The position numbers were made by a program, and so were the translations under genes. Below, in pieces: positions 1-64,000 of a stretch of DNA of 64,000 bases. The stretch lies in the NCBI GenBank assembly GCA_021797515.1, contig JAJZZP010000090.1, forward strand, positions 17,198-81,197, read 5' to 3'. The notes under the pieces are model-generated. The model worked only from the letters and a program-made list of their open reading frames with translations. It did no database searches and was not told the DNA's origin. The DNA is from Bacillota bacterium (GTDB lineage: Bacteria > Bacillota > Sulfobacillia > Sulfobacillales > Sulfobacillaceae). Numbering within the stretch: the first letter of the stretch is position 1; each line of letters begins with the position of its first letter.

Positions 1-827
1 GCAACAGAACAAATTTGACGTTATGGTCTAATTTTGACTATATGTCTTATTTGCGAGAATACTCTATCTTATAAGCACTGTCAATATTATTGAGAATTGT
101 TTCCCGAAGAGGATGGATACCTTATGTGTTCTCTATGAAGGTAATCCCGGTTTCCCCAATTTCAATCAACCATGGCGGTTTGCGTCCCCAACGGACATGA
201 CATATCTATCGTGTGATTGAGGTCCTACCCGAAATTCAAGATAGTCTGGTGGTAGGATTTCCCGTCGACAAGGGTAAGCGCTGCCGTCATCGTCCTGGAT
301 TTCCCTGATCACTCCGGCTTTCGGCGGCACCTCGCGTCCCGACTGTCCCAAAGCCAGAGTCCACTCCCCGAGAACAGTGCATTCCGATTCTTTTCCGATC
401 TGCCCCACTCGCGAAGTGTGGCGTCAAGGAGGAATCCGACACCTGATGTCATTTCCCGAAGACATGGCCTTGACAGCCATAACCGTAGAGTCCGGCGGAA
501 AACGTGGATAGCCGAAGTATTGGTCTTGCGACGTCCCGTCGACCTTGCAGAACAGGGCTATGTTGCACCGTGAAGGCTGCCTGGCGAGGACGCTCTCGCC
601 CCTTCCGAACACGGAACTTGGGACAGATCACCGTCGGGTTCGTCCCTGGACGCCGGCTAAAATGGTCTAGTAACCATGCTTGCGTCGTGAATTTTTCTTC
701 ACAGGCCCTCAACTTCAGCCCGAAGGCTGAGGTGGGAGTCATTGACTGTCTGTGGCCAAGACCAGTGGTGCCATCCCACCAAACATACCCTCATTTTTTC
801 ATGGGCTACGGTTACGTTACCATCAAA
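1..827. other. Left-end region without a recognisable gene
   Basis: Only short, overlapping open frames on both strands are present, without convincing ribosome sites or recognisable motifs. The right part carries a hairpin resembling an IS200/IS605-type end, listed separately, so this may be insertion-sequence debris. I see no function I can support here. Confidence 0.4.
712..745 (+). repeat. Hairpin resembling an IS200/IS605 right end
   Basis: ACTTCAGCC (712-720), loop CGAA, then GGCTGAGGT (725-733) forms a 9-bp stem with one G-T pair. It is followed directly by GGGAGTCATTGA. Subterminal hairpins of this look close many IS200/IS605 elements just after tnpB. No tnpB or tnpA frame remains next to it, so this would be a solo end; resemblance only. 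Confidence 0.3.
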
Positions 828-2381
828 CTAGGAACTGCCTTGTCGTAATAGGAACTTCTGGACTTTACCCGTTGCCGTTCTCGGCAACGTCTGCACAAAG
901 TAGTAGGTGCGAGGGCGTTTAAATCGCGCTAATGTCGCGGATTCCGATAAAAATGTGTCTAATCGGTCGGCCGTGAGGTCTGGGTCTCTTTTTACCACGT
1001 AGGCTACTACTCGTTCTCCCCAGGTTTCGTTAGGCTCTCCCACCACCGCCACATCCAAAATTCCCGGGTGGGAAAACAACACATCCTCGATTTCCCGCGG
1101 GAAGATGTTTTCGCCACCTGAAATAATTAAGTCATCGGCCCGATCGCTAATCCATAAAAAGCCGTCTGAGTCCAAGTATCCTAAATCTCCTGAGTGGTAC
1201 CAGTCCTTATAAAAAGCTCGTGCGGTAACTTCCGGCAAATGATAATATTCAGTCATAAGACACGGTCCGCGAACCAAAATTTCCCCAATCTCACCCGGCT
1301 CACAGAGATCCTCCGGTTCGCCAAGACCTCTTGACCCCATCCGCGCTACGCGAATCTCATGTTCCACCAAGGGACGCCCAGCGGAGCCCGCCTTGGCAAT
1401 TTGTTCGTCGGGCAGCAACTGAGTGACAGAAGGGCCCATTTCAGTCATACCGTAGGCCGACACCAACTCTACTCCGAACCGATCGTTGCATTCCCGAACC
1501 ATACTAGGCGCCATCGGGGATCCGCCATAGAGTCCCAACCTCAGACTACGCAAGTCATACTGACTCAAATCGGCTTGCAAGAGCATGTTCCACATTGTCG
1601 GCATCGCCAACATCACCGTAATCCGTTCCTTCGCTATGATATCCAAAACCTGAGACGGAACAAATTGAGGCAAAATGATATTGGCGGCTCCCGCTTGCAC
1701 CCGTGAAAGAAAGGGGGCGTGCAGTTCTCCCGAATGGTAGAGCGGCGCCACGACCAGGCCCCGGTCTCTATCGGTAAGGTGCTGCATCGCCAGCATAATG
1801 AGACTCTGCTGGACTATATCGCGGTGGCGGTGAACCACACCCTTCGGTCTTCCCGTTGTACCACTCGTGTACATAATGCCGTACACGTCCGTTTCATCGA
1901 CGATCACTTCGGGGTCTGTTTCGGGTGCCGCTGTTATCATTGTCGGCAGGGACTGGGCCCAAGTGACGTCGGATTGGTCGGCATCCAGATAGGAAACGCC
2001 GGGACATTGTTCAACAACCGATGCTACCGTCCCTTGCAACGCATGCTCAAACAGGAGGATTTTTGGTTCGGCATCCTTTACGATATAGGCTAATTCCTGA
2101 GAAGAGAGTCGGAAGTTGATAGGGTTAAAAATAGCACCTAATTTAGCCGTGGCAAAGAACGCCAAGGCGAACTCACTTGAATTCAAAAGAAAGACTGATA
2201 CCCGGTCGCCGCGTTTCACTCCCGAGGCCGTAAGACAATGCGCCATGCGGTTGACCTGACGGTCGAACTCTCGATAGGTCCATCGCTGTTGCTTGCGTGG
2301 ATACACCAACGCCTCGTGTGTTGAAAATTTGTCGACGGTTTGACGAAAAACATCGGCAATGCTGGAATAACGTTTGATCAT
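828..2381 (-). CDS. Acyl-CoA ligase (class I adenylate-forming)
   Basis: Activates a carboxylic acid to its CoA thioester via an acyl-adenylate. The 517-residue protein has the AMP-binding P-loop YTSGTTGRPKG at about residues 171-181, the YGMTEMGP motif, the hinge region SGDLGYLDSDGFLWISDR and the C-terminal TATGKVQK with the catalytic Lys near 506, so it is full length. AAGGAGGGG precedes the ATG by a few bases. It is divergently transcribed from the thiolase at 2836 and probably belongs to the same catabolic locus. Chain-length or substrate preference cannot be read from sequence; it is one of six such ligases here. Confidence 0.9.
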   Translation of the reverse strand: MIKRYSSIADVFRQTVDKFSTHEALVYPRKQQRWTYREFDRQVNRMAHCLTASGVKRGDRVSVFLLNSSEFALAFFATAKLGAIFNPINFRLSSQELAYIVKDAEPKILLFEHALQGTVASVVEQCPGVSYLDADQSDVTWAQSLPTMITAAPETDPEVIVDETDVYGIMYTSGTTGRPKGVVHRHRDIVQQSLIMLAMQHLTDRDRGLVVAPLYHSGELHAPFLSRVQAGAANIILPQFVPSQVLDIIAKERITVMLAMPTMWNMLLQADLSQYDLRSLRLGLYGGSPMAPSMVRECNDRFGVELVSAYGMTEMGPSVTQLLPDEQIAKAGSAGRPLVEHEIRVARMGSRGLGEPEDLCEPGEIGEILVRGPCLMTEYYHLPEVTARAFYKDWYHSGDLGYLDSDGFLWISDRADDLIISGGENIFPREIEDVLFSHPGILDVAVVGEPNETWGERVVAYVVKRDPDLTADRLDTFLSESATLARFKRPRTYYFVQTLPRTATGKVQKFLLRQGSS

Positions 2382-2470
2382 GCCGCCCCTCCTTAAAAAA
2401 GAACGTCTCCCACCCTACGGCCACCGCTAATTCAGAAATACCTTAAATTTCTCACAATACTTGCAACACT

Positions 2471-2500
2471 GTACTACAACACGATGAAACAGATTGTCAA
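2471..2500 (-). promoter_or_regulatory. Possible promoter of the ligase at 828-2381
   Basis: On the minus strand a perfect TTGACA (+ strand 2495-2500) is followed after 17-18 nt by a poor -10 (TAGTAC). The -35 is convincing, the -10 is not. Confidence 0.35.
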
Positions 2501-2555
2501 GTGCCCTACACCTTTCAAAATCCCGAAAATACTCACCAAAATGCCTAAAATGTCA

Positions 2556-2584
2556 TTGACAGTGTTATTGCCACAGAGTATTCT
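2556..2584 (+). promoter_or_regulatory. Promoter for the thiolase-SDR-racemase operon
   Basis: TTGACA (2556-2561), exactly 17 nt, then TATTCT (2579-2584). The same -35/-10 pair and spacing recurs at 36937. It lies in the 454-bp divergent intergenic region and points towards the thiolase at 2836. No copy of the TTAGTTAG operator is evident here. Confidence 0.6.
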
Positions 2585-2835
2585 CTCTATTAAGCTAGAT
2601 ATTCAAATTTATAATGTTGCGTCAAATATGTGCCATTGCATTTATTTGTGGCCAGCGAATTATCAAGCATGAGGTTGTTCTAACTGCTGCAACTTTGATT
2701 AATTGGCATCGGCTACCCGCCCGGGATGATTGTTCGATATCCTTATCAATGGTAGCATTGGCGCATTTGGTACGGGCCCCCGATTTCTTAGCATCGCAAG
2801 AATCAACTGGAGTCAACCCCTGAGGAGGCTTCGCT

Positions 2836-3999
2836 ATGCGTGAAACAGTAATTGTAGACGCCATCCGCACTCCGATCGGTCGCCACTACGGATCGCTTTC
2901 CGACATTCATCCCGTTGACCTTTTAGCGGGAATTTTTAACGCACTCGTGACCCGCAATCACATAGATCCCTCGCTTGTAGACGACATTATCGTAGGCTGT
3001 GTCGATCAGACTGGAGAGCAGGCTTTAAACATTGCGCGAAATGCGTGGCTGACTGGCGGCCTCCCAGAATCAGTGCCCGGCACCACAGTGGATAGGCAGT
3101 GTGGATCCAGCTTGCAGGCGGTCCATTTTGCTGCTCAGGGAGTGATGGCGGGCGTTTACGATATGGCCATTGCCGGTGGTGTAGAAGTCATGAGTCGAGT
3201 TCCCATGGGCGCTACCCTGAAACAAGGTCCCGGCATTCCTAAAACCCAGTCGTTACGTGATCGATACCAACTGGATCGTCCCTGGTTTGATCAAGCGGTA
3301 GGCGCGGAATTGATTGCACACCAGTGGAACCTTAGCCGTGAAGAACTGGATGCCTTTTCTTTGACAAGCCATCGCCGAGCGACTCAGGCACGGGAGACAG
3401 GAAAATTCGATCAGGAAATCGTGCCGGTCACGATCCCAGGATTGGACGAATGTATTTTGGAACAGGATGAATGCATTCGCACAGACACTACTTTGGAGAA
3501 AATGGCCGCACTTAAACCGGCTTACTCCGGGTTAGAACTCCTCACCGCAGGAAACTCCAGTCAAATTTGTGATGCAGCGAGCGCGGTCCTCATTATGACC
3601 CCAGAACTCGCCCATGCCCTGGGGATTCGACCGCGTGCGCGGTTTGTTTCTTTTTCCGTGGTCGGCGTCGATCCCGTCACCATGTTAACCGGTCCCATTC
3701 TCGCAACCCAAAAAATTCTGACCCGTTCCGGTTTAACGGTGGATGATATCGGACTCTTCGAAGTCAACGAGGCCTTCGCCTCCGTGGTGCTAGCATGGCA
3801 ACGCGAAATACACGCGCCATGGAATAAAATCAATGTCAATGGAGGAGCTATCGCCCTTGGGCATCCCTTGGGAGCCACGGGTACCCGCATCATCGCAACC
3901 CTGTTAAATGCCCTTGAAGACCGGGGCCAGCGTTATGGGTTAGCCACCATTTGTGAAGGAGGGGGCCTGGCCAATGCCACCCTTATTGAACGTCTCTAG
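2836..3999 (+). CDS. Thiolase family acyl-CoA acetyltransferase
   Basis: Likely cleaves 3-ketoacyl-CoA with free CoA, the last step of a beta-oxidation turn. The 387-residue protein has the nucleophile Cys in QCGSSLQAVHFAAQG (about residues 88-102), the GHPLGATG His motif and the C-terminal CEGGGLAN Cys, so all three catalytic elements are present. A GAGGAGG site lies just upstream of the ATG. It is a close paralogue of the thiolase at 6901 (long identical blocks such as NIARNAWL and VDRQCGSSLQA), which suggests duplication inside the locus. It heads a + strand set with the SDR at 4145 and the racemase at 5005. Confidence 0.9.
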   Translation: MRETVIVDAIRTPIGRHYGSLSDIHPVDLLAGIFNALVTRNHIDPSLVDDIIVGCVDQTGEQALNIARNAWLTGGLPESVPGTTVDRQCGSSLQAVHFAAQGVMAGVYDMAIAGGVEVMSRVPMGATLKQGPGIPKTQSLRDRYQLDRPWFDQAVGAELIAHQWNLSREELDAFSLTSHRRATQARETGKFDQEIVPVTIPGLDECILEQDECIRTDTTLEKMAALKPAYSGLELLTAGNSSQICDAASAVLIMTPELAHALGIRPRARFVSFSVVGVDPVTMLTGPILATQKILTRSGLTVDDIGLFEVNEAFASVVLAWQREIHAPWNKINVNGGAIALGHPLGATGTRIIATLLNALEDRGQRYGLATICEGGGLANATLIERL

Positions 4000-4144
4000 G
4001 ATTGTGGACCGCTCAAGATTGTAAATAACTGAATTCACTCCACCTTTACACTTCACCTTTATGGTCAAGCCGCATAGCCGCACCTAATTGACGCAGGAAT
4101 TATGCCGAGAAACTTTAAAACAATACCAAAGGAGATCTAACACA

Positions 4145-4900
4145 ATGAGAACACTGCAAGGACGCGTGGCTGTAGTAACCGGTGCCGGGCGCGGGATCGG
4201 ACAAGCGGAAGCGATTCGTCTGGCGGAAGATGGAGCATCCGTAGGCGTATGCGATGTGCGGGAAGAAGAGGCTGAAGCGACAGCTCGGCACATCGTAAAT
4301 CAGGGTGGAAAGGCCCAGGCATATAGGGTTGACGTGACCAAACCTTCAGACGTTGAAACGGCGTTTGCTGACGTGGTGAAAACTTACGGGCCTATAGGCA
4401 TTTTGGTCAACAATGCCGGGGTAACGCGGGATAATCTCCTTTTCAAGATGGTCGACGCAGATTGGGACACCGTCGTGGACACGCACTTGCGCGGCACCTT
4501 TTTGTGTATACGGGCTGCTCACCACTACATGGTGGAGCAACGGTGGGGTAAGATTGTGAACACCTCATCAACGTCCGCTTTGGGTAACCGCGGTCAAGCC
4601 AACTATTCCGCCGCCAAAGCAGGCCTGCAAGGATTAACCCGAACACTCGCCATCGAGCTCGGACCATTTAACATTAATGTCAATGCCGTGGCCCCCGGTT
4701 ACGTCGACACGGAGATGACGCGTCAGGTGGCTGTCCGTCTGGGCATAGATCCCGAAATGTTTAAAGCGCAGGCAGCGAAGCAAATTCCCCTGCGGCGCGT
4801 GGGAGTCCCCCGCGATATTGCCAATGTGGTGGCCTTTTTGTGCTCGGAGGATGCCTCGTTCATATCGGGCCAAATTCTCTATGTCAGCGGCGGACCCTGA
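4145..4900 (+). CDS. Short-chain dehydrogenase/reductase (FabG/3-hydroxyacyl type)
   Basis: NAD(P)-dependent oxidoreductase, probably acting on a 3-hydroxy/3-ketoacyl-CoA. The nucleotide-binding TGAGRGIG is at residues 12-19, followed by NNAG and the catalytic YSAAK. I start at the ATG at 4145 because AAAGGAGAT precedes it; an upstream TTG at 4088 in the same frame has no ribosome site and adds an unlikely tail. 251 residues is normal for the family. It lies between a thiolase and a racemase. Direction of reaction and acyl carrier (CoA or ACP) are not determined by sequence. Confidence 0.85.
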   Translation: MRTLQGRVAVVTGAGRGIGQAEAIRLAEDGASVGVCDVREEEAEATARHIVNQGGKAQAYRVDVTKPSDVETAFADVVKTYGPIGILVNNAGVTRDNLLFKMVDADWDTVVDTHLRGTFLCIRAAHHYMVEQRWGKIVNTSSTSALGNRGQANYSAAKAGLQGLTRTLAIELGPFNINVNAVAPGYVDTEMTRQVAVRLGIDPEMFKAQAAKQIPLRRVGVPRDIANVVAFLCSEDASFISGQILYVSGGP

Positions 4901-5004
4901 TCCTTTCCATCGAGGTAGCCGGGGTCGCAGGTCCGTGATGATAGCCGCACATCGATTCCAGGTTACGCACACTCAGCCTGGTTGGTTTAGGAGGCGTTAA
5001 GCTG

Positions 5005-6078
5005 ATGCTGGAAAGAATTCACGTAGTGGACTTCACGACGTTATTGCCTGGCCCATACGCAACCCTACGCCTAGCCGATCTAGGCGCAACGGTGGTTAAA
5101 ATCGAGCCTCCCGGGGGAGATCCCGCAAGGTACATCGGACAAACTGTAGAGGGAACTAGTCTAGGCTTCATGGCCAATAACCGAGACAAGACAAGGCTTG
5201 TGCTCGATTTGAAAAACCCAGTGGGGCAATCCGAGGCATTGGCCATGACCAAAACCGCAGATGTTGTGGTAGAAGGATTTAGGCCGGGAGTGGCAGACCG
5301 TTTAGGCATTGGCTACGATGTCGTTAGGCAGGCTAATCCTGACGTGGTCTATTGCTCCTTGACAGGTTATGGTCAAACCGGCCCCTTGAAGCACCTAGCT
5401 GCACATGACCTCAATTATCTTGCCGTGAGTGGGATGCTTGACCAATTTGTCGATCGCCAGGAGCAACCTATAGTCCCCAAAATTCAATTAGCCGATCTCT
5501 TAGGAGGGATCGCAGCAACGGAGGCCATTTTAGCCGCACTGGTGGAACGCAGTCAGACAGGACGTGGTCAACATTTAGATATTGCCATGGTTGACGCGTT
5601 GATGGGCCTCTTAGGGGGGCATGCACTGATTCAAACAACAACAGGATACACCCATGGGGTGGAGGAATTGGGGGGCGCAGCCGTTTGCTATAATGTTTAT
5701 GAAACCCTTGATAACCGATTTATCTCTTTGGGAGCATTAGAAGCGAAATTCTGGGAGACTTTTTGTCACGCGGTGGGTCACCCCGAGTGGATACCTCATC
5801 AATTGAGCTCTGCAGAACCTTCTAACTCAATCTACAATGAAATGGTTAGCCTGTTCAAACAGCACCCATTGGCCTTTTGGACCAGTTTGGGCCAACACGC
5901 CGACTGCTGTCTCCAACCCGTGTTGAACGTAGGCGAAGCTTTCTCAACTTCCTACGCTATAATCAGAAATCTCGTGTCTGATCGAACAACATCCTGGGGA
6001 ACCCTTCGCCATGCAACTACCGGGGCCGGAGGTTACCGCCGTCCCGCCAACGAGTATCCCGCGATTGACAATGATTGA
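5005..6078 (+). CDS. Alpha-methylacyl-CoA racemase (CaiB/BaiF class III CoA-transferase fold)
   Basis: Interconverts (2R)- and (2S)-2-methylacyl-CoA so that S-specific dehydrogenases can act on methyl-branched chains. The 357-residue protein starts with the fold signature GPYATLRLADLGA. It keeps counterparts of all three catalytic residues of mycobacterial Mcr: His134 in AHDLNY, Asp164 in LADLLGG and Glu246 in GALEAKFW. CoA-transferases of the same fold use only the Asp, so His plus Glu argue for a racemase. GGAGG precedes the ATG. A family III CoA-transferase is the alternative. Its presence points to methyl-branched substrates for the locus. Confidence 0.75.
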   Translation: MLERIHVVDFTTLLPGPYATLRLADLGATVVKIEPPGGDPARYIGQTVEGTSLGFMANNRDKTRLVLDLKNPVGQSEALAMTKTADVVVEGFRPGVADRLGIGYDVVRQANPDVVYCSLTGYGQTGPLKHLAAHDLNYLAVSGMLDQFVDRQEQPIVPKIQLADLLGGIAATEAILAALVERSQTGRGQHLDIAMVDALMGLLGGHALIQTTTGYTHGVEELGGAAVCYNVYETLDNRFISLGALEAKFWETFCHAVGHPEWIPHQLSSAEPSNSIYNEMVSLFKQHPLAFWTSLGQHADCCLQPVLNVGEAFSTSYAIIRNLVSDRTTSWGTLRHATTGAGGYRRPANEYPAIDND

Positions 6079-6900
6079 TGAGCGAATAGGAGTTCCAAAA
6101 GATGCCTGATTACATGTTTCAATTCCTCATAAATAGTCTTTAAACTTTGTTCGCCAGCAATGACGAAAATGATGAAAATCGCGTAGCTCTCATAAGCTTA
6201 ACCGATGACAAATGGCGGCGGCGAAAACATCTGGATGGAAGCTCTGATGCAATGGGTAACCTCACAGACGTTGGACCCGTATGCCGTCTATCGCGTTTTA
6301 GACCGGATGGCCGCGGAGGAAACGGTGCAGATACCGCCCCCATAGACCGGATCGCCTGCACATTGTGATCGGTCTCCTCATTACGGCACAGGATATCCGA
6401 ATTGGTGAAGGCCTGGGCTCGCGGGTTTCAAGATGCCCTCTGGCTCGTGGTACTTCGCTGCAGCTGTCGAAATTTCTTCAGCCTCTACCTGATACACTGC
6501 CCCGTTTACTGTATCGAAACTTGGGTTCTACCATTGTTGTCTCCCGCCCCTGCTTGATTTCTTTACCCAAAGCCACAATGTCAAGCTCCGCAACGGGTGG
6601 GCGACAACAAATTAGTGTATCTTGGCTGCAGAGCAGTCTCATGTCCCTGACGCCACCTAAGCATGCTAAATATTCAGGTCCGTCTGTTGACAGGTTAGGA
6701 GCCATCAAATTTCAACCTATTACCTTCCAGTGTTTGGTCTGAATATCTTGGCGTAAATCCGCTATAGTTATGGCTTAACGGTGCATCACCTGCCTTAGGC
6801 TCACCGATCCACTTTAAACAGAATTGTCTCCCTTACGGCACCCCTTCCTTCCAAAGGCGGTCTACGATTTTGTGCGGATCCAACCCCGGTTGCGCAAGTT
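6079..6900. other. Gap between convergent operons, probable gene remnants
   Basis: No gene has a ribosome site or known motif. A 46-codon frame at 6205-6345 (+) has protein-like composition (YRVLDRMAAEETVQ) but no start signal and no recognisable family. It is probably debris. No clear terminator hairpin was found between the two convergent gene sets. Confidence 0.4.
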
Positions 6901-8064
6901 TTATAGGCGCCGAATAATAGTCGCATTAGCCATGCCCCCACCTTCACAAATGGCAATGAGACCATATGTTGCCGCCCGGCGTTCCAGTTCATAGAGCATG
7001 CTTGTCACTAACCGCGCACCGGTAGCCCCTAAGGGGTGTCCGAGCGCAATCGCGCCCCCATTAACATTGACTTTGTCCCACGGCACCTGGGTTTCACGTT
7101 GCCAAGCCAGTACCACGGGGGCAAAAGCTTCGTTGATTTCATAGAGATCTATTGCGTCGGCGTCTAGTCCTGCACGAGCTAAAGCCTTTGCCGTCGCCGG
7201 GATAGGGCCTGTAAGCATAGTAACTGGGTTAACCCCGACGACCGCAAATGATACAAATTCCGCGCGGGGTCGCAAGCCCAATCGCTCGCCCACATCACGA
7301 GAGCCGATCAATACGGCCGAAGCCCCGTCGGACACTTGACTCGCGTTCCCCGCCGTGATCAGATTTAAGCCTGGAAACGCAGGCGGCAATTGCCCCATTC
7401 TTTCCAGGGACGCATCCGCACGAATCCCTTCGTCCTTTTCCGCCCACACGGAATTTTGCCCCGACAGCATAACACGAGCAATTTCCGAGGAGAAACGGCC
7501 CGTAGACTGTGCCTGGGCGGCCCGCCGGTTGCTTTGCCATCCTACCCAGTCGAGTTCATCCCGCGTTAAGTGCCACTGCTCAGCAACACGTTCGGCCCCT
7601 AATGCCTGATCAAACCACTGACCCTGGTCCATGCGATATCGCCTGGATAAATTATCAGTCAGCGGGGCGCCAGGACTCAGCATATTACTTAACATAGGGA
7701 CTCGGCTCATTGACTCAACGCCACCTGCCACAACCAGATCGTAGCTCCGAGCCATGACCCCCTGAGCCGCAAAATGAATCGCCTGAAGACTCGATCCACA
7801 TTGGCGGTCAACAGTCGCACCAGGGACTGACTCGGGAAGTCCTGCCGATAACCAAGCATTGCGCGCAATATTGACTGACTGCTCACCAACTTGGTCCACA
7901 CACCCAACAATCACGTCATCTACGCATGCCGGAGAAATCCCGACACGTAAAAATAGCTCAGAAAATACCGTTGCTAACAAATCCACCGCATGAACAGAGG
8001 CCAACAGCCGACCACGCTTTCCAATCGGTGTCCGTACGGCCTCGAAAATGACTGCCGTCTCCAT
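6901..8064 (-). CDS. Thiolase family acyl-CoA acetyltransferase
   Basis: Second copy of the 2836-type thiolase, 387 residues from the chosen start. Nucleophile Cys in CGSSLQAIHFAAQG, His motif GHPLGATGA and C-terminal CEGGGMAN are all intact. The ATG at 8064 is preceded by GGGGGTAAGG; an in-frame ATG at 8145 would overlap the upstream dehydrogenase gene and adds 27 unrelated residues. It is the last gene of the minus-strand set that starts near 13716, with the mutase, 3-hydroxyacyl-CoA dehydrogenase and acyl-CoA dehydrogenase. It likely cleaves the ketoacyl-CoA they form. Confidence 0.88.
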   Translation of the reverse strand: METAVIFEAVRTPIGKRGRLLASVHAVDLLATVFSELFLRVGISPACVDDVIVGCVDQVGEQSVNIARNAWLSAGLPESVPGATVDRQCGSSLQAIHFAAQGVMARSYDLVVAGGVESMSRVPMLSNMLSPGAPLTDNLSRRYRMDQGQWFDQALGAERVAEQWHLTRDELDWVGWQSNRRAAQAQSTGRFSSEIARVMLSGQNSVWAEKDEGIRADASLERMGQLPPAFPGLNLITAGNASQVSDGASAVLIGSRDVGERLGLRPRAEFVSFAVVGVNPVTMLTGPIPATAKALARAGLDADAIDLYEINEAFAPVVLAWQRETQVPWDKVNVNGGAIALGHPLGATGARLVTSMLYELERRAATYGLIAICEGGGMANATIIRRL

Positions 8065-8122
8065 CGCCTTACCCCCATCCCAGTATGCTGTTATGTTATC
8101 CGCTTCATGATGAAAAGGCACC

Positions 8123-9277
8123 CTAGAGGCCCAGGCTTTTAGCAATGATCGTCTTCATAATTTCGTTGGTGCCGGCATAGATCTTGCTGACCGTGATGTC
8201 TCGGTAACGCCGTGCAATTGGGTATTCTTCCATATATCCGTACCCACCAAACAATTGCAAGCACTCCATGGCCGCGTGTTGTGCCATCTCCGTTACCCAC
8301 CACTTAGCCATGGCGGTCTCCTCGCTTGAAATTGTCCCGCTGGCATGACGAGATACTAAACTTCCAACAAACTCGCGGGCGATAGCCACTTCGGTGGCGA
8401 CTTCCGCTAATTTAAACCGCGTATTTTGAAATTTGCTCAGGGGCTGCCCAAATACCGTCCTTTGTTGGACATAACTTAATGTCATCGCCAAGATCTCTTC
8501 TGCGGCAACAAGGCTCTCTACCGCAACCAGCAAGCGTTCCTGCGGGAGATTTTCACTCAAATAGTGAAATCCTTGCCCTGGTTTCCCTAAAACATTGGTA
8601 TCCGAAACCATACACCCATCGAAATGCAATTCCGCGGTATCCTCCGCCCACAGGCCCATCTTCCGTAATTTCCGACCTTTAGAAAAACCCGGCGTATCCG
8701 ACTCCACCACAATTAAACTCATTGACTGTTTAACATCATCGAGGGATTCAGTTTTGCACACGACGACTATAAGGTCGGCGGAATGCCCATTGGTGATGAA
8801 GGTTTTGTGCCCATTTATCCGATAGTAATGGTCTTGTCGTTCCGCACGGGTTTGGATAGCCTTAAGGTCGGAACCTGTTCCAGGCTCTGTCATCGCTATG
8901 GCGCCAACTAAATCCCCCGCTATGCACCGCGGCACCCATCGCTGTTTTTGCTCATCGGTGCCATATCGTAGTAAATAGGGCAGGACAATACCTACGTGCA
9001 GAGAGATGCCGTTAAGACTGGAACCAATACGTTCAAGTTCTTCTACAAAAATTGCTAAAAACGTGAAATCCAACCCCGATCCCCCATAAGCCTCCGGCAC
9101 TCCAAGGCCGAGGTATCCCATTTCTCCTAACTGTTGCCAAAACCCACGAGGAATTTGCCCCTGTTCTTCCCACAGATTAAAATGTGGCTTGGCTTCCTTC
9201 TCAAGGAAGCGACGAATATTACTTCGCAATGTTTTGTGGTCCAAATCTTCCGAAGATTCTTTGATGTCATCCATCAT
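8123..9277 (-). CDS. Acyl-CoA dehydrogenase, LCAD/IVD-type active site
   Basis: FAD enzyme that makes the 2,3-double bond of an acyl-CoA. The 384-residue protein has the flavin/acyl motif MTEPGTGSD, the QLFGGYGYMEEYP stretch and a YAGTNEIMK C-terminus. The usual MCAD-type catalytic Glu before Gly-Thr is Ala here. Instead LPQERLL in helix G matches the place where long-chain and isovaleryl-CoA dehydrogenases carry their catalytic Glu, so I infer that family. AAGGAGGG lies upstream of tandem ATG codons. Electrons would go to an ETF not encoded in this window. Confidence 0.88.
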   Translation of the reverse strand: MMDDIKESSEDLDHKTLRSNIRRFLEKEAKPHFNLWEEQGQIPRGFWQQLGEMGYLGLGVPEAYGGSGLDFTFLAIFVEELERIGSSLNGISLHVGIVLPYLLRYGTDEQKQRWVPRCIAGDLVGAIAMTEPGTGSDLKAIQTRAERQDHYYRINGHKTFITNGHSADLIVVVCKTESLDDVKQSMSLIVVESDTPGFSKGRKLRKMGLWAEDTAELHFDGCMVSDTNVLGKPGQGFHYLSENLPQERLLVAVESLVAAEEILAMTLSYVQQRTVFGQPLSKFQNTRFKLAEVATEVAIAREFVGSLVSRHASGTISSEETAMAKWWVTEMAQHAAMECLQLFGGYGYMEEYPIARRYRDITVSKIYAGTNEIMKTIIAKSLGL

Positions 9278-9351
9278 CGTAGCTCGACACCCTCCTTCAT
9301 CTCGTTGCTACGAGCAGGGAACGGACAAATTGCGGGAGGTCTGCCCTCACC

Positions 9352-11103
9352 TCAATATGGCGAAATCCATCCCAAATGCTTTTTCATCGCCTCCATAAGT
9401 TCTCCTGTTGTCGCATCAGCCAATGATGCCTCGACCATAGCGGGAATAAGATCGAGCCCTTGCCTGCCATCGGCGAACTCACCGAGCGCATGTTCCACTC
9501 TACGCATCGCTTTCTGCCATTTCGATGGATCGCGTAGCTGTCTTAGCTCTCGAATTCGCTTCACTGAAATAGCCTCATCTTGAGGAGGAACTTCAAACAC
9601 TTCGACGGTCAAGGGATCCGGGGTATCATATTTGTTCACGCCCACCATCACCCGTCGTCCTGATTCCACGTCGTTTCGCCAACGTGCAGACCGCTCTTCA
9701 ATTAAGGACCTGACATACGCATGATTGCGCGTGTAACCCCCTCTCTTCTCTAGCTCGTCTATCAGGTTTTCTCCCGCCTGCACCAGATCCGCCGTAAGCC
9801 GTTCTACATAATACGAACCTCCTAAAGGATCCGTCACCGCGGTGATATTGGTCTCTTCTTGAATCACTTGCTGCACACGGAGTGACAACGTATGTGCCAT
9901 CTCGGTGGGTATTGCCAACGCCTCATCGAAAGAACTTACTTCCATAGCCTGCACACCCGCCAATGCTGCCCCCAAGGCATGTAGTGTGGTTCGAATTAAG
10001 TTAACCAAGGGCTGTTGCCCCGTCAACACGGCTCCCGATGTATGCGTATGGATTCGCGCATGCATCGCACTGGCTTTCGTAGCGCCGAGCTTACGACATT
10101 GTTTCGCCCAGATCTGGCGTAAAGCCCTAACTTTAGCAATTTCTTCAAAAAAATCATTGGCCTGGGCTATTTGAAATCCAAAACGCCCTAGCACATCGTT
10201 AGGATTCATTCCGGCATCAATACAGGATTTTGCATACTCAATGCCTGCCGCTACCACCAATCCAATCTCGTGAACCGCATTGCCACCCGCTTCCTCGATA
10301 CCATAGCCGAACAGGTTCAGTGTGTTCCATTGGGGCATGTGGCGACCACAGAATCGAATCAGTTCGACCGCCAAGCGTTTTCCCATTTCCGGTGGAAAGC
10401 AACTCATACCGCAATAGGCACTAATGTAATACCAATTCATCGTGTTTCCCCGCAGGGCGTCCCATGGCACCCCTTTTGTCTGAGCATAAGCCAGGTAATG
10501 AGCCAGGACAGGTAAAACCTCGTAATCCGTAATGTGGACCACGTTAATTGCGGTTAAGTCAAGGCCACGAAACAAAATTTCCATATCCTGTCGGCAATAT
10601 ACGGCCATGCCGTCTTTGCCAACCCTTCCCGCTGCAGCTGGGTGATCGGGGTCAATCCCTTGATGGGACACAAGGTCATAAACCAAGTTATAGAACGTAC
10701 GCCCCATGTATCCTGTCATTCCTTGTGCTCGAAGACTATCCATTCGTTCCCGAGTGTGTTCTGGCAAGCCATAACCAATAACGGGTTGGTTTGCCCACGG
10801 GAACAGTTGGTACTGGCTGGCGTAAAGCCCGCGAGTAAATGGGACGGAACCCGGCGCATTGATGTCGTCTGGTGAAATGTCGTCTATATCGGTCAAAAAA
10901 TAACATGGCTTAATCGGCATCCCGGAATGCGTAACAGGTGCTGGCGGCGCTTCGCCGTTATGAAATCGACGAGACAAGCGGGAAAACTCGGTGGCCCAAG
11001 TTTCTTGAAAACCTTTTTCCGACCTGAGACGACGATCCCATGAGCCAACTTTCGATTCCTGATTCTTGTTGTCTTCAGAAATATTTGACGGTGTTTCCGC
11101 CAT
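9352..11103 (-). CDS. Divergent B12-dependent acyl-CoA mutase, catalytic subunit
   Basis: Member of the methylmalonyl-CoA mutase large-chain family (583 residues, TIM barrel, no B12 domain), which rearranges the carbon skeleton of an acyl-CoA. Family landmarks such as RGLYASQY, VLPVLAHYLAYA, GYGIEEAGG and DPLGGSYYVE align well. Key residues of the P. shermanii enzyme are changed: the RQY block holding Arg87/Tyr89 reads QPV, the Arg207 position is not Arg, and catalytic His244 in GYHxxEAG is Gly (GYGIEEAG). Substrate is therefore unlikely to be methylmalonyl-CoA. The start overlaps the stop of the B12 subunit gene (TAATG), with GGAGGTG upstream. Confidence 0.85.
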   Translation of the reverse strand: MAETPSNISEDNKNQESKVGSWDRRLRSEKGFQETWATEFSRLSRRFHNGEAPPAPVTHSGMPIKPCYFLTDIDDISPDDINAPGSVPFTRGLYASQYQLFPWANQPVIGYGLPEHTRERMDSLRAQGMTGYMGRTFYNLVYDLVSHQGIDPDHPAAAGRVGKDGMAVYCRQDMEILFRGLDLTAINVVHITDYEVLPVLAHYLAYAQTKGVPWDALRGNTMNWYYISAYCGMSCFPPEMGKRLAVELIRFCGRHMPQWNTLNLFGYGIEEAGGNAVHEIGLVVAAGIEYAKSCIDAGMNPNDVLGRFGFQIAQANDFFEEIAKVRALRQIWAKQCRKLGATKASAMHARIHTHTSGAVLTGQQPLVNLIRTTLHALGAALAGVQAMEVSSFDEALAIPTEMAHTLSLRVQQVIQEETNITAVTDPLGGSYYVERLTADLVQAGENLIDELEKRGGYTRNHAYVRSLIEERSARWRNDVESGRRVMVGVNKYDTPDPLTVEVFEVPPQDEAISVKRIRELRQLRDPSKWQKAMRRVEHALGEFADGRQGLDLIPAMVEASLADATTGELMEAMKKHLGWISPY

Positions 11104-11567
11104 TAGACGTCACCTCCCACAGATGCTTTCGAATGGCCCTCGTCTATCTTCGACGCTTGAATCGCCCTGACCCGTTGCCGAACAAAGGAGACAACATCAC
11201 TCGCATTCGTACCGGGTCCAAAGATTCCCTCGATACCCATCTCTTGCAATGCGGGATAGTCCCGTTGTGGAATAATACCACCTACCATTAACGGCATGTC
11301 CCCCATTCCCTGATTAACAAGTTCGGCGTGAAGTTTTTGAAGAATAGGAAGATGCCCTTGTACCGAACTGGAAAACCCAATCAAATCAACATCCTCTTGA
11401 CTGGCTACGGACACAATTTCATTGGGATCTAGAAAATTTATAAAGATGACCTCCATACCACTGTCGCGTAGCCTGATGGCAATATATCGAGCACCCCGAT
11501 CATGCATATCCATGCTTGATTTGCAAAGTAGAATCCTCGGAGGATGAGGATCATGCGTTTTTGCCAT
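11103..11567 (-). CDS. B12-binding subunit of the acyl-CoA mutase
   Basis: Separate cobalamin domain (154 residues) that pairs with the mutase subunit encoded next. The DxHxxG motif is intact as DMHDRG, so the His that ligates cobalt is present, followed by the Rossmann-like features LIGFSSSVQ and VGGIIPQRD and by FGPGT near the end. Single-domain B12 subunits are known for isobutyryl-CoA, 2-hydroxyisobutyryl-CoA and pivalyl-CoA mutases. It has GGAGGC before the ATG and is translationally coupled to the mutase gene. An intact cobalamin site next to an altered active site argues for a working but different mutase. Confidence 0.88.
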   Translation of the reverse strand: MAKTHDPHPPRILLCKSSMDMHDRGARYIAIRLRDSGMEVIFINFLDPNEIVSVASQEDVDLIGFSSSVQGHLPILQKLHAELVNQGMGDMPLMVGGIIPQRDYPALQEMGIEGIFGPGTNASDVVSFVRQRVRAIQASKIDEGHSKASVGGDV

Positions 11568-11570
11568 GGT

Positions 11571-12767
11571 TTAAGCCTCCTCTTCAACTCGAATAGCAAT
11601 GGCCGTTGCAACTCCTCCACCTCCACCAACCGTAGCAATTCCACGACCACCACCGCGCCTTCGCAATTCATGCACCATAGACGTTACAATCCGCGCTCCA
11701 CTACATCCCACAGGATGCCCTAACGCAATGCCGCCGCCATTTACATTCACCCGGCGGATATCGACTTGGAGTTCCTTGACAGATGCCAGAACTACGGCCG
11801 CAAATGCTTCATTAATTTCCCAAACATCTACCATCTGCCTGCTCCAACCAATCTGTTCCATTAACTTAAGCGCTGCCAATCCTGGGCTCTTTCCTAACCA
11901 ACGCGGTTCTACCGCAACCCGTGCAATGCCTTCAATTGTGGCAAGAGGCGGCAACCCACGCACCATCATCATTTTTCGCGACATCATAATAATTGCCGAG
12001 GCCCCATCGCTGACTAAACTTGAGTTACCCGCCGTCACAGAACCCGATTCCGAAAATGCGGGTCGAAGATGTGCGAGAGCACTCATCGACGTGTCGCGCC
12101 GAGGTCCTTCATCCCGTGCAACTAATCCACTCTTCCCCTGGATAGGCACTATTTCTTCATCGAACCTTCCCTTGTCAATGGCTTCGAGTGCGGCCTCATG
12201 CGATCGCAATGCATAGGCGTCTTGGTCTTCTCTTGTAATTCCTTGGTGTTCCGAAATAAATTCCGCTGCCAGCCCCATGTTCCACTCGCCATACCGGTAT
12301 GACGATGCCGACCAAGAAGCCTCCTCCAACATGTCTCTTAGCTCACCGTGTCCCCGTCGCATCCCCCATCTCGCATCATAGAGCAAGTAAGGGGCTCGAC
12401 TCATACTCTCCACTCCGCCCGCGATCACCACATCACCCGCATCTGTTGCGATTTCTCGAAACCCGCTAAAGATTGCTTCCATTCCTGAACAACACACCAT
12501 TTGAACCGTATAGGCCGGGATGGAAACGGGAAAACCCGCGGTTAGTGCCGCAAACCGAGCGATATTCACCGCATCGGGGGTCTGATAGACTTGGCCCAAT
12601 ACGATGAGGTCTACAGCATCCAAATCCACGCCAATGCGATCACAGGATTGGGTCATAACCCGTTCCGCCAACTCCGCGGCAGGCACCGTAGCTAACGCTC
12701 CTCCAAACCGTCCCTGAGGAGTCCGTACTGCACTGGCCAGACACACTTGCCGTTCTCTACTGTCCAT
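11571..12767 (-). CDS. Thiolase family protein with altered C-terminal active site
   Basis: 398 residues from the ATG at 12767 (AGAGGAG about 10 nt upstream; the in-frame upstream extension lies inside the previous gene). The nucleophile Cys is present in VCCSGMEA and the His in GHPVGCSGA. The usual C-terminal LCxGGG motif, which supplies the second catalytic Cys, reads ATVGGGGGVA, so this Cys is missing and the loop is shorter. It may be a slow or specialised thiolase, or not a thiolase at all. It sits between the 3-hydroxyacyl-CoA dehydrogenase and B12 subunit genes with gaps of only a few bases, so it is in the same operon. Confidence 0.82.
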   Translation of the reverse strand: MDSRERQVCLASAVRTPQGRFGGALATVPAAELAERVMTQSCDRIGVDLDAVDLIVLGQVYQTPDAVNIARFAALTAGFPVSIPAYTVQMVCCSGMEAIFSGFREIATDAGDVVIAGGVESMSRAPYLLYDARWGMRRGHGELRDMLEEASWSASSYRYGEWNMGLAAEFISEHQGITREDQDAYALRSHEAALEAIDKGRFDEEIVPIQGKSGLVARDEGPRRDTSMSALAHLRPAFSESGSVTAGNSSLVSDGASAIIMMSRKMMMVRGLPPLATIEGIARVAVEPRWLGKSPGLAALKLMEQIGWSRQMVDVWEINEAFAAVVLASVKELQVDIRRVNVNGGGIALGHPVGCSGARIVTSMVHELRRRGGGRGIATVGGGGGVATAIAIRVEEEA

Positions 12768-13716
12768 CTCCTGATGTCTCCTCTGTTCGTGGTCTAATGG
12801 GGTCGACCGCAGAATCACGGCGTAAAAAATCCCTGTCGTTGCCTCGACTTTCCGGTTTAATTGTGGGATCTCCTCGATATCCCGCCATATAACAAGCTCT
12901 CGCTAGGGCAGGAATGTTATAACGGCCTCCTAAAGTCTCGCCCAGATAGGCTTGGACTCGGTACCACGATTCAAAACTTCCAGTGCGATCTTGCAGTTCA
13001 AAAACCCCCATCGGCCACCCTAAACCTTCTTTAAGCATAAGATCCACTTGTTCGGCAGTAGCGATGCCCTCGTCCACTAGTTGCCACGCTTCGCGAACAA
13101 AAGCATTAATAAAACGCGTCATGAAAAAGCCCGGACTGTCCTTAACAACTTGGGGTTTCTTGCCCCATCGCTTCAGACGTTCGATGACAAACCCCAGCAC
13201 ATCGGGATTCGTAATGCGACTGGGAACCACTTCAACCAACCCCATGATGTTGGCTGGATAAAACCAATGGACCGCCAACAGCCGTGCAGCATTGTGCAAG
13301 GCTCCTGCCATTTCCGCCACCATAATGGATGATGTGTTCGATGCAATAATGGTCTCGTTCGCAATCAGTGGTTCCACACGTGCAAAGATTTCACGTTTCA
13401 GTGGTGGCGACTCGGATACGGATTCGATCACCATGTCTACTCCTTCGACAATCTCTGCTAAATCTGTAGACCATGTGACCAATGACCGCTGCGTGACTGC
13501 TGTTGAATAACTCACTTTCTTTTTCGTTATTGCAGTTTCCCAACCGAACGGTCCACTCCACATATTCTCAATGGCCTGGGTTAATCGCTCCGGAGATCGT
13601 CCCCACAACCTGACCTGGATGCCGCGTTGGGCCAAGGCCAACGCAATACTTTGTCCCATGATGCCATTGCCACCCAAAATAGCCACGGTTTCTTGAGCAT
13701 CGATATCCATAGACAA
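12757..13716 (-). CDS. 3-hydroxyacyl-CoA dehydrogenase
   Basis: NAD-dependent oxidation of 3-hydroxyacyl-CoA. The 319-residue protein has the N-terminal GGNGIMG nucleotide fold, SNTSSI, the catalytic His in AVHWFYPAN and its partner Glu in GLVEVV. The DSPGFxxNR motif reads DSPGFFMTR, so the conserved active-site Asn (Asn208 of the human enzyme) is Thr. It is monofunctional, without a crotonase domain. Start is TTG 13716 or ATG 13710; AGAAGGG suits the TTG better. It is the first gene of the mutase operon, directly behind the TTAG-repeat operator. Confidence 0.85.
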   Translation of the reverse strand: MSMDIDAQETVAILGGNGIMGQSIALALAQRGIQVRLWGRSPERLTQAIENMWSGPFGWETAITKKKVSYSTAVTQRSLVTWSTDLAEIVEGVDMVIESVSESPPLKREIFARVEPLIANETIIASNTSSIMVAEMAGALHNAARLLAVHWFYPANIMGLVEVVPSRITNPDVLGFVIERLKRWGKKPQVVKDSPGFFMTRFINAFVREAWQLVDEGIATAEQVDLMLKEGLGWPMGVFELQDRTGSFESWYRVQAYLGETLGGRYNIPALARACYMAGYRGDPTIKPESRGNDRDFLRRDSAVDPIRPRTEETSGDGQ

Positions 13717-13737
13717 ATCAAGCCCTTCTTTCAGGAA

Positions 13738-13786
13738 TAACTAACTAGTTAGTTAGTATTTTGCACAATCAAAATTCGATTGTCAA
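13738..13786 (-). promoter_or_regulatory. Promoter plus TTAG-repeat operator of the mutase operon
   Basis: On the minus strand TTGACA (+ 13781-13786) is followed by a 17-nt spacer and CAAAAT (+ 13758-13763). The perfect palindrome TAACTAACTAGTTAGTTA (13738-13755) lies directly downstream and the 23-nt site reaches into the -10. A repressor bound here would block initiation. The site is matched at 19 of 23 positions at 30903. Confidence 0.7.
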
Positions 13787-13849
13787 GCATTTGAGAAATC
13801 GCATGGAGACCCGTTGATATTCTTTTGGTGGTCCAGCGTGGTTCGTCAT

Positions 13850-14599
13850 TTATCCCAATCGTATAGCTCCATCTAAGCGGATTACCTCACCATTTATCAT
13901 AGTGTTTTCGATGATATGTCGAACCAACTCCGCAAACTCTTTAGGATTTCCCATCCGCTTGGGAAAGACGGTTTGATTCTCCAAGGTGTGTCGCACCCGG
14001 TCCGACACGGTTTCCATCATGGGCGTACTAAAAATGCCTGGAGCTACAGCGACAACCCTGATGCCTTTTTGACCCAGTTCTCGTGCCAGCGGTAGCGTCA
14101 TGGCGGCGATGCCGCCTTTCGATGCTACATAGGCCGCTTGGCCAATTTGACCATCAAACGCGGCAATAGATGCCGTGTTGACGATAACTCCACGCTCACC
14201 GTCGGATTGTACCGGAGACTGAGCTATCAGTTCACCTGCAAGGCGAATGACGTTAAATGTGCCGATGAGATTAACCTGGATGACTCGGGCGAAATCTTCC
14301 ATGGAATGCGGACCGGTTTTCCCTAATACTCGTTCGGCCAAAGGAATTCCAGCACAATTGATTACCCCATTTAATTTCCCATATTCTTTTTCAACGAACT
14401 GCACGAGTTGACTGACCGCTTCCTGGTCAGTAATATCCGTTCGGACAAATTGCTGTTGCCCATTGAGTGTTCCCGTCTCAATGTTCCGAACATCTGCAAT
14501 CACCACATGTCCTCCACATTGGGATAAGCGTTGGGCGGCTGCCCATCCTAGACCTGAGGTCCCCCCCGTAACAATAAACACACCTTCAGAAATAACCAT
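13850..14599 (-). CDS. Short-chain dehydrogenase (3-hydroxyacyl-CoA dehydrogenase type II-like)
   Basis: 249-residue NAD(P)-dependent oxidoreductase. TGGTSGLG forms the nucleotide loop, NCAG follows, and the catalytic pair is in AAYVASKGG. The overall look (SGLGWAAAQRL, ERVLGKTGPHSMEDFARVIQVN) resembles HSD17B10-type enzymes, which oxidise 2-methyl-3-hydroxyacyl-CoA and hydroxysteroids. The ATG at 14599 has GAGGAGGG about 8 nt upstream; the longer frame to 14653 lacks such a site. It ends the long minus-strand series from 30554 and lies just before the separately promoted mutase operon. Confidence 0.83.
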   Translation of the reverse strand: MVISEGVFIVTGGTSGLGWAAAQRLSQCGGHVVIADVRNIETGTLNGQQQFVRTDITDQEAVSQLVQFVEKEYGKLNGVINCAGIPLAERVLGKTGPHSMEDFARVIQVNLIGTFNVIRLAGELIAQSPVQSDGERGVIVNTASIAAFDGQIGQAAYVASKGGIAAMTLPLARELGQKGIRVVAVAPGIFSTPMMETVSDRVRHTLENQTVFPKRMGNPKEFAELVRHIIENTMINGEVIRLDGAIRLG

Positions 14600-14802
14600 A
14601 GTAATCGCCCTCCTCGTAGTGATGATCGTCAACACAGACAACTCACGTGCCAACCAATATTGCCCTATGATGGCCGCCTGCTGTTAAAATTTGGCTCCCA
14701 CGATAAGTCCCATACGAGATCGTGTTTCCCCGTTTAATCCAGGGCATGCTCCCCGTTCGGAACACTATTAGTCCCCCAGGGAACATCGCCCATGGCTCAT
14801 TG

Positions 14803-16521
14803 TCACCCCCTTTCCTGGTCACGTAAGGCTCGCTTAAGAACTTTGCCCGCTGCGTTGACCGGAATGCTGTCGACGATTACCATTTCACGAATGCGTTTGT
14901 AAGGAGCCACCCGATCAGCCACAAATGCCAGGAGTTCTGACTCCGTTACTGGATAACCGGGTTTAAGTACCACAAACGCTTTGGGTATTTCCCCTTCGGG
15001 TTTCTGCGGCTTGCCAATCACCGCGCAATTGGCAACAGCAGGATGCTGAAAAAGATGCTCTTCTAATTCGCGCGGATAGACATTGTAGCCTTTATAAATC
15101 AGTAAATCTTTTTTGCGGTCCACGATGGTCAGGTATCCGTCGGAATCGAGTCTCCCGACATCTCCGGTCACAAGCCATCCATCACGCAAGACTTGATCTG
15201 TGGCGGCTGGTTGCTCAAAATATCCCGCCATCACTTGGGGACCTCGTACACAGACCTCCCCTTCGTAACCTAGCGGCAGCTCCGCAATCCCATTTTCCAC
15301 ATCCACAATTTTGATTTCCGTATCAAAAAACGGCAGGCCCACCGACCCTAATTTTCTTTCTGATGACCATGCTGCTGGGTTAAATGCCACACCCATAGTA
15401 GCCTCGGTCATGCCATACCCTTCTAAGACCACTGTATTGGGAAACAACTGCTGCATGGTACTCAACAAATCGGCGGCAATCGGAGCTGATGACGAAGAAA
15501 TTTGGCGAACCGAGGTTAAGTCGATGCGTGTCTCCTGCATTCGGGCCAGCAACGCAAAAAACAAAGGTGGCGCTCCTCCTAAAAATGTGGGTCGATATCG
15601 AATAATATCTGATAGGTACCTGGATAGATCAAATCGGGGGTGGACCACGACAGTCGCCCCCATCGCGACACAACGGGTCACATACCCCACCAAACCCGAG
15701 GCATGGAACCAAGGCGATACGGCTACTGTGCTCTCTTCTCCTACCCGAAGCGGGTATTCCCAGTGATGAGCCTTGGCACGCAACATCGTATTGGTAAATT
15801 GCAACCGACCATTTTGTTCATTGACCATTCCTCCTGTGCTCCATAACGTCACCTGGATTGTATTGGTTAGCACATTAGCGTGCGTTAGAACAACTCCTTT
15901 TGGTTCTCCCGTCGTGCCCCCGGTGTAAACTAAATGAGCGGGATCTTTCTCTGGAAAACACCGCCAAGGTGAAGGATTGGGAGACGCCTGATCAATTAAA
16001 CGACGAAAGCTTTTTATCCCTTGGTCTCCTTCGCCGCCAAGGCTAGAAGACCTCATCTCGCTTGCACTGGTCACAATTATCAACCGAAGTCCCAGCTTGG
16101 GCTGCAACTCCTGAAACATTTTGATGGTGTCGTCCATAGTAATAACCGCAACCGCATGACTATTAGCCAATTGGTGGGCTAGCTCACGCGGTTTAAGAGC
16201 TGGGTTGCATGGTGTAACAATCGCCCCTATCCTTAATATCGAAAAATAGCTTAAGAGAAATTGGAGACTATTGGGCAAGTGTATGGCTACAACGTTTCCG
16301 GCCTCGATTCCCAGGGCAGTTAGGGCAGTCGCAAACCGTTCAACCAATTCCCACACTTGCCCATACGAATACTCCTGTTCCCCGTCAACTAACGCGGTCC
16401 GTTCTGGCCACCGCAATGCCGTACTTTCCAAGAGCGTATGAACTGGCAATATAGGATACTTGATGGAACGCGGCAATCCTGGGGGCCAGTGTTCTTGGGG
16501 TCTAAGTGTCATTATCCACAT
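14803..16521 (-). CDS. Acyl-CoA ligase (long-chain fatty-acid-CoA ligase-like)
   Basis: 572 residues, the longest of the six ligases. P-loop VYTGGTTGEPKG at about residues 195-206, GYGMTEATMG, TGDVGRLDSDGYLTIVDRKKD and NAAGKVLK with the catalytic Lys near 560 are all present. An insertion with QNGRLQFTNTMLRAKAHHWEYP after the P-loop is not seen in its neighbours and resembles long-chain synthetases. Its start overlaps the end of the upstream ligase gene (ATG 16521 or ATG 16512), so the two are translationally coupled. Substrate unknown. Confidence 0.87.
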   Translation of the reverse strand: MWIMTLRPQEHWPPGLPRSIKYPILPVHTLLESTALRWPERTALVDGEQEYSYGQVWELVERFATALTALGIEAGNVVAIHLPNSLQFLLSYFSILRIGAIVTPCNPALKPRELAHQLANSHAVAVITMDDTIKMFQELQPKLGLRLIIVTSASEMRSSSLGGEGDQGIKSFRRLIDQASPNPSPWRCFPEKDPAHLVYTGGTTGEPKGVVLTHANVLTNTIQVTLWSTGGMVNEQNGRLQFTNTMLRAKAHHWEYPLRVGEESTVAVSPWFHASGLVGYVTRCVAMGATVVVHPRFDLSRYLSDIIRYRPTFLGGAPPLFFALLARMQETRIDLTSVRQISSSSAPIAADLLSTMQQLFPNTVVLEGYGMTEATMGVAFNPAAWSSERKLGSVGLPFFDTEIKIVDVENGIAELPLGYEGEVCVRGPQVMAGYFEQPAATDQVLRDGWLVTGDVGRLDSDGYLTIVDRKKDLLIYKGYNVYPRELEEHLFQHPAVANCAVIGKPQKPEGEIPKAFVVLKPGYPVTESELLAFVADRVAPYKRIREMVIVDSIPVNAAGKVLKRALRDQERG

Positions 16522-18181
16522 CTTTACTGGCGAGAGTTACGCGCCCTGAAGCAGTTCCATTTTGGCCTGTTTTTCCCGTCTCAGAATCATGGTCTCGATA
16601 GTAGGTGTGATACAATTCACGGAGCCGATGTTTTTGGATTTTTCCAGTAGTTGTGCGAGGCAACTGGTTAACAAAGATTACCGCCTTCGGCACCTCGTAC
16701 GGACTAAGTTGGTGCCTCAGCGCATCGAGCAACTCGTGAACTTCAGGAGCGTTGTCTTCACGCGGAACCACAAAAGCGGTCACGGCCTCATGCCAATGGG
16801 CGTGCGGTAGCCCCACCACCGCAACGGCTTGAATACCGGGATGTCCCAAAAGAGCTTGCTCTATTTTTAATGAGGAGACATTTTCTCCACCGGACTTGAT
16901 CATATCTTTTTTGCGGTCAACAAAGACAAGCAGTCCGTCTTCATCAAAATATCCCAAATCTCCTGAGTGATGCCAACCAAACCGGCGACTTTCCTCGGTG
17001 GCCTTAGAATCTTGGAAATATCCCTCCATAATCATGGGACTTCGCCAAACAATTTCTCCTACATCTCCATTAGGTAATAGGACCCCGTCATCTGCCATAA
17101 TCGCAGTGTCGTACAATGTCGTCGACACTCCCCAATAATTACCCGACTTAACGCCGGTCCACCACGCGGGCAACACATTACTGGGCGGGTATGCCTCTGT
17201 CTGCCCGGAACCAAGAATGAACTCCGCACCCAGTCGAGTTTTCCCGTCTTGCAACGTGCGCTGATCCATGGGTGCCATCCCATAGACACAGGTGGTCAGT
17301 GAAGTGAGGTCATAGTAGTCCAACTCTGCAGAATCTAGAAGGGCACGGTACATCATCGGCAATAGCAATATTTTGGTAATCCGTTCCCGCTCAATCAATT
17401 CTAATAGAGCGCATGGTTCGAATCCCCGCACCAAAACGAGAGTCCCGCCCGCCATGATAGTACTAAACACTTGGCATTGCTGTCCTGCATGAAACATGGG
17501 AAGAACAATGCTGACCACAGCATCGGACCGCGTCCCCATCTCCACAAGCTCGTTGAGCGATGCCATGACAACCGCCAAATGAGAAGTCATAACCCCTTTA
17601 GGGATGGCCGTCGCACCGCTGGTGTATTGAATTTGGTAAATGTCTCGGTCATAGATAGCCACATCGTCCACTTCTTCTTGGGATCCTCTATCGAGGAATT
17701 GTTCCCAGGGGCAAATCCCATCCGATATCCCATTTACGGGAAACGTCCCAATCACAAAAAATTTTTTTCTTGTGCGTCCCATAAGTCTATAAAGCTCTCT
17801 CGCCTTCTCCACATCGTCAGATATTAAAACCGTGACATCTGCATGATTTAAAATCACGGCTGCATCATCGGGTCGCAACATGGGATTCATCGGTACTAGA
17901 ACATATCCACCTTTAGCGCAGCCAAACAACATAATTACAAACTCAACCGAGTTCCCACACATAGCAGCAACCCGAGCACCCTGGCCAACTCCCAATTGGC
18001 GCAACGCCATGGCAAAACGGTTGGCTAATTTGTTAAGTTCCTCATACGATAGCCTCACACTCTTTTCTTGACCTTGACGATGTTGTACTACGGCGATTTT
18101 GTGGGGATATCGGTGCGATGACCGTCGCAGTATATCACCAACTGCCACCCGTCCAATCAAATTGGCCTCGAGGTCCGTCAT
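16502..18181 (-). CDS. Acyl-CoA ligase
   Basis: 559-residue adenylate-forming enzyme activating an unidentified acid to its CoA ester. P-loop YTSGATAIPKG (a variant of SGTTGxPKG), SGQTEAYPP in place of the more usual GYGxTE, HSGDLGYFDEDGLLVFVDRKKD and TTTGKIQK with the catalytic Lys. GGAGGG stands just before the ATG. SGQTE also occurs in the ligase at 24766, so these two form a subfamily distinct from the other four. Neighbours are a DUF35 gene and another ligase on the same strand. Confidence 0.87.
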   Translation of the reverse strand: MTDLEANLIGRVAVGDILRRSSHRYPHKIAVVQHRQGQEKSVRLSYEELNKLANRFAMALRQLGVGQGARVAAMCGNSVEFVIMLFGCAKGGYVLVPMNPMLRPDDAAVILNHADVTVLISDDVEKARELYRLMGRTRKKFFVIGTFPVNGISDGICPWEQFLDRGSQEEVDDVAIYDRDIYQIQYTSGATAIPKGVMTSHLAVVMASLNELVEMGTRSDAVVSIVLPMFHAGQQCQVFSTIMAGGTLVLVRGFEPCALLELIERERITKILLLPMMYRALLDSAELDYYDLTSLTTCVYGMAPMDQRTLQDGKTRLGAEFILGSGQTEAYPPSNVLPAWWTGVKSGNYWGVSTTLYDTAIMADDGVLLPNGDVGEIVWRSPMIMEGYFQDSKATEESRRFGWHHSGDLGYFDEDGLLVFVDRKKDMIKSGGENVSSLKIEQALLGHPGIQAVAVVGLPHAHWHEAVTAFVVPREDNAPEVHELLDALRHQLSPYEVPKAVIFVNQLPRTTTGKIQKHRLRELYHTYYRDHDSETGKTGQNGTASGRVTLASKDVDNDT

Positions 18182-18217
18182 TCAGATCCCTCCATTTCTG
18201 TGCTCGTCAAGTTATCG

Positions 18218-18700
18218 TCACAATAATCGAAAATAGGCAATATCAGTCATGGCCCCATCTCTTTTGGCCTTCCATACTGCCTCAACCCGTGTTCCTATGG
18301 GAATACGGCTGGCGGCCATTTCCACGTTGCTTAAGTCTAAATCACCAATCCAATGCAAAAGGCTCGTATCAGCACCATCTAATTTCACCAAAGCAATAAC
18401 ATAAGGCGGTGTCGGCAGTCCTTCATATTGCATACAATTGATCGCAAAAGATTCAATCGAGCCTTGCGGGCCTACTTCTACCCAGTCTTGCACAGGAACA
18501 AAACATTGCTCGCAAAAGGAGCGCGCGGGTACCAGCACACGTTGACATTGCCCACAACGCACTCCATAGATTTTTTGTTCATCGCGCATAGCACGGAAAA
18601 ATCGGCTTGCCGTCCGCCCTGCATGGTGCGCAAAAGGAATATTCCACCTGGTTTCAATGACAATCGACTCTTCTTCACTGGATTGTTCCATCTTAGACAT
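18218..18700 (-). CDS. DUF35 zinc-ribbon/OB-fold protein, partner of thiolase-like proteins
   Basis: 160 residues. The rubredoxin-like zinc ribbon CGQCQRVLVPARSFCEQC lies near residues 49-66, followed by an OB-fold domain. DUF35 proteins bind acyl-CoA for a thiolase-fold partner; in steroid side-chain breakdown the Ltp2-ChsH2(DUF35) complex is a retro-aldolase. It is encoded next to two Cys-less thiolase-like genes (18820, 19984), its probable partners. AAGGAG precedes the first ATG; a second ATG lies three codons in. The exact reaction is inferred from context. Confidence 0.82.
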   Translation of the reverse strand: MSKMEQSSEEESIVIETRWNIPFAHHAGRTASRFFRAMRDEQKIYGVRCGQCQRVLVPARSFCEQCFVPVQDWVEVGPQGSIESFAINCMQYEGLPTPPYVIALVKLDGADTSLLHWIGDLDLSNVEMAASRIPIGTRVEAVWKAKRDGAMTDIAYFRLL

Positions 18701-18819
18701 GTCTGTAGGCTCCTTCCTTCTTCGAACGACTTTCCCGCTGAGCTGGTGGAACCGAACCGATGCTGAAAGATCTTGTCTTCGCTTACGACGGAAAAGAAGA
18801 GATCAAAATGAATATATAT

Positions 18820-19980
18820 TTATCGGGGTTCCGCCCCTAAAACCATGAGAGTCTGAAATTGCAAAACGCCACCCAGCCCGTGACACAATGCCGTTTTTAC
18901 GCCGTTTACCTGATGTTCCCCTGCACGCCCCATCACTTGCAAGGCCGCTTCCGCCATACGTACCAGCCCAGTGGCACCAATGGGATTCGTACAGAGAACA
19001 CCTCCTGACGGATTCACTGGCAAATCACCCTCCAGCCAGGTCACTCCTTCCTCGACCAATCGAACTCCTTGACCTTCTGAACAAAATCCCAAGGCTTCGG
19101 TTTGCATGATTTCCAGCGACGTAAACGGCGAATAGAGTTCGGCGACATCAATTTCCTTGCGCGGATCGCAGATCCCCACCTTGCGATATAGTCGGCGGGC
19201 GGCAACCGCGAGATTATCTCGATAGGCGACATCCGGTCTATCCCCATAAAAAAAAGTATCGGCCATGGACACTGCACCATGAATCCAAGCAGGACGGTCA
19301 GTCAGGGATCGCGCAACATGTTCTCCTGCTAAAACAACCGCTACCGCTCCATCGGAGCGTGGGCAACACTCCAACAATCGCAATGGCCATTCAATTAAGC
19401 GTGATTGCAACACCTGTTCTACCGTAACTTCAAATCTTAAATGGGCAAACGGGTTAAGGCAGGCATTCCGATGATTTTTTACCGAAACTAGCGCTCTTTG
19501 TGCATGGGTAGTGCCGTAGAGACCCATATGCCGAGTGGCAGGTAATGATCCTAAGGTAATAGCGGTTCCACCAATATTTCGATCATAGATCGGACAAGCG
19601 GCAGTATTAAGAATTGATTGGGCATCCAAGCTTTCGCTGACCCGTTGTTCGGCAACCGCTAACACCACATCACTAAGGCCCGAAGCGACTTGATGGTAAG
19701 CCGCAATTCCAGTAGACAGCCCAGTAGCCCCTGCCGTATTAATTCTCATAAATGGCCGACCGTATCCTCCGGCAGCCCCAGCACACCAGCGGTCGAGACA
19801 GTCAACGCCGTCAAATCCATCCATTACTCCAAAAACAATTGCATTCACATCATCGATTGATAAGTTTGCATCGCGTAGACATGAGTTGACCGCCTCGAAA
19901 CACAGCTCGGAATGCATTACATCTTTACGGTGGGACACAAAATGGGTCTGGCCCACTCCCACCACTGCAACTCTTTGCAT
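18820..19980 (-). CDS. Thiolase-fold lipid-transfer-like protein without catalytic Cys (Ltp2-like)
   Basis: 386 residues of the SCP2/thiolase-like family. At the nucleophile position it reads NTAGATGLS instead of a Cys motif, the GHPxGATG His is replaced (TNPIGATG) and the C-terminal Cys motif is ALCHGLGG. It cannot be a normal thiolase. Related Cys-less proteins paired with DUF35 act as acyl-CoA retro-aldolases (Ltp2) or thiolase subunits (BbsB). It is 3 bp from the similar gene at 19984, so a hetero-oligomer with it and the DUF35 protein is plausible. GGGAGGTG precedes the ATG. Confidence 0.8.
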   Translation of the reverse strand: MQRVAVVGVGQTHFVSHRKDVMHSELCFEAVNSCLRDANLSIDDVNAIVFGVMDGFDGVDCLDRWCAGAAGGYGRPFMRINTAGATGLSTGIAAYHQVASGLSDVVLAVAEQRVSESLDAQSILNTAACPIYDRNIGGTAITLGSLPATRHMGLYGTTHAQRALVSVKNHRNACLNPFAHLRFEVTVEQVLQSRLIEWPLRLLECCPRSDGAVAVVLAGEHVARSLTDRPAWIHGAVSMADTFFYGDRPDVAYRDNLAVAARRLYRKVGICDPRKEIDVAELYSPFTSLEIMQTEALGFCSEGQGVRLVEEGVTWLEGDLPVNPSGGVLCTNPIGATGLVRMAEAALQVMGRAGEHQVNGVKTALCHGLGGVLQFQTLMVLGAEPR

Positions 19981-19983
19981 GTT

Positions 19984-21114
19984 TCACCTCCCTACAATCA
20001 TTACCGCAGCCCGTTGATTGCCCCAACCGCTCATGCTTTGGGCCATTGCCGTTCGCGCCCCATCCACCTGATGTCGCCCAGCCCGGCCCATGACCTGACC
20101 CACGGATTCGGCCAGCCGAATAAGTCCGGCGGCAGCCGCTGGCCGTCCACCGATCAATCCGCCTGATGGATTAATCGCAGGTCCCGGCGTGCTCAACGGC
20201 TCCTGCAGCCATTGGTGCATCGCACCCTTTTCAAATAATCCCAGTGCTTCCGATGCCATTATCTCGTGATAGACCGTCACATCGTAAAGTTCCGCCACAT
20301 CTACCTGCCGTGGCGGATCGGTTATATCGGCCATGTGATATGCCATTTCCGCCGCCTTCTCGAGTGCCGGCAAGTGGGCCAAATCTTTATCTCCCAAGTG
20401 ATAGGTGTCATTTGCCCAGCCTATTCCTCGAATCCATATGGGCGGTCGGCCTAATCGTCGTGCGACCGGTTCGGAAGCCATCACTACAGCACAAGCCCCG
20501 TCACAGTAAGGTGCGAATTCCGGGCTACGCAGGGGGTAGACTGCATACGGAGCATTCAAGACCTCCGAAACGGTTATTGGCGCCCACACACTGGCATTCG
20601 CATTCAGCTGAGCTTGGGTGCGACTTTTCACTACCCGCTGAGCACCTTCAATATTCGTGATGCTATGCCGAATGCGGTAACTGTGGGCTTGCATCGCATT
20701 GGCGATAGCCTCGGTAAGTCCTAAAGGACGGACAAAAAATGGGTCAAGACTGTATGTGCTAAGCCTATCTTGACAAGTCTCAGATGCAACGCCGGTCGAC
20801 ACAACGAGTACCACTTCGTATTCGCCACTGAGAATTCCCAAGAATGCTTGTACCGCGGCAAACAACCCATCGTCGTGAATTCTAATTTCATCTTGATAAA
20901 ATCCACCCGCTGCAGGAACGGTGTACATGTGTGAAGCGGTTCGTCCTACACTTAGGTCATATTCTCCCATGAACCAGGCATCAACAGCCCCGCGGTCAAT
21001 CCCTGCATTGTGGAGGGCTTGTTCGGCCACAATGGTAGCCAATTCATAAAATGCATGCGAAGTCGGTTGTGCACTAGCCCACTGCGCGGTTCCTATAATT
21101 GCGACCTTATCCAT
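19984..21114 (-). CDS. Thiolase-fold lipid-transfer-like protein without catalytic Cys
   Basis: 376 residues, related to the next gene (shared NPSGG, AELY, QVMGRAGxHQV motifs) but even further from thiolases: the region of the nucleophile reads IHDDGLFAAVQAF and the His motif GGRPAAAAGL. Probably the second thiolase-fold subunit of an Ltp2/DUF35-type complex. It starts inside the last codons of the small gene at 21107-21319, so translation is coupled. Whether it is catalytic or a structural partner cannot be told from sequence. Confidence 0.78.
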   Translation of the reverse strand: MDKVAIIGTAQWASAQPTSHAFYELATIVAEQALHNAGIDRGAVDAWFMGEYDLSVGRTASHMYTVPAAGGFYQDEIRIHDDGLFAAVQAFLGILSGEYEVVLVVSTGVASETCQDRLSTYSLDPFFVRPLGLTEAIANAMQAHSYRIRHSITNIEGAQRVVKSRTQAQLNANASVWAPITVSEVLNAPYAVYPLRSPEFAPYCDGACAVVMASEPVARRLGRPPIWIRGIGWANDTYHLGDKDLAHLPALEKAAEMAYHMADITDPPRQVDVAELYDVTVYHEIMASEALGLFEKGAMHQWLQEPLSTPGPAINPSGGLIGGRPAAAAGLIRLAESVGQVMGRAGRHQVDGARTAMAQSMSGWGNQRAAVMIVGR

Positions 21115-21319
21115 CGTTTATGGCGCACTCCTTGCCAGCCGACGTCATTGTCCAGTCTTTGTTCATGGCCGCGTAGTGCTTTCTGCTGGTCGGCCTCCAG
21201 CAACCCCTTTGGTCAATATTCTCCATCAAACAGCCATCTGCCTTACAGGCATTGCCTCCACAAGAGCAATACACAATAGTCTGACGGGGGCCCCCAACCT
21301 GGTGCATCATGGGTGACAT
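21107..21319 (-). CDS. Small Cys-containing protein of unknown function
   Basis: 70 residues with the cluster YCSCGGNACKADGC near residues 17-30 (four Cys) and a fifth Cys near residue 40. I recognise no family. A strong GGAGGGGAGGAG ribosome site just before the ATG, and an 8-nt overlap with the start of the thiolase-like gene at 21114, are the reasons to believe it. The Cys spacing could hold a metal or Fe-S cluster, but this is a guess. It may be an accessory subunit of the neighbouring thiolase-like/DUF35 complex. Confidence 0.45.
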   Translation of the reverse strand: MSPMMHQVGGPRQTIVYCSCGGNACKADGCLMENIDQRGCWRPTSRKHYAAMNKDWTMTSAGKECAINDG

Positions 21320-21461
21320 CGTCTCCTCCCCTCCATCTTGTCAACTGCGACTGGTTTGTCGCTCTGCCGTTCGACGAAACCGCCCGGAACAAATAATCTA
21401 AAGATAAGAATCGACGCCTCATCCGCATTGGCATTCTTCCGTACTTATTGGTTCCTGCACT

Positions 21462-22607
21462 TTACAACCCTAAGGACTTTGCAATAATGTCCTTCATCAC
21501 TTCATCGGTACCACCCCCAATCCGGCTCAGTCGCAGATCCCGCCACGCTTGCTGAACGGGGAAATCCATTGTAAAACCATATCCTCCGTGAATTTGAAGA
21601 GCCGTATCAGCAACCTGGCACGCTACGCGCGCAGATACTAATTTACACATCGCTACCTCTTTAATGAGATTTTCTCCCTCCGCAAGCCGTTGGGCTGTGG
21701 AGTAGTTCAATTGACGAGCCGCCTCTATGGCGGTTGCCATAGAGGCCAGCTTATGCGCAATGGCTTGAAATTTACCAATGGGTTGACCAAATTGAACGCG
21801 CTGTTGGGCATAGGCTAAGGCTTGATGAAAGACACGGTCGGCTTCAGCCACAGCCATGATGGCGCCGACCATTCTTTCACCTTGAAGTTCCCACATAATT
21901 TGATAAAATCCCTTATTTTCCTCACCAAGTAGATTTGTTTCTGGAATTCGACAATCGTCGAAAACCAACTCAGCCGTGTCAGAAGCCCGCATTCCCACTT
22001 TTTTTATCGTATTCGTCACTCGAAAACCTGGGGTGCCCTTTTCCACGAGAAATAAAGACAGCCCCTTACGACCTAGAGTCGGCGCTGTTTTCGCTAGGAG
22101 AACGATAAAGTCCGCACGGACCCCGTTTGTGATAAATATCTTTTGTCCATTTAAAATCCAGCTATTGCCGTCGCGTACAGCGCGAGTCGCAATCGAGGCC
22201 ACATCTGACCCCGCATTAGGTTCGGTGATTCCTAAACATGCTACTTTTTCGCCACGTATCGCAGGTACCAGAAATCTCTGTTTTTGGTCCTCGCTACCGA
22301 ACTTAAGTAGGGGAGGGGTTGCCATTTCTGCATGCACCGCTGCAGCCATCGCCACACTACTGAGACCACAGTGAGCCATTTCTTCTGCAAAAACCAATCC
22401 CATCGCATAATCCCCGCCCTGTCCTCCGTATCTCTGCGGGTACCTCAGACCAAGAAATCCCAATGTTCCCATTCGTGGAAACACCCAATCCGCGAAATAT
22501 TCCGCCGCCTCCCATTGGGCCGCATGCGGAAGCAATTCTTTTTCCGCGAACCGCCGCACGGCTTGGCGAACCATCTCGTGTTCTTCACTATATAGAGAGT
22601 TTCTCAT
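21462..22607 (-). CDS. Acyl-CoA dehydrogenase
   Basis: 381 residues. Contains ITEPNAGSDVA for flavin/substrate binding, QIHGGYGFTMDFP and the C-terminus GGGTDEVMKDIIAKSLGL. As in the 8123 protein, the Glu before Gly-Thr is missing (Gly) and LQGERM in helix G offers a Glu at the isovaleryl/long-chain position. Branched-chain acyl-CoA dehydrogenases use this arrangement, which fits a branched-substrate locus. The ATG follows GGAGGCGCTAGGTAAGG. A 150-bp gap to the SDR gene holds only a weak 61-codon frame. Confidence 0.87.
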   Translation of the reverse strand: MRNSLYSEEHEMVRQAVRRFAEKELLPHAAQWEAAEYFADWVFPRMGTLGFLGLRYPQRYGGQGGDYAMGLVFAEEMAHCGLSSVAMAAAVHAEMATPPLLKFGSEDQKQRFLVPAIRGEKVACLGITEPNAGSDVASIATRAVRDGNSWILNGQKIFITNGVRADFIVLLAKTAPTLGRKGLSLFLVEKGTPGFRVTNTIKKVGMRASDTAELVFDDCRIPETNLLGEENKGFYQIMWELQGERMVGAIMAVAEADRVFHQALAYAQQRVQFGQPIGKFQAIAHKLASMATAIEAARQLNYSTAQRLAEGENLIKEVAMCKLVSARVACQVADTALQIHGGYGFTMDFPVQQAWRDLRLSRIGGGTDEVMKDIIAKSLGL

Positions 22608-22757
22608 CCTTACCTAGCGCCTCCTAACGCGGCTAACACACCCCCGACCGCTCCCGCCATCCCACGTGACGAGCACATCACGGCCTGTGCAATCCCACTC
22701 AATACATTCGTCGCACCATGATGACATCTTGCCGACCCCACATTAACTCGTTGGCCG

Positions 22758-23534
22758 CTATGGCCACTGGGCCGAAGTTCCCCCATCAACCGCAATCACT
22801 TGGCCGCTAATGTAGCTTGCGGCACCCGACGCTAAAAAAACGACCAATCCAGATACATCTTCTGGAACTCCCATGCGTTTTGCAGGAATGCGTTCCACTA
22901 GTTCTGCGCCGACGTGTTCAAGAACGCCATGACTCATCTTCGTAGGAATAAAGCCGGGAGCAATAGCGTTAGCCGTAATGCCATACGGGCCGTATTTCAC
23001 AGCTAGATCTTTCGTTAATGCGACAAGTGCGCCTTTGCTAGCGTGATACGCGGGAGCCTCAGCTATATGTCGAGGCATCCCTCGCAACCCGGCCACCGAA
23101 GCAATATTAATAATCCGCCCAGCATGTCGTGCCATCATGAACGGCAACACGGCCCGCAACATCAGAAAAACTCCATCGACATTTACGGCCATGACACTGT
23201 GCCACTTTTCGAGGGTCATCTTCTCCAATGGCGACCCCCAGGTAGTCCCGCTATTATTAACCAATATATCTATGGAACCTAACGTCTCAGTAATCTGTGA
23301 AATGCCTTCTACTACAGATATTTCATCGGTTACATCCAAACCCAATCCCAGAGTGGGGCGGCCCACAGTACCGGCAATGGTGTCCGCCACTGATTGGCAG
23401 ACAGCGCCATGACGGGATACCACCGCAACGGCGGCTCCGGCACCTGCAAGAGCCCACGCAATGTTCTCTCCCAATCCTCGACTGGCACCGGTGACAAGAG
23501 CCGTTTTTCCTGTCAAATCGAACAAGGGATTCAC
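22758..23534 (-). CDS. Short-chain dehydrogenase (glucose/3-oxoacyl reductase-like)
   Basis: 258 residues from a GTG start at 23534, chosen because AAGGAG lies 9 nt upstream and the protein then begins NPLFDLTGKTALVTG like its relatives; the longer frame to 23591 has no such site. GASRGLG nucleotide loop, NNSG in place of NNAG, and the catalytic YHASK are present. It would oxidise or reduce a hydroxyacyl-CoA intermediate. It lies between two acyl-CoA dehydrogenase genes on the same strand. Confidence 0.82.
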   Translation of the reverse strand: MNPLFDLTGKTALVTGASRGLGENIAWALAGAGAAVAVVSRHGAVCQSVADTIAGTVGRPTLGLGLDVTDEISVVEGISQITETLGSIDILVNNSGTTWGSPLEKMTLEKWHSVMAVNVDGVFLMLRAVLPFMMARHAGRIINIASVAGLRGMPRHIAEAPAYHASKGALVALTKDLAVKYGPYGITANAIAPGFIPTKMSHGVLEHVGAELVERIPAKRMGVPEDVSGLVVFLASGAASYISGQVIAVDGGTSAQWP

Positions 23535-23601
23535 AGCCACATACTCCTTTCGCGATACGCCTTGAAGGTTTGCCAAAGACCTTTCCGTCACTTATACCGT
23601 C

Positions 23602-24762
23602 TTACACGGCATAGGATTTCGGCAGTCCGAGGACATGTTCAGCAATGTAGTTCAAGATCATATGGTTGTTGATGGGAGCCGTTTTACTGACACGCGAGCC
23701 TTCCCATAAACCAAAGATTTCATGGTCTCGGTCAAACCCATAACCTCCATGCGCTTGCAGAGCAATGTCACATGCCTCAAATCCCGCCTCCGATGCCAAC
23801 AACTTAGCCATGTTGGACTCTGTCCCCGAGGATTTTCCTTCGTCAAACAATGCCGCTGCTCTATACAGCATAAGGCGCGCGGCATCGAGCCGTGCTCTGG
23901 CCATAGCCATCGGGTGTTGCAGGGCCTGATACGATCCAATGGGCTGATTACCAAAAATTGTTCTTTCCTTGGCATAGGCCACACCCTTGCTTAATGCTCG
24001 GTACCCCGTGCCCAAAGCCGAAGCAGCCGCTAGTTGTCTTTCAGGATTGAGAGCGTCAAACAAGTAACGAAATCCCTGTCCTTCATCTCCCAACAGTGCC
24101 TCAGAAGAAAGCCTTACATTGTCGAAAAACAGACTAAACTGCCGTTCGGGCTTCTTAACATCAATATTTAATTCGCGGTAGTGGACTCCGGGAGATGTTA
24201 AGTCGACCATCATCAAAGAAATTCCGTTGCGTCGGTCCGCTACCTGATTTAAGGGGGTAGTGCGGGTTACGACCAGGACATAATGAGAATCCTTTACATC
24301 GGAAATGAAAACTTTCTGTCCATTGAGGAGATAACTCCCATCCGGTTGGCGCATGGCCAACGTCTGGATCCGAAATGTATTAGTTCCCGCGTCCGGTTCG
24401 GTGATCGCAAAGCAAAGCCGAATGCGTCCTGATACCGTTTCTGAAACCAATTGTCGGCGTTGAAGCGGTGTCCCATATTTAAGGATAGGAATTCGGGCCA
24501 ATCCGGTAACTATCAGCATGACGGGAACCCGGGAGATTTTAGCCATCTCCTCCGTTACCATGCAGAGTTCGGTCATCCCACCACCAAAGCCTCCATCTGC
24601 CTCGGGGATGCCCAATCCCAAAATGCCTGCGTGCGCCATATCCATCCATAGTTCATCAACGAATCGTTCTTCGCGCGCACATTGTCTCCAGTAGTGTTCA
24701 TCATATTTTTCGGCTAACTTTCGTGCGGTTCCCAATAACAGATCCCGTTCATCACTATCCAC
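23602..24762 (-). CDS. Acyl-CoA dehydrogenase family protein
   Basis: 386 residues of a subfamily distinct from the other two: ITEPDAGTNTFRI replaces the usual TEPxxGSD, and the C-terminus is LWEGSRVSKTAPINNHMI followed by EHVLGLPKSY. A Glu before Gly-Ser (WEGS) is at the MCAD-type catalytic position, and NPERQ in helix G gives a second candidate. QAHGGYGFDRDHE is conserved. Start is a GTG with GGAGGG upstream, three bases after the stop of the ligase gene at 24766. Likely oxidises a different intermediate from its paralogues. Confidence 0.84.
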   Translation of the reverse strand: MDSDERDLLLGTARKLAEKYDEHYWRQCAREERFVDELWMDMAHAGILGLGIPEADGGFGGGMTELCMVTEEMAKISRVPVMLIVTGLARIPILKYGTPLQRRQLVSETVSGRIRLCFAITEPDAGTNTFRIQTLAMRQPDGSYLLNGQKVFISDVKDSHYVLVVTRTTPLNQVADRRNGISLMMVDLTSPGVHYRELNIDVKKPERQFSLFFDNVRLSSEALLGDEGQGFRYLFDALNPERQLAAASALGTGYRALSKGVAYAKERTIFGNQPIGSYQALQHPMAMARARLDAARLMLYRAAALFDEGKSSGTESNMAKLLASEAGFEACDIALQAHGGYGFDRDHEIFGLWEGSRVSKTAPINNHMILNYIAEHVLGLPKSYAV

Positions 24763-24765
24763 CAG

Positions 24766-26418
24766 CTATCCCTCCTGTTTTTCATTGCCACCGCTATTAA
24801 ACCAGTTGCGATAGCTCTCCCTTAAAGCGTGTTTTTGTATCTTGTTGGAGGCAGAACGCGGCAATTCTTTTATGGCAATGATGGCCTTGGGCACCTTATA
24901 TCCCGCTAACTTACTATGGCAAAAAGCGAGAAGTTCCTTTTCAATGTTAGGGTTTGGGCTGCTCAGCACAACCATGGCCGTCACGGCTTCTCCCCAAATC
25001 TGGTGGGGCAATCCCACCACGGCGACATCGTGCACTGCAGGATGCATCAACAACGCACGTTCCACTTCTATCGACGCAATATTTTCCCCTCCACTTTTAA
25101 TTAAGTCCTTTTGTCGGTCGACAAACCAGACCACACCTTCTTCATCTATCCAGGCGATGTCACCGGAATGGAACCAACCATCGCGAAACGCACCCTCTGT
25201 GGCCTCTTCATTTTTCCAATAGAGTTCCATAGCTTGAGGCCCCCGATAGACCAACTCCCCTATCTGACCACGGGGCAAAAAATTTCCCTTGTCATCCATA
25301 ATGGCCGCCTGGGTATTCACTCCCGGAGGTCCCCACGATGCAGCCTTGGTGTATTGGTGATGGGATTGTTGTCGGGTGGTAGGGGGGAGAAATTCTGTTT
25401 GTCCCGATCCCATGATGACGGATGCATTACCAAAAAATGATTGCAGTTGGGCGATACGCTGGGGCGGCATGGGTGCCATACCGTATTCGGCAACACGTAA
25501 GGACGAGACATCACGGACCGCCTTTGATGGATCATCTAGCAGTGCCTGATACATTATGGGCAACAGCGTCATGGCCGTGACGTTGTATTGTTCAATCAGC
25601 CGTAGCGCTTCGGAGGATTGAAAGGCCTTCATAAGCACAATAGTGCTGCCTCGAAAAAAATTCGGCAACGCGAGCGTATTGAGCGCTGCCACGTGAAACA
25701 AGGGCAATACAATCAAAGAGGAGTGAAATTGGGCTCCCTCGACGGTTTCCACCATGGAAGCATATGCGGCTAAGGCTCCCATAACGACCGCTATGTGACT
25801 CGTTAAGACCCCTTTCGGCTTGCCTGTTGTTCCGCTTGTATAAAGCAGTTGGACCGGGTCGCGATCTCTCACAATCACTGTGACCTCCCCGGGATCCCCC
25901 TCCTGCAAGAGTTGGTCAAATGTGGTTCCCGTTGAGGGACATGGTGCAAGCGCACTCTCTCGATACCAAACCACGTCAAGGGATGTCGGCAGGTCTGGGA
26001 CGGCCCCCGCATAGGTGGTCTCCATCATAAGAATTTTGGCTCCAGAATCTTCGAGACAATAACGAAGCAAAGGATAATCCAACCGGGCATTAAGTGGAAC
26101 CGCAATCATACCAGCCTTGGCACAAGCAAAGTAGCTCACGAGAAATTGCCACGAATTTCTAGACAATAACGCGACCCGCGTGTTCGGTTCTACCGTGCGC
26201 CGTAATAGTGCATGTGCTATGCGATTAGCATATTGATTAAATTCGGAGAAGGTTAGTTGAAAATCCCCATCGGCGACGGCGATATTGTTTGGAAATCGCG
26301 CGGCCGCCCTATCAGCCAGGTCGCCGACAGCCACCCGTTTCACCACATTTTGCTGCCAGTCTAATGTCTGCACCGGTATCTCCCCTGTTCTGCCTCCCCA
26401 TCGTTCTGACACGGTCAT
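24766..26418 (-). CDS. Acyl-CoA ligase
   Basis: 550 residues. P-loop YTSGTTGKPKG near residue 212, GSGQTEFLPP, HSGDIAWIDEEGVVWFVDRQKD and SASNKIQK, where the Gly before the catalytic Lys is Asn; the Lys itself is kept. SGQTE groups it with the ligase at 16502. The ribosome site before the ATG is weak (GGGGCGG). It is followed at once by an acyl-CoA dehydrogenase gene, so activation and first oxidation may be made from one transcript. Confidence 0.87.
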   Translation of the reverse strand: MTVSERWGGRTGEIPVQTLDWQQNVVKRVAVGDLADRAAARFPNNIAVADGDFQLTFSEFNQYANRIAHALLRRTVEPNTRVALLSRNSWQFLVSYFACAKAGMIAVPLNARLDYPLLRYCLEDSGAKILMMETTYAGAVPDLPTSLDVVWYRESALAPCPSTGTTFDQLLQEGDPGEVTVIVRDRDPVQLLYTSGTTGKPKGVLTSHIAVVMGALAAYASMVETVEGAQFHSSLIVLPLFHVAALNTLALPNFFRGSTIVLMKAFQSSEALRLIEQYNVTAMTLLPIMYQALLDDPSKAVRDVSSLRVAEYGMAPMPPQRIAQLQSFFGNASVIMGSGQTEFLPPTTRQQSHHQYTKAASWGPPGVNTQAAIMDDKGNFLPRGQIGELVYRGPQAMELYWKNEEATEGAFRDGWFHSGDIAWIDEEGVVWFVDRQKDLIKSGGENIASIEVERALLMHPAVHDVAVVGLPHQIWGEAVTAMVVLSSPNPNIEKELLAFCHSKLAGYKVPKAIIAIKELPRSASNKIQKHALRESYRNWFNSGGNEKQEG

Positions 26419-26478
26419 CCGCCCCGTTTCGTTTCATAGCGGCCATCGCCACGCTGTAAGACCCGCAATTACGTCGGT

Positions 26479-27267
26479 TTACCCTTTTCCAAGAAAATTC
26501 CGTACAAAGGCGCGGTGCCCTTCGGTATCCATCATGAGACTTTGCATCATGCTGGCGCGGCTTAGTTCTTCCACCAAAGATGGCAGGCGGTTGTGCCAAG
26601 CCATCGCCTTGAGATATTTCACTGTCTCGCGCGAGCGCCGGCAAATCTGTTCAGCCCATTGTTGTACCGATGCTGGCAAATCCGGTGTCACCTCGCGCAC
26701 TATTCCTATGTTTTGCGCAGTCTGCGCGTCGATTCTCTGACCAGTTAAGAGCATATCTAGTGCTCGATGCCATCCCACAATTTGGGGCAGCAGGTACGAA
26801 CCGCCAAAATCCGGTACTAATCCTGCTTGCACAAACGTCTCTCCAAATGTCGCATTAGGGGACGCAAACACGACATCAGCGGCAAGGGCCAAATCGCATC
26901 CAGCCCCCACGGCAGGACCATCCACCGCGGCAATGATCGGTAACGGATGCTGAATCAATGCTAGGATTAATCGCTGCATCGTTCGATACGACTCCATTCT
27001 GTTTATAGGCGATTGGTGCTGGAGATTCTCCAATGCAGCCACGTCACCGCCACTGCAAAATGAGCCGCCGCGACCACTGATTACAAGGACGCGGGACTGC
27101 ATGTCGACCGCTAACTCTGTAAGATTGTCAATGAGTTCTTTCACTAACTGATCATTTAACGCATTTCGTGTCGTTGGACGGTTAAGCCAGAGCCATACTA
27201 TCCCGTCCTCTTGCCAAACTTTTTCTACCAATTGTTGCGCCAATGGATGCTCCTCATTTTGGGTCAT
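26479..27267 (-). CDS. Enoyl-CoA hydratase/isomerase, PaaG-like
   Basis: 262-residue crotonase-fold protein. The oxyanion-hole segments RGGSFCSGGD and GPAVGAGCDLALAAD are clear. The crotonase Glu144 position is Phe (FGETF) and Glu164 is Asp (RALDM), while GLVPDFGGSYLLPQ carries the Asp used by PaaG-type isomerases. I therefore favour a double-bond isomerase, for example shifting a 3,4- or cis-double bond during breakdown of unsaturated chains, over a hydratase. Its ATG overlaps the stop of the ligase gene at 27264 (ATGA). Confidence 0.82.
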   Translation of the reverse strand: MTQNEEHPLAQQLVEKVWQEDGIVWLWLNRPTTRNALNDQLVKELIDNLTELAVDMQSRVLVISGRGGSFCSGGDVAALENLQHQSPINRMESYRTMQRLILALIQHPLPIIAAVDGPAVGAGCDLALAADVVFASPNATFGETFVQAGLVPDFGGSYLLPQIVGWHRALDMLLTGQRIDAQTAQNIGIVREVTPDLPASVQQWAEQICRRSRETVKYLKAMAWHNRLPSLVEELSRASMMQSLMMDTEGHRAFVRNFLGKG

Positions 27268-28898
27268 AGGACGCGATCCTCATTTTGGGATTTGGTCAAC
27301 GGTAACCGAGTCCCGCGAGCGTCAGGCATCCTATAATCTTCGCGAAGTTGGCGCTTGAGAACCTTGCCTGTCGCATTACGTGGCAATTCCGTTTTCATTG
27401 CCACATAACGCGGCACTTTGAAGTGCGCAAGGCGCGTCTGACAATAGGCGGCAATGTCCGAAGGCTGAAGTTCTCCCGGCGTTTGGCATATAATGCACGC
27501 CATGACTTCTTCCCCCATCACCGGATCAGGCACACCGAACACAGCGGCCTCTGAAATCATGGGATGTTGATGCAAAACTTCTTCAATTTCCCGGGGATAG
27601 ATATTGACGCCACCACGAATAATCATGTCCTGTTTACGGTCTTCAACGTAGAGAAATCCTTCGGCATCCATTCGCCCGACGTCTCCAGTATGAAGCCACC
27701 CTCCCCGGAAAGCCGCTGCTGTAGCCTCGGCATCTCGGTAATATCCCGTCATCTCTGTGGGACTCTGCATGACGATTTCCCCCGTGTTATTAAATCCGAG
27801 TAGCCTGCCGACGTCATCCATGATTCCCACACGCACATAAGGGCCGGGTTGTCCCACCGATCCTGGCTTGCGCTTCGCATCCACTGCGTAGATGCAAGTC
27901 CCGCCTGGCCCAGACTCAGTCAGCCCATATCCTTCAACAAGTTCAACATCAGACCCAAATGCCTCCATAACCCGCAGTTTCAGAGCATGGGGTACGGTCG
28001 AAGCGCCAGTGTAAATCATTCTTAAGGAAGACAGGTCAAACTCTTGGAGATTCGGCAAATTGAGCAACCAGTGAAGCATAGGCACCACAGCAAACAGAAT
28101 CGTCACATGTTTGCGTTCAATCGTATGAGCCACATTCTCTGCCTGAAATCCAGGCAACAGCACACAACTCGCTCCAGCCAACATGTGGGGCATAAGAAAA
28201 AAGTGCATTGACGCAGAATGATACAGCGGTGTCGTCAGCAGAATGCGGTCAGCTGACGTAATACCCATCATGCGCATCCCAATTAGGGCGGTGCTCAGCA
28301 CACTAAAATGTGAATGAATAACACCCTTGGGTTGGCCCGTTGTTCCTGACGTGTAAAAAATGTCACACGCATTATCCGATTGGGTACCCGCGAATGGAGT
28401 TGGCGTGCAATGCTCTGTGAGCAGTTCAGTCCAAGCTCGTGCATCAAAGAACGGCTCCTTCTCCACAGAAATCATAATCGGTTTGCTGATGGTTCCGCTA
28501 TTTGCCAGCGATCGAAGCATTGCTAGATGTTCCGCGTCGGTGATCACCAGCCGCGGAGTGCAATGATTAAACAGGTAGGTAATTTCATCGTCCTTGAGCG
28601 CCGGATTTATTGGCACACTTAAAGCGCCGACAGTTGCTGCAGCAAAATAGCTTAATACAACCTCTTCGCGATTTGGCATGATGATGGCAATACGGTCCCC
28701 GGGTGCAATATCAAGAGACAAAAACCCTAAAGCAACGCTCTCAATGGTCCGGGCAAAGCCCGACCACGTCATTTCACTGTCCTCCGTAATCAGAACGGTC
28801 TCATCCCCAAATTGACTCGCATTCTCTCGAATAATAGCCCCTACGGTTTTGCCTGCTATATCGCTGAGACGATCATAGAGTTTAGGACGCCATACCAT
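27264..28898 (-). CDS. Acyl-CoA ligase
   Basis: 544 residues. P-loop FYTSGTTGQPKG near residue 181, GYGLTESGPGG, HTGDVGRMDAEGFLYVEDRKQD with GGVNIYPREIEE, and NATGKVLK with the catalytic Lys, so it is complete. It is translationally coupled to the PaaG-like gene downstream. The closest look is to medium/long-chain fatty acyl-CoA synthetases. Substrate unknown. Confidence 0.88.
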   Translation of the reverse strand: MVWRPKLYDRLSDIAGKTVGAIIRENASQFGDETVLITEDSEMTWSGFARTIESVALGFLSLDIAPGDRIAIIMPNREEVVLSYFAAATVGALSVPINPALKDDEITYLFNHCTPRLVITDAEHLAMLRSLANSGTISKPIMISVEKEPFFDARAWTELLTEHCTPTPFAGTQSDNACDIFYTSGTTGQPKGVIHSHFSVLSTALIGMRMMGITSADRILLTTPLYHSASMHFFLMPHMLAGASCVLLPGFQAENVAHTIERKHVTILFAVVPMLHWLLNLPNLQEFDLSSLRMIYTGASTVPHALKLRVMEAFGSDVELVEGYGLTESGPGGTCIYAVDAKRKPGSVGQPGPYVRVGIMDDVGRLLGFNNTGEIVMQSPTEMTGYYRDAEATAAAFRGGWLHTGDVGRMDAEGFLYVEDRKQDMIIRGGVNIYPREIEEVLHQHPMISEAAVFGVPDPVMGEEVMACIICQTPGELQPSDIAAYCQTRLAHFKVPRYVAMKTELPRNATGKVLKRQLREDYRMPDARGTRLPLTKSQNEDRVL

Positions 28899-28949
28899 GG
28901 TGAGATAAACACCCCTTTCCCCTTGACAGCGTTTTCTTGGCCCACGGCC

Positions 28950-30554
28950 TTAGCTCAACGTTGGATTATCGTCAGTACGGGAGGGAGTACTAACCGTCCC
29001 ATCTGACAATTGTTGGCGTAAGATGTGCTTTTGCACCTTGCCAGAAATACTGCGGGGCAAATCTTGCACAAAAAACACAGCCTTTGGAATCTTATACGAT
29101 GCTAAATATCCCCGTAAGTTGGCACGAATTTCGTCTTCTGACGTGTTCTGCCCCGGCTTGACAACGCAAAATGCCGCTATCGCTTCACCCCAAACCGGAT
29201 CGGGCATTCCGACGACCACCGCGTCGGCCAAGGTTCCATTGCAATGCAAAATGGCGACCTCTACTTCTGTAGCCGACACATTTTCTCCCCCAGTTTTCAC
29301 CATATCGGTTCGCCTATCCACAAAAAACAGGCATCCCTCCTCGTCCTCGCGAACGTAATCGCCGGTCCACAACCATCCATCTCGCAAGGCTTGAGCCGTT
29401 TGTTCTGGTTGACCAAAATACCCAGAAAAGACGTTGGGGCCACGCACAAGGAGTTCGCCTACGGACCCGGCAGACACCTCCTGCTCACTGGCGGCATCGA
29501 CGACCCGCACCTCGTTAATCCACACTGGCCACCCAATAGAATTTTCTTTCCAGATCGTTTCCGCAGTAGATTCGGTCAGGGTCACGGTAGGACTGGCTTC
29601 CGTTAGTCCATATCCAAAAATTAACTGGTCCAGGCCTAATTTGTAGATGACCTCTAGGCAAAATTCGCGCGTATATTTCGCCGCAGCGGTTAGCACAAGG
29701 CGCAGAGAACTGGCGTCGCCCTGGGGTAATTCGGGCGACGTTAGAAGAAGCTGCAGCGGTGCCATAAGAATGTTCAGCACAGTAGGCCGCTCCCGTTGAA
29801 TGAGAAGCAACGTTTCCTCCACGCTAAAGGTTCGTTCCAATACAATGGGGAGACCCTTGAGAATAAAGGCAGCCGTGAGCATGTGAATACCACCCACGTG
29901 GCAAAGGGGCATCGGTTGCAATAACTTGTCTCTGCGCGTGAGTTCGGCGTGGTAAAGAAAGGTTATGCCATTCCACAAAAAATTTTCCTGCGTTAACAAG
30001 GCGCCCTTTGGACTTCCTGTCGTCCCTGACGTGTAAAGAAGCAGTACAGGATCGCTCGTTTGGGGTAGCATTGTATCCGGTTCGTCCGAAGACTCGCATT
30101 GTAGCAACGCGTCAAAATCCATATTGTCGCCGGTATCGGGAGACCCACCGATAATCACCACGTGTGCATGCCTATCCCGAGCCCGCGTCACGACCTCGCT
30201 AAATTGCGTTTCCAACCCATGGTCCACTAACAAAACTCGCGACTTAGAGAGGCGACATTGTAAATCAATCTCGTCATTCGTTAGACGCCAATTAAGTATG
30301 TTCAAAATACAACTCAGTTTCGCACAAGCAAAATAAGCCTCAAGATACTCATGGCGATTGAAGCTAAGTATGGCCACTACGTCGCCAGAGCGCATACCCA
30401 TTCGCTGGAGAGCACGGCTAAACCGATTAACGCGGCTGTTGAACTCCCGATAAGTCAAACGTACTTCGCCATCAATTAATGCTTCGCGGTTAGGATATCG
30501 CCGAGCAACCCGTTTGAGAATATCGCCCATCGCAAGCGCCGGTGTCATCGTCAT
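28950..30554 (-). CDS. Acyl-CoA ligase, first gene of the long minus-strand series
   Basis: 534 residues. P-loop YTSGTTGSPKG near residue 175, GYGLTEASPTVT, WTGDYVREDEEGCLFFVDRRTD and SISGKVQK with the catalytic Lys. GGGAGG precedes ATG 30554 closely; ATG 30548 is an equally good start. It stands directly behind a TTGACA/TATGTT promoter and a likely TetR operator. The following minus-strand genes down to 13850 are closely spaced and may depend on this promoter, at least in part. Confidence 0.88.
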   Translation of the reverse strand: MTMTPALAMGDILKRVARRYPNREALIDGEVRLTYREFNSRVNRFSRALQRMGMRSGDVVAILSFNRHEYLEAYFACAKLSCILNILNWRLTNDEIDLQCRLSKSRVLLVDHGLETQFSEVVTRARDRHAHVVIIGGSPDTGDNMDFDALLQCESSDEPDTMLPQTSDPVLLLYTSGTTGSPKGALLTQENFLWNGITFLYHAELTRRDKLLQPMPLCHVGGIHMLTAAFILKGLPIVLERTFSVEETLLLIQRERPTVLNILMAPLQLLLTSPELPQGDASSLRLVLTAAAKYTREFCLEVIYKLGLDQLIFGYGLTEASPTVTLTESTAETIWKENSIGWPVWINEVRVVDAASEQEVSAGSVGELLVRGPNVFSGYFGQPEQTAQALRDGWLWTGDYVREDEEGCLFFVDRRTDMVKTGGENVSATEVEVAILHCNGTLADAVVVGMPDPVWGEAIAAFCVVKPGQNTSEDEIRANLRGYLASYKIPKAVFFVQDLPRSISGKVQKHILRQQLSDGTVSTPSRTDDNPTLS

Positions 30555-30617
30555 TACGCCTCCCTAATTCAGGGTTAATAGGAATGCCCTGAGCCGGAAC
30601 TCATCATTTTCGCAATA

Positions 30618-30679
30618 GTTATCAACTATCCGGTTAGTAAGCACATTTTCAACATACACCCGACCCAATCCCTTGTCAA
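30618..30679 (-). promoter_or_regulatory. Promoter and probable TetR operator of the ligase series
   Basis: Minus strand: TTGACA (+ 30674-30679), 17 nt, TATGTT (+ 30651-30656). About 10 nt downstream lies TTACTAACCGGATAGTTGAT (read 30640 to 30621), an imperfect palindrome matching the 13738 site at about 15 of 23 positions. It has the same kind of position, just downstream of the -10, as the 13738 operator. Confidence 0.6.
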
Positions 30680-30902
30680 TAAAAAAACAGACGATCCAAA
30701 CATTTCTTAGTTATCAGTATAGTGTTTGTGGTCTCCCCCGGCCCACGGTGTCTCTCGAGGCTGATCCCGGCAAGACGATGGCTTCGCCACCCGAAATGCA
30801 GCCGCAAGTTAGGCAAGAGTTTTAAAGGAAATTTTTATTGCCCATCGCCAAAAAACGCTTGACAATCCGAAATCGACGAATGACACTTAAGTCGAAATAT
30901 GC

Positions 30903-30925
30903 TTACTTATTAGTTAGTTAGGATT
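30903..30925 (+). promoter_or_regulatory. TTAG-repeat operator upstream of the MFS transporter
   Basis: The 23-nt site contains TTAGTTAGTTAG and matches the 13738 site at 19 of 23 positions. It lies about 38 bp before the MFS start codon. A TTGACA at 30859-30864 lies upstream but I cannot assign a good -10. The remaining part of the 408-bp intergenic region (30555-30962) holds the divergent promoter listed separately and nothing else I can name. Confidence 0.6.
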
Positions 30926-30962
30926 TCTCTCTCAGTTAAGTCCAACAAAGGAGGGTTCAATT

Positions 30963-32339
30963 ATGGATGTGTTTCCCCCAGAGTCATCGACTAAAACGGT
31001 CTCAGACATCAATGGTCGATTAGATAGACTTCCGCGTGGAAGCCTGGGATTTGGTCCGTTCATTGTTTTAGGCCTTGCTTTTTTCTTTGCGTATTATGAC
31101 ATCACGATTATTGGCGTCACGCTCCCGAATTTAATCACTAAATTCCACCTCAACGGGAGTCAAATTGCCATTCCTGTTTCCGCAAATTTGATTGGCTATA
31201 TGGTAGGCTCTTACGTTCTCGGAAGTCTGGCCGATGTTTGGGGACGTCGCCGAAGTCTACAAGTGACACTGCTGGTCCTAGGCTTGGGAGGCATTTTAAC
31301 TGCATTGTCTTGGAATCTTGGCTCTCTTTCGCTATTTCGTTTCATTACCGGCCTCGGAATTGGAGCCGTCATCTCACTCGCGTCGACAATTATGACCGAA
31401 TTATCTCCATCGAAGCTGAGGGGACGTAACGTCCAGTATCAAATGATTTGGGGCGGGATCGGATTAGCGGGCGCTCCGTTCGCCGCAATTCCTCTTTTGC
31501 AATTAGGAAGCTACGGCTGGCGTGTTGCCTTCGGTGTGGCTGCCTTGGCTATTGTTCTGGCGTTTTTTTGCCGAGACCCGTGGTTGCCTGAGTCGCCTCG
31601 ATGGCTCGTGCTTCATGGTCAACCAGAAGAAGCGGCACGCATTTTAACGGCAATGGAGAACCGGATTACTCACCGTCTTAACGGACCATTGCCGGAAGTC
31701 CCTGTCGTCCCGCCCGAAACGTCATCCTCCACATTTCCAACAGCGGCTCTGTTTCGCTCGCCCTATTTGGGGCGGACTCTGTTCGTGTTCTTTTGGTGGG
31801 GTATTGCGTACGTGATGTTATACGGATATCTTGCTTATGAACCCTACCTGCTTGGAAAAATGGGGCTTTCGCCAGCCCATGGACTGCTATACACGGCACT
31901 CGGGGATACCGGAATTCCCATCGGCGCTGCCCTGGTCTTACTTGTGGTGGAAAGAGTGCAAAGACGCGCCATCATTATGACTCTTTGGGCTTTATATGTC
32001 ATTTCCTTCATCATTTTGGCAACAAGTTTCAATGGTTTTACGGTGTTTCTTGGTGCATTTTTAGTTTCTTTATCCATTTTAGCCAATGGCGTTTCCTACA
32101 CTTATACCACGGAAATTTTTCCTACACGAGCCCGCGCTTCGGCTATCTCCATTGGGGATGGTTTAGGGCATATCGGAGGAGTCATTGCCCCGTTTGTGGT
32201 ACTCACCGTGCTAGCCATGTCAGGTGCCCGAGGCGTCTTTTGGATCTTTGCTATCCTAAGCTTGGTAGATTTTCTAATGATGGCCATTTTAGGTTTACGG
32301 CATACAACCGGTGAACACCTTACGAAATTGGCGAGCTAG
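30963..32339 (+). CDS. MFS transporter, probable uptake of the locus substrate
   Basis: 458-residue inner-membrane protein with about 12 hydrophobic segments. The MFS motif after helix 2 is LADVWGRRRS, PESPRW follows helix 6 and a long central loop runs to about residue 265. The look is that of the sugar/organic-acid:H+ symporter branch. AAAGGAGGG precedes the ATG. It is controlled by a TTAG-repeat site shared with the catabolic operons, so import of an acid degraded by them is the simplest inference; export is not excluded. Confidence 0.82.
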   Translation: MDVFPPESSTKTVSDINGRLDRLPRGSLGFGPFIVLGLAFFFAYYDITIIGVTLPNLITKFHLNGSQIAIPVSANLIGYMVGSYVLGSLADVWGRRRSLQVTLLVLGLGGILTALSWNLGSLSLFRFITGLGIGAVISLASTIMTELSPSKLRGRNVQYQMIWGGIGLAGAPFAAIPLLQLGSYGWRVAFGVAALAIVLAFFCRDPWLPESPRWLVLHGQPEEAARILTAMENRITHRLNGPLPEVPVVPPETSSSTFPTAALFRSPYLGRTLFVFFWWGIAYVMLYGYLAYEPYLLGKMGLSPAHGLLYTALGDTGIPIGAALVLLVVERVQRRAIIMTLWALYVISFIILATSFNGFTVFLGAFLVSLSILANGVSYTYTTEIFPTRARASAISIGDGLGHIGGVIAPFVVLTVLAMSGARGVFWIFAILSLVDFLMMAILGLRHTTGEHLTKLAS

Positions 32340-32418
32340 TACAACACCCTGGTCATTGGACCTGCCCCCCCTCGGCGGAGAGCGTGTCAACCGTATCGGT
32401 TAAGGCTAAACAAATTGC

Positions 32419-32434
32419 CTTACTATATGGTAAG
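32419..32434 (+). promoter_or_regulatory. Inverted repeat upstream of tetR, possible autoregulatory site
   Basis: CTTAC-TATATG-GTAAG is a near-perfect palindrome (14 of 16 positions symmetric) about 70 bp before the TetR start. It shares the half-site CTTACTA with the minus-strand reading of the 30618 site, but not the TTAGTTAG core. Confidence 0.4.
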
Positions 32435-32506
32435 ATAGTGCCTAATTGTGACTACTCGTGGGTTCATTTTTTCACCGCCACGAAGAAGTCGAGAGGAGAG
32501 GTCTGA

Positions 32507-33151
32507 TTGAAACGGAAATCTGGCTCTGACAGCTCTTTATGGGAAGGTGGACGTCCTGAACGCAGGAAAGAGATTATGGCCAAAGCTATTCAGCTAATTC
32601 AAGAAAAGGGATTTCGAGAGATGACTTTGGACCAATTAGCTGACGAACTGGACTTTACCAAAGCCGCATTTTACTATTACCTTTCGAGTAAAAAAGATTT
32701 ATTGTATTTGATTCATGACAATTCCATGACGACCCTAATATCGACGATGGTGGAAATCGTGCAGCAGAACATCGACCCTAGGGAAAAGCTGGCCCAGTGC
32801 ATCCGAGCCTACGTGGTGATGATTGCTGAAAACCTAGCGGGCTTCCAAATTTACTTTATGGAAAAACGCGAGCTGCGCCCTTCAGATCAAGAAACCCTGA
32901 CGGCACGAGAACGAGAGTTTGTCGACGCTCTAGAGAATGTGTATCGGGAAGGAGTCGACCACGGTCTCTTTGTCAATCATAACGCTTCGGTTGTAGTCCA
33001 TTCGATATTGGGCATGTGTGCATGGATGACCCGTTGGTATCATGACGCGGGGACATGCACGCCGACCGAAGTTGCCGATATCCTCATCCAGATCATATTT
33101 GACGGACTCATTCCACGTGACGTTTCCGGTACCAACAATTCTGTGACCTAA
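32507..33151 (+). CDS. TetR/AcrR family regulator of the acyl-CoA locus
   Basis: 214 residues starting with TTG, chosen because GAGGAGAGG lies 5-8 nt upstream. The helix-turn-helix is at about residues 40-68 (MTLDQLADELDF followed by FYYYLSSKKDLL), then an all-helical ligand domain. Relatives such as FadR of Bacillus and KstR2 sense acyl-CoA esters and repress degradation operons. It is followed by the Ltp2-like/DUF35/MaoC genes and is the only regulator in the catabolic locus, so I assign it to the TTAG-repeat operators. The effector is unknown. Confidence 0.8.
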   Translation: MKRKSGSDSSLWEGGRPERRKEIMAKAIQLIQEKGFREMTLDQLADELDFTKAAFYYYLSSKKDLLYLIHDNSMTTLISTMVEIVQQNIDPREKLAQCIRAYVVMIAENLAGFQIYFMEKRELRPSDQETLTAREREFVDALENVYREGVDHGLFVNHNASVVVHSILGMCAWMTRWYHDAGTCTPTEVADILIQIIFDGLIPRDVSGTNNSVT

Positions 33152-33237
33152 AGACATGGTCTTCTGACAAATAGAAGAATCACGGCAATGCAGCCCGCAA
33201 GTTATAGTACCACGATCTCTTGAAAAGAGTGGATATA

Positions 33238-34377
33238 GTGGACCCATCCTTTAGCAATCGTTATTGTATCGCAGGTATTGGCCATACCAGGTATGGCGCT
33301 TTGCCAGATACGTCTGTAGAAAATTTGCACGTTCAGGCTATCCAACAGGCTGTCGCTGACGCAGGGCTAACCAAGTATGATATTGATGGGGTTCTTTGTC
33401 TCGCACCGGTATCTAACTTTCAGATTGGCTACGCGGTCAAATTATCTGGGCTGCTCGGCATTACGCCCCGAATTTTAGGTGCTCTGGACCAAGAAGGCGC
33501 GAGCATAATCACTCTCATCGGTTATGCGATGATGGCAATCGATGCTAAGCAATGTTCTGTGGCCGTTATTAGTTATGCGGATAATCCACGTTCAGGATCC
33601 CGGGCTATTTATGGGGCCCCGCGTGGTACTGACGGAATCTTTGGGTGGTTTGGCACACCAGCGGCCTACGCAATGATTGCCCGAGCACACATGGAAGAAT
33701 ACGGCACGCGGGCGGAGCAATTGGGGTCAGTTGTAGTCGCTTGCCGCAAGCATGCTCAGCTCACGGAACACGCCGAACGTCATCGCGAATTTTCTATGGA
33801 GCAGTACCTTTCGCAACCCATGCTAGTGGACCCATTTCGCCCCGCAGACTGTGCGCTGGTCTCCGATGGCGGTGCGGCGCTCATTGTCACGTCACTAGCT
33901 CATTGTCAATCGCTCGGCATACGTGACCCCATTCGAATATTGGGCATCGGTCAGGGTCACCAGCCCCAAGATCTGTCCCATCGACAGAAGTTGACGACAA
34001 GCGGCGCGGTCGCGTCGGGTCGGCAAGCCTTTGCCATGGCAGGTCTTGGCACCAGCGACATTGATGTAGCAGAGCTCTACGATTGCTTCTCGATCACCGT
34101 TCCCATCACCTTAGAGGATTACGGATTTTGTGACAAGGGCGAAGGCGGGCCTTTTGTGGAGAATGGCCGCATCGAAATAGGCGGCACGTTACCCGTGAAC
34201 ACCGCTGGTGGACTGCTGGCTGAAACCGGTTTGCCCGGTCCGCAACTCGTAATCGAGGCGGTTCGCCAAATGCGCGGGAACTGCGGGGAGCGACAAATTA
34301 TGGATGCCAAGGTAGCGTTAGTGTCCAATCAAGGGGGCATTATGCAAACTCATTCCACCTTAATTCTGGGACGGTGA
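33238..34377 (+). CDS. Thiolase-like lipid-transfer protein (Ltp2/SCP2-thiolase family)
   Basis: About 379 residues. DVAELYDCFSITVPITLEDYGFCDKGEGG is shortened here to its core AELYDCFSI, typical of SCP2-type thiolase-like proteins. No Cys stands at the nucleophile site (GALDQEGAS) and the NTHGG His is Ala (NTAGG). GTG 33238 is preferred because AAAGAG lies 8 nt before it; TTG 33220 in frame lacks a site. Its stop overlaps the DUF35 start (GTGA). With DUF35 and MaoC behind it the trio copies the retro-aldolase plus hydratase layout of sterol side-chain breakdown. Confidence 0.8.
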   Translation: MDPSFSNRYCIAGIGHTRYGALPDTSVENLHVQAIQQAVADAGLTKYDIDGVLCLAPVSNFQIGYAVKLSGLLGITPRILGALDQEGASIITLIGYAMMAIDAKQCSVAVISYADNPRSGSRAIYGAPRGTDGIFGWFGTPAAYAMIARAHMEEYGTRAEQLGSVVVACRKHAQLTEHAERHREFSMEQYLSQPMLVDPFRPADCALVSDGGAALIVTSLAHCQSLGIRDPIRILGIGQGHQPQDLSHRQKLTTSGAVASGRQAFAMAGLGTSDIDVAELYDCFSITVPITLEDYGFCDKGEGGPFVENGRIEIGGTLPVNTAGGLLAETGLPGPQLVIEAVRQMRGNCGERQIMDAKVALVSNQGGIMQTHSTLILGR

Positions 34378-34859
34378 TAGACATGGCGATTCATGACCCT
34401 CACGGCATTATTGTCGGCAACATCGAGGCGTTGTATCACCCCACGCCCGAAACCCTTCCTTTTTGGGAAGGGTGCTCCCACGGGCAGCTATGGTTACCCC
34501 AATGCTGCGAATGCCGGACCGTCCTGCATCCTTTTGATTCTACCTGTTCCGTATGCCTTGGGCCCACGCGCAAATGGATTCAGGCGAGCGGTGATGGGAG
34601 GATGATAACTTGGGTTATTTATCGAAGGTTGTACAACCCTGCCTTCACACTCCCCTATGTGGTCGCCCTCATTGCTTTGTCCGAAGGACCCCACATAATT
34701 AGCAATCTCGTTGACTGCAGTGAAGCAACAATAAAGGCCGGGATGCCTGTCAGGATCGTTTTTGACCAATTGACGGACCGGATAGTATTGCCGCGATTCC
34801 GTCCCCACTCAATACTTTTGGAGGCTGATACTTATGATCACTCTCGACAAATACTATGA
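34374..34859 (+). CDS. DUF35 zinc-ribbon/OB-fold protein
   Basis: 161 residues from a GTG that overlaps the previous stop codon (ATG 34383 is the alternative). The zinc ribbon CECRTVLHPFDSTCSVC lies near residues 45-61, then an OB-fold with WVIYRRLYNPAFTLPYVVALI. It should be the acyl-CoA-binding partner of the thiolase-like protein encoded just upstream. The 3' end overlaps the MaoC gene by 26 nt, which implies coupled synthesis of all three proteins. Confidence 0.83.
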   Translation: MIDMAIHDPHGIIVGNIEALYHPTPETLPFWEGCSHGQLWLPQCCECRTVLHPFDSTCSVCLGPTRKWIQASGDGRMITWVIYRRLYNPAFTLPYVVALIALSEGPHIISNLVDCSEATIKAGMPVRIVFDQLTDRIVLPRFRPHSILLEADTYDHSRQIL

Positions 34860-35292
34860 TGAAATCGTAGTAGGCCAGTGTTGGACTTCTCAAGGCCGCA
34901 CGGTCACCGAAACAGATGTGGTAGCATTTGCGGCACTCACCGGAGATTGGTATCCATTACATACCGACGCTACTTATGCAGCAGCTACCCAATTTGGCCA
35001 ACGCATTGCGCACGGATTACTGGTGCTGGGAATTGCTTCAGGGCTGTTACGAATTGATCCGGGAACATTGGTGGCCTTCTATGGTATGGATCGTGTACGC
35101 TTTCTTCATCCTACCTTTATCGGTGACACACTTCACGTGGAAATGACCGTCGTCGCCTTAAAGGATCGCGGGAGCGAGGACGGCCTAGTCACGTTCGAAC
35201 AGAGAGTCACGAATCAAAATCAGACTACGGTCGCGCTCTCCACCTTGAAAGTTGTACTAGCAAAAGCTCCCGGAAGTCGCTCAAACACGTGA
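34834..35292 (+). CDS. MaoC-like enoyl-CoA hydratase
   Basis: 152-residue hot-dog protein adding water to a 2-enoyl-CoA. The hydratase-2 motif is present as LTGDWYPLHTD (Asp and His catalytic; the usual Asn is Tyr) at about residues 32-42, followed by RIAHGLL. GGAGG lies 9 nt before the ATG, inside the DUF35 gene. In the Ltp2/DUF35 context the hydratase forms the tertiary 3-hydroxyacyl-CoA which the lyase then splits; this is known for the sterol pathway and inferred here. Confidence 0.85.
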   Translation: MITLDKYYDEIVVGQCWTSQGRTVTETDVVAFAALTGDWYPLHTDATYAAATQFGQRIAHGLLVLGIASGLLRIDPGTLVAFYGMDRVRFLHPTFIGDTLHVEMTVVALKDRGSEDGLVTFEQRVTNQNQTTVALSTLKVVLAKAPGSRSNT

Positions 35293-35322
35293 ATAACTTC
35301 TAACCTTGAGATCGTTTTCTGA

Positions 35323-35517
35323 AATCGGAATGACAAGAGTGTTGAAAGCCGTGTCATATGGGTTGGCACTCAGGATGAAACCGGTATACCCAACGTAACC
35401 CTTATTCCGCACGTCCCAACTGTCGTGATTCCTGAAGGGGGTCGGCATTTTGCGCCCATTTCGTCTCGCCGATATTCGTTAACCGAAGGCCCGCAAGTTG
35501 TTATACAGGTTTATTGA
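35323..35517 (+). other. 65-codon open fragment, probable gene relic
   Basis: An open stretch with protein-like composition (VIWVGTQDETGIPNVTLIP) ends at a TGA at 35515. It has no start codon with a ribosome site. It looks like the 3' part of a lost gene; family not recognised. Confidence 0.25.
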
Positions 35518-35625
35518 GTCAGTGGTGACAACGGATTCCCCATTCAATGCGATGCCTTAGGAGCCCTAGAATTTTAACCCACGATTTAACATTTTCTGAT
35601 CTGGATAAACGGGCAACACTCGGAT

Positions 35626-36397
35626 GTGTGGAATTTGGAAATCCATGAAAACCCTCATCTTGACCCACGATTCGGTCGAATTGCCAGTTCCGTATCCCCC
35701 TATGTGCTAGATGACCTTAGGAATCTTTTTACCATCCCGTCCACACGTTATCTCCCCACACTCAGAGGCCTACAAGATCCGGCAACAGTGCAGTGTTGGC
35801 CGAGGCCCACCACTTGATGGCGAGACTCACCGCGGCGCTACGCAACAACCAATGGATTAGCGCTCTCGCCCTCTTCAAGGCGACGGTCCCGGTCTTACCG
35901 ACGCAAGCGAGTTGTGGGGTCGTCTATTTAACAATCTCGCGATTACCCATCAAACTTTGGGGGTATCTTGATGAAGCTGTGGAGTGGGATGAAGCCTATA
36001 CCGCCTGGCGGGTCGTCATCGCGCATGCGCTCGCTTTAATGCACAAGGTCATGCGGGAGCCGGGCGCGGATATCGCTGAACACGTGGCAGTTCTCGAAAA
36101 ATGGCGAAACCTCGAGACCGGTGCCTCCGATCCGTTAGTGGAATGTTGGCTGTTAGATGGGGGGTGCGAAATGCCATTGCCGCACGGAAAATAGGGCTTG
36201 TGCGGCGCTTGGCCGGGGAGTATGGCCGTGGGGTGTCGGAGCATGCCAGTTGCCGCGGTGAGCGGCTGCGCTTCGCGGATCTACAAGCCCAACTCTTGGT
36301 GGTTGATGGGGAAACGGAGAGGGCCGCTGCCTATATTAGTTGCAGACCGTACTCAGTCAGCAGGCTCATCTTCATGAGCCGAGCTACATTTGGCTAG
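35626..36397 (+). pseudogene. Frameshifted helical-repeat (TPR-like) protein remnant
   Basis: Three overlapping frames (35626-35817, 35793-36194, 36101-36397) read on into each other if frameshifts near 35800 and 36160 are allowed. The pieces contain EAHHLMARLTAALRNNQWIS, YLDEAVEWDEAYTAWR and FADLQAQLLVVDGETERAAAY, with the Ala/Leu/Trp rhythm of tetratricopeptide repeats, as in the helical parts of many Firmicute regulators. No intact N-terminus is visible. Functional loss is clear; the family call is tentative. Confidence 0.4.
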
Positions 36398-36936
36398 AGG
36401 TCGCGCAAACTTTGACGCGTCTCGATGGCACAATCCTTGTATGTCGGCAGTTGATGCAGGCATATTGGTCATTAGGCGCCCAAGGGTAGCTTGAGCGGTT
36501 GTTACCGGCATGGCAACCACCGGTTTGCAACCAACAGCGCCTCTTGTTCACCTTCGACAGAGCGACCATTCATTTCTTCGCGAGCATATTCCGTCTATTT
36601 ACCAAACAAAAGTGGTTATGGGTCAGCCCTGGAATCCGAACAATTGGCGAAACGGCGCTATACCTGGTTTACCGAATATGTACCATCGCTTGCTCAGTTA
36701 ATCCTTAGTTTGTTCATGCTGTTTCGTATGGGAGTGGTTTTGCGCATCTATCGCACTCATAAGATCTGATTAGCCCGCCGCAAGAAAGAATTGCTATGTA
36801 ACGCTTTCAGACCCTGTTGCATTTTTCGTTCGCTTTCTCACAAATCTCGAATTTGTACCACCAATCGCCCGGTGTCACATTGGGTAGCACGCGTACAGCA
36901 CCGCTTAAATCCTCGTTTGAATTTTTAAACTTCCTA
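36398..36936. other. Non-coding stretch before the sugar island
   Basis: Short frames only, none with ribosome site or motif. Some may be further debris of the frameshifted gene to the left. Confidence 0.4.
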
Positions 36937-36965
36937 TTGACAGCCCCTTAATTCGCAAGTATTCT
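36937..36965 (+). promoter_or_regulatory. Promoter of the sugar operon
   Basis: TTGACA (36937-36942), 17 nt, TATTCT (36960-36965), identical in both hexamers and spacing to the promoter at 2556. It lies about 125 bp before the LsrF-like gene and can serve the whole + strand sugar operon. Confidence 0.65.
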
Positions 36966-36994
36966 GATAGTGCCACCGCACACGAACGAACACT

Positions 36995-37045
36995 AAACAA
37001 CGATTGTTAATAGGTTGTGCATGTGTCTTAGCGTGAGTGGACACA
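36995..37045 (+). promoter_or_regulatory. Inverted repeats downstream of the sugar promoter, possible DeoR operators
   Basis: Two symmetric elements lie between promoter and first gene: AACAA-CGA-TTGTT (36996-37008) and TGTGTC...GACACA (37022-37027 and 37040-37045, 12-nt spacer). The DeoR-type repressor encoded at 38805 is the obvious candidate to bind one of them. Confidence 0.4.
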
Positions 37046-37089
37046 AAGTCGTCGTCGCGAGTGATGCATATTGAAGGAGGACGGAGAGG

Positions 37090-37986
37090 ATGCCGGAGAA
37101 GGATGATGTCACGGCGGATCGCTTTTACGCCGAGGTTCCTGTAGCACATCAAACGTATGCCCTTAAAGGCAGCGGAGCCTATGACTGGGGGATGGCGAAT
37201 CGGTTGGCACGCATTTTCCAGCCTGCCGACGGACGGACGGTAATGTTGGCCATCGACCACGGGTATTTTCAAGGGCCGGTACGGGGTCTCGAGCGGGTTG
37301 ACCTGAATATTGTTCCGCTCCTGGGGCAGGTCGACGCCTTAATGCTGACCAGAGGCATATTGCGAACCAGCATCCCTCAAAACATGCCTAATCCCGTGGT
37401 GCTGCGGGTCAGCGCCGGGTCAAGCATCTTAAAAGAGTTATCCGAAGAGGCTATCGCGGTCAGCATTGAGGATGCGATACGTCTCAATGCCGCTGCGATG
37501 GCGGTCCAGGTCTATGTGGGAGGCGAATTTGAACACCAAACCATCCAGAACTTGATCAAGTTGGTCGATGCGGGGATGCAATATGGAATCCCCGTACTGG
37601 CGGTGACCGCGGTGGGACGCGAGATGGTTCGCGATGCCCGGTATTTTCGGCTCGCCTGTCGGATTTGCGCGGAACTCGGTGCTCAGTTTGTGAAGACCTA
37701 TTTTGTGGACGAAGGGTTTTCGAGCGTAGCTGCCTCCTGTCCCGTGCCGCTGATTGTGGCCGGGGGCAAAAAAGTCGAAGAGCGCGACGCACTGACCATG
37801 GTCGAACGAGCCCTGCAGGAGGGGGCCGCAGGGGTCGATATGGGACGAAACGTCTTTCAGTCTGTAAAGCCCGTGGCGATGTTGGATGCATTGAACGGTA
37901 TTGTCCACAACGGCTGGACGGCAGAGAGCGCGTGGGAATGGCTCCGGTCGCGTCCACAGGAGCAAGTGTCGGTGCCTTCGGCATGA
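37090..37986 (+). CDS. lsrF: LsrF-type thiolase/aldolase (DhnA-like class I fold)
   Basis: 298 residues matching E. coli LsrF along its length ([54 protein letters not shown]). LsrF transfers acetyl from phospho-hydroxy-pentanedione to CoA, giving DHAP and acetyl-CoA, at the end of AI-2 processing. The Schiff-base Lys is Lys202 in VKTYFV. GGAGGACGGAGAGG precedes the ATG. No lsrK, lsrG, lsrB or lsr-type transporter is nearby, so a related phospho-diketone or aldol substrate in another sugar pathway is likelier than AI-2. Confidence 0.8.
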
Positions 37987-38081
37987 AGCAACTCGGGAAG
38001 GGGACCCGGGCCCCTTCGGAAATTCCGTATTAAAAACGGACAGCATTTTGATCCCAAACCCGGGGAAGCGAGGTAAGATAT

Positions 38082-38729
38082 TTGCACTCGGTTTGCATTG
38101 CGCCATCGATCATGTCTGCAGATTTTTCGCGGCTGGCTTCAGCCTGCGACTCGATTGCCAGATCGGCCGATATGGTGCATTTGGACATCACCGACGGGTA
38201 CTTCGCGCCGACCCTCACGATGGGTCCTCAAATTGTCGCAGGTATTCGTAAACTGACGAAGTTGCCCTTGGACGTGCACCTAATGCTAGAGAATCCTGAA
38301 CGATTTGTGGAACCGTTTCGGGATGTCGGCGCGGATCGCATCGCGGTTCATTGGGAAGCTTGCCGAGATCCGATGACCGTGTTGGCGGATATCCGCCATT
38401 CGGGGGCTTTGGCGGGAATCGCCTTAACCATCGACACACCCGTGTCGGTCGTGCGCCCGTTGCTTGAGATCGCCGATTATGTAGTGATATTAAGCGTAGA
38501 ATTGCGGAGCACGAGCCACGGGTTTCAGCCAATAGCCCTCGACAAGGTGCGCGAACTGGTGACGATGCGCGGCCAGCGGTCTCGTCCGCAGGTGGAACTG
38601 GACGGGGCCATCACTCTCCAAACGGCGGGTTGGGCCAAGGCCGCGGGGGCCGAGATTTTGGTTGCCGGTGGAGCCGTGTTTCAAACGGAGAATCCGGAAC
38701 AGGCGATTCGCGGATTGCGAAACGCGTAA
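38082..38729 (+). CDS. Ribulose-phosphate 3-epimerase-like protein
   Basis: 215 residues, TTG start with GAGGTAAG upstream. APSIMSADF opens the barrel; HLDITDG and DVHLM carry the metal-binding His and Asp/His, and the late Asp is in ELDGAI, so the epimerase active site is complete. GQRSRPQVEL replaces the usual longer loop. In this operon it probably epimerises a phosphorylated ketose or is a divergent relative such as AlsE. A housekeeping Rpe would not be expected inside a sugar island. Confidence 0.8.
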   Translation: MHSVCIAPSIMSADFSRLASACDSIARSADMVHLDITDGYFAPTLTMGPQIVAGIRKLTKLPLDVHLMLENPERFVEPFRDVGADRIAVHWEACRDPMTVLADIRHSGALAGIALTIDTPVSVVRPLLEIADYVVILSVELRSTSHGFQPIALDKVRELVTMRGQRSRPQVELDGAITLQTAGWAKAAGAEILVAGGAVFQTENPEQAIRGLRNA

Positions 38730-38804
38730 CCGGCAATCCGGTCGCACAAACGCCCGACAATCCCACAAGAATGAGTCGGCGTTGGGCAACAACAAGGAGG
38801 AGTT

Positions 38805-39602
38805 ATGGACGTTCCGGAATTGGCGGATGCCGCTTTTTTGCCCAAAGAGCGTCTGGTGCGCATCTTTGAAGTGATTGAACTACAAGGGTCAGCGCGGGTG
38901 TCCGACCTCGCGAGGCAATTCGGTACGTCTTTGATGACCATCCGGCGCGACCTTACGGAACTCGAACAAAAAGGGCTAGTCGTCCGCACGCGTGGCGGGG
39001 TCATGCTGCGCAAGGGCATATTGGAAGACTATGAGGTTGATGTCCGGCGGCGGACACACATGGAACAAAAACAGGCCATCGCTCGTACAGCCGTGCGTTT
39101 GATTAAGTCAGGCGATACTATTGCGTTAGATGCCAGCACCACCGTAGTGGAATTGGCTCAATTACTGGTGCAACTGCCCCTGACCGACATCACCGTCGTG
39201 ACCAATAACTTTATGGTTGCCAATGTCGTCGCCACATCAAACATCGATTTGTTTTTCGTCGGCGGACGCCTTCGCCGAGAAGCGCTCTCAACGGTGGGAT
39301 CTCAGGCCCAGACCATGCTGGCCCAATGGACCTGCGCAAAAAGCTTTGTATCGGGCACAGGGGTGGATGTGGAAGTCGGTTTGATGGATAGCAATCCGGA
39401 TGAAGTCGGCATGAAACACCTAATGCTGCGAAACAGCGTGCATCGGTATCTTTTGGCCGATTCATCGAAATTGATGCGGCGCGCGGTGACGCGGGTGTGC
39501 CCTCTCACCGATTTTGACGCCGTCATTACGGATTCGGGAATCGATAAGGCAATCCGCAAGATCTTTGAAGATAGCAATATTCCTCTAATCGTGGCCGATT
39601 GA
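38805..39602 (+). CDS. DeoR family transcriptional regulator
   Basis: 265 residues. N-terminal helix-turn-helix at about residues 29-58 (VSDLARQFGTSLMTIRRDL), then the DeoR sugar-phosphate sensor domain with LDASTTVVELAQLL. Such repressors release DNA when a pathway sugar phosphate binds. AAGGAGGAG precedes the ATG. It is encoded inside the operon it likely controls, ahead of the ABC transporter genes; its 3' end overlaps the frame leading to the binding-protein gene but not its chosen start. Confidence 0.87.
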   Translation: MDVPELADAAFLPKERLVRIFEVIELQGSARVSDLARQFGTSLMTIRRDLTELEQKGLVVRTRGGVMLRKGILEDYEVDVRRRTHMEQKQAIARTAVRLIKSGDTIALDASTTVVELAQLLVQLPLTDITVVTNNFMVANVVATSNIDLFFVGGRLRREALSTVGSQAQTMLAQWTCAKSFVSGTGVDVEVGLMDSNPDEVGMKHLMLRNSVHRYLLADSSKLMRRAVTRVCPLTDFDAVITDSGIDKAIRKIFEDSNIPLIVAD

Positions 39603-39679
39603 TTGCGAAGCGGGGTGTTGGCAGCAAGATCACGCCTAACGCGGCCGCCCAGACTAGACGAAAGGAAGAGGATCAACCG

Positions 39680-41158
39680 ATGAAAGAAATGAAGACAGGA
39701 CCGTCGCGAACAGTTCGAAATCGGACCCTTGCCGCAGGCTTGACAATAGCCATGACAGCGGGCATCGCAGGTTGCGGCACTTCAAGCACCCCTGTTGCGT
39801 CTTCAAGCAGCCCCATTACCATCACCTTGCTGGGTTTTGCCGGATGGGCACCCAGCGCCATTGCAGCCAAAATGGCGCAGACGGAATTTCCGGCTTACGC
39901 GAAAAAACACTGGGGCATCAATGTTAAAGTAGCCTACGCCACCAGCCCGTTCGCGGATTTATATTCAAAACCGGCTTCCTCGCTGGCCGCGCATTCGTCG
40001 GAGTACAGCTTGATTTGGGGCAAAGGCATGTGGTACGGATCTTTTACCGGTCCGAAGTGGATTGCGTCCGTCAATAGTTTGATCGCGAACTCGCCGGAAC
40101 TGAAGACGGCGCAAGCCAATTTCATTAGTCCTTTTATTCAGAAGTCCTACGAATCCTATCCCTATGGCAGCAACCACTTGTGGGGAATACCCAGCGAGGG
40201 CGATGCCCTCATTATGTACGTGCGAAAAGATCTGCTAGACAACCCCGCCAACCAGGCTGCGTTTCAGAAGGCATATGGATTTCCGCTTCCCACAACATTC
40301 ACTCAATGGCAGACTTTGTCATGGTCGAAATTTACTGATATCTTGAAATTTTTCAACGATCCGGCGAAAGGGTTTTATGGCCTAGCGTCAGAATACTCCG
40401 ATAGCTATGACTTTATGTTCAATCAAGCGATGACCATGGTTAGGGATTACGGAGGACACATCTGGGACCGGTCGACGCGCCAAGTCTATGGCGTACTTAA
40501 CAGCCCTCAGGCCGACGCTGGTTTGAAGGCCTACGTAGGCTTGTTGAAATACCAGCCTCCAGGGGCCGACACTTGGGGCATTTCGCACGATATTCAAGCT
40601 TTTACCGGAGGCCACGTGTTTGCCGCGTGGCAATGGTCTGCGGTAGGCCCGGCCATGTTCACACCGGCTATGCAAGGCAAGGTCATGGCTGTGCCCCTTC
40701 CTGGAAACACCGTCAATGGCCAGTTCTTGCAATATTCGGCGGTGGGAGGGCAGGCATGGAATGTCAACAATTTCTTAGGCCCTCGCCATAAAGCGGCGGC
40801 TTTCGACTTCATCAAGTGGTGGTATTTGCCGTCCACCCAGATGCAATATGCCATGCAGGGAGGCAACTCAGTCCTGAAATCGGTCGTGGACAACCCCACG
40901 GTTCAGGCGCACGATCCTTGGTATCGGGCCTATAGGTATACGATGACCAACAAGCATCTGGTGGATGAATATCATAACGCCGATTACGCGACCTTGATGT
41001 CCGAAATCCAAAAAGCATGGACGGCGTATGCCACCGGAGAAATCAATAGTGCCTCACTCGCCAATACCTATGCCGCATGTCGACAACAAGCGACACTGTT
41101 CAACACCGGGTTGACTAATACGGCACCCCCGACCAGTTGCGCTAATGTGCATCTTTAG
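39680..41158 (+). CDS. Extracellular sugar-binding lipoprotein of an ABC importer
   Basis: 492 residues. I start at ATG 39680, preceded by AAAGGAAGAGG; an in-frame upstream extension has no site and would bury the signal peptide. The signal sequence LAAGLTIAMTAGIAGC ends in the lipobox IAGC, so Cys32 becomes the lipidated N-terminus on the outer membrane face of the cell. The rest has the family 1 (CUT1) solute-binding look with many Trp/Tyr residues. It should capture the sugar and deliver it to the permeases at 41272 and 42198. Ligand unknown. Confidence 0.85.
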   Translation: MKEMKTGPSRTVRNRTLAAGLTIAMTAGIAGCGTSSTPVASSSSPITITLLGFAGWAPSAIAAKMAQTEFPAYAKKHWGINVKVAYATSPFADLYSKPASSLAAHSSEYSLIWGKGMWYGSFTGPKWIASVNSLIANSPELKTAQANFISPFIQKSYESYPYGSNHLWGIPSEGDALIMYVRKDLLDNPANQAAFQKAYGFPLPTTFTQWQTLSWSKFTDILKFFNDPAKGFYGLASEYSDSYDFMFNQAMTMVRDYGGHIWDRSTRQVYGVLNSPQADAGLKAYVGLLKYQPPGADTWGISHDIQAFTGGHVFAAWQWSAVGPAMFTPAMQGKVMAVPLPGNTVNGQFLQYSAVGGQAWNVNNFLGPRHKAAAFDFIKWWYLPSTQMQYAMQGGNSVLKSVVDNPTVQAHDPWYRAYRYTMTNKHLVDEYHNADYATLMSEIQKAWTAYATGEINSASLANTYAACRQQATLFNTGLTNTAPPTSCANVHL

Positions 41159-41176
41159 ACTCTAAAGCTTTCTGTT

Positions 41177-41235
41177 GAGCCGCTTCTAATCTGGCAGGGG
41201 AGACAAGATAGGATGGTCTCCCCGCCGGATGGCTC
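41177..41235 (+). promoter_or_regulatory. Strong stem-loop between binding-protein and permease genes
   Basis: GGGGAGAC (41197-41204) pairs perfectly with GTCTCCCC (41216-41223), extended by GGC/GCC across one unpaired A and enclosed by GAGCC (41177-41181) / GGCTC (41231-41235). There is no T-run. Such hairpins behind binding-protein genes protect the upstream mRNA and partly stop transcription, giving excess binding protein over permease. Confidence 0.6.
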
Positions 41236-41271
41236 ACCTTAGACGAAACGAAGCACAAGGAGAGGATCTCT

Positions 41272-42201
41272 ATGAATAATGACGGTGGCCAACGACTCAG
41301 ATTCATGCGCCAGGGTTTATCGTTAAAAGCTTTCGCGTGGATTCTGATTATTCCGGTGCTCGCGTTTTTCACCATATGGAACGTTGTGCCGTTTTTGTGG
41401 CTGCTCGGTTTAAGTTTCTACCGATATTACCCAACGTTTGGCCAACCGCCAAAATTTCTGGGCTTAGGCAATTACATCAGCTTGATGAACGACCCCAACG
41501 TGTGGGAGCGAATCGGCACCACCTTCATTTTCATGGTCAGTGCGGTCGGCATTGAAACCGGTCTGGGGTTGGTGTTGGGATTCGTGTTTTGGAGCCGGCG
41601 AGCTCTATGGGGACGTCGGTTGGCTCTTACCCTGTTGTTTTCTCCGATGGTTCTGGCACCGGTGGCCGCAGGAACCTTTTTTCGGTTGATTTACGATCCC
41701 CTATACGGCGTAGTGCCCTATTATATCCACGCATTCTTCGGTGTGCCCAAACCCAATCTGTTGGGTAACTCCCACACGGCGATGTTGGCGGTGCTTGCCA
41801 CGGATGTTTGGATGTGGACTCCGTTCATGACGATGATGACGATTGCCGCTTTGGGTGCTGTTCCGAAAGCCGTTTTGGAAGCTGCCTCCGTCGACCGCTT
41901 AAAGTTCTGGCAACGCGTACGCTACGTAATGTGGCCGTACGGCAAGTTCATTTTGCTGCTAGGCGTGATCTTGCGAACTATCGACGCCTTTAAGACCTAC
42001 GGACTCATTGCCGCCATGACCGCCGGGGGACCAGGCAATGCCACGGACGTCTTGTCCATCACACTCTACCGCGAAGGATTTGTGAGTTTCGACATGGGTA
42101 AGGGGTCTGCCCTCGCCCTGTTCACCTTGTTCATTGCCGTGGCTTTTACCAGCGTGTACCTGTATTTCTTAAAAAATCGTGAAAGAGAGGCGATATCATG
42201 A
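41272..42201 (+). CDS. ABC sugar permease, MalF/UgpA-like
   Basis: 309 residues with about six membrane helices. The EAA loop that docks the ATPase reads EAASVDRLKFWQRVRYVMWP; the canonical Gly after EAASVD is Arg-Leu here. AAGGAGAGG precedes the ATG. The stop codon overlaps the start of the second permease gene (ATGA). It forms the heterodimeric channel with the 42198 product. Confidence 0.87.
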   Translation: MNNDGGQRLRFMRQGLSLKAFAWILIIPVLAFFTIWNVVPFLWLLGLSFYRYYPTFGQPPKFLGLGNYISLMNDPNVWERIGTTFIFMVSAVGIETGLGLVLGFVFWSRRALWGRRLALTLLFSPMVLAPVAAGTFFRLIYDPLYGVVPYYIHAFFGVPKPNLLGNSHTAMLAVLATDVWMWTPFMTMMTIAALGAVPKAVLEAASVDRLKFWQRVRYVMWPYGKFILLLGVILRTIDAFKTYGLIAAMTAGGPGNATDVLSITLYREGFVSFDMGKGSALALFTLFIAVAFTSVYLYFLKNREREAIS

Positions 42202-43091
42202 TCCCCGTGACGTTGGATCCTTCACGAGATGAGGAGTCTCAGGCGAACATGCGCGCGGTGAAGAGATCGCGGATCAGAGAGCGGATTAAAGACCTTTCCG
42301 TGTGGGTTATCGCTGTACTGTTCTTTCTTCCCGAGCTCTGGATTTTTTTGTCCGCATTTAAGACCCCCCAGCAAATTTTGGCGGTACCGCCGCGTTGGAT
42401 TTTTCGTCCGACTCTGCAAGGCCTCACGGCTATGGCCAAAGAAGGGGCTTTTTGGACGTACGTGTTCAACAGCTTCTTTATCACCTTTACGGCCGTCTTC
42501 GTGGCGGTGGGCATCTCGTTTCTGGCGGCCTATGGTTTATCCCGCTTTCGTTTTCGGGGAGGCGATTTCTTAATGTTCGTGTTACTCTCCATCCGGATGG
42601 TTCCTGGGTCGGCGTCGATTCTGCCGTTGTTCCTCATGTACACCGCGCTGGGATGGACTAACACGTACGCGGGAATCATCGCATTCGACGTAATGTTCAG
42701 CATCCCATTCGCAATTTGGATTTTGAAGGGGTATTTGGACGGCGTGTCGCAAAGATTTGACGAGGCCGCCCAAGTCGACGGGTTTTCCCGGTGGCGGACC
42801 ATGTTTCGGATTATCTTGCCGCAGATTTTACCTGGCATCGTCGCCGCAGTTATCTTCAACATGATTTTCGTGTGGAACGAATCGCTGTTCAATGCGATTC
42901 TTGGTGGCAACACGGTTCAGACTATTCCCGTGGCCTTGCAATCCGGGTTGAACACGATAAACGGGATTAACTGGCAGTATATCGCGTCGTTGAGTTTCGT
43001 CTATACGGTGCCGCTCATGGCGACGATTTATTTCTTCCAAAAGTATTTGCTGGTGGGTATGACCTTCGGCACGGTTCGTGGAGAAATTTAA
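42198..43091 (+). CDS. ABC sugar permease, MalG/UgpE-like
   Basis: 297 residues, about six helices, with a canonical EAA motif EAAQVDGFSRWRTMFRIILP. The N-terminal ~30 residues are basic and cytoplasmic. Coupled to the first permease by an ATGA overlap and followed immediately by the small membrane protein gene. Second half of the importer channel. Confidence 0.87.
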   Translation: MIPVTLDPSRDEESQANMRAVKRSRIRERIKDLSVWVIAVLFFLPELWIFLSAFKTPQQILAVPPRWIFRPTLQGLTAMAKEGAFWTYVFNSFFITFTAVFVAVGISFLAAYGLSRFRFRGGDFLMFVLLSIRMVPGSASILPLFLMYTALGWTNTYAGIIAFDVMFSIPFAIWILKGYLDGVSQRFDEAAQVDGFSRWRTMFRIILPQILPGIVAAVIFNMIFVWNESLFNAILGGNTVQTIPVALQSGLNTINGINWQYIASLSFVYTVPLMATIYFFQKYLLVGMTFGTVRGEI

Positions 43092-43104
43092 AGGAGGAGA
43101 GCGG

Positions 43105-43389
43105 GTGTCTATGGTGATCGGAAAAAAAGTGCAAACTATAGCGGTGCTGCTGTTAGTCGCGAGCTTTATTGTTGTGGCCCAGCCGCTGGTCTTTTCCGTC
43201 TATCGCTGGGGCTTTGTTCTTTTAATCGCGGCGACAATCTTTCAGATTGCAGCCGGGAACCTGAAACCCCACGCCGAGGGTCGCGACGTCATTCGGGCGC
43301 TCGGGATTACGGTTGGGGCACTGGTCTTGCTGTCCAGCCTAAGCATCGTTCTGGTGCCTTATCTAGTACGCATGGGACAAGGGGGTTAA
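43105..43389 (+). CDS. Small three-helix membrane protein of the ABC operon
   Basis: 94 residues from GTG 43105 (AAAGGAGGAG upstream; ATG 43111 is possible). Three hydrophobic stretches of about 20 residues (AVLLLVASFIVVAQPLVF, WGFVLLIAATIFQIAAG, ITVGALVLLSSLSIVLVPY). I do not recognise a family with certainty. Small membrane proteins also occur in GlpSTPQV-type glycerol importer operons, which likewise have two different ATPases, so it may be an accessory subunit of this importer. Confidence 0.65.
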   Translation: MSMVIGKKVQTIAVLLLVASFIVVAQPLVFSVYRWGFVLLIAATIFQIAAGNLKPHAEGRDVIRALGITVGALVLLSSLSIVLVPYLVRMGQGG

Positions 43390-43393
43390 GTCC

Positions 43394-44500
43394 ATGGAAG
43401 GCATCTCGCTGCAGAGCGTGAGCAAGCGCTGGAGGCACACTTTTGGTCTTCGCGACATGACGATTGACCTGTATCCTTCTCAGTTTGTAGTGTTGTACGG
43501 GCCTCGGGGCAGCGGGAAATCGGTCTTCTGCCGCCTAGTGGTCGGGGTCGACCAACCCACCGAGGGGACCATTATGATGAATGGAGTCGACGTGACACAT
43601 ATGTCTCCCATTCAACGGGGTATCGCGTATGTGCCCCAGACTTTTGCGCTGTACCCGCAGTTTTCCGTGTACGATAACATTGCGTATCCGTTGGCTATTC
43701 AGGGTGAAAAGAAATCGGAGATTCGCGGTAGAGTGGAGCAAATCGCGGCGACACTGGGTATCACGAACATTTTGAACAAACAGCCGGATCAGTTAAGCGG
43801 AGGCCAAAAACAACGCGTGGCTATCGCTAAAGGACTGGTTTTAAACCGCCGAGTGTACGTCTTGGATGACCCGTTAGTCGGATTAGACTACAAGATTCGC
43901 GAACGGTTGGTCGAGGAATTGCGCAATTTGCAGGAAAGCTTAGACGCCCTGTTTGTGTATGCAACCTCGGATCCACTGGAACCGTTGCTGCTGGCTGACC
44001 ATGTCGTCGTGCTGGACCAAGGCCGACTGGTCGAGCAGGGCTCCCCTGGCAGCCTTTATTACACCCCGAACCATGTTGGGACGACAACGCTGGGTTATCC
44101 CGCCGCCAACATAATTCCAGGCCGGGTTAACCGAGACGGAGACAGATGGCACGTGCGTACCGCTATTTGTGACATTCCCATCGGGGTGACAGCGGAAGTC
44201 GCGCCTGACCAGGAGGTGGTGGTTGCCATTCGTGCAGAACATTTTCTTCTTGGCGACGATCAAAGCGCAGCAGCCAGTTTATTTGAGGCCACCGTGGAAT
44301 TGGAAGAGGACATCGGATCGGAGCGGATTGTCCACTTGCGTGCCAAGGGGCAAGCCCTCCAGGCCGGATTTGCTGACCACAAAACCTCTCTGCCGTTAGG
44401 TCAAACCCTCGCTGTGGCCATCAAGACGTCGGCAATGCGGATTTTTGACCAACACAATGGGCGCTGCGTCGCGACCGGCGCCGCGGGAATTGAGGGGTAA
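43394..44500 (+). CDS. ABC ATPase 1 with degenerate catalytic residues
   Basis: 368 residues: nucleotide-binding domain then a TOBE-type domain. Walker A GPRGSGKS and an excellent signature LSGGQKQ are present. The Walker B acidic pair is Asp-Asp (VLDDP) instead of Asp-Glu, and the switch His is Ser (YATSDP). Its own ATP site should thus hydrolyse poorly, while its signature can serve the partner's site. It lies 6 bp before the second ATPase gene; together they should form an asymmetric heterodimer. Confidence 0.85.
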   Translation: MEGISLQSVSKRWRHTFGLRDMTIDLYPSQFVVLYGPRGSGKSVFCRLVVGVDQPTEGTIMMNGVDVTHMSPIQRGIAYVPQTFALYPQFSVYDNIAYPLAIQGEKKSEIRGRVEQIAATLGITNILNKQPDQLSGGQKQRVAIAKGLVLNRRVYVLDDPLVGLDYKIRERLVEELRNLQESLDALFVYATSDPLEPLLLADHVVVLDQGRLVEQGSPGSLYYTPNHVGTTTLGYPAANIIPGRVNRDGDRWHVRTAICDIPIGVTAEVAPDQEVVVAIRAEHFLLGDDQSAAASLFEATVELEEDIGSERIVHLRAKGQALQAGFADHKTSLPLGQTLAVAIKTSAMRIFDQHNGRCVATGAAGIEG

Positions 44501-44505
44501 GGCCA

Positions 44506-45642
44506 ATGGCTAACGTCGAATTTACCAATCTCGTTAGACAGTATGGACGGACGACGGCTCTAAAGTCGGTCTCGGGTGTATTTGGCGATGGCCTGGTAAC
44601 GTGCATGCTGGGCCCGTCGGGTTGCGGCAAGACCACCTTGTTGCGCACCATCGCGGGACTGGAGCAGCCGAACTCCGGCACGATCCGTTTCGACGGAACG
44701 GCGGTAGAGCATCTGCCGGTGTCTGCCCGCAATGTGGGCATGGTTTTTCAAGCGCCGGTGGTATACCGGGGGCTCAGTGTATGGGACAATATCGCGTTGC
44801 CCTTGCACCGGGCTCGCGTGGGTGATTCTGAAATCAGGAAAGCTGTTGACGAGGTGCTGGATCTATTGGACTTGGGGGCGTTGGCGACCTCGGTCGCCGA
44901 TCGATTAAACGCGGGCGACCGGCAAAAAGTGGCCATTGCCCGGGCGGTGGCACGGAGGCCTCGGGTTTTGCTGTTGGATGAGCCCCTTACGAACGTGAGC
45001 GGACAGGAGCGTGCGGTGCTCAAACGCGCCTTGAAACGTTTGCTCACCTACCGTCACGATACCGTCGTCTATGTCACTCACGATCAGAGCGAAGCCATGA
45101 CGCTGGCGGACGTGATGGTTGTCATGCAAGACGGTGTCATTATGCAGCACGGGGCGCCACGCGATCTCTATGAGAGCCCTCAGGACGAATTTGTGGGGTG
45201 GTTTTTGGGTGCTCCGGGGATGAACTTTTTGCACCTGGCCAACGACCGTTCCGAGGTCGGGAGACGGGTGGAAGGACTATGGGAACCGGATCTGAGAGCG
45301 CGAATTGTGAGAGCAGGTAACCTGGGCAGCATCGGTTTTCGCCCCGAGTATGTGAGGGTCGCGCTAAATCCGCAACATGGGTGGAGTGAAGGAATCGTTC
45401 AACACGCCGCTCTTACCACGTGCGGACAAATTCTTTTGACGGCGCAGGTTGGAACTACCACCGTAGTCGCCAAACATGCGGGCCTGTCGCTGCTGAGTAA
45501 GGGCCATCGCGTCTGGATGCGAATTCCTTCCGAACACGTCCACTTTTTTGGGCCCGACGGCCAACGAATGAGCCTAGAACCTGTCGTCGCTGACGAAGTG
45601 GATCCTGAACCGGTCGGATCGCGCCCCATACCAAGTGTGTGA
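44506..45642 (+). CDS. ABC ATPase 2 with degenerate signature motif
   Basis: 378 residues, same domain order as ATPase 1. Walker A GPSGCGKTT, Walker B LLLDEP with the catalytic Glu, and the switch His in YVTHDQSEAM are canonical. The signature reads LNAGDRQK instead of LSGGQxQ, and the D-loop TNVSGQ lacks the usual Asp. The defects are the mirror image of ATPase 1: one composite site (this Walker A/B/His with LSGGQ of ATPase 1) is fully canonical, the other degenerate. Confidence 0.85.
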   Translation: MANVEFTNLVRQYGRTTALKSVSGVFGDGLVTCMLGPSGCGKTTLLRTIAGLEQPNSGTIRFDGTAVEHLPVSARNVGMVFQAPVVYRGLSVWDNIALPLHRARVGDSEIRKAVDEVLDLLDLGALATSVADRLNAGDRQKVAIARAVARRPRVLLLDEPLTNVSGQERAVLKRALKRLLTYRHDTVVYVTHDQSEAMTLADVMVVMQDGVIMQHGAPRDLYESPQDEFVGWFLGAPGMNFLHLANDRSEVGRRVEGLWEPDLRARIVRAGNLGSIGFRPEYVRVALNPQHGWSEGIVQHAALTTCGQILLTAQVGTTTVVAKHAGLSLLSKGHRVWMRIPSEHVHFFGPDGQRMSLEPVVADEVDPEPVGSRPIPSV

Positions 45643-45723
45643 GCGCACATACCTGAAGCGAAAAAATCTGCAACCCGAGCGTATCACAGTTAAGGCCGAA
45701 GGCCGAAAAGGAGTCGATGATTG

Positions 45724-47766
45724 ATGGAGAGCCTGTGGCAAGACCATGAAATTGCCGGAAAGGACCCTTTGAACCAACTGGTTTACGGATCCCGGCTGAT
45801 AGGCCAGAATGAGCAACTCGTCGTGTGGGGTGGAGGCAACACGTCGGTGAAACGTGAAGAAATCGACCATATGGGCCGTTTGAAACAGATCTTGCGCATC
45901 AAGAGCAGCGGGGTTGATTTGAAGTTGTGTCGAGAGCAGGATTTTGTCGGGCTTCGGCTTGATGAGGTCCGCAGTCTGTTTGATCGGACCGAGTTGTCGG
46001 ATGAAGCGATGGCAGCATTCCTAGCCCGCTGTCTGGTGGATCCTGGGGGACCTCGTCCCTCCATTGAAACCTTGTTGCATGCATTTTTGAGGGACAACGC
46101 GGTGGTGCACTCGCATGCTGACGCCGTCCTCGCGATTATTGATTCACCGGATGCTCCGGCGATACTGGAGGAGATCTATGGGACTTCCGCCGTGGTGGTC
46201 CCGTATGCGCGATCGGGCTTCGCACTGGCTAAAGACGCCGCCACGCGGGTCTCAGAGTCGCCCGACGCCTACGGCATGATTTTGCTCCATCATGGACTGA
46301 TCAGCTGGGGTGCGACCGTGCAGCAGGCATATGAGCGCCATATCGAACTGGTCACCCGAGCCGAACGGTTTCTTAAGGATCTGCCTACACGGTCAGTGCC
46401 CAGTTCCTTGCGGTGGTCCGAAGATACCAGGCGCCGTCTGCAGATAAAACTGGCTCCCATTATTCGGCGCGTGTGCGGAGGCGGCGCGTCATGCATCCTG
46501 CAATGGAACGGGGAAGAACGCACCCTGCAATTTGTGGACCGGAATGATGTCGAGAGCCTTAGTCAAAAAGGAGTGGCCACCCCGGACCATCTTTTACAGA
46601 CCAAACGTGTGCCGGTGGTTATCCCAGCCCAACCCGAGATGACGGACCAGCAGTTGGAGACGTTGGTCCAAGAGCGGGTGACTATGTATCAAGATGCCTA
46701 TGAAAAGTATTATCGGCGCTACAACCATGACAACTGGCCCATGCGCGATCCGAGACCTGTGGTCGCCGTGATGCCTCACCTCGGCTATTGGGCGATCGGG
46801 CAAAACCCGCAGCAAGCCCAAGTGGTCCATGACGTCTACCAGCACACCATCGACATTATGGCGCAGGCGGACAAATGCGGCGGATATCAGCCGATTACCG
46901 AAGAACAAGCCTTTGCCGTGGAGTATTGGCCGTTGGAGCTCTACAAACTGACCTTGCAATCAAATAGGCGGGAACTAACGGGGCGGATTGCGTTGGTGAC
47001 GGGCGCGGCGCGCGGAATCGGGGCCGCGATCGCCCAAAGGCTGGCCGAGGAAGGCGCGGTTGTCATCTTGGGTGATCGCCTGGAAGATGAGGTTGAAGTG
47101 GTAGCAGAGAAGATCCGATCGCAGCACGGCCCGCGCAGCGCCATGGGGGTCCCGCTGGATGTCACTAATGAAGAGACCGTACGCGAGGCGGTGGCGCGTG
47201 CGGTGCAAAGCTACGGCGGCCTTGACATCCTGGTGTCAAACGCCGGAATCGCCCCTACCGGAGCTTTGGTGCAGTTGACCTTGGCGGAGTGGGAAGGCTC
47301 CATGCGGATTAATTTGACCGGACATTTCATGGTTACGCGCGAGGTGGTGAAAGTCATGCGGGACCAGGGCATGGGAGGGAGCTTAATTTACATTGTCAGC
47401 AAAAACGCCTTGGTTCCCGGCAAGGAATTTGGCGCCTACAGCGTGGCGAAGGCGGGAGAACTGCAGTTGGGACGCATTGCCGCGATTGAGTATGGCAGAG
47501 ACGGAATCCGAGCCAATATGATTAATCCCGACGCTATTTGGACAGATTTGTGGAGCCCCGAGGTGCGAGCCGATCGGGCCAAAGCGTACCATATTACCGA
47601 AGACGATTTGGAGGACTATTACCGTCATCGTTCCCTGCTCGACCAAGTTGTGACCGTGGGTGACGTGGCCGAAGCGGCCTTGTTCTTTGCCAGTGATCGC
47701 TCCTGCAAGACTACAGGTTCGATTCTACCGGTCGATGCCGGAATTCGCGAGGGATTTCCGCGATAG
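45724..47766 (+). CDS. Class II aldolase-short-chain dehydrogenase fusion (RhaE/RhaW-like)
   Basis: 680 residues; ATG 45724 follows AAAAGGAG. Residues 1 to ~420 are a zinc class II aldolase like rhamnulose-1-phosphate aldolase: SIETLLHAFL supplies the Glu, HSHAD two metal His and LLHHGLISWG the third. Residues ~425-680 are an SDR with TGAARGIG, NAGIAPTG and YSVAK. In the known fused enzymes the aldolase yields DHAP and lactaldehyde, which the SDR oxidises to lactate. Aldolase plus aldehyde oxidation is therefore likely, on an unidentified sugar phosphate. No rhamnose isomerase gene is present. Confidence 0.85.
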   Translation: MESLWQDHEIAGKDPLNQLVYGSRLIGQNEQLVVWGGGNTSVKREEIDHMGRLKQILRIKSSGVDLKLCREQDFVGLRLDEVRSLFDRTELSDEAMAAFLARCLVDPGGPRPSIETLLHAFLRDNAVVHSHADAVLAIIDSPDAPAILEEIYGTSAVVVPYARSGFALAKDAATRVSESPDAYGMILLHHGLISWGATVQQAYERHIELVTRAERFLKDLPTRSVPSSLRWSEDTRRRLQIKLAPIIRRVCGGGASCILQWNGEERTLQFVDRNDVESLSQKGVATPDHLLQTKRVPVVIPAQPEMTDQQLETLVQERVTMYQDAYEKYYRRYNHDNWPMRDPRPVVAVMPHLGYWAIGQNPQQAQVVHDVYQHTIDIMAQADKCGGYQPITEEQAFAVEYWPLELYKLTLQSNRRELTGRIALVTGAARGIGAAIAQRLAEEGAVVILGDRLEDEVEVVAEKIRSQHGPRSAMGVPLDVTNEETVREAVARAVQSYGGLDILVSNAGIAPTGALVQLTLAEWEGSMRINLTGHFMVTREVVKVMRDQGMGGSLIYIVSKNALVPGKEFGAYSVAKAGELQLGRIAAIEYGRDGIRANMINPDAIWTDLWSPEVRADRAKAYHITEDDLEDYYRHRSLLDQVVTVGDVAEAALFFASDRSCKTTGSILPVDAGIREGFPR

Positions 47767-47843
47767 ATTATTGACGAGAACGGTTTAGGCTTCGGCGCAT
47801 AGGAGAAAACGTCGTTGGATAGACCTTTAAAGGAGTGAACGAG

Positions 47844-48785
47844 ATGGCTTTTGACATTGCAGTGGTAGGGCTTTACATCGTGGATATTTTAGGCCGCCCG
47901 ATTACGAACATTCCCGCCGGCGGCGCGGTGGAATTTATTGAAGAGATTCGCCTCACCGTCGCTGGCACGGCGGGCGGCACGGCGGTGGATTGCGCAAAAC
48001 TGGGCATGGCCACACTGGCGATCGGTGCGGTGGGAGACGATGAGAAAGCGGACTTTTTGTTAAATACATTGGCCCAGCATGGGGTTGATATTTCGCTCAT
48101 GCAAAGGGTAGCCGGTGTCCCCACGTCCTCGACCATCTTGTGTATTCGACCGAACGGGGAACGGCCTGCCCTGCATGCGCGAGGGGCGTCTGATTATTTG
48201 TTCGTGCGTCCAGACGATGTTCCTGAAGTGTTTTCAGCCCCGATTATCCATCTGGGGGGAACCGGATTGTTGCGGGCTATGGATGGCGACCCATCGGCGG
48301 ACTTCTTGCGGTACGCCCAGTCACAAGGCTGTATCACAAGTTTCGATTTGGTGGGCGCCCGTCCCGAAACAGCAGAACTGGTCGATTCCGTCCTCCCTTT
48401 TGTCGACTATTTCATGCCGAGTATCGAGGAGGCCGCCATCTTGTCGGGAGAGTCTCACCAAGAAGATATTATTCGGCACTTTTTGGACCGCGGCGTCAAA
48501 ACGTGCGTCCTGACCATGGGGGCAGACGGCACGATGATTGCCAATCGGGAACAACGCATGCATATTCCCGCGTATGACGTTCCGGTGGTTGACACCACGG
48601 GATGCGGCGACGCTTTCTCCGCGGGATTTCTTACGGCGATTCGAATGGGAGACGATATTGAACAAGCCGGACGGTTTGGTGCGGCGGCGGCGGCCATGGT
48701 AGCTACCGGGCTGGGATCGGATGCGGGGATTGTCGGATTTGAGGAAACGCGCCAGGCCATGAACACGTTGCGTATCAAGCACTGA
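47844..48785 (+). CDS. PfkB family carbohydrate kinase
   Basis: 313 residues; ATG 47844 has AAAGGAG 8 nt upstream, so the frame's earlier ATG at 47835 is rejected. The second PfkB signature DTTGCGDAFSAGF near residues 252-264 holds the catalytic Asp and anion hole; GGTAVDCAKLG near the N-terminus is the first signature. Likely phosphorylates the imported sugar or its ketose so that the epimerase and aldolases can act. Last gene of the operon, followed by a hairpin. Confidence 0.87.
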   Translation: MAFDIAVVGLYIVDILGRPITNIPAGGAVEFIEEIRLTVAGTAGGTAVDCAKLGMATLAIGAVGDDEKADFLLNTLAQHGVDISLMQRVAGVPTSSTILCIRPNGERPALHARGASDYLFVRPDDVPEVFSAPIIHLGGTGLLRAMDGDPSADFLRYAQSQGCITSFDLVGARPETAELVDSVLPFVDYFMPSIEEAAILSGESHQEDIIRHFLDRGVKTCVLTMGADGTMIANREQRMHIPAYDVPVVDTTGCGDAFSAGFLTAIRMGDDIEQAGRFGAAAAAMVATGLGSDAGIVGFEETRQAMNTLRIKH

Positions 48786-48813
48786 TGGGCGTTTGTGTGG
48801 AGTCGGGTAGATC

Positions 48814-48831
48814 GGGAGCCTTACGGCTCCC
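48814..48831 (+). terminator. Hairpin after the PfkB gene
   Basis: GGGAGCC-TTAC-GGCTCCC is a perfect 7-bp stem 28 bp behind the stop codon, followed by TTCT rather than a full T-run. A second hairpin GTGCGG-ATTTC-CCGCAC follows at 48865-48881. Probable end of the sugar operon transcript. Confidence 0.5.
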
Positions 48832-49452
48832 TTCTCGGGCAGCCCAACCCCCACGGAACCCAGCGTGCGGATTTCCCGCACTGGGGCTCTTCGGCAATGG
48901 GTTCACAGAATAGTGTAGCGTTACCAGTCCTCATAGGGAGTGTACAAGGGTGATCGGCGCAGGATTACCCTGCGACCGTCTTACTCGCCAACATGGCGGC
49001 AGTCATCGCGCACGACGCGCTCGAGACGCGGGATCAACGCCATCTCAAGTACTCAGCCTATAAGATCCACACCTGAAAAATCCGCTCATTGAGTGTTAGA
49101 GGACGACCCTCACACACAACAAACCGCCTATGACGCGCTCATCCGACAGTTGAGTCGATATGTTGTGCCCATCATTCCGCTATCAAAGACGACCTTCCAG
49201 TCCCCTGATCTGCGATATCTCTGAGCAATTTCGGCCTTCTGAAGGTAAGCTTCTTGCCCTGAGAATTTGGCATATTATGGGCTCCTGTCCTTAACCTGAA
49301 TTGGGGGTGCTCTAAGGCGCTTTTGCCCGGGGACCAGAAGCAATGCAGGTTAGCGTAGTTCCGCCAGTAATAGCTAGTTTCACATCAAACCATTAGAATA
49401 GTCAGGGTGATAAAGGATTGATTTCTCCACAGGAAGCCCAAGGAGGTCTCCC
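48832..49452. other. Intergenic region with coding debris
   Basis: No intact gene. Two open snippets have protein-like composition: around 48972-49076 (TVLLANMAAVIAHDALETRD) and 49101-49223 (AYDALIRQLSRYVVPIIPLS), separated by stops. They may be parts of one lost gene, family unknown. This marks the right border of the GC-rich island. Confidence 0.3.
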
Positions 49453-49692
49453 ATGCTAACTGCATACGGCGCAACCGTAGTGACCCTTATGATGGTATTT
49501 TATGCTTTAGAATCACGTTCTCCATGGTTTACTTTCGCATTTGCCCTCTCCTGTTTAGGATCCGCAAGCTACGGATTTCTAGCGGGAACCTGGCCATTTG
49601 GTGTTGTGGAAACCGTGTGGAGTTTGATTGCGTTCCGTAAGTGGTCAATTTTGCTTCGATCAGTACCCCAAAACCAGTCGACACAACGCTAG
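49453..49692 (+). CDS. Small membrane protein of unknown function
   Basis: 79 residues with a good AAGGAGG site 6 nt before the ATG. Two or three hydrophobic segments and the phrase TWPFGVVETVWSLIAFRKW, which I recall from small conserved hypothetical membrane proteins of several bacterial phyla. No function can be given. It stands alone, convergent with the MFS gene at 49769. Confidence 0.65.
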   Translation: MLTAYGATVVTLMMVFYALESRSPWFTFAFALSCLGSASYGFLAGTWPFGVVETVWSLIAFRKWSILLRSVPQNQSTQR

Positions 49693-49768
49693 ACGAAAAG
49701 AAAGTGGTGCGGTGACTGTTATGGCAAGATAGCATACCTGTGGACGCGGTGTCTAAGTTTAACGCGGC

Positions 49769-51196
49769 TCACTTGGCCGTGGCATGACGTAAATCTCGAT
49801 GTTTTCTCACAGGCGAGGCCGCCCGGCCTTCACCCGCGGTTTCTTCCAACGAGCGTCCGCTAGTTTCGTACCCCAGTAGCCATGTTACCAGCAGCCCTAA
49901 AAATGAGGTGATGGCAATCATCGCTAAAGTCGGGCCAATTCCCACATTTTTCACCATAACCGGGAGAAGAAATATCCCGACCGCTGCGCCAAATTTTCCC
50001 GATGCAGTAGCTAGTCCATGACCAGAGGCGCGAAGACTGGTAGGGAACAATTCGGTCGGTAAAATCCAGGTCGTAGCATTAGGTCCCATATTGACCATAA
50101 TATTGAAAAGGGCAAATCCCAAGAAAATTACCGCCATCGTAATTCCGCTAGAACCTTTTGGCACTCCGACTAAAGCCAACAACACCATGGCGGCGGTCAT
50201 CCCTAAAAATCCCAGCCATTGAAGCCGAATACGGCCCCACTTTTCAATCAACCCTATACTCAGGGCAAACCCGACCACCAAGAAGACATCCAAAAAAACG
50301 GCACCCTGAGTGGATAAAATGTCCTTGTGAATAAAGTTGCCGTGACCGGTAAAGGCCATCACCGCCAAAATGGTGGGGGTAAAGACACCAATCCCATAAA
50401 GCCCTATATCCATTAAAAACCATGGTACGGTGGCCAATACGGTGCGGCGAATATACTTTTTGCTAAACAATTCAGGGTAGTTTATTTTGGTCTCGACGGT
50501 ATTTGCGGTCACGGTTTTGCCAGTAAGTTTGCGGGTAATTTCCTGCGCTTTCTCCGCATTGCCTTGGGCCATATGCCAACGGGGACTTTCTGGGACCGAA
50601 GTTCTGAGAATCATGACTACCACCGCAGGAACTACCCCAATAGCCAGCATATAACGCCACGCATCTTGATTGGGGTGTACCATTAAAATGCCTAACCCTA
50701 CCGCGGCTCCAAACAACGCTCCAATAGCTTGAAAGCTGAATGCCCCCGACAACATTCGCCCTCGAATTTTCTTGGGCATGAATTCTGATACATAGGTAGA
50801 GGAAATGGGGTAATCAGCGCCAATCCCAATTCCCAGGAGAAACCGAAACGCTAGAAGCGACTCAACATTCCATGCTAAAGCCGACAACCCGGCGAAAATC
50901 ACAAAAAACAACAGATCAAACAAATACATGGCCTTACGGCCAAGCTTGTCGGTATAACGTCCCAACGTGAACGCGCCGACCATCGCTCCCAGCGGTGCCG
51001 CAGCACCCACTAGGCCAATCCAGCTTTTAGATACACCCATGCTATGAGCAATCAATGGCAGCGCGACACCAATAATGAACAGGTCAAACCCATCCAAAAA
51101 CACTCCCATCGCAGACAAAAACCAGACCTTCCAATGCGTCCGGTTCAGATTTGCGTTATCGAGAGCGCCATTAATACTTTCGGTATCGGTCGGCAT
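49769..51196 (-). CDS. MFS transporter (SV2/aromatic acid:H+ symporter-like branch)
   Basis: 475 residues, about 12 helices. DGFDLFIIGVALPLI in helix 1, GRYTDKLGRKAM in the loop after helix 2, and ESPRW after helix 6 are family marks. The first-helix DGFD motif occurs in symporters for organic or aromatic acids and phosphate. GGAGG lies just before the ATG. It is separate from the catabolic locus, and AT-rich DNA between it and the methyltransferase gene upstream probably holds its promoter. Substrate unknown. Confidence 0.83.
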   Translation of the reverse strand: MPTDTESINGALDNANLNRTHWKVWFLSAMGVFLDGFDLFIIGVALPLIAHSMGVSKSWIGLVGAAAPLGAMVGAFTLGRYTDKLGRKAMYLFDLLFFVIFAGLSALAWNVESLLAFRFLLGIGIGADYPISSTYVSEFMPKKIRGRMLSGAFSFQAIGALFGAAVGLGILMVHPNQDAWRYMLAIGVVPAVVVMILRTSVPESPRWHMAQGNAEKAQEITRKLTGKTVTANTVETKINYPELFSKKYIRRTVLATVPWFLMDIGLYGIGVFTPTILAVMAFTGHGNFIHKDILSTQGAVFLDVFLVVGFALSIGLIEKWGRIRLQWLGFLGMTAAMVLLALVGVPKGSSGITMAVIFLGFALFNIMVNMGPNATTWILPTELFPTSLRASGHGLATASGKFGAAVGIFLLPVMVKNVGIGPTLAMIAITSFLGLLVTWLLGYETSGRSLEETAGEGRAASPVRKHRDLRHATAK

Positions 51197-51315
51197 GATG
51201 TCCTCCTGAGTGGTGTGTCAGATGAGTATTCCCATTTCTCATCCTTATCATGCGCCCCGATAATTATGGCGGTTTTAACATGAGATTAAGATTTCGTTAA
51301 CAACAAACAGATTAT

Positions 51316-52503
51316 TTATTCCCCCACTTCAACGATTAGACACTTTAGATAGCGCGATTCAGGTAATGCCGGCAAAATTGGATGGTCTGGACCTTGTCCC
51401 CGTATTTCCATAATTTTAACGTGGCGTTTAGCGTCATTAGCGGCATCGCTAATGACACCGATGAAATCCGCTTCTGAGACATGGTAGGAACAACTCGACG
51501 TCACCAGGATGCCTCCAGGACGGATTAATTTGATAGCTCGCAAGTTAATTTCTTTGTATCCTTTAAGAGCACGGGCCACGGCATCCCGTGACTTAGTAAA
51601 TGCCGGAGGATCCAAAACGCCTAAGTCGAACTGCGGCCCATGTTCGCTAGTAGTGCGAAGCCAATCAAACGCATTCGCGGTGATGAATGTCGTCCTTCCA
51701 TCGAGACCGTTAGTGGTTGCATTGTGCTTTGCTTGCGCAATGGCTCCTTCATCGATGTCCACCGCCGTTACCGATGACGCACCATGATAAGCCGCGGTAA
51801 GACCAAATCCACCGGTATGACAAAATGCGTCAAACACTGTTTTCCCCGCGGCCATTGACGCCACGCGACCTCGATTCTCATATTGGTCGAGAAAATGTCC
51901 TGTTTTTTGTCCCCCTGCCAAATCAATTGACAGAGTCACACCGTGTTCATGAATGAACACCGGGGACTCCATTCGGCCGAACGCTAATTGGTTCGTCCTA
52001 GGCAATCCCTCTCGGTCACGTACTGGCACATCCCCGCGTTCATAAATTCCGGTAGGATGCATGAGATTTACTAAGGCGTCCAATATTTCCGGCATAAACG
52101 GGACCAATCCGCGGCTTAATACCTCTATCACGAGCATCGGTCCATATTTATCAACGATAAGCCCAGCAATACCATCGGCTTCTGAATTGACTACACGGTA
52201 AGCGTCTCGCGACCCGATCCAACCCGCACGGCTATGCAACGCAGAACGTATCTTTCGTGCAAACCACGGGCCGTCAATGACATCGTCATGACGACGAGTC
52301 AACAGCCGGATTGCGATGACAGACTGCGGATTATAAAACCCGCGTCCGATAAAACGGTTGTGACTATCAACTACAGTCACCACGGATCCAACACCTTCAT
52401 TGTCTTTAGGCGGTACAAACTGGCCGCGATAAATCCAGGGGGAGCCGTCAAACACACGGGCAGTTTTCACATTAAGCCGGACCGTCATCTGCGTTTTCAT
52501 CAT
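51316..52503 (-). CDS. rlmI: Class I rRNA (cytosine-C5) methyltransferase, RlmI-like
   Basis: 395 residues. N-terminal PUA domain (about 1-75, SPWIYRGQ), a central RlmI-type domain, and a C-terminal Rossmann methyltransferase with DAFCHTGGFGL for SAM, DPPAF and the catalytic Cys in TSSCSYHV. E. coli RlmI methylates C1962 of 23S rRNA. Start is one of two adjacent ATGs behind AAGG. Housekeeping gene, monocistronic as far as visible. Confidence 0.8.
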   Translation of the reverse strand: MMKTQMTVRLNVKTARVFDGSPWIYRGQFVPPKDNEGVGSVVTVVDSHNRFIGRGFYNPQSVIAIRLLTRRHDDVIDGPWFARKIRSALHSRAGWIGSRDAYRVVNSEADGIAGLIVDKYGPMLVIEVLSRGLVPFMPEILDALVNLMHPTGIYERGDVPVRDREGLPRTNQLAFGRMESPVFIHEHGVTLSIDLAGGQKTGHFLDQYENRGRVASMAAGKTVFDAFCHTGGFGLTAAYHGASSVTAVDIDEGAIAQAKHNATTNGLDGRTTFITANAFDWLRTTSEHGPQFDLGVLDPPAFTKSRDAVARALKGYKEINLRAIKLIRPGGILVTSSCSYHVSEADFIGVISDAANDAKRHVKIMEIRGQGPDHPILPALPESRYLKCLIVEVGE

Positions 52504-52677
52504 CCTTAGCTAACCTCACATTTCACTGAGTTGACTGTTGTCGAGAGCGTCAAAGATCATGGCTTAGTATAACCGACTCAGTGTGGAAAAGCTTTGTCGC
52601 ACGAATAAGTGTTCTTTATCGCCGTAGAAACGCTATCCATGACTCCCTAGGAACGCCAGAATTCCATGAAAACCAAA

Positions 52678-53874
52678 TTATCGAAAAGCCCGCCATCGCC
52701 GAGAAAAGGGACGACGCTTCATGTTCGAGGGTCCAAGAGTATTGGCAAGAGATTTTTCCAATGGTTTGCCCGAAATCGCTTCGGCAATCAGCTGACCTAA
52801 AGCAGTAGACAAAACGATCCCATGGCCTGTATACCCCGCCGCAAACCAATATCCACCGGGAGCTCTCCCGAAGTGAGGCAATCCATCCCAAGATATGGCA
52901 ACACGCCCCTCCCATTCAAATTCCGTCGGAACTTGTACCATTTGAGGAAACATCCTGGCGATTTTGGGTAATATCGGCGGCCGCCCGCCAAATAAAAGAC
53001 GGCCGTGTTCCATCAATCGAAAGTAGTGATATTCAGTCGAACTGTCCGATACCGTTGGCATCTTTTCCGGAAGTAGCCCCGTTTGCGGGGCTGTCACAAC
53101 AACGCGACTTGCCACCGACCACAATTGGGACCTCACCCAATGGGCAAATGATGGGACGTACCCATTGGTAGCTAAAATGACCTCATTAGCATGACTGACA
53201 AATCCTGACCCCCGAACCTGATACCCGGTTCTTTCCCGATCAATGGCTGTTACTGGAGAGAAACAGAAAATCTGCGTTCCTCGACGTTCGGCCGCCTTGG
53301 CTAATCCTTGGACGAATTTCAAGGGATGCACTTGGTAACACGCAATATCATAAATTCCTCCCAAATACATGGACGTTCCTACATGATCTCGGATCTCACC
53401 TTTAGACCATCACTCAGTCTTTTTTCCCAACTCTGCTAATATCCGTTGCTCTTCTTTCAAACGTAAAACATCAGATTCGGCCCATGCACCATCAAGGTGG
53501 CCAACCTGTTGAAGATCGCAAACAATCGCCTCACCGGAGGCGATTTGAACGAACCGAGACAATGCCTCGTCTGAAAAATGCCAGAGTACTTGCGCTGTGT
53601 CATTTCCATAACGTTCCCGAATCTCTCTCATATCTAAGGGCCAGCCGTTGAGTACCTGCCCTCCATTTCTCCCGCTGGCCCCTGATCCCACATCAAAGGC
53701 TTCTAAAACCATCACTTGGCGCCCGGCACGTGAGAGATGGTATGCCGCGGAAATACCCGTTAATCCGCCTCCTACCACGATCACGTCCATCTTCTGAGGA
53801 ATACCGCCAGAGCAACTCGGTGCGAAAGGGTCTGTAGTTTTAATCCAATACGGTGATTGGCTAACGGCCACCAT
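52678..53874 (-). pseudogene. FAD-dependent amine/D-amino-acid oxidase interrupted by one in-frame TGA
   Basis: An N-terminal part (53874-53410) has the FAD motif VVGGGLTGISAAYHLSRAG and GSGASGRNGGQV; a C-terminal part (53370-52678) has GTQIFCFSPVTAI, LATNGYVPS and the FAD-closing GYTGHGIVLST. Both are in the same frame. The only interruption is TGA at 53410-53412, after which the frame continues WSKGEIRDHVG into the second part. Relatives oxidise glycine, sarcosine or gamma-glutamyl-putrescine. It may be a nonsense allele, a readthrough gene, a sequencing error, or (less likely) a selenoprotein. AAGGAG precedes the ATG. Confidence 0.7.
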
Positions 53875-54521
53875 AAATTTCCTGTCTCCTTAACCTAGCC
53901 ATTACTTTTCTATTTTGTCACGCCGGTATGAGAATTGCCCCGATATCTTAGAATCATACCATCATAAATACATGCGGCCATTGTCTTTTTGGGGCTGCGG
54001 TGACAAGGTAACCGATAGATACTCATGGCGGGGTAGATGGCTGCTCCCTCGCCCTCAAGTTATCGGCAGTTGTTGGCAGGTTAACCATTAACCAGCGTTT
54101 AGGCAAGGTAAATTTCCCCGTTTCGTTTCTCATCTGTGATCCGTGCCAAATTAGAAACTAAGGCTATGTGCCATCTGAGGTTGGAATTTCCCGTTTTTCA
54201 GCGCAAGCCATCTTTATCGGCCGTCGGGACTCAGGTTGGAATATGGGGCCTGTATGCGACGGCTCTCACCATCGCTGAGGTTGGACGACCATGGAAGAGG
54301 GACCTGTACGGGATAGGGCAGGTGCCCGATGATCGATCACGGTACGATCAGAATTCGCGCGGCTGATCGCAGGCAGGGGACCACAGATATTTGTTCACAA
54401 ACGATGACTCGAGGGCAGAAGCGATGGTACGAACACCGCCACCCATCGGTCTGATCGCCGCACCATGTGTCGCCGTCTTCGCCCGCGGCCCTCTCACGAG
54501 TTCGGTTGGATGGGGGTTTAA
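53875..54521. other. Intergenic region without supported gene
   Basis: The only longer frame (76 codons from 54136, + strand) starts at a GTG without a ribosome site and has no recognisable motif. Nothing else seen apart from the likely promoter area of the oxidase gene near 53900-53960. Confidence 0.4.
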
Positions 54522-55037
54522 TTATGCCAGTGTTTCGCGTACGTACTGAATTCGGCGGAACAACCACAGTTCAATGGAAAACTGCAAAAGCACACCACAA
54601 CCAGCCACGATCAACGAATCCAGGTCCGTGAATGGCACTTTCCCCTTGATGATACTGCTCACATTGAAGACCACCGCTAACGCAACGACACTAGTCCATT
54701 GGACATTTCTCTTATTCCAGCGACCCCACACTTGAGCAGCATCGAACACCGTATTCCGATAGGCGTGCAGTTCGGCCACACTGCCTACACGAAGAATCCG
54801 GCGGATTGCCGGAGAGAACCCCGAAGGCTTTGAATCGGAAGAAATCGCCACAAACCAGCGATGACCCGGCAGCGGATGAACCCATACCGAAAGGGTGCCC
54901 CAGGTGATGAACACCCCCACGAGCATGAGTCCTCCCACCCCACGCCCAACACCAAGCAAAGCCAAGCAATATCCCATAACCCCGCTTAACACGAAGCCCA
55001 GTCCCAACGCATTTAATTTGTCGACCCATCGGCCCAT
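54522..55037 (-). CDS. Hypothetical membrane protein
   Basis: 171 residues with GGAGG six bases before the ATG. Hydrophobic pairs near residues 10-48 and 115-160 (GFVLSGVMGYCLALLGVG, LMLVGVFITWGTLSVWV, VVALAVVFNVSSII, LIVAGCGVLLQFSIELWLF) with a charged middle section, so four membrane helices around a cytoplasmic or external domain. I do not recognise the family. No operon partner. Confidence 0.6.
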   Translation of the reverse strand: MGRWVDKLNALGLGFVLSGVMGYCLALLGVGRGVGGLMLVGVFITWGTLSVWVHPLPGHRWFVAISSDSKPSGFSPAIRRILRVGSVAELHAYRNTVFDAAQVWGRWNKRNVQWTSVVALAVVFNVSSIIKGKVPFTDLDSLIVAGCGVLLQFSIELWLFRRIQYVRETLA

Positions 55038-55561
55038 CCAACACCTCCACTGGGATTTCGTCGAGGGAGCCAGCTTCTGACACGATATTACCGACGTCCG
55101 TCATGCACCTAACTGACCGTTGAACCCTTCAGTGCACGAACCTTTAGTCTTTTTAGCGATAGACGGCGTTCCCGTTAGTTCAGTACAAATCCCGGGGCGC
55201 TGATTCTCGTTCCCCGATAAACCTTGCCGCCTCCTGCGACACGCGCACCATTTGCACCGCGACGCTTCCCGCTTACCTGTGCTAGACACCACTATATCAG
55301 AGGAAAATTCCGATAACTCGCAAACCGGCCCGAATATGCATGAAGGACCCTCAGTGGAGGCAGCTCTTTCAACCGCATTTTCCATAATAGCCGAAACTAA
55401 GATGAGATCGTCGTGCTTTGTCTACCCGATTCATGCAATCTTTGGATACGTGCTTGTGTATTTTACACTTTGGGGTATATATGAAAGAAGGCCTTGCACT
55501 TTCGTGGGCACGTGGTTGCTTGCATTACTGAGTAATTTCTATGGGAAAAGAAGGTGACACT
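55038..55561. other. Intergenic region before selD
   Basis: No supported gene. A possible selD promoter is TTGTGT (55454-55459), 16 nt, TATATA (55476-55481). I looked for a selenocysteine tRNA here and found none. Confidence 0.35.
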
Positions 55562-56608
55562 ATGACAAAGCGGTTGACGCAAATGACCACCAAGTCCGGG
55601 TGAGGGTGCAAGTTAGGTCCGGAGGACCTAACCCAAGCATTAAGCTTTTTGCTGCCGACGCCAGTAGCCGATCGTCGGGTACTGGTGGGAAACGAAACCC
55701 ACGACGACGCTGGGGTTTTTTTATTGGATGCCACACGCGCCTTGGTTCACACGGTCGACTTTCTTACACCTGTGGTAGACGATCCGTATATTTTTGGACA
55801 AGTGGCCGCCGCCAATTCCCTGTCGGATATTTACGCTATGGGTGCCACGCCCTTGTCCGCACTCAATTTATTAGCGGTTCCGGATGGGATCCTTACTCCC
55901 CAAACAATTGGTCAAATGCTACGTGGAGGACAGTCCATATTAGATTTGGCCGAAACCGCCTTGCTAGGAGGCCATTCGATTGACGATCCCGAACCGAAAA
56001 TAGGGTATGCGGTGACGGGCATAGTCCATCCTGACCGCATTTGGCGCAATAGCACAGCACGTCCCGGTGACCGCCTATTGCTTTCCAAACCTATTGGCAG
56101 CGGGGTTATCATTAAAGCCATTAAAGATGGAGACGCCACTGATGCCATGGCCGATGCCGTGATTGCCATGATGACGACTTTGAATCGCGAAGCCAAAGAG
56201 GCGCTAGAGGAAGCCTGCATACCAACAGCAGTAACCGACGTTACCGGTTTTGGGCTCTTAGGCCATGTTTGGGAAATGGCTGTGGGAGCAGGGGTTGGGA
56301 TTCATATTGACGCCACTCAGGTTCCTCTTTTGCCAGGTGCTGCTGCCTTAGCCCAATCGAACCGGTTCCCGGCTGGAAGTCGCCGCAATCTCGATTATGT
56401 GCGCCCTCATCTCCAGGTAAACAGGGTTGAGAGTTGGTTGTTAACTCTATTGTCGGATGCGGTCACCTCAGGTGGACTGATATTTACCGTGAGAGCCGAG
56501 GATGAGGCGAAGGTTCACCGCAGTTTTGCAGCCAAAGGCCTTCCCCTTTATGCCATAGGCCAAGTCGTTGAAACAGAAGTTCCGACGTTAGTAGTCAATA
56601 GATCCTGA
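55562..56608 (+). CDS. selD: Selenide, water dikinase (selenophosphate synthetase), selenocysteine-containing
   Basis: Makes selenophosphate from selenide and ATP, the selenium donor for tRNA-Sec. The ATG at 55562 follows AGAAGGTG. Codon 14 is TGA (55601-55603) in the context KSG-(TGA)-GCK, exactly where SelD proteins have their active-site Cys or Sec; the frame then runs open to 56608 (348 residues). Reading from the internal ATG at 55649 would remove the active site, so that start is rejected. ADRRVLVGNETHDDAGVFLL and DVTGFGLLGH are SelD marks. The organism must therefore insert selenocysteine. Confidence 0.9.
55601..55632 (+). promoter_or_regulatory. UGA-Sec codon with bacterial SECIS-like hairpin
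   Basis: Eight bases after the TGA, GTTAGGTCC (55612-55620) pairs perfectly with GGACCTAAC (55624-55632) around the loop GGA. Position, stem length and G-containing tip agree with bacterial SECIS elements bound by SelB. Confidence 0.75.
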
Positions 56609-56625
56609 CATATTTCCCTGTTCGA

Positions 56626-56647
56626 ACGAGACCCCACGAGGTCTCGT
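56626..56647 (+). terminator. Terminator of selD
   Basis: ACGAGACC pairs with GGTCTCGT around a 6-nt loop, followed by ATTTCTCT, 18 bp behind the selD stop. Confidence 0.65.
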
Positions 56648-56753
56648 ATTTCTCTGTAACAGCCGAATTACCTTCAATGCCACAAACGCCGCTATCAAAA
56701 TGCATAATCGATAACGGCGGTGTCGCTTAGCGAAATTCTTTTACCCCATAACT

Positions 56754-57230
56754 TTAGGATTGTTTCAACAAGTCGTTCAGGCGGGAACCCCGGTCGACAC
56801 GCAACATTATCAACCCGACAATTAAGAGGTAAAGCCATGCCCCCAACGAGAATCCGCGTCCAAAAGAATATTGCAGGAATTGGATGTGCCCTGTTAAAGG
56901 CGCATTATTAATCCCAAAGGGAAGTGCGGTAAATCCGGACACAAAAAACATGATCATATTGTATGCGGTAAAAACGATCGGCGGGCCGTAATATGTCCGT
57001 AGACCCAACAAATAGATGACAGAGATAAGTCCATAGGATGCCGTTTCAATGTCAATCCAATAGGAGACAATCGGGGTCGCTCCCGGTGAGGCAAAAATAT
57101 GAGCTGCGACATCAACCAAGGCAAAGAAAACCAGAGACAACCGCAACGATTGAACATGACGCAAATGGCGAGCATCATTCTGAAGTGTTCCGGTTGTGGA
57201 GGACGAGGAAAACGATATGGGTTGGTCCAT
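56754..57230 (-). CDS. Four-helix membrane protein of unknown function
   Basis: 158 residues from ATG 57230 (GAAGGTG upstream; a GTG three codons earlier is less likely). About four hydrophobic helices (LRLSLVFFALVDVAAHIF, SYGLISVIYLLGL, TAYNMIMFFVSGFTAL, AWLYLLIVGLIMLRV) with a hydrophilic Ser/Thr-rich N-terminus. No family recognised. It is transcribed away from gltX's 3' end and stands directly behind a perfect inverted repeat, so it is probably a single regulated gene. Confidence 0.65.
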   Translation of the reverse strand: MDQPISFSSSSTTGTLQNDARHLRHVQSLRLSLVFFALVDVAAHIFASPGATPIVSYWIDIETASYGLISVIYLLGLRTYYGPPIVFTAYNMIMFFVSGFTALPFGINNAPLTGHIQFLQYSFGRGFSLGAWLYLLIVGLIMLRVDRGSRLNDLLKQS

Positions 57231-57248
57231 AACAATCACCTTCTAACA

Positions 57249-57280
57249 AATTAGTTTGTGATTCTGTTCACAAACTAATT
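57249..57280 (-). promoter_or_regulatory. Perfect 13-bp inverted repeat, likely operator
   Basis: AATTAGTTTGTGA (57249-57261) and TCACAAACTAATT (57268-57280), spacer TTCTGT. It is 18 bp upstream of the membrane-protein start. Length and symmetry suit a dimeric TetR- or MarR-type repressor whose gene is not adjacent. The TTAGTTTG half resembles but does not equal the TTAGTTAG operators. Confidence 0.6.
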
Positions 57281-57456
57281 GTAGCATTTATGTCGCTCAT
57301 TGTTAGTGGCCTAACGACCCCAGTAGGCACGAACCAATGGGCCCCGAACTGGTGGTCTGACGGTCTTTTCTTCCACGACTCCACGGAGCAACATTGTTAC
57401 GAGTAAATGATAACCATACCTTGTAAGCATGAGAACCTTCTGCCACTTTTTAAGCG

Positions 57457-58923
57457 TCAGAAGGTAGGGAGTTCGTGCCCTTCATCTTGCAGCATGACAA
57501 CAACATTCACCAGACGAGTGACTGTTTCTTGTTGGCCAAGTACCGCAACCAGTTCAAAGAGGCCCGGGCCCACAGTTTGACCGGTCAGCGCTAGTCGACA
57601 GGGATGAATAAGCTCTGCGCGTTTAATTTCTAATTGGGTGGCCAGGGTATCAAATGCAGCCGCTAGGGAATCATGCTCCCACTTGTCAGCTGGCAGTTCG
57701 CGAAGCATTGTTGCTAAGGCCTGCAATCGGCGTACCACCTCGGGATGAGAAAAATGCTTAACCACACCCTTAGTATCATACTGTGTCGGCGACTGCCACA
57801 AAAACCGCATTCCTTCCGCTAAGTCCTTTAGGGTACGAGCTCGCTCTCTAACCAATTGAACTCCCGATTCTAGGCTGGGACCATGTCCCCAACTAACTCC
57901 CATCTGTTCCACAAACGGTTTAACGGCATCTCTTACGGCGGAAACGGGCAGTTGCTTAAGATACTGGGCATTCATCCATTCTAATTTTTTTTGATCATAA
58001 ACGGCCGCCGTGTGTTGTACACGGTCTAAAGTAAATAGCTCTTCAGCTTCTTTAACGGTCATAAACTCTCTGCCATCTGGCGCTGACCATCCAAGCAGCA
58101 TTAAATAATTTACTAATGCTTGCGGCAATATTCCTTGCGCCTGATATTCCTCAACGGCCGTAGCTCCATGCCTTTTAGACAGTTTGGTGTGGTCCGGCGC
58201 CAAGACCATGGGAATGTGGGCAAACTGTGGCAAGGCAAATCCCAGTGCCTCATAAACCAACATCTGCTTAGGGGTGTTGGATAGGTGTTCTTCGGCTCGG
58301 ATGACATGGGTAATCCGCATGGCCCAGTCATCAATCACCACCGCAAAATTATAGGTCGGGGTCCCATTCGTCTTCATGATCACAAAGTCATCCAAAATTT
58401 TGTTATCAAACGTTACCTGGCCACGGATAAGATCATCGACCACAGTCACACCAGACAGCGGAACCTTGAGCCGCAAGACATACGGTTTACCGCTTCCATG
58501 TATGGGATCGTCAGAACTGAGATTGCGGCAAGTTCCCATATACCTCGGGGGCAGTCCTTCCGCCTGCCGCGCCTTGCGGGTAGCATCCAACTCTTCAGGG
58601 GTGCAATAGCAGCGATAGGCTTTTCCTTCCTGTAACAATTGGGCAGCATATTGTTGATGCTGACTTAGGCGTTCGGACTGCCGATAAGGGCCAAATGGTC
58701 CGCCCACGTCGGGTCCTTCATCCCACAAGATCCCCAAAGCGGCCAAAGAACGCATCAAAGATCCTTCGGATCCCGAGACCAATCGGGTCTGATCCGTGTC
58801 TTCTACACGGACTATAAATTGCCCCCTGTGATGTTTTGCAAACAAGTAACTAAAAAGTGCAGTACGAGCACCACCGACATGGAGTGTTCCACTGGGACTA
58901 GGCGCATAACGTGTTCGAACCAA
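57457..58923 (-). CDS. gltX: Glutamyl-tRNA synthetase
   Basis: Charges tRNA-Glu (or tRNA-Glu/Gln) with glutamate. Class I signature PSGTLHVGGART near the N-terminus, SGKPYVLRLKVP, and KLSKRHGA, all intact; 488 residues is usual. AGGAGG abuts the ATG at 58932 with no spacing but stands 9 nt before TTG 58923, which gives VRTRYAPSP as in most homologues; I therefore prefer the TTG. A housekeeping gene, monocistronic here. Confidence 0.92.
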   Translation of the reverse strand: MVRTRYAPSPSGTLHVGGARTALFSYLFAKHHRGQFIVRVEDTDQTRLVSGSEGSLMRSLAALGILWDEGPDVGGPFGPYRQSERLSQHQQYAAQLLQEGKAYRCYCTPEELDATRKARQAEGLPPRYMGTCRNLSSDDPIHGSGKPYVLRLKVPLSGVTVVDDLIRGQVTFDNKILDDFVIMKTNGTPTYNFAVVIDDWAMRITHVIRAEEHLSNTPKQMLVYEALGFALPQFAHIPMVLAPDHTKLSKRHGATAVEEYQAQGILPQALVNYLMLLGWSAPDGREFMTVKEAEELFTLDRVQHTAAVYDQKKLEWMNAQYLKQLPVSAVRDAVKPFVEQMGVSWGHGPSLESGVQLVRERARTLKDLAEGMRFLWQSPTQYDTKGVVKHFSHPEVVRRLQALATMLRELPADKWEHDSLAAAFDTLATQLEIKRAELIHPCRLALTGQTVGPGLFELVAVLGQQETVTRLVNVVVMLQDEGHELPTF

Positions 58924-58932
58924 GAAAGCCAT

Positions 58933-59303
58933 CCTCCTAAAACCCTAATATGGTAGTCATAGTGTATCCAAGGGGCGGATCTGGGTCAAGGAAGCGGCCG
59001 TTCTATGACTCAAGATACTCAAGGGAAAACGCGGACACCATGGCAAAAAATGGGTGCTTCGCGTCATTAAGTAGCCTCAACCCTAACGTCAGACGCGTCC
59101 CAGGGGCGGATCGGTCTCCATCAAATAGAGGGTATCCGGATTTTCGTGTGGATCTAGGCTTGGTACATTGACCTGCTAAATTTCACCTCGGGTGTGGATC
59201 GATTCGGTGCCTCTGGCCACCACGGCCACGAGCATTGCGAAGTCGGAACCCAGAAGGCGACTTGCAGTGGCACCGCGCCGGAGGTGGTGAGTAGGCATCC
59301 CAA
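58933..59303. other. Intergenic region between gltX and the ISL3 relic
   Basis: No gene supported. I looked for a T-box leader of gltX and found no T-box core sequence. No clear terminal repeat of the neighbouring insertion sequence was identified. Confidence 0.4.
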
Positions 59304-60262
59304 TCAACAAACGACGCCACCATGTCCTGCATGCATGACTGCCGTAAACGGTTCGGGCCCATAACGATGCGTTTCGAGTTTTTGGACACCCTCTGTAAAC
59401 AGCATTTTCTCCCGCAACGCCGCAAGGCACCGCCCATGTGTTGCAATCGCGCGAATCAGATTGTTGGTGGATTCGGTATACGCGTTGGTGACGGGGCGGT
59501 CGAATTGTGTAAAGATCTCGTCATGCCAGTTCTGCATCGCCGTCATCAGAGAACCGAAAAGCGGGTGGATTTTGTGGTCCAGTTTTTCCCGCGACTGGTG
59601 GCACCGTTGTTCCGCGCCCCGTCCGACGTTGGTCTCGTAGATCTCATAAAAGACCTCTTTGGCCTGATATGCTTGACACGCCGCATTGGCCATCAGAAGC
59701 CCGTGAAATTTGCCCACCACAATTTTCGCGTGGGGAACCCATGATGCGCCGTCGCCCGATAGGGACGCTACATGTCCATGGTGACGCCGTGCACGCGCTC
59801 CGGGTGTGGAAGACCACGCAAGTATTCGACAACCACGGCGTATGTGCGGCTGGGAAGGATATCCTAGAGCGTGCAGGACTCGACATTGGTGAGCACACAA
59901 CCAGGTTTTTGGAAAACCACTTCGTCAATCCCCAGCACCGTCGGCGTCAGGACCCGTCAGGTTTTATCCCATTGTTTTACCGCATCCCCCAATACCCGGC
60001 GCACAGTTTTTTCATCGAATCCGCTCAGTTCCGCCAGTGCAGAAAATGGTCGGCTCAATGCTTGGGTTTCCAGGTAGCTTCGGAGCCGGACTGTCATGCG
60101 ATGATGCTCATCAACACCCTGCAACGGGTCAAGAAATGGTTGATGACAATGATCGCAACGATAGCGTTGCCGTCGCACCACAATGCCTACGCGTTTACCA
60201 TGCATTGGAAGATCTCGAAACTCCGGACTGAGGCACCGTGTTAGGAGAGGAGATGCTCGCAT
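59304..60262 (-). mobile_element. Decayed ISL3-family transposase
   Basis: The right part (60262-59957) keeps FRDLPMHGK, RRQRYRCDHC and the helix-turn-helix area LSGFDEKTVRRVLG. The same frame continues past a TGA into VLGIDEVVFQKPGCVLTN with the first catalytic Asp, then meets more stops and shifts. Another frame (59900-59304) holds FHGLLMANAACQAYQ and TNAYTESTNNLIRAI. The catalytic Asp of the DKFH motif is Gly (GKFH). The N-terminus is missing. It is inactive; terminal repeats were not found. Confidence 0.75.
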
Positions 60263-60500
60263 ACGGCGCTATACGGTATTTTTGTGGACGCCGTGACCGT
60301 AAATCAATAGCCGACGGTATTTTCTTCCCATTGCCGCAAGACATAACAGTCCATCCGCAGATGATTCGTCAACACCCAACACCGCCATCAATAGGGCATC
60401 ATGTGGCACTAAAATTGACCGTCATCGTCTTCCATCGGGTTGACGAGGTAACCGAACGATGTTCAGGCTCCGGAATAACTCCCCTGCGACCATGGGTCCA

Positions 60501-61214
60501 TCACATCGGCAACCCTCGATGGTACTCACGATGCAACAGACAGATGAGCAGGGCGATGATGAGGCTTCCCCAGCCGACCATTGCGCCAATCATTGTCCAT
60601 GAAAGTGGAGATCCTTGCAGTCCCGCACGCATCACCCGCACCGTGACAATGGCAGGTGACCAGCTGAGCCAGCTATGAATTCCGGTGTTCTCCCCAAGGC
60701 CCGGCCAAATCAACGCACTGAGAAAAAAGACAATCATGGCGGCGGCCGCGAGCAGACTCCCTGTGCGTTGGGCGGGACTGGTGATGCCAATCAAGAGACC
60801 GAACCCCGTGAACACGAAGCCGCCGAGCACCATGCCAAGGCCTAACGATCCATGCCAAGGCCCACACGAGACCATCAAAACCCCCGCTTGGCTCACCGCC
60901 GCGAGCAGACCCACAAACACTGCTTGGGCCCCCATGATCCATCCGATGGGCACGGACGACACCCGGAGAGCCTGCCACGTGCCCTGTTCGCGTTCTTCCA
61001 ACCAATAACTGGCGGCAATCATCAAGCCGGTCATCACTTGGGCAAATAGCAGCCAACTGGCCACGAACCATCGACGATGCGGAGAAGTCCCGGTGTGCAG
61101 GACCGCCCAAAATATCCCGGTCGGTAAGAGCAGCATGATCCACAGTGTGCGATTGCGTAGCCAGTCGCGTGCCATATGACGTTCCATCACCCACATTCCC
61201 TTAAGCGGGGTCAC
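60501..61214 (-). CDS. ABC-2 type permease
   Basis: 237 residues, about six helices (TLWIMLLLPTGIFWAVL, FVASWLLFAQVMTGLMIA, GLGMVLGGFVFTGFGLLIGI, LLAAAAMIVFFLSALIW and others). EEREQGTWQALRVSSVPIGW after helix 2 is typical of ABC-2 exporters. A GTG start overlaps the ATPase stop (GTGA). Forms an exporter with the 61211 ATPase; substrate unknown, often drugs or peptides for PadR-linked pumps. Confidence 0.83.
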   Translation of the reverse strand: MTPLKGMWVMERHMARDWLRNRTLWIMLLLPTGIFWAVLHTGTSPHRRWFVASWLLFAQVMTGLMIAASYWLEEREQGTWQALRVSSVPIGWIMGAQAVFVGLLAAVSQAGVLMVSCGPWHGSLGLGMVLGGFVFTGFGLLIGITSPAQRTGSLLAAAAMIVFFLSALIWPGLGENTGIHSWLSWSPAIVTVRVMRAGLQGSPLSWTMIGAMVGWGSLIIALLICLLHREYHRGLPM

Positions 61215-62056
61215 GTTCTGTCACCTCCGGTCAGCCGTCGATACACCGTGTTCAGGGAGCCTGTGCTGTGAATCTCGACCACGGTCCCGTCCCGTAACAG
61301 TCGTGACAACGTATCCGGGGTGCAGGGGTCCGCTAAGGCCAATGCCTGCGTGCTCAGCGTCCCCTGGTTCCACCACGTGATTTGCACGGTTTGGTCTTGC
61401 AAGCGTCCCACTAAAACAGCCGGGGGATCAATGGCGAGCAGGTGCCCCTGGGCCATGATTCCCACGCGATCACACAACTGGGCCGCTTCGGTCATGTCAT
61501 GGGTGGTCAACACCAGGGTCATCCCTTCGATTTGGTGGGAACGGAGAATTTGATGAATCTCCGCTACGGCATTCGGATCGAGGCCACTCGTCGGTTCGTC
61601 CAGGAACACGACCCGAGGCCTTCCCAGAAAGGCTCGCGCCAGCATCGTCCGTTGTTTCCATCCCTTGGACAACGAATGTATCGGTTGGCGACGTCGCTCC
61701 GTTAATCCCCAACGTGTCATGACCGTCTTCACCTCATCCGCCCCCGCTCCGTGCAATGCACCGAGAAATCGGAGATTCTCTTCCACGGTGAGACGTGGGT
61801 ACAGAGCCGGCAACTCAAAGGCCACTCCGATCATTTGCACCATCTGGGAGCGTTGCCGCACCACATCATAGCCCGCCACCCGGATTCGACCAGAATCGGG
61901 CCGCAACAACCCCGTCAAACAGCCCATTGTGGTCGTTTTTCCCGCCCCGTTGGGGCCCAACAACCCAAAGATCTCACCCGGAGACACCGTGAATGACACA
62001 TGGTCCACCACCCTTCGGTTCGCGTACACCTTACTCAACTGGTCGACCTCAATCAT
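61211..62056 (-). CDS. ABC exporter ATPase
   Basis: 281 residues from ATG 62056, chosen because GGGAGG lies 7 nt upstream. Walker A GPNGAGKTTTMG, signature LSKGWKQR (a common variant in this family), Walker B VVFLDEPTSGLD and the His in LTTHDMTEA are all present. The ATG overlaps the PadR stop (ATGA) and the 3' end overlaps the permease start, so three proteins are made from one coupled transcript. Confidence 0.9.
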   Translation of the reverse strand: MIEVDQLSKVYANRRVVDHVSFTVSPGEIFGLLGPNGAGKTTTMGCLTGLLRPDSGRIRVAGYDVVRQRSQMVQMIGVAFELPALYPRLTVEENLRFLGALHGAGADEVKTVMTRWGLTERRRQPIHSLSKGWKQRTMLARAFLGRPRVVFLDEPTSGLDPNAVAEIHQILRSHQIEGMTLVLTTHDMTEAAQLCDRVGIMAQGHLLAIDPPAVLVGRLQDQTVQITWWNQGTLSTQALALADPCTPDTLSRLLRDGTVVEIHSTGSLNTVYRRLTGGDRT

Positions 62057-62577
62057 AGTTGGGCCTCCCGTACTATCGATTGGCCAAGCTTCGCCAGCCA
62101 CGCGATCTCATCGGAAATCTGGGTTTGTTGAAAAGCCACAACTTTCCGAGACCACGGGGTATGCTGGGGATATTCGACGACCTCCCGTAGGTGCTGTTCC
62201 TCGCGTCGCAGCCACTCCAACCGCTCCCTCAGCAACCTCCCTTGCGCCACGTCCCCAATGATCTGGAACAACGCCAAACTCAGGAAAAATCGTCGCCGGT
62301 CGGTCGCATTCGCGGGGTCGGCCACCAGGGATACCAGGCGATCCGCTCCGTGGGGGGTGATGTGGTATACCTTGCGATTCGGAGCACCCACAACGGGAGA
62401 TGGCTCAGGATGGGCGACAACGGCGTGATCCTGCTCTAGGCGTTTGAGCGTGGAATAAAGACGCTTGGTGTCAAAGGTTTCCTCGGGATCCACCAGTCGT
62501 TTCGCGTCCTTGAGGATTTGATACCCATGTTTCGGTCCGTCTTGTAGCAGTGCCAGGACCACGACCTCATTAACCAT
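62053..62577 (-). CDS. PadR family transcriptional regulator
   Basis: 174 residues from ATG 62577 (GAAGGG 7-9 nt upstream; another ATG is two codons earlier). The winged helix spans about residues 1-85 (VVLALLQDGPKHGYQILK followed by RLYSTLKRLEQDHAVV and KVYHITPHG), then a helical dimerisation domain. PadR proteins repress exporter operons and lift when a drug or phenolic acid binds. It is first in the padR-ATPase-permease operon and likely autoregulated. Confidence 0.87.
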   Translation of the reverse strand: MVNEVVVLALLQDGPKHGYQILKDAKRLVDPEETFDTKRLYSTLKRLEQDHAVVAHPEPSPVVGAPNRKVYHITPHGADRLVSLVADPANATDRRRFFLSLALFQIIGDVAQGRLLRERLEWLRREEQHLREVVEYPQHTPWSRKVVAFQQTQISDEIAWLAKLGQSIVREAQL

Positions 62578-62602
62578 CTTCATTTCCCTTCGGTTTTAGA
62601 GT

Positions 62603-62646
62603 GATATGTCATGTATATGTTAGGTCATAGTAACCCACCATGTCAA
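62603..62646 (-). promoter_or_regulatory. Promoter and likely PadR operator
   Basis: Minus strand: TTGACA (+ 62641-62646), 18 nt, TAACAT (+ 62617-62622). The -10 overlaps an AT-rich symmetric stretch with ATGT and ACAT halves (AACATATACATGACATATCA), the kind of sequence PadR regulators bind. Confidence 0.55.
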
Positions 62647-63356
62647 GAATGAGACATAACAGACGGAGAAAGGCGCCCGGGAACTACCCGCGTTGGCGAA
62701 CCAGCACACCGCAGCTGACGGAGGAGTGACGGCGAAAGTCCCATAATGCTATCATCGCGGCAAGGTGGAGGCTCTCGCGGTCCCGCCATAGTTAAGGGTT
62801 TAAGCGGAGCGCCTATGCATTCCCGTGCACAATGCCCTGTCATGGTCCCGTATACCGGAAAAATCGGGGTGTTTATGCCATGGGGGATTACGGACTGACG
62901 CCCGATGATTATGGGCGTCGCTCAGCAGTGATAGAAATGGACGAAAAGTCATGGTCTGTGCCACATCCACACAATATGCCGGAGTCGCCCATAATCATCC
63001 CGAGGTAAGATCACCCAATCAACACATGAAAATCCAGATATCCAAAAAGAACAGCAGCTAACACGGCAAGCGTGAACACTCTGCGCGCGATGCCTACGGA
63101 CAAATTTGATGACGACAATGCGCAACGTAGCGGCGTCAAAACCTAAGATTGCAAAGCAATGGACTGATGGCGGCTGCACCAAGAAGCACGGCTTCGGTTG
63201 GTATACTCGCCTTTGGAATCGTTTCCCGTTGGTAGGGCTACGGTATATATTCTCGACCAGGCGCGCAGAGTATAGCGACGGGCACATTGAATGTTATGGA
63301 GGTGATGTTCTAATCCAAAAGACTCGTCAGCCCCGCGAGAGAATTCCATCCGGAGA
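62647..63356. other. Long intergenic region
   Basis: No gene with a ribosome site or recognisable family. It contains a 14-bp inverted repeat pair listed separately. A 27-codon frame near 62815-62898 (MHSRAQCPVM) is too short to judge. Confidence 0.4.
62904..62999. repeat. Pair of perfect 14-bp inverted repeats, 68 bp apart
   Basis: GATGATTATGGGCG (62904-62917) and CGCCCATAATCATC (62986-62999) are exact reverse complements. They could be the ends of a 96-bp miniature element or a large cruciform; no target duplication is obvious. Confidence 0.5.
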
Positions 63357-63596
63357 CTAAGACGTGCAATTATTTCCTTTCTGACACTGATCCAGGAAGT
63401 CCTTCCAAAGAATAGTCGTGCCATAAAAGTGGGTTTTCTCTACCACACGCCTTACTGCCCGCGCGTATGGTCCTTGAGGGTCCTCACACACTTCACGTGC
63501 TAACTTGCGCCAATCGGCCAAAGTGCCCCGCTCTAAAATATCGGCAACGACTGCCGTGTTGGGCGATATTTCCTGCACCAAATGACGATGTTGCAA
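63357..63596 (-). CDS. Hypothetical protein, second of a tandem pair
   Basis: 79 residues from TTG 63596, which has GAGGAGG 8 nt upstream; the longer frame to 63674 overlaps the previous gene and lacks a site. TLADWRKLAREVCEDPQGPY and KTHFYGTTILWKDFL look like small conserved proteins found near nucleotidyltransferase-type toxin-antitoxin genes, but I am not certain. It begins about 20 bp after the previous stop, so both are cotranscribed. Confidence 0.5.
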   Translation of the reverse strand: MQHRHLVQEISPNTAVVADILERGTLADWRKLAREVCEDPQGPYARAVRRVVEKTHFYGTTILWKDFLDQCQKGNNCTS

Positions 63597-63615
63597 GCAA
63601 TCCGCCTCCTCGCGT

Positions 63616-63903
63616 TTACTCAAACATGGTATGCAGCAACCTTGCAGACAATTTGCGGCAATACCGGGCCACAAACATCCAGTCCGTCCATGGCGGCTGA
63701 AGTTGCCTCCACACGGTTAACGAGTCCTCCTCAGGGCAATAGTCAAACGGTATGGGTTCCGCTAACATTTTAGCCAATTGTTGACTCGTCGTGTCAGCAT
63801 CTTCCGGTTGAGGGTAAAGGCTGTCCATGGGTCGCATTGCCTGCTCAAATTCGTTCCCTAAACGCTCACCTAGGAGAGTTTTCATAAAGTCTGGCGACCG
63901 CAT
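63616..63903 (-). CDS. Hypothetical protein, first of a tandem pair
   Basis: About 95 residues. Start uncertain: ATG 63903 or 63906 with GGGAGG 12-15 nt upstream, or ATG 63885. The sequence (LLGERLGNEFEQAMRPMDSL, ADTTSQQLAKMLAEP, FDYCPEEDS) is hydrophilic and largely helical, without a motif I recognise. Paired with the gene at 63357; a two-gene toxin-antitoxin module is one possibility, not demonstrated. Confidence 0.45.
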   Translation of the reverse strand: MRSPDFMKTLLGERLGNEFEQAMRPMDSLYPQPEDADTTSQQLAKMLAEPIPFDYCPEEDSLTVWRQLQPPWTDWMFVARYCRKLSARLLHTMFE

Positions 63904-63918
63904 CATCCGTACGTTTCG

Positions 63919-63940
63919 GCCTCCCGCCGGGAGGCGTTTT
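63919..63940 (+). terminator. Hairpin followed by T-run
   Basis: GCCTCCC-GCC-GGGAGGC (63919-63935) followed by GTTTT on the + strand. No + strand gene ends here, so its role may be in the leader of the minus-strand pair; its GGGAGGC arm would also contain that gene's ribosome site. Confidence 0.35.
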
Positions 63941-63973
63941 CTAACACCAACAATTGGCAAATACCTCCCTTCC

Positions 63974-64000
63974 GGAGGATGACACCTAGTGTCATCCTCC
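63974..64000. terminator. 12-bp hairpin at the right edge
   Basis: GGAGGATGACAC (63974-63985), loop CTA, GTGTCATCCTCC (63989-64000) is a perfect stem running to the window end. The sequence beyond is needed to tell terminator from repeat. Confidence 0.4.

Follow-up and report, generated by a model that had tools for sequence, protein, structure and literature searches.

A separate branch of coenzyme-B12 acyl-CoA mutases, without the hallmark histidine, is inherited with its own dehydrogenase and thiolase and is predicted to act on a new substrate

We analyzed a 64-kb stretch of DNA (the window) from a genome of 196 contigs and 4.39 Mb. A minus-strand operon in the window encodes the two subunits of a coenzyme-B12 acyl-CoA mutase and neighboring enzymes of acyl-CoA metabolism. 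The features are listed below; equivalent positions in methylmalonyl-CoA mutase (MCM) follow the numbering of the mature enzyme, anchored on 1req_A, and the codon positions given were confirmed in a separate check.

6901-8145, minus strand: ordinary thiolase that keeps the second Cys (IAICEGGG) and overlaps the acyl-CoA dehydrogenase gene.
8123-9277, minus strand: acyl-CoA dehydrogenase, downstream of the mutase on the same strand.
9352-11103, minus strand: mutase large subunit, 583 aa, an intact open reading frame.
10042-10044, minus strand: H354, a His at MCM position 330, present in 124/124 branch rows and 0/13 comparison mutases (all Gln).
10300-10302, minus strand: G268, replacing MCM His244.
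10411-10413, minus strand: C231, at or adjoining the MCM Arg207 site, where the branch has mostly V and also C, T or H.
10534-10536, minus strand: H190, a His at MCM position 165, present in 124/124 branch rows and 0/13 comparison mutases.
10780-10791, minus strand: NQPV, large-subunit residues 105-108, replacing the MCM Arg87/Tyr89 segment.
11103-11567, minus strand: small cobalamin-binding subunit, 154 aa (TIGR00640, 111.1 bits against a cut-off of 57.45).
11493-11510, minus strand: cobalamin-binding motif DMHDRG, small-subunit residues 20-25.
11571-12818, minus strand: module thiolase, 415 aa, with G398 at the second-Cys site (codon 11625-11627; alignment to 3ss6).
12757-13716, minus strand: module 3-hydroxyacyl-CoA dehydrogenase (HCDH), 319 aa as called, with Thr200 at codon 13117-13119 (alignment to 3mog).

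In the direction of transcription, from 13716 to 6901, the order is HCDH, thiolase, B12 subunit, mutase subunit, acyl-CoA dehydrogenase and second thiolase. The same strand carries, further upstream as far as about 30.5 kb, genes for acyl-CoA ligases, more thiolase-type proteins, an OB-fold (ChsH2-type) protein, acyl-CoA dehydrogenases and SDRs. No MeaB was found among the typed or clustered ORFs of the window. A MeaB gene does adjoin a paralogue of the window mutase on another contig of the same genome (C25, locus L051), and the genome holds two intact copies of the branch mutase described below. It also encodes a mutase with Y89, R207 and H244 (L001).

The large subunit scored 407.3 bits against TIGR00641, above the cut-off of 303.8, and 464.4 bits against PF01642. 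It aligned over most of its length with the human, Propionibacterium and Mycobacterium MCMs as well as with 2-hydroxyisobutyryl-CoA mutase (4r3u), and its barrel fold is of the MCM type. A preliminary description of this DNA had assigned the protein to the MCM family on the basis of its sequence, and these results bear that out. It had further read NQPVIGY in the Arg87/Tyr89 segment, a residue other than Arg at the Arg207 site, GYGIEEAG at the His244 motif and an intact DxHxxG in the small subunit, all of which were recovered in the alignments. R87 is replaced by Q106, Y89 by V108 and H244 by G268, while the Arg207 site falls on a gap, on C231 or on the next Gly depending on the alignment, and on Arg in none of them; the small-subunit motif reads DMHDRG. 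We take Arg87, Tyr89 and Arg207 to be the carboxylate clamp of MCM and His244 to be its thioester contact. The loss of all three clamp residues fits the earlier suggestion of a non-carboxylated substrate, and a bulkier acyl-CoA, also suggested then, is plausible.

The same replacements were found in the closest relatives. In the best 120 of 2939 relatives (E ≤ 1e-40; 7997 candidates scored), a set that includes the window's own protein, position 87 is Gln and position 89 Val in 120/120, and position 244 is Gly in 112, Glu in 5 and Val in 3. The relatives are 52-63% identical to the window large subunit. A misreading, a frameshift or chance was rejected on the grounds of the open reading frame, this level of identity and the constancy of Q87 and V89. 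An MCM that has merely drifted locally is contradicted by the residues and by the gap in profile scores. That the enzyme turns over methylmalonyl-CoA in spite of its changes is the least probable of the readings we considered. The fold and family match, and 1e1c is listed as an H244A structure of MCM, which indicates that the fold survives the loss of His244; nevertheless, Arg87 and Tyr89 are gone in 124/124 branch rows, the residues listed at position 207 (V in 91 rows, C in 12, T in 12 and H in 8; n = 124) do not include Arg, and the same genome has L001 with its Y89, R207 and H244.

The differences extend well beyond these sites. A position was counted as switched when a residue common to at least 11 of 12 references was met by another residue in at least 93% of 124 branch rows; the references comprise 3 solved enzymes and 9 uncharacterized relatives, L005 stands outside the 12 and is shown in the residue comparison, and the branch rows contain repeats (the window protein twice, as WINDOW and P0001, and L052, which is identical to P0002). 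By this measure 43 positions are switched, including R87Q, S114N, M165H, T166I, T195N, Q197M, H244G, S285G, F287Q and Q330H. Y89 varies among the references and is outside the 43, and it is Val in 124/124 branch rows. Most switched positions cluster at 78-90, 113-121, 162-166, 195-203, 239-244, 284-287, 330 and 362-366, segments that presumably make most of the contacts to CoA, the thioester, the acyl group and adenosyl. In addition, the branch has a 6-residue insertion directly before the strand that carries Ser114 in MCM. The MCM residues Y243, E247, R283, H328, Q361 and E370 are retained. Known acyl-CoA mutases generally differ from one another at a handful of active-site residues, and His at 244 is kept by 12/13 of the comparison enzymes. 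The switched segments, the insertion and the two new histidines H190 and H354 together suggest that the substrate channel appears to have been refitted, beyond the loss of one His. The remodeling noticed originally was therefore real in its residues and wider than described, involving 43 positions, a multi-gene module and a whole branch rather than a single protein. The reported loss of the catalytic His likewise stands for position 244. A displaced His is possible in the form of H190 or H354, and one of these may do part of the work of the lost residue.

The breadth of the switch raises the possibility that the substrate is not a CoA thioester, or that the migrating group is not the thioester, with a channel made for a different carrier or a different 1,2-shift. 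Most positions that contact CoA or the thioester in MCM (R82, S114, S164, T166, T195, Q197, H244 and S285) have switched jointly. However, the mutase gene is surrounded by CoA ligases, HCDH and thiolase, Arg283 is retained, and R82 is not universal even in MCM, being Gln in an M. tuberculosis MCM chain. We consider this reading improbable.

The two-gene enzyme belongs to a separate branch of the coenzyme-B12 acyl-CoA mutases. In a tree of 29 rows, which include no characterized RcmA, IcmA, PcmA or ethylmalonyl-CoA mutase and in which the long branch of L005 is possibly misplaced, 16 branch rows were split from 13 others by a branch of length 2.47 with 100/100 support. When a profile of the branch was run over 41 genomes (the window's own and 40 relatives), four places scored 1025-1082 bits, two in the window genome and one each in G003 (same genus) and G005; the other listed matches scored 486 bits or less. 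Two exact peptide patterns, scanned against 84,980 species genomes, matched at 42 branch loci, a number that is a lower bound because exact patterns were required. By record title these fall into six groups at phylum or class level: 16 Alphaproteobacteria, 11 Actinobacteria, 10 Beta-/Burkholderiales, 2 Bacillota, 2 Deltaproteobacteria/Desulfobacteraceae and 1 Acidobacteriota (Pyrinomonadaceae). Among genomes the branch seems to be rare. A degenerate, non-catalytic paralogue could be imagined from the missing catalytic His and from the long end branch of the window copy (0.86), yet conservation over 120 relatives with invariant residues on the B12 side, the intact DxHxxG, the presence of MeaB and the module, and the two intact copies in one genome make this highly improbable.

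The neighborhood of the mutase is conserved along with it. Searches by tblastn of the 42 loci, with queries partly drawn from the searched loci themselves (L006, L023, L031), located, no more than 6 kb from the large subunit, the small subunit in 36, the thiolase in 32, HCDH in 28 and MeaB in 20. When the count was restricted to loci with flanks longer than 5 kb before and 4.5 kb after the gene (n = 21), the numbers were 20, 17, 17 and 12, respectively. The identity of MeaB was upheld by TIGR00750 scores above cut-off in 3/3 copies tested; by this gene linkage the branch counts among the MeaB-serviced mutases, although no MeaB gene was found beside the window copy. No thiolase was detected within 6 kb in 10/42 loci, several of which end at a contig edge. 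Among the well-flanked loci, 4/21 (L032, L034, L043 and L045) are missing both thiolase and HCDH, and in L043 genes for an enoyl-CoA hydratase, an acyl-CoA dehydrogenase and ETF follow the mutase in their place. Gene order varies while the set is retained: the thiolase is divergent in many alphaproteobacterial and acidimicrobial loci, and MeaB-HCDH-thiolase-mutase is the order both in Sulfobacillus and at several Burkholderiales loci. Across the 41 genomes, scores were 464-507 bits for the module HCDH (next 213) and 581-617 bits for the module thiolase (next 468). High-scoring mutase, HCDH and thiolase were neighbors in the window genome (G000, at both copies), in G003 and in G005, and none of that score was present in the other 38/41 genomes. 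As a control, 14 non-branch mutase loci (L048-L050 and L062-L072, some cut by contig ends) had thiolase or HCDH in 0/14 at E ≤ 1e-8, whereas three branch loci in the same control (L051, L073 and L074) had both in 3/3. Mutase, HCDH and thiolase are inherited as a unit.

Both partner enzymes are altered at positions that we take to be catalytic. The module HCDHs share GFF[MTL]TRF in 26/26 aligned copies, with Thr in place of the Asn of the PDB relative 3mog, and the aligned copies have HWF[YF]P for HFFNP (HWFYP in the window). In 31/31 aligned module thiolases the nucleophile Cys and the GHP His are kept and Gly or Pro stands in place of the second Cys of 3ss6. The window's two other aligned thiolases keep the second Cys; these, at 2836 and 6901, were aligned together with L014_0003 and L047_0019, and all four were kept out of the module count. 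Two cut-off thiolases that repeat the window genome, L003_0013 and L004_0007, were removed before alignment. Outside the motif alignments are two thiolases (L010 and L015) and three HCDHs (L011, L013 and L015) found by tblastn; a separate look found the same motifs in the HCDHs of L011 and L013 and the thiolase of L015. A thiolase without its second Cys may fail at ordinary thiolysis. That both enzymes are altered even though the window operon has an ordinary thiolase argues that the product of the mutase is not an ordinary beta-oxidation intermediate, for example because it is alpha-branched. Together with the 100/100 clade and the channel positions fixed anew over 124 rows, the dedicated and altered HCDH and thiolase lend good support to the proposal, already made in the preliminary description, of a new substrate class. 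We predict that the enzyme is probably a catabolic mutase dedicated to a new, non-carboxylated substrate, and a new route for the breakdown of an acid beyond the reach of known mutases is likely.

The strongest rival for the reaction itself is one like that of HcmAB or RcmAB, in which a larger 2-hydroxy-2-alkylacyl-CoA would be converted to a straight-chain 3-hydroxyacyl-CoA and finished by the dehydrogenase and thiolase. The set of mutase, HCDH and thiolase fits such a route, and Val141 occupies the site of the HcmA Asp, as does the Val of the R-specific Kyrpidia enzyme. On the other hand, the Asp117 of HcmA, presumably an active-site residue, is missing (it aligns with V141), the His that HcmA-type enzymes keep is replaced by G268, identity to HCM is only about 33%, and a straight-chain product would need no dedicated, catalytically altered HCDH and thiolase. 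One report describes operons in which hcm or rcm is accompanied by a meaH chaperone, together with conversion to 3-hydroxybutyryl-CoA (PMC7176365), which agrees with this rival. We regard it as unlikely.

Isomerization of a saturated acyl-CoA before beta-oxidation, of the isobutyryl- or pivalyl-CoA mutase kind and with alpha-quaternary or branched acids as examples, seems to us more unlikely again. In the window the mutase gene is followed by one for an acyl-CoA dehydrogenase, in L043 by the enoyl-CoA hydratase, acyl-CoA dehydrogenase and ETF genes named above; PaaG/ECI-like crotonases occur at several loci, and the carboxylate clamp is gone. Among the minority of loci typed for it, however, a close downstream acyl-CoA dehydrogenase was seen only for the window and L043. 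By the motif rule for isobutyryl-CoA mutase, Phe is found at 89, Gln at 207 and His244 is kept. The window enzyme has V108, C231 and G268 at these sites, where L002 and L059 have F, Q and H. These two F89/Q207-type mutases keep His244, Arg87, Gln197 and most of the channel, indicating that saturated substrates do not require the residue switch.

We propose instead, at somewhat less than an even chance, that the branch mutase acts on an acyl-CoA that is likely non-carboxylated and oxygenated at the gamma carbon, and shifts its thioester-bearing carbon onto the adjacent carbon, after which the dedicated dehydrogenase and thiolase would cut the chain. Gamma-oxygenation is the more tentative part and, taken separately, is rather doubtful. 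In the acyl-CoA mutase family the thioester carbon and a hydrogen exchange places in a 1,2-shift. If the product is an alpha-methyl 3-hydroxy- or 3-oxoacyl-CoA, the natural substrate would be a 4-hydroxy- or 4-oxoacyl-CoA and thiolysis would give propionyl-CoA. In this scheme an AMP-forming ligase would form the CoA ester (ligase genes are present, and their specificity is presumed). By homology, AdoCbl on the DxHxxG subunit, serviced by MeaB, would yield the 5'-deoxyadenosyl radical, which would abstract a substrate hydrogen. A 1,2-shift would then convert R-CHOH-CH2-CH2-CO-SCoA, or its 4-oxo form, to R-CHOH-CH(CH3)-CO-SCoA, with the invariant His190 and/or His354 speculatively taking over part of the polar role. 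Finally, the altered HCDH would oxidize the 2-methyl-3-hydroxyacyl-CoA, and the altered thiolase would split the resulting 2-methyl-3-oxoacyl-CoA into an acyl-CoA and propionyl-CoA. In its fullest form the proposal is a new B12 mutase reaction, a gamma-to-beta shift that would turn 4-hydroxy- and 4-oxoacyl-CoAs (from gamma-hydroxy acids, opened gamma-lactones or levulinate-like acids) into 2-methyl-3-hydroxy/oxoacyl-CoAs, catalyzed in a rebuilt channel without the hallmark His and carried across several phyla by a portable mutase-MeaB-dehydrogenase-thiolase module; so complete a statement is slightly more doubtful still. A gamma-hydroxy or gamma-oxo substrate does not in itself account for the loss of His244.

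The accessory genes of the loci bear on this scheme to varying degrees. An acyl-CoA carboxylase pair (carboxyltransferase and biotin carboxylase) flanks the module in Nocardioides L024 and Nocardia L030, and at least the carboxyltransferase part does so in Streptomyces L016. These genes fit because a propionyl-CoA product would need them, although their matches are below NCBIfam cut-offs and other CoA esters are possible as their substrates. No lactonase or levulinate gene was consistently linked to the module loci. A metallo-beta-lactamase-fold protein is encoded in L016, L024 and L030; L008, L010 and L013 have weaker relatives of it at a distance of about 8 kb. The solved relatives of the protein include one named paraoxonase (the best) and several named CoA thioesterase. 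The accessory genes typed in L019, L028, L034, L037 and L038 showed no shared theme. Separately, the genes downstream in L037 include a NiFe hydrogenase set, and the PaaG/ECI-like crotonases beside several loci are presumably of the isomerase type, judged by motif. Gene calls for the clustering of neighbors were made with a simple script.

If the proposal is true, the acyl-CoA mutase family would prove open to rebuilding for a new reaction, and bacterial acid catabolism would gain an extra carbon-skeleton rearrangement. The branch also offers a direct test of how far the radical chemistry depends on His244. Where its members carry a name, it is mostly methylmalonyl-CoA mutase or acyl-CoA mutase large subunit family protein, which could mislead pathway predictions. 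For 4-hydroxy acids, mammals are reported to rely on ACAD10 and ACAD11 (PMC12440821), and a B12 route would thus be a different solution. Among the papers listed in searches of the open-licence PMC literature (CC0, CC BY, CC BY-SA), none described, by title or abstract start, the branch or a levulinyl- or 4-hydroxyacyl-CoA B12 mutase; this literature leaves out most subscription journals, so that absence is unproven.

Compared with MCM (human MMUT 2xij/2xiq, the alpha chain of Propionibacterium 1req, M. tuberculosis 6oxc), the branch lacks R87, Y89, R207 and H244, differs at the 43 switched positions, and has separate subunits and a module with HCDH and thiolase. IcmF (4xc6), an isobutyryl-CoA/pivalyl-CoA mutase, is fused with a GTPase part and was compared over query residues 254-518 only. 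A second divergent mutase on the same contig (L050:848-2527) is likewise without His244 (Asn) and the Arg207 segment, but it keeps R82, R87, S114, F287, Q330 and N366 and lies outside the branch on a long branch of its own, with relatives that include Desulfobacteraceae, Syntrophaceae and Peptococcaceae. HcmA (4r3u) is the best profile match among the solved chains (409.6 bits). It shares with the branch enzyme the two-subunit layout, the length and, likely, a downstream HCDH and thiolase; in contrast, the branch enzyme, about one third (~33%) identical to it, is without the Asp before FD and without the His, and has the 6-residue insertion before that strand.

The genome from which the window derives encodes further acyl-CoA mutases, carried on two of the compared loci, L050 and L051.

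L050:848-2527, minus strand: second divergent mutase (on contig G000:C22, before the first base of the window)
L050:11728-13014: protein with RRXRR and HNH endonuclease domains, by domain typing
L051:4639-15789: second complete copy of the module (contig G000:C25)

The divergent mutase of L050 lies about 24 kb away from the window mutase. In the alignment, its His244 site is occupied by Asn and the Arg207 segment is deleted, and the small subunit that accompanies it contains the motif RDDYYHQRG. A search for relatives placed Desulfobacteraceae, Syntrophaceae and Peptococcaceae among its best matches. Anaerobic hydrocarbon degraders occur in groups such as these, which makes the function of this mutase of interest. 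The L051 copy comprises the mutase, small subunit, thiolase, 3-hydroxyacyl-CoA dehydrogenase (HCDH) and MeaB; beyond it are divergent ORFs that are ligase-sized.

Module genes and their neighbors were also noted in other genomes.

G005:C94:151-1050: module HCDH of a relative, G005 (same record as locus L007)
L030:12841-14103, L024:12882-14117 and L016 about 12819-14064: metallo-beta-lactamase-fold protein

The HCDH of G005, as aligned in the search match, contains one internal TAG, reflecting either an assembly error or a decaying copy. The metallo-beta-lactamase-fold protein, a candidate lactonase or thioesterase, is situated between HCDH and MeaB in these three actinobacterial loci. The contig of locus L010, from a metagenome bin, is labeled Bordetella parapertussis; its module copy resembles those of other Burkholderiales bins, and the label may be wrong.

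Two gene groups lie within the window itself.

18218-21114 and 33220-35292: Thiolase_C_1-type thiolase proteins adjoining OB-fold ChsH2-type proteins

A MaoC dehydratase joins one of the two. Such pairs can be retro-aldolases of sterol side-chain breakdown. The RRXRR and HNH protein of L050, enclosed by the acyl-CoA gene island, has the domain pair of IscB-like nucleases.
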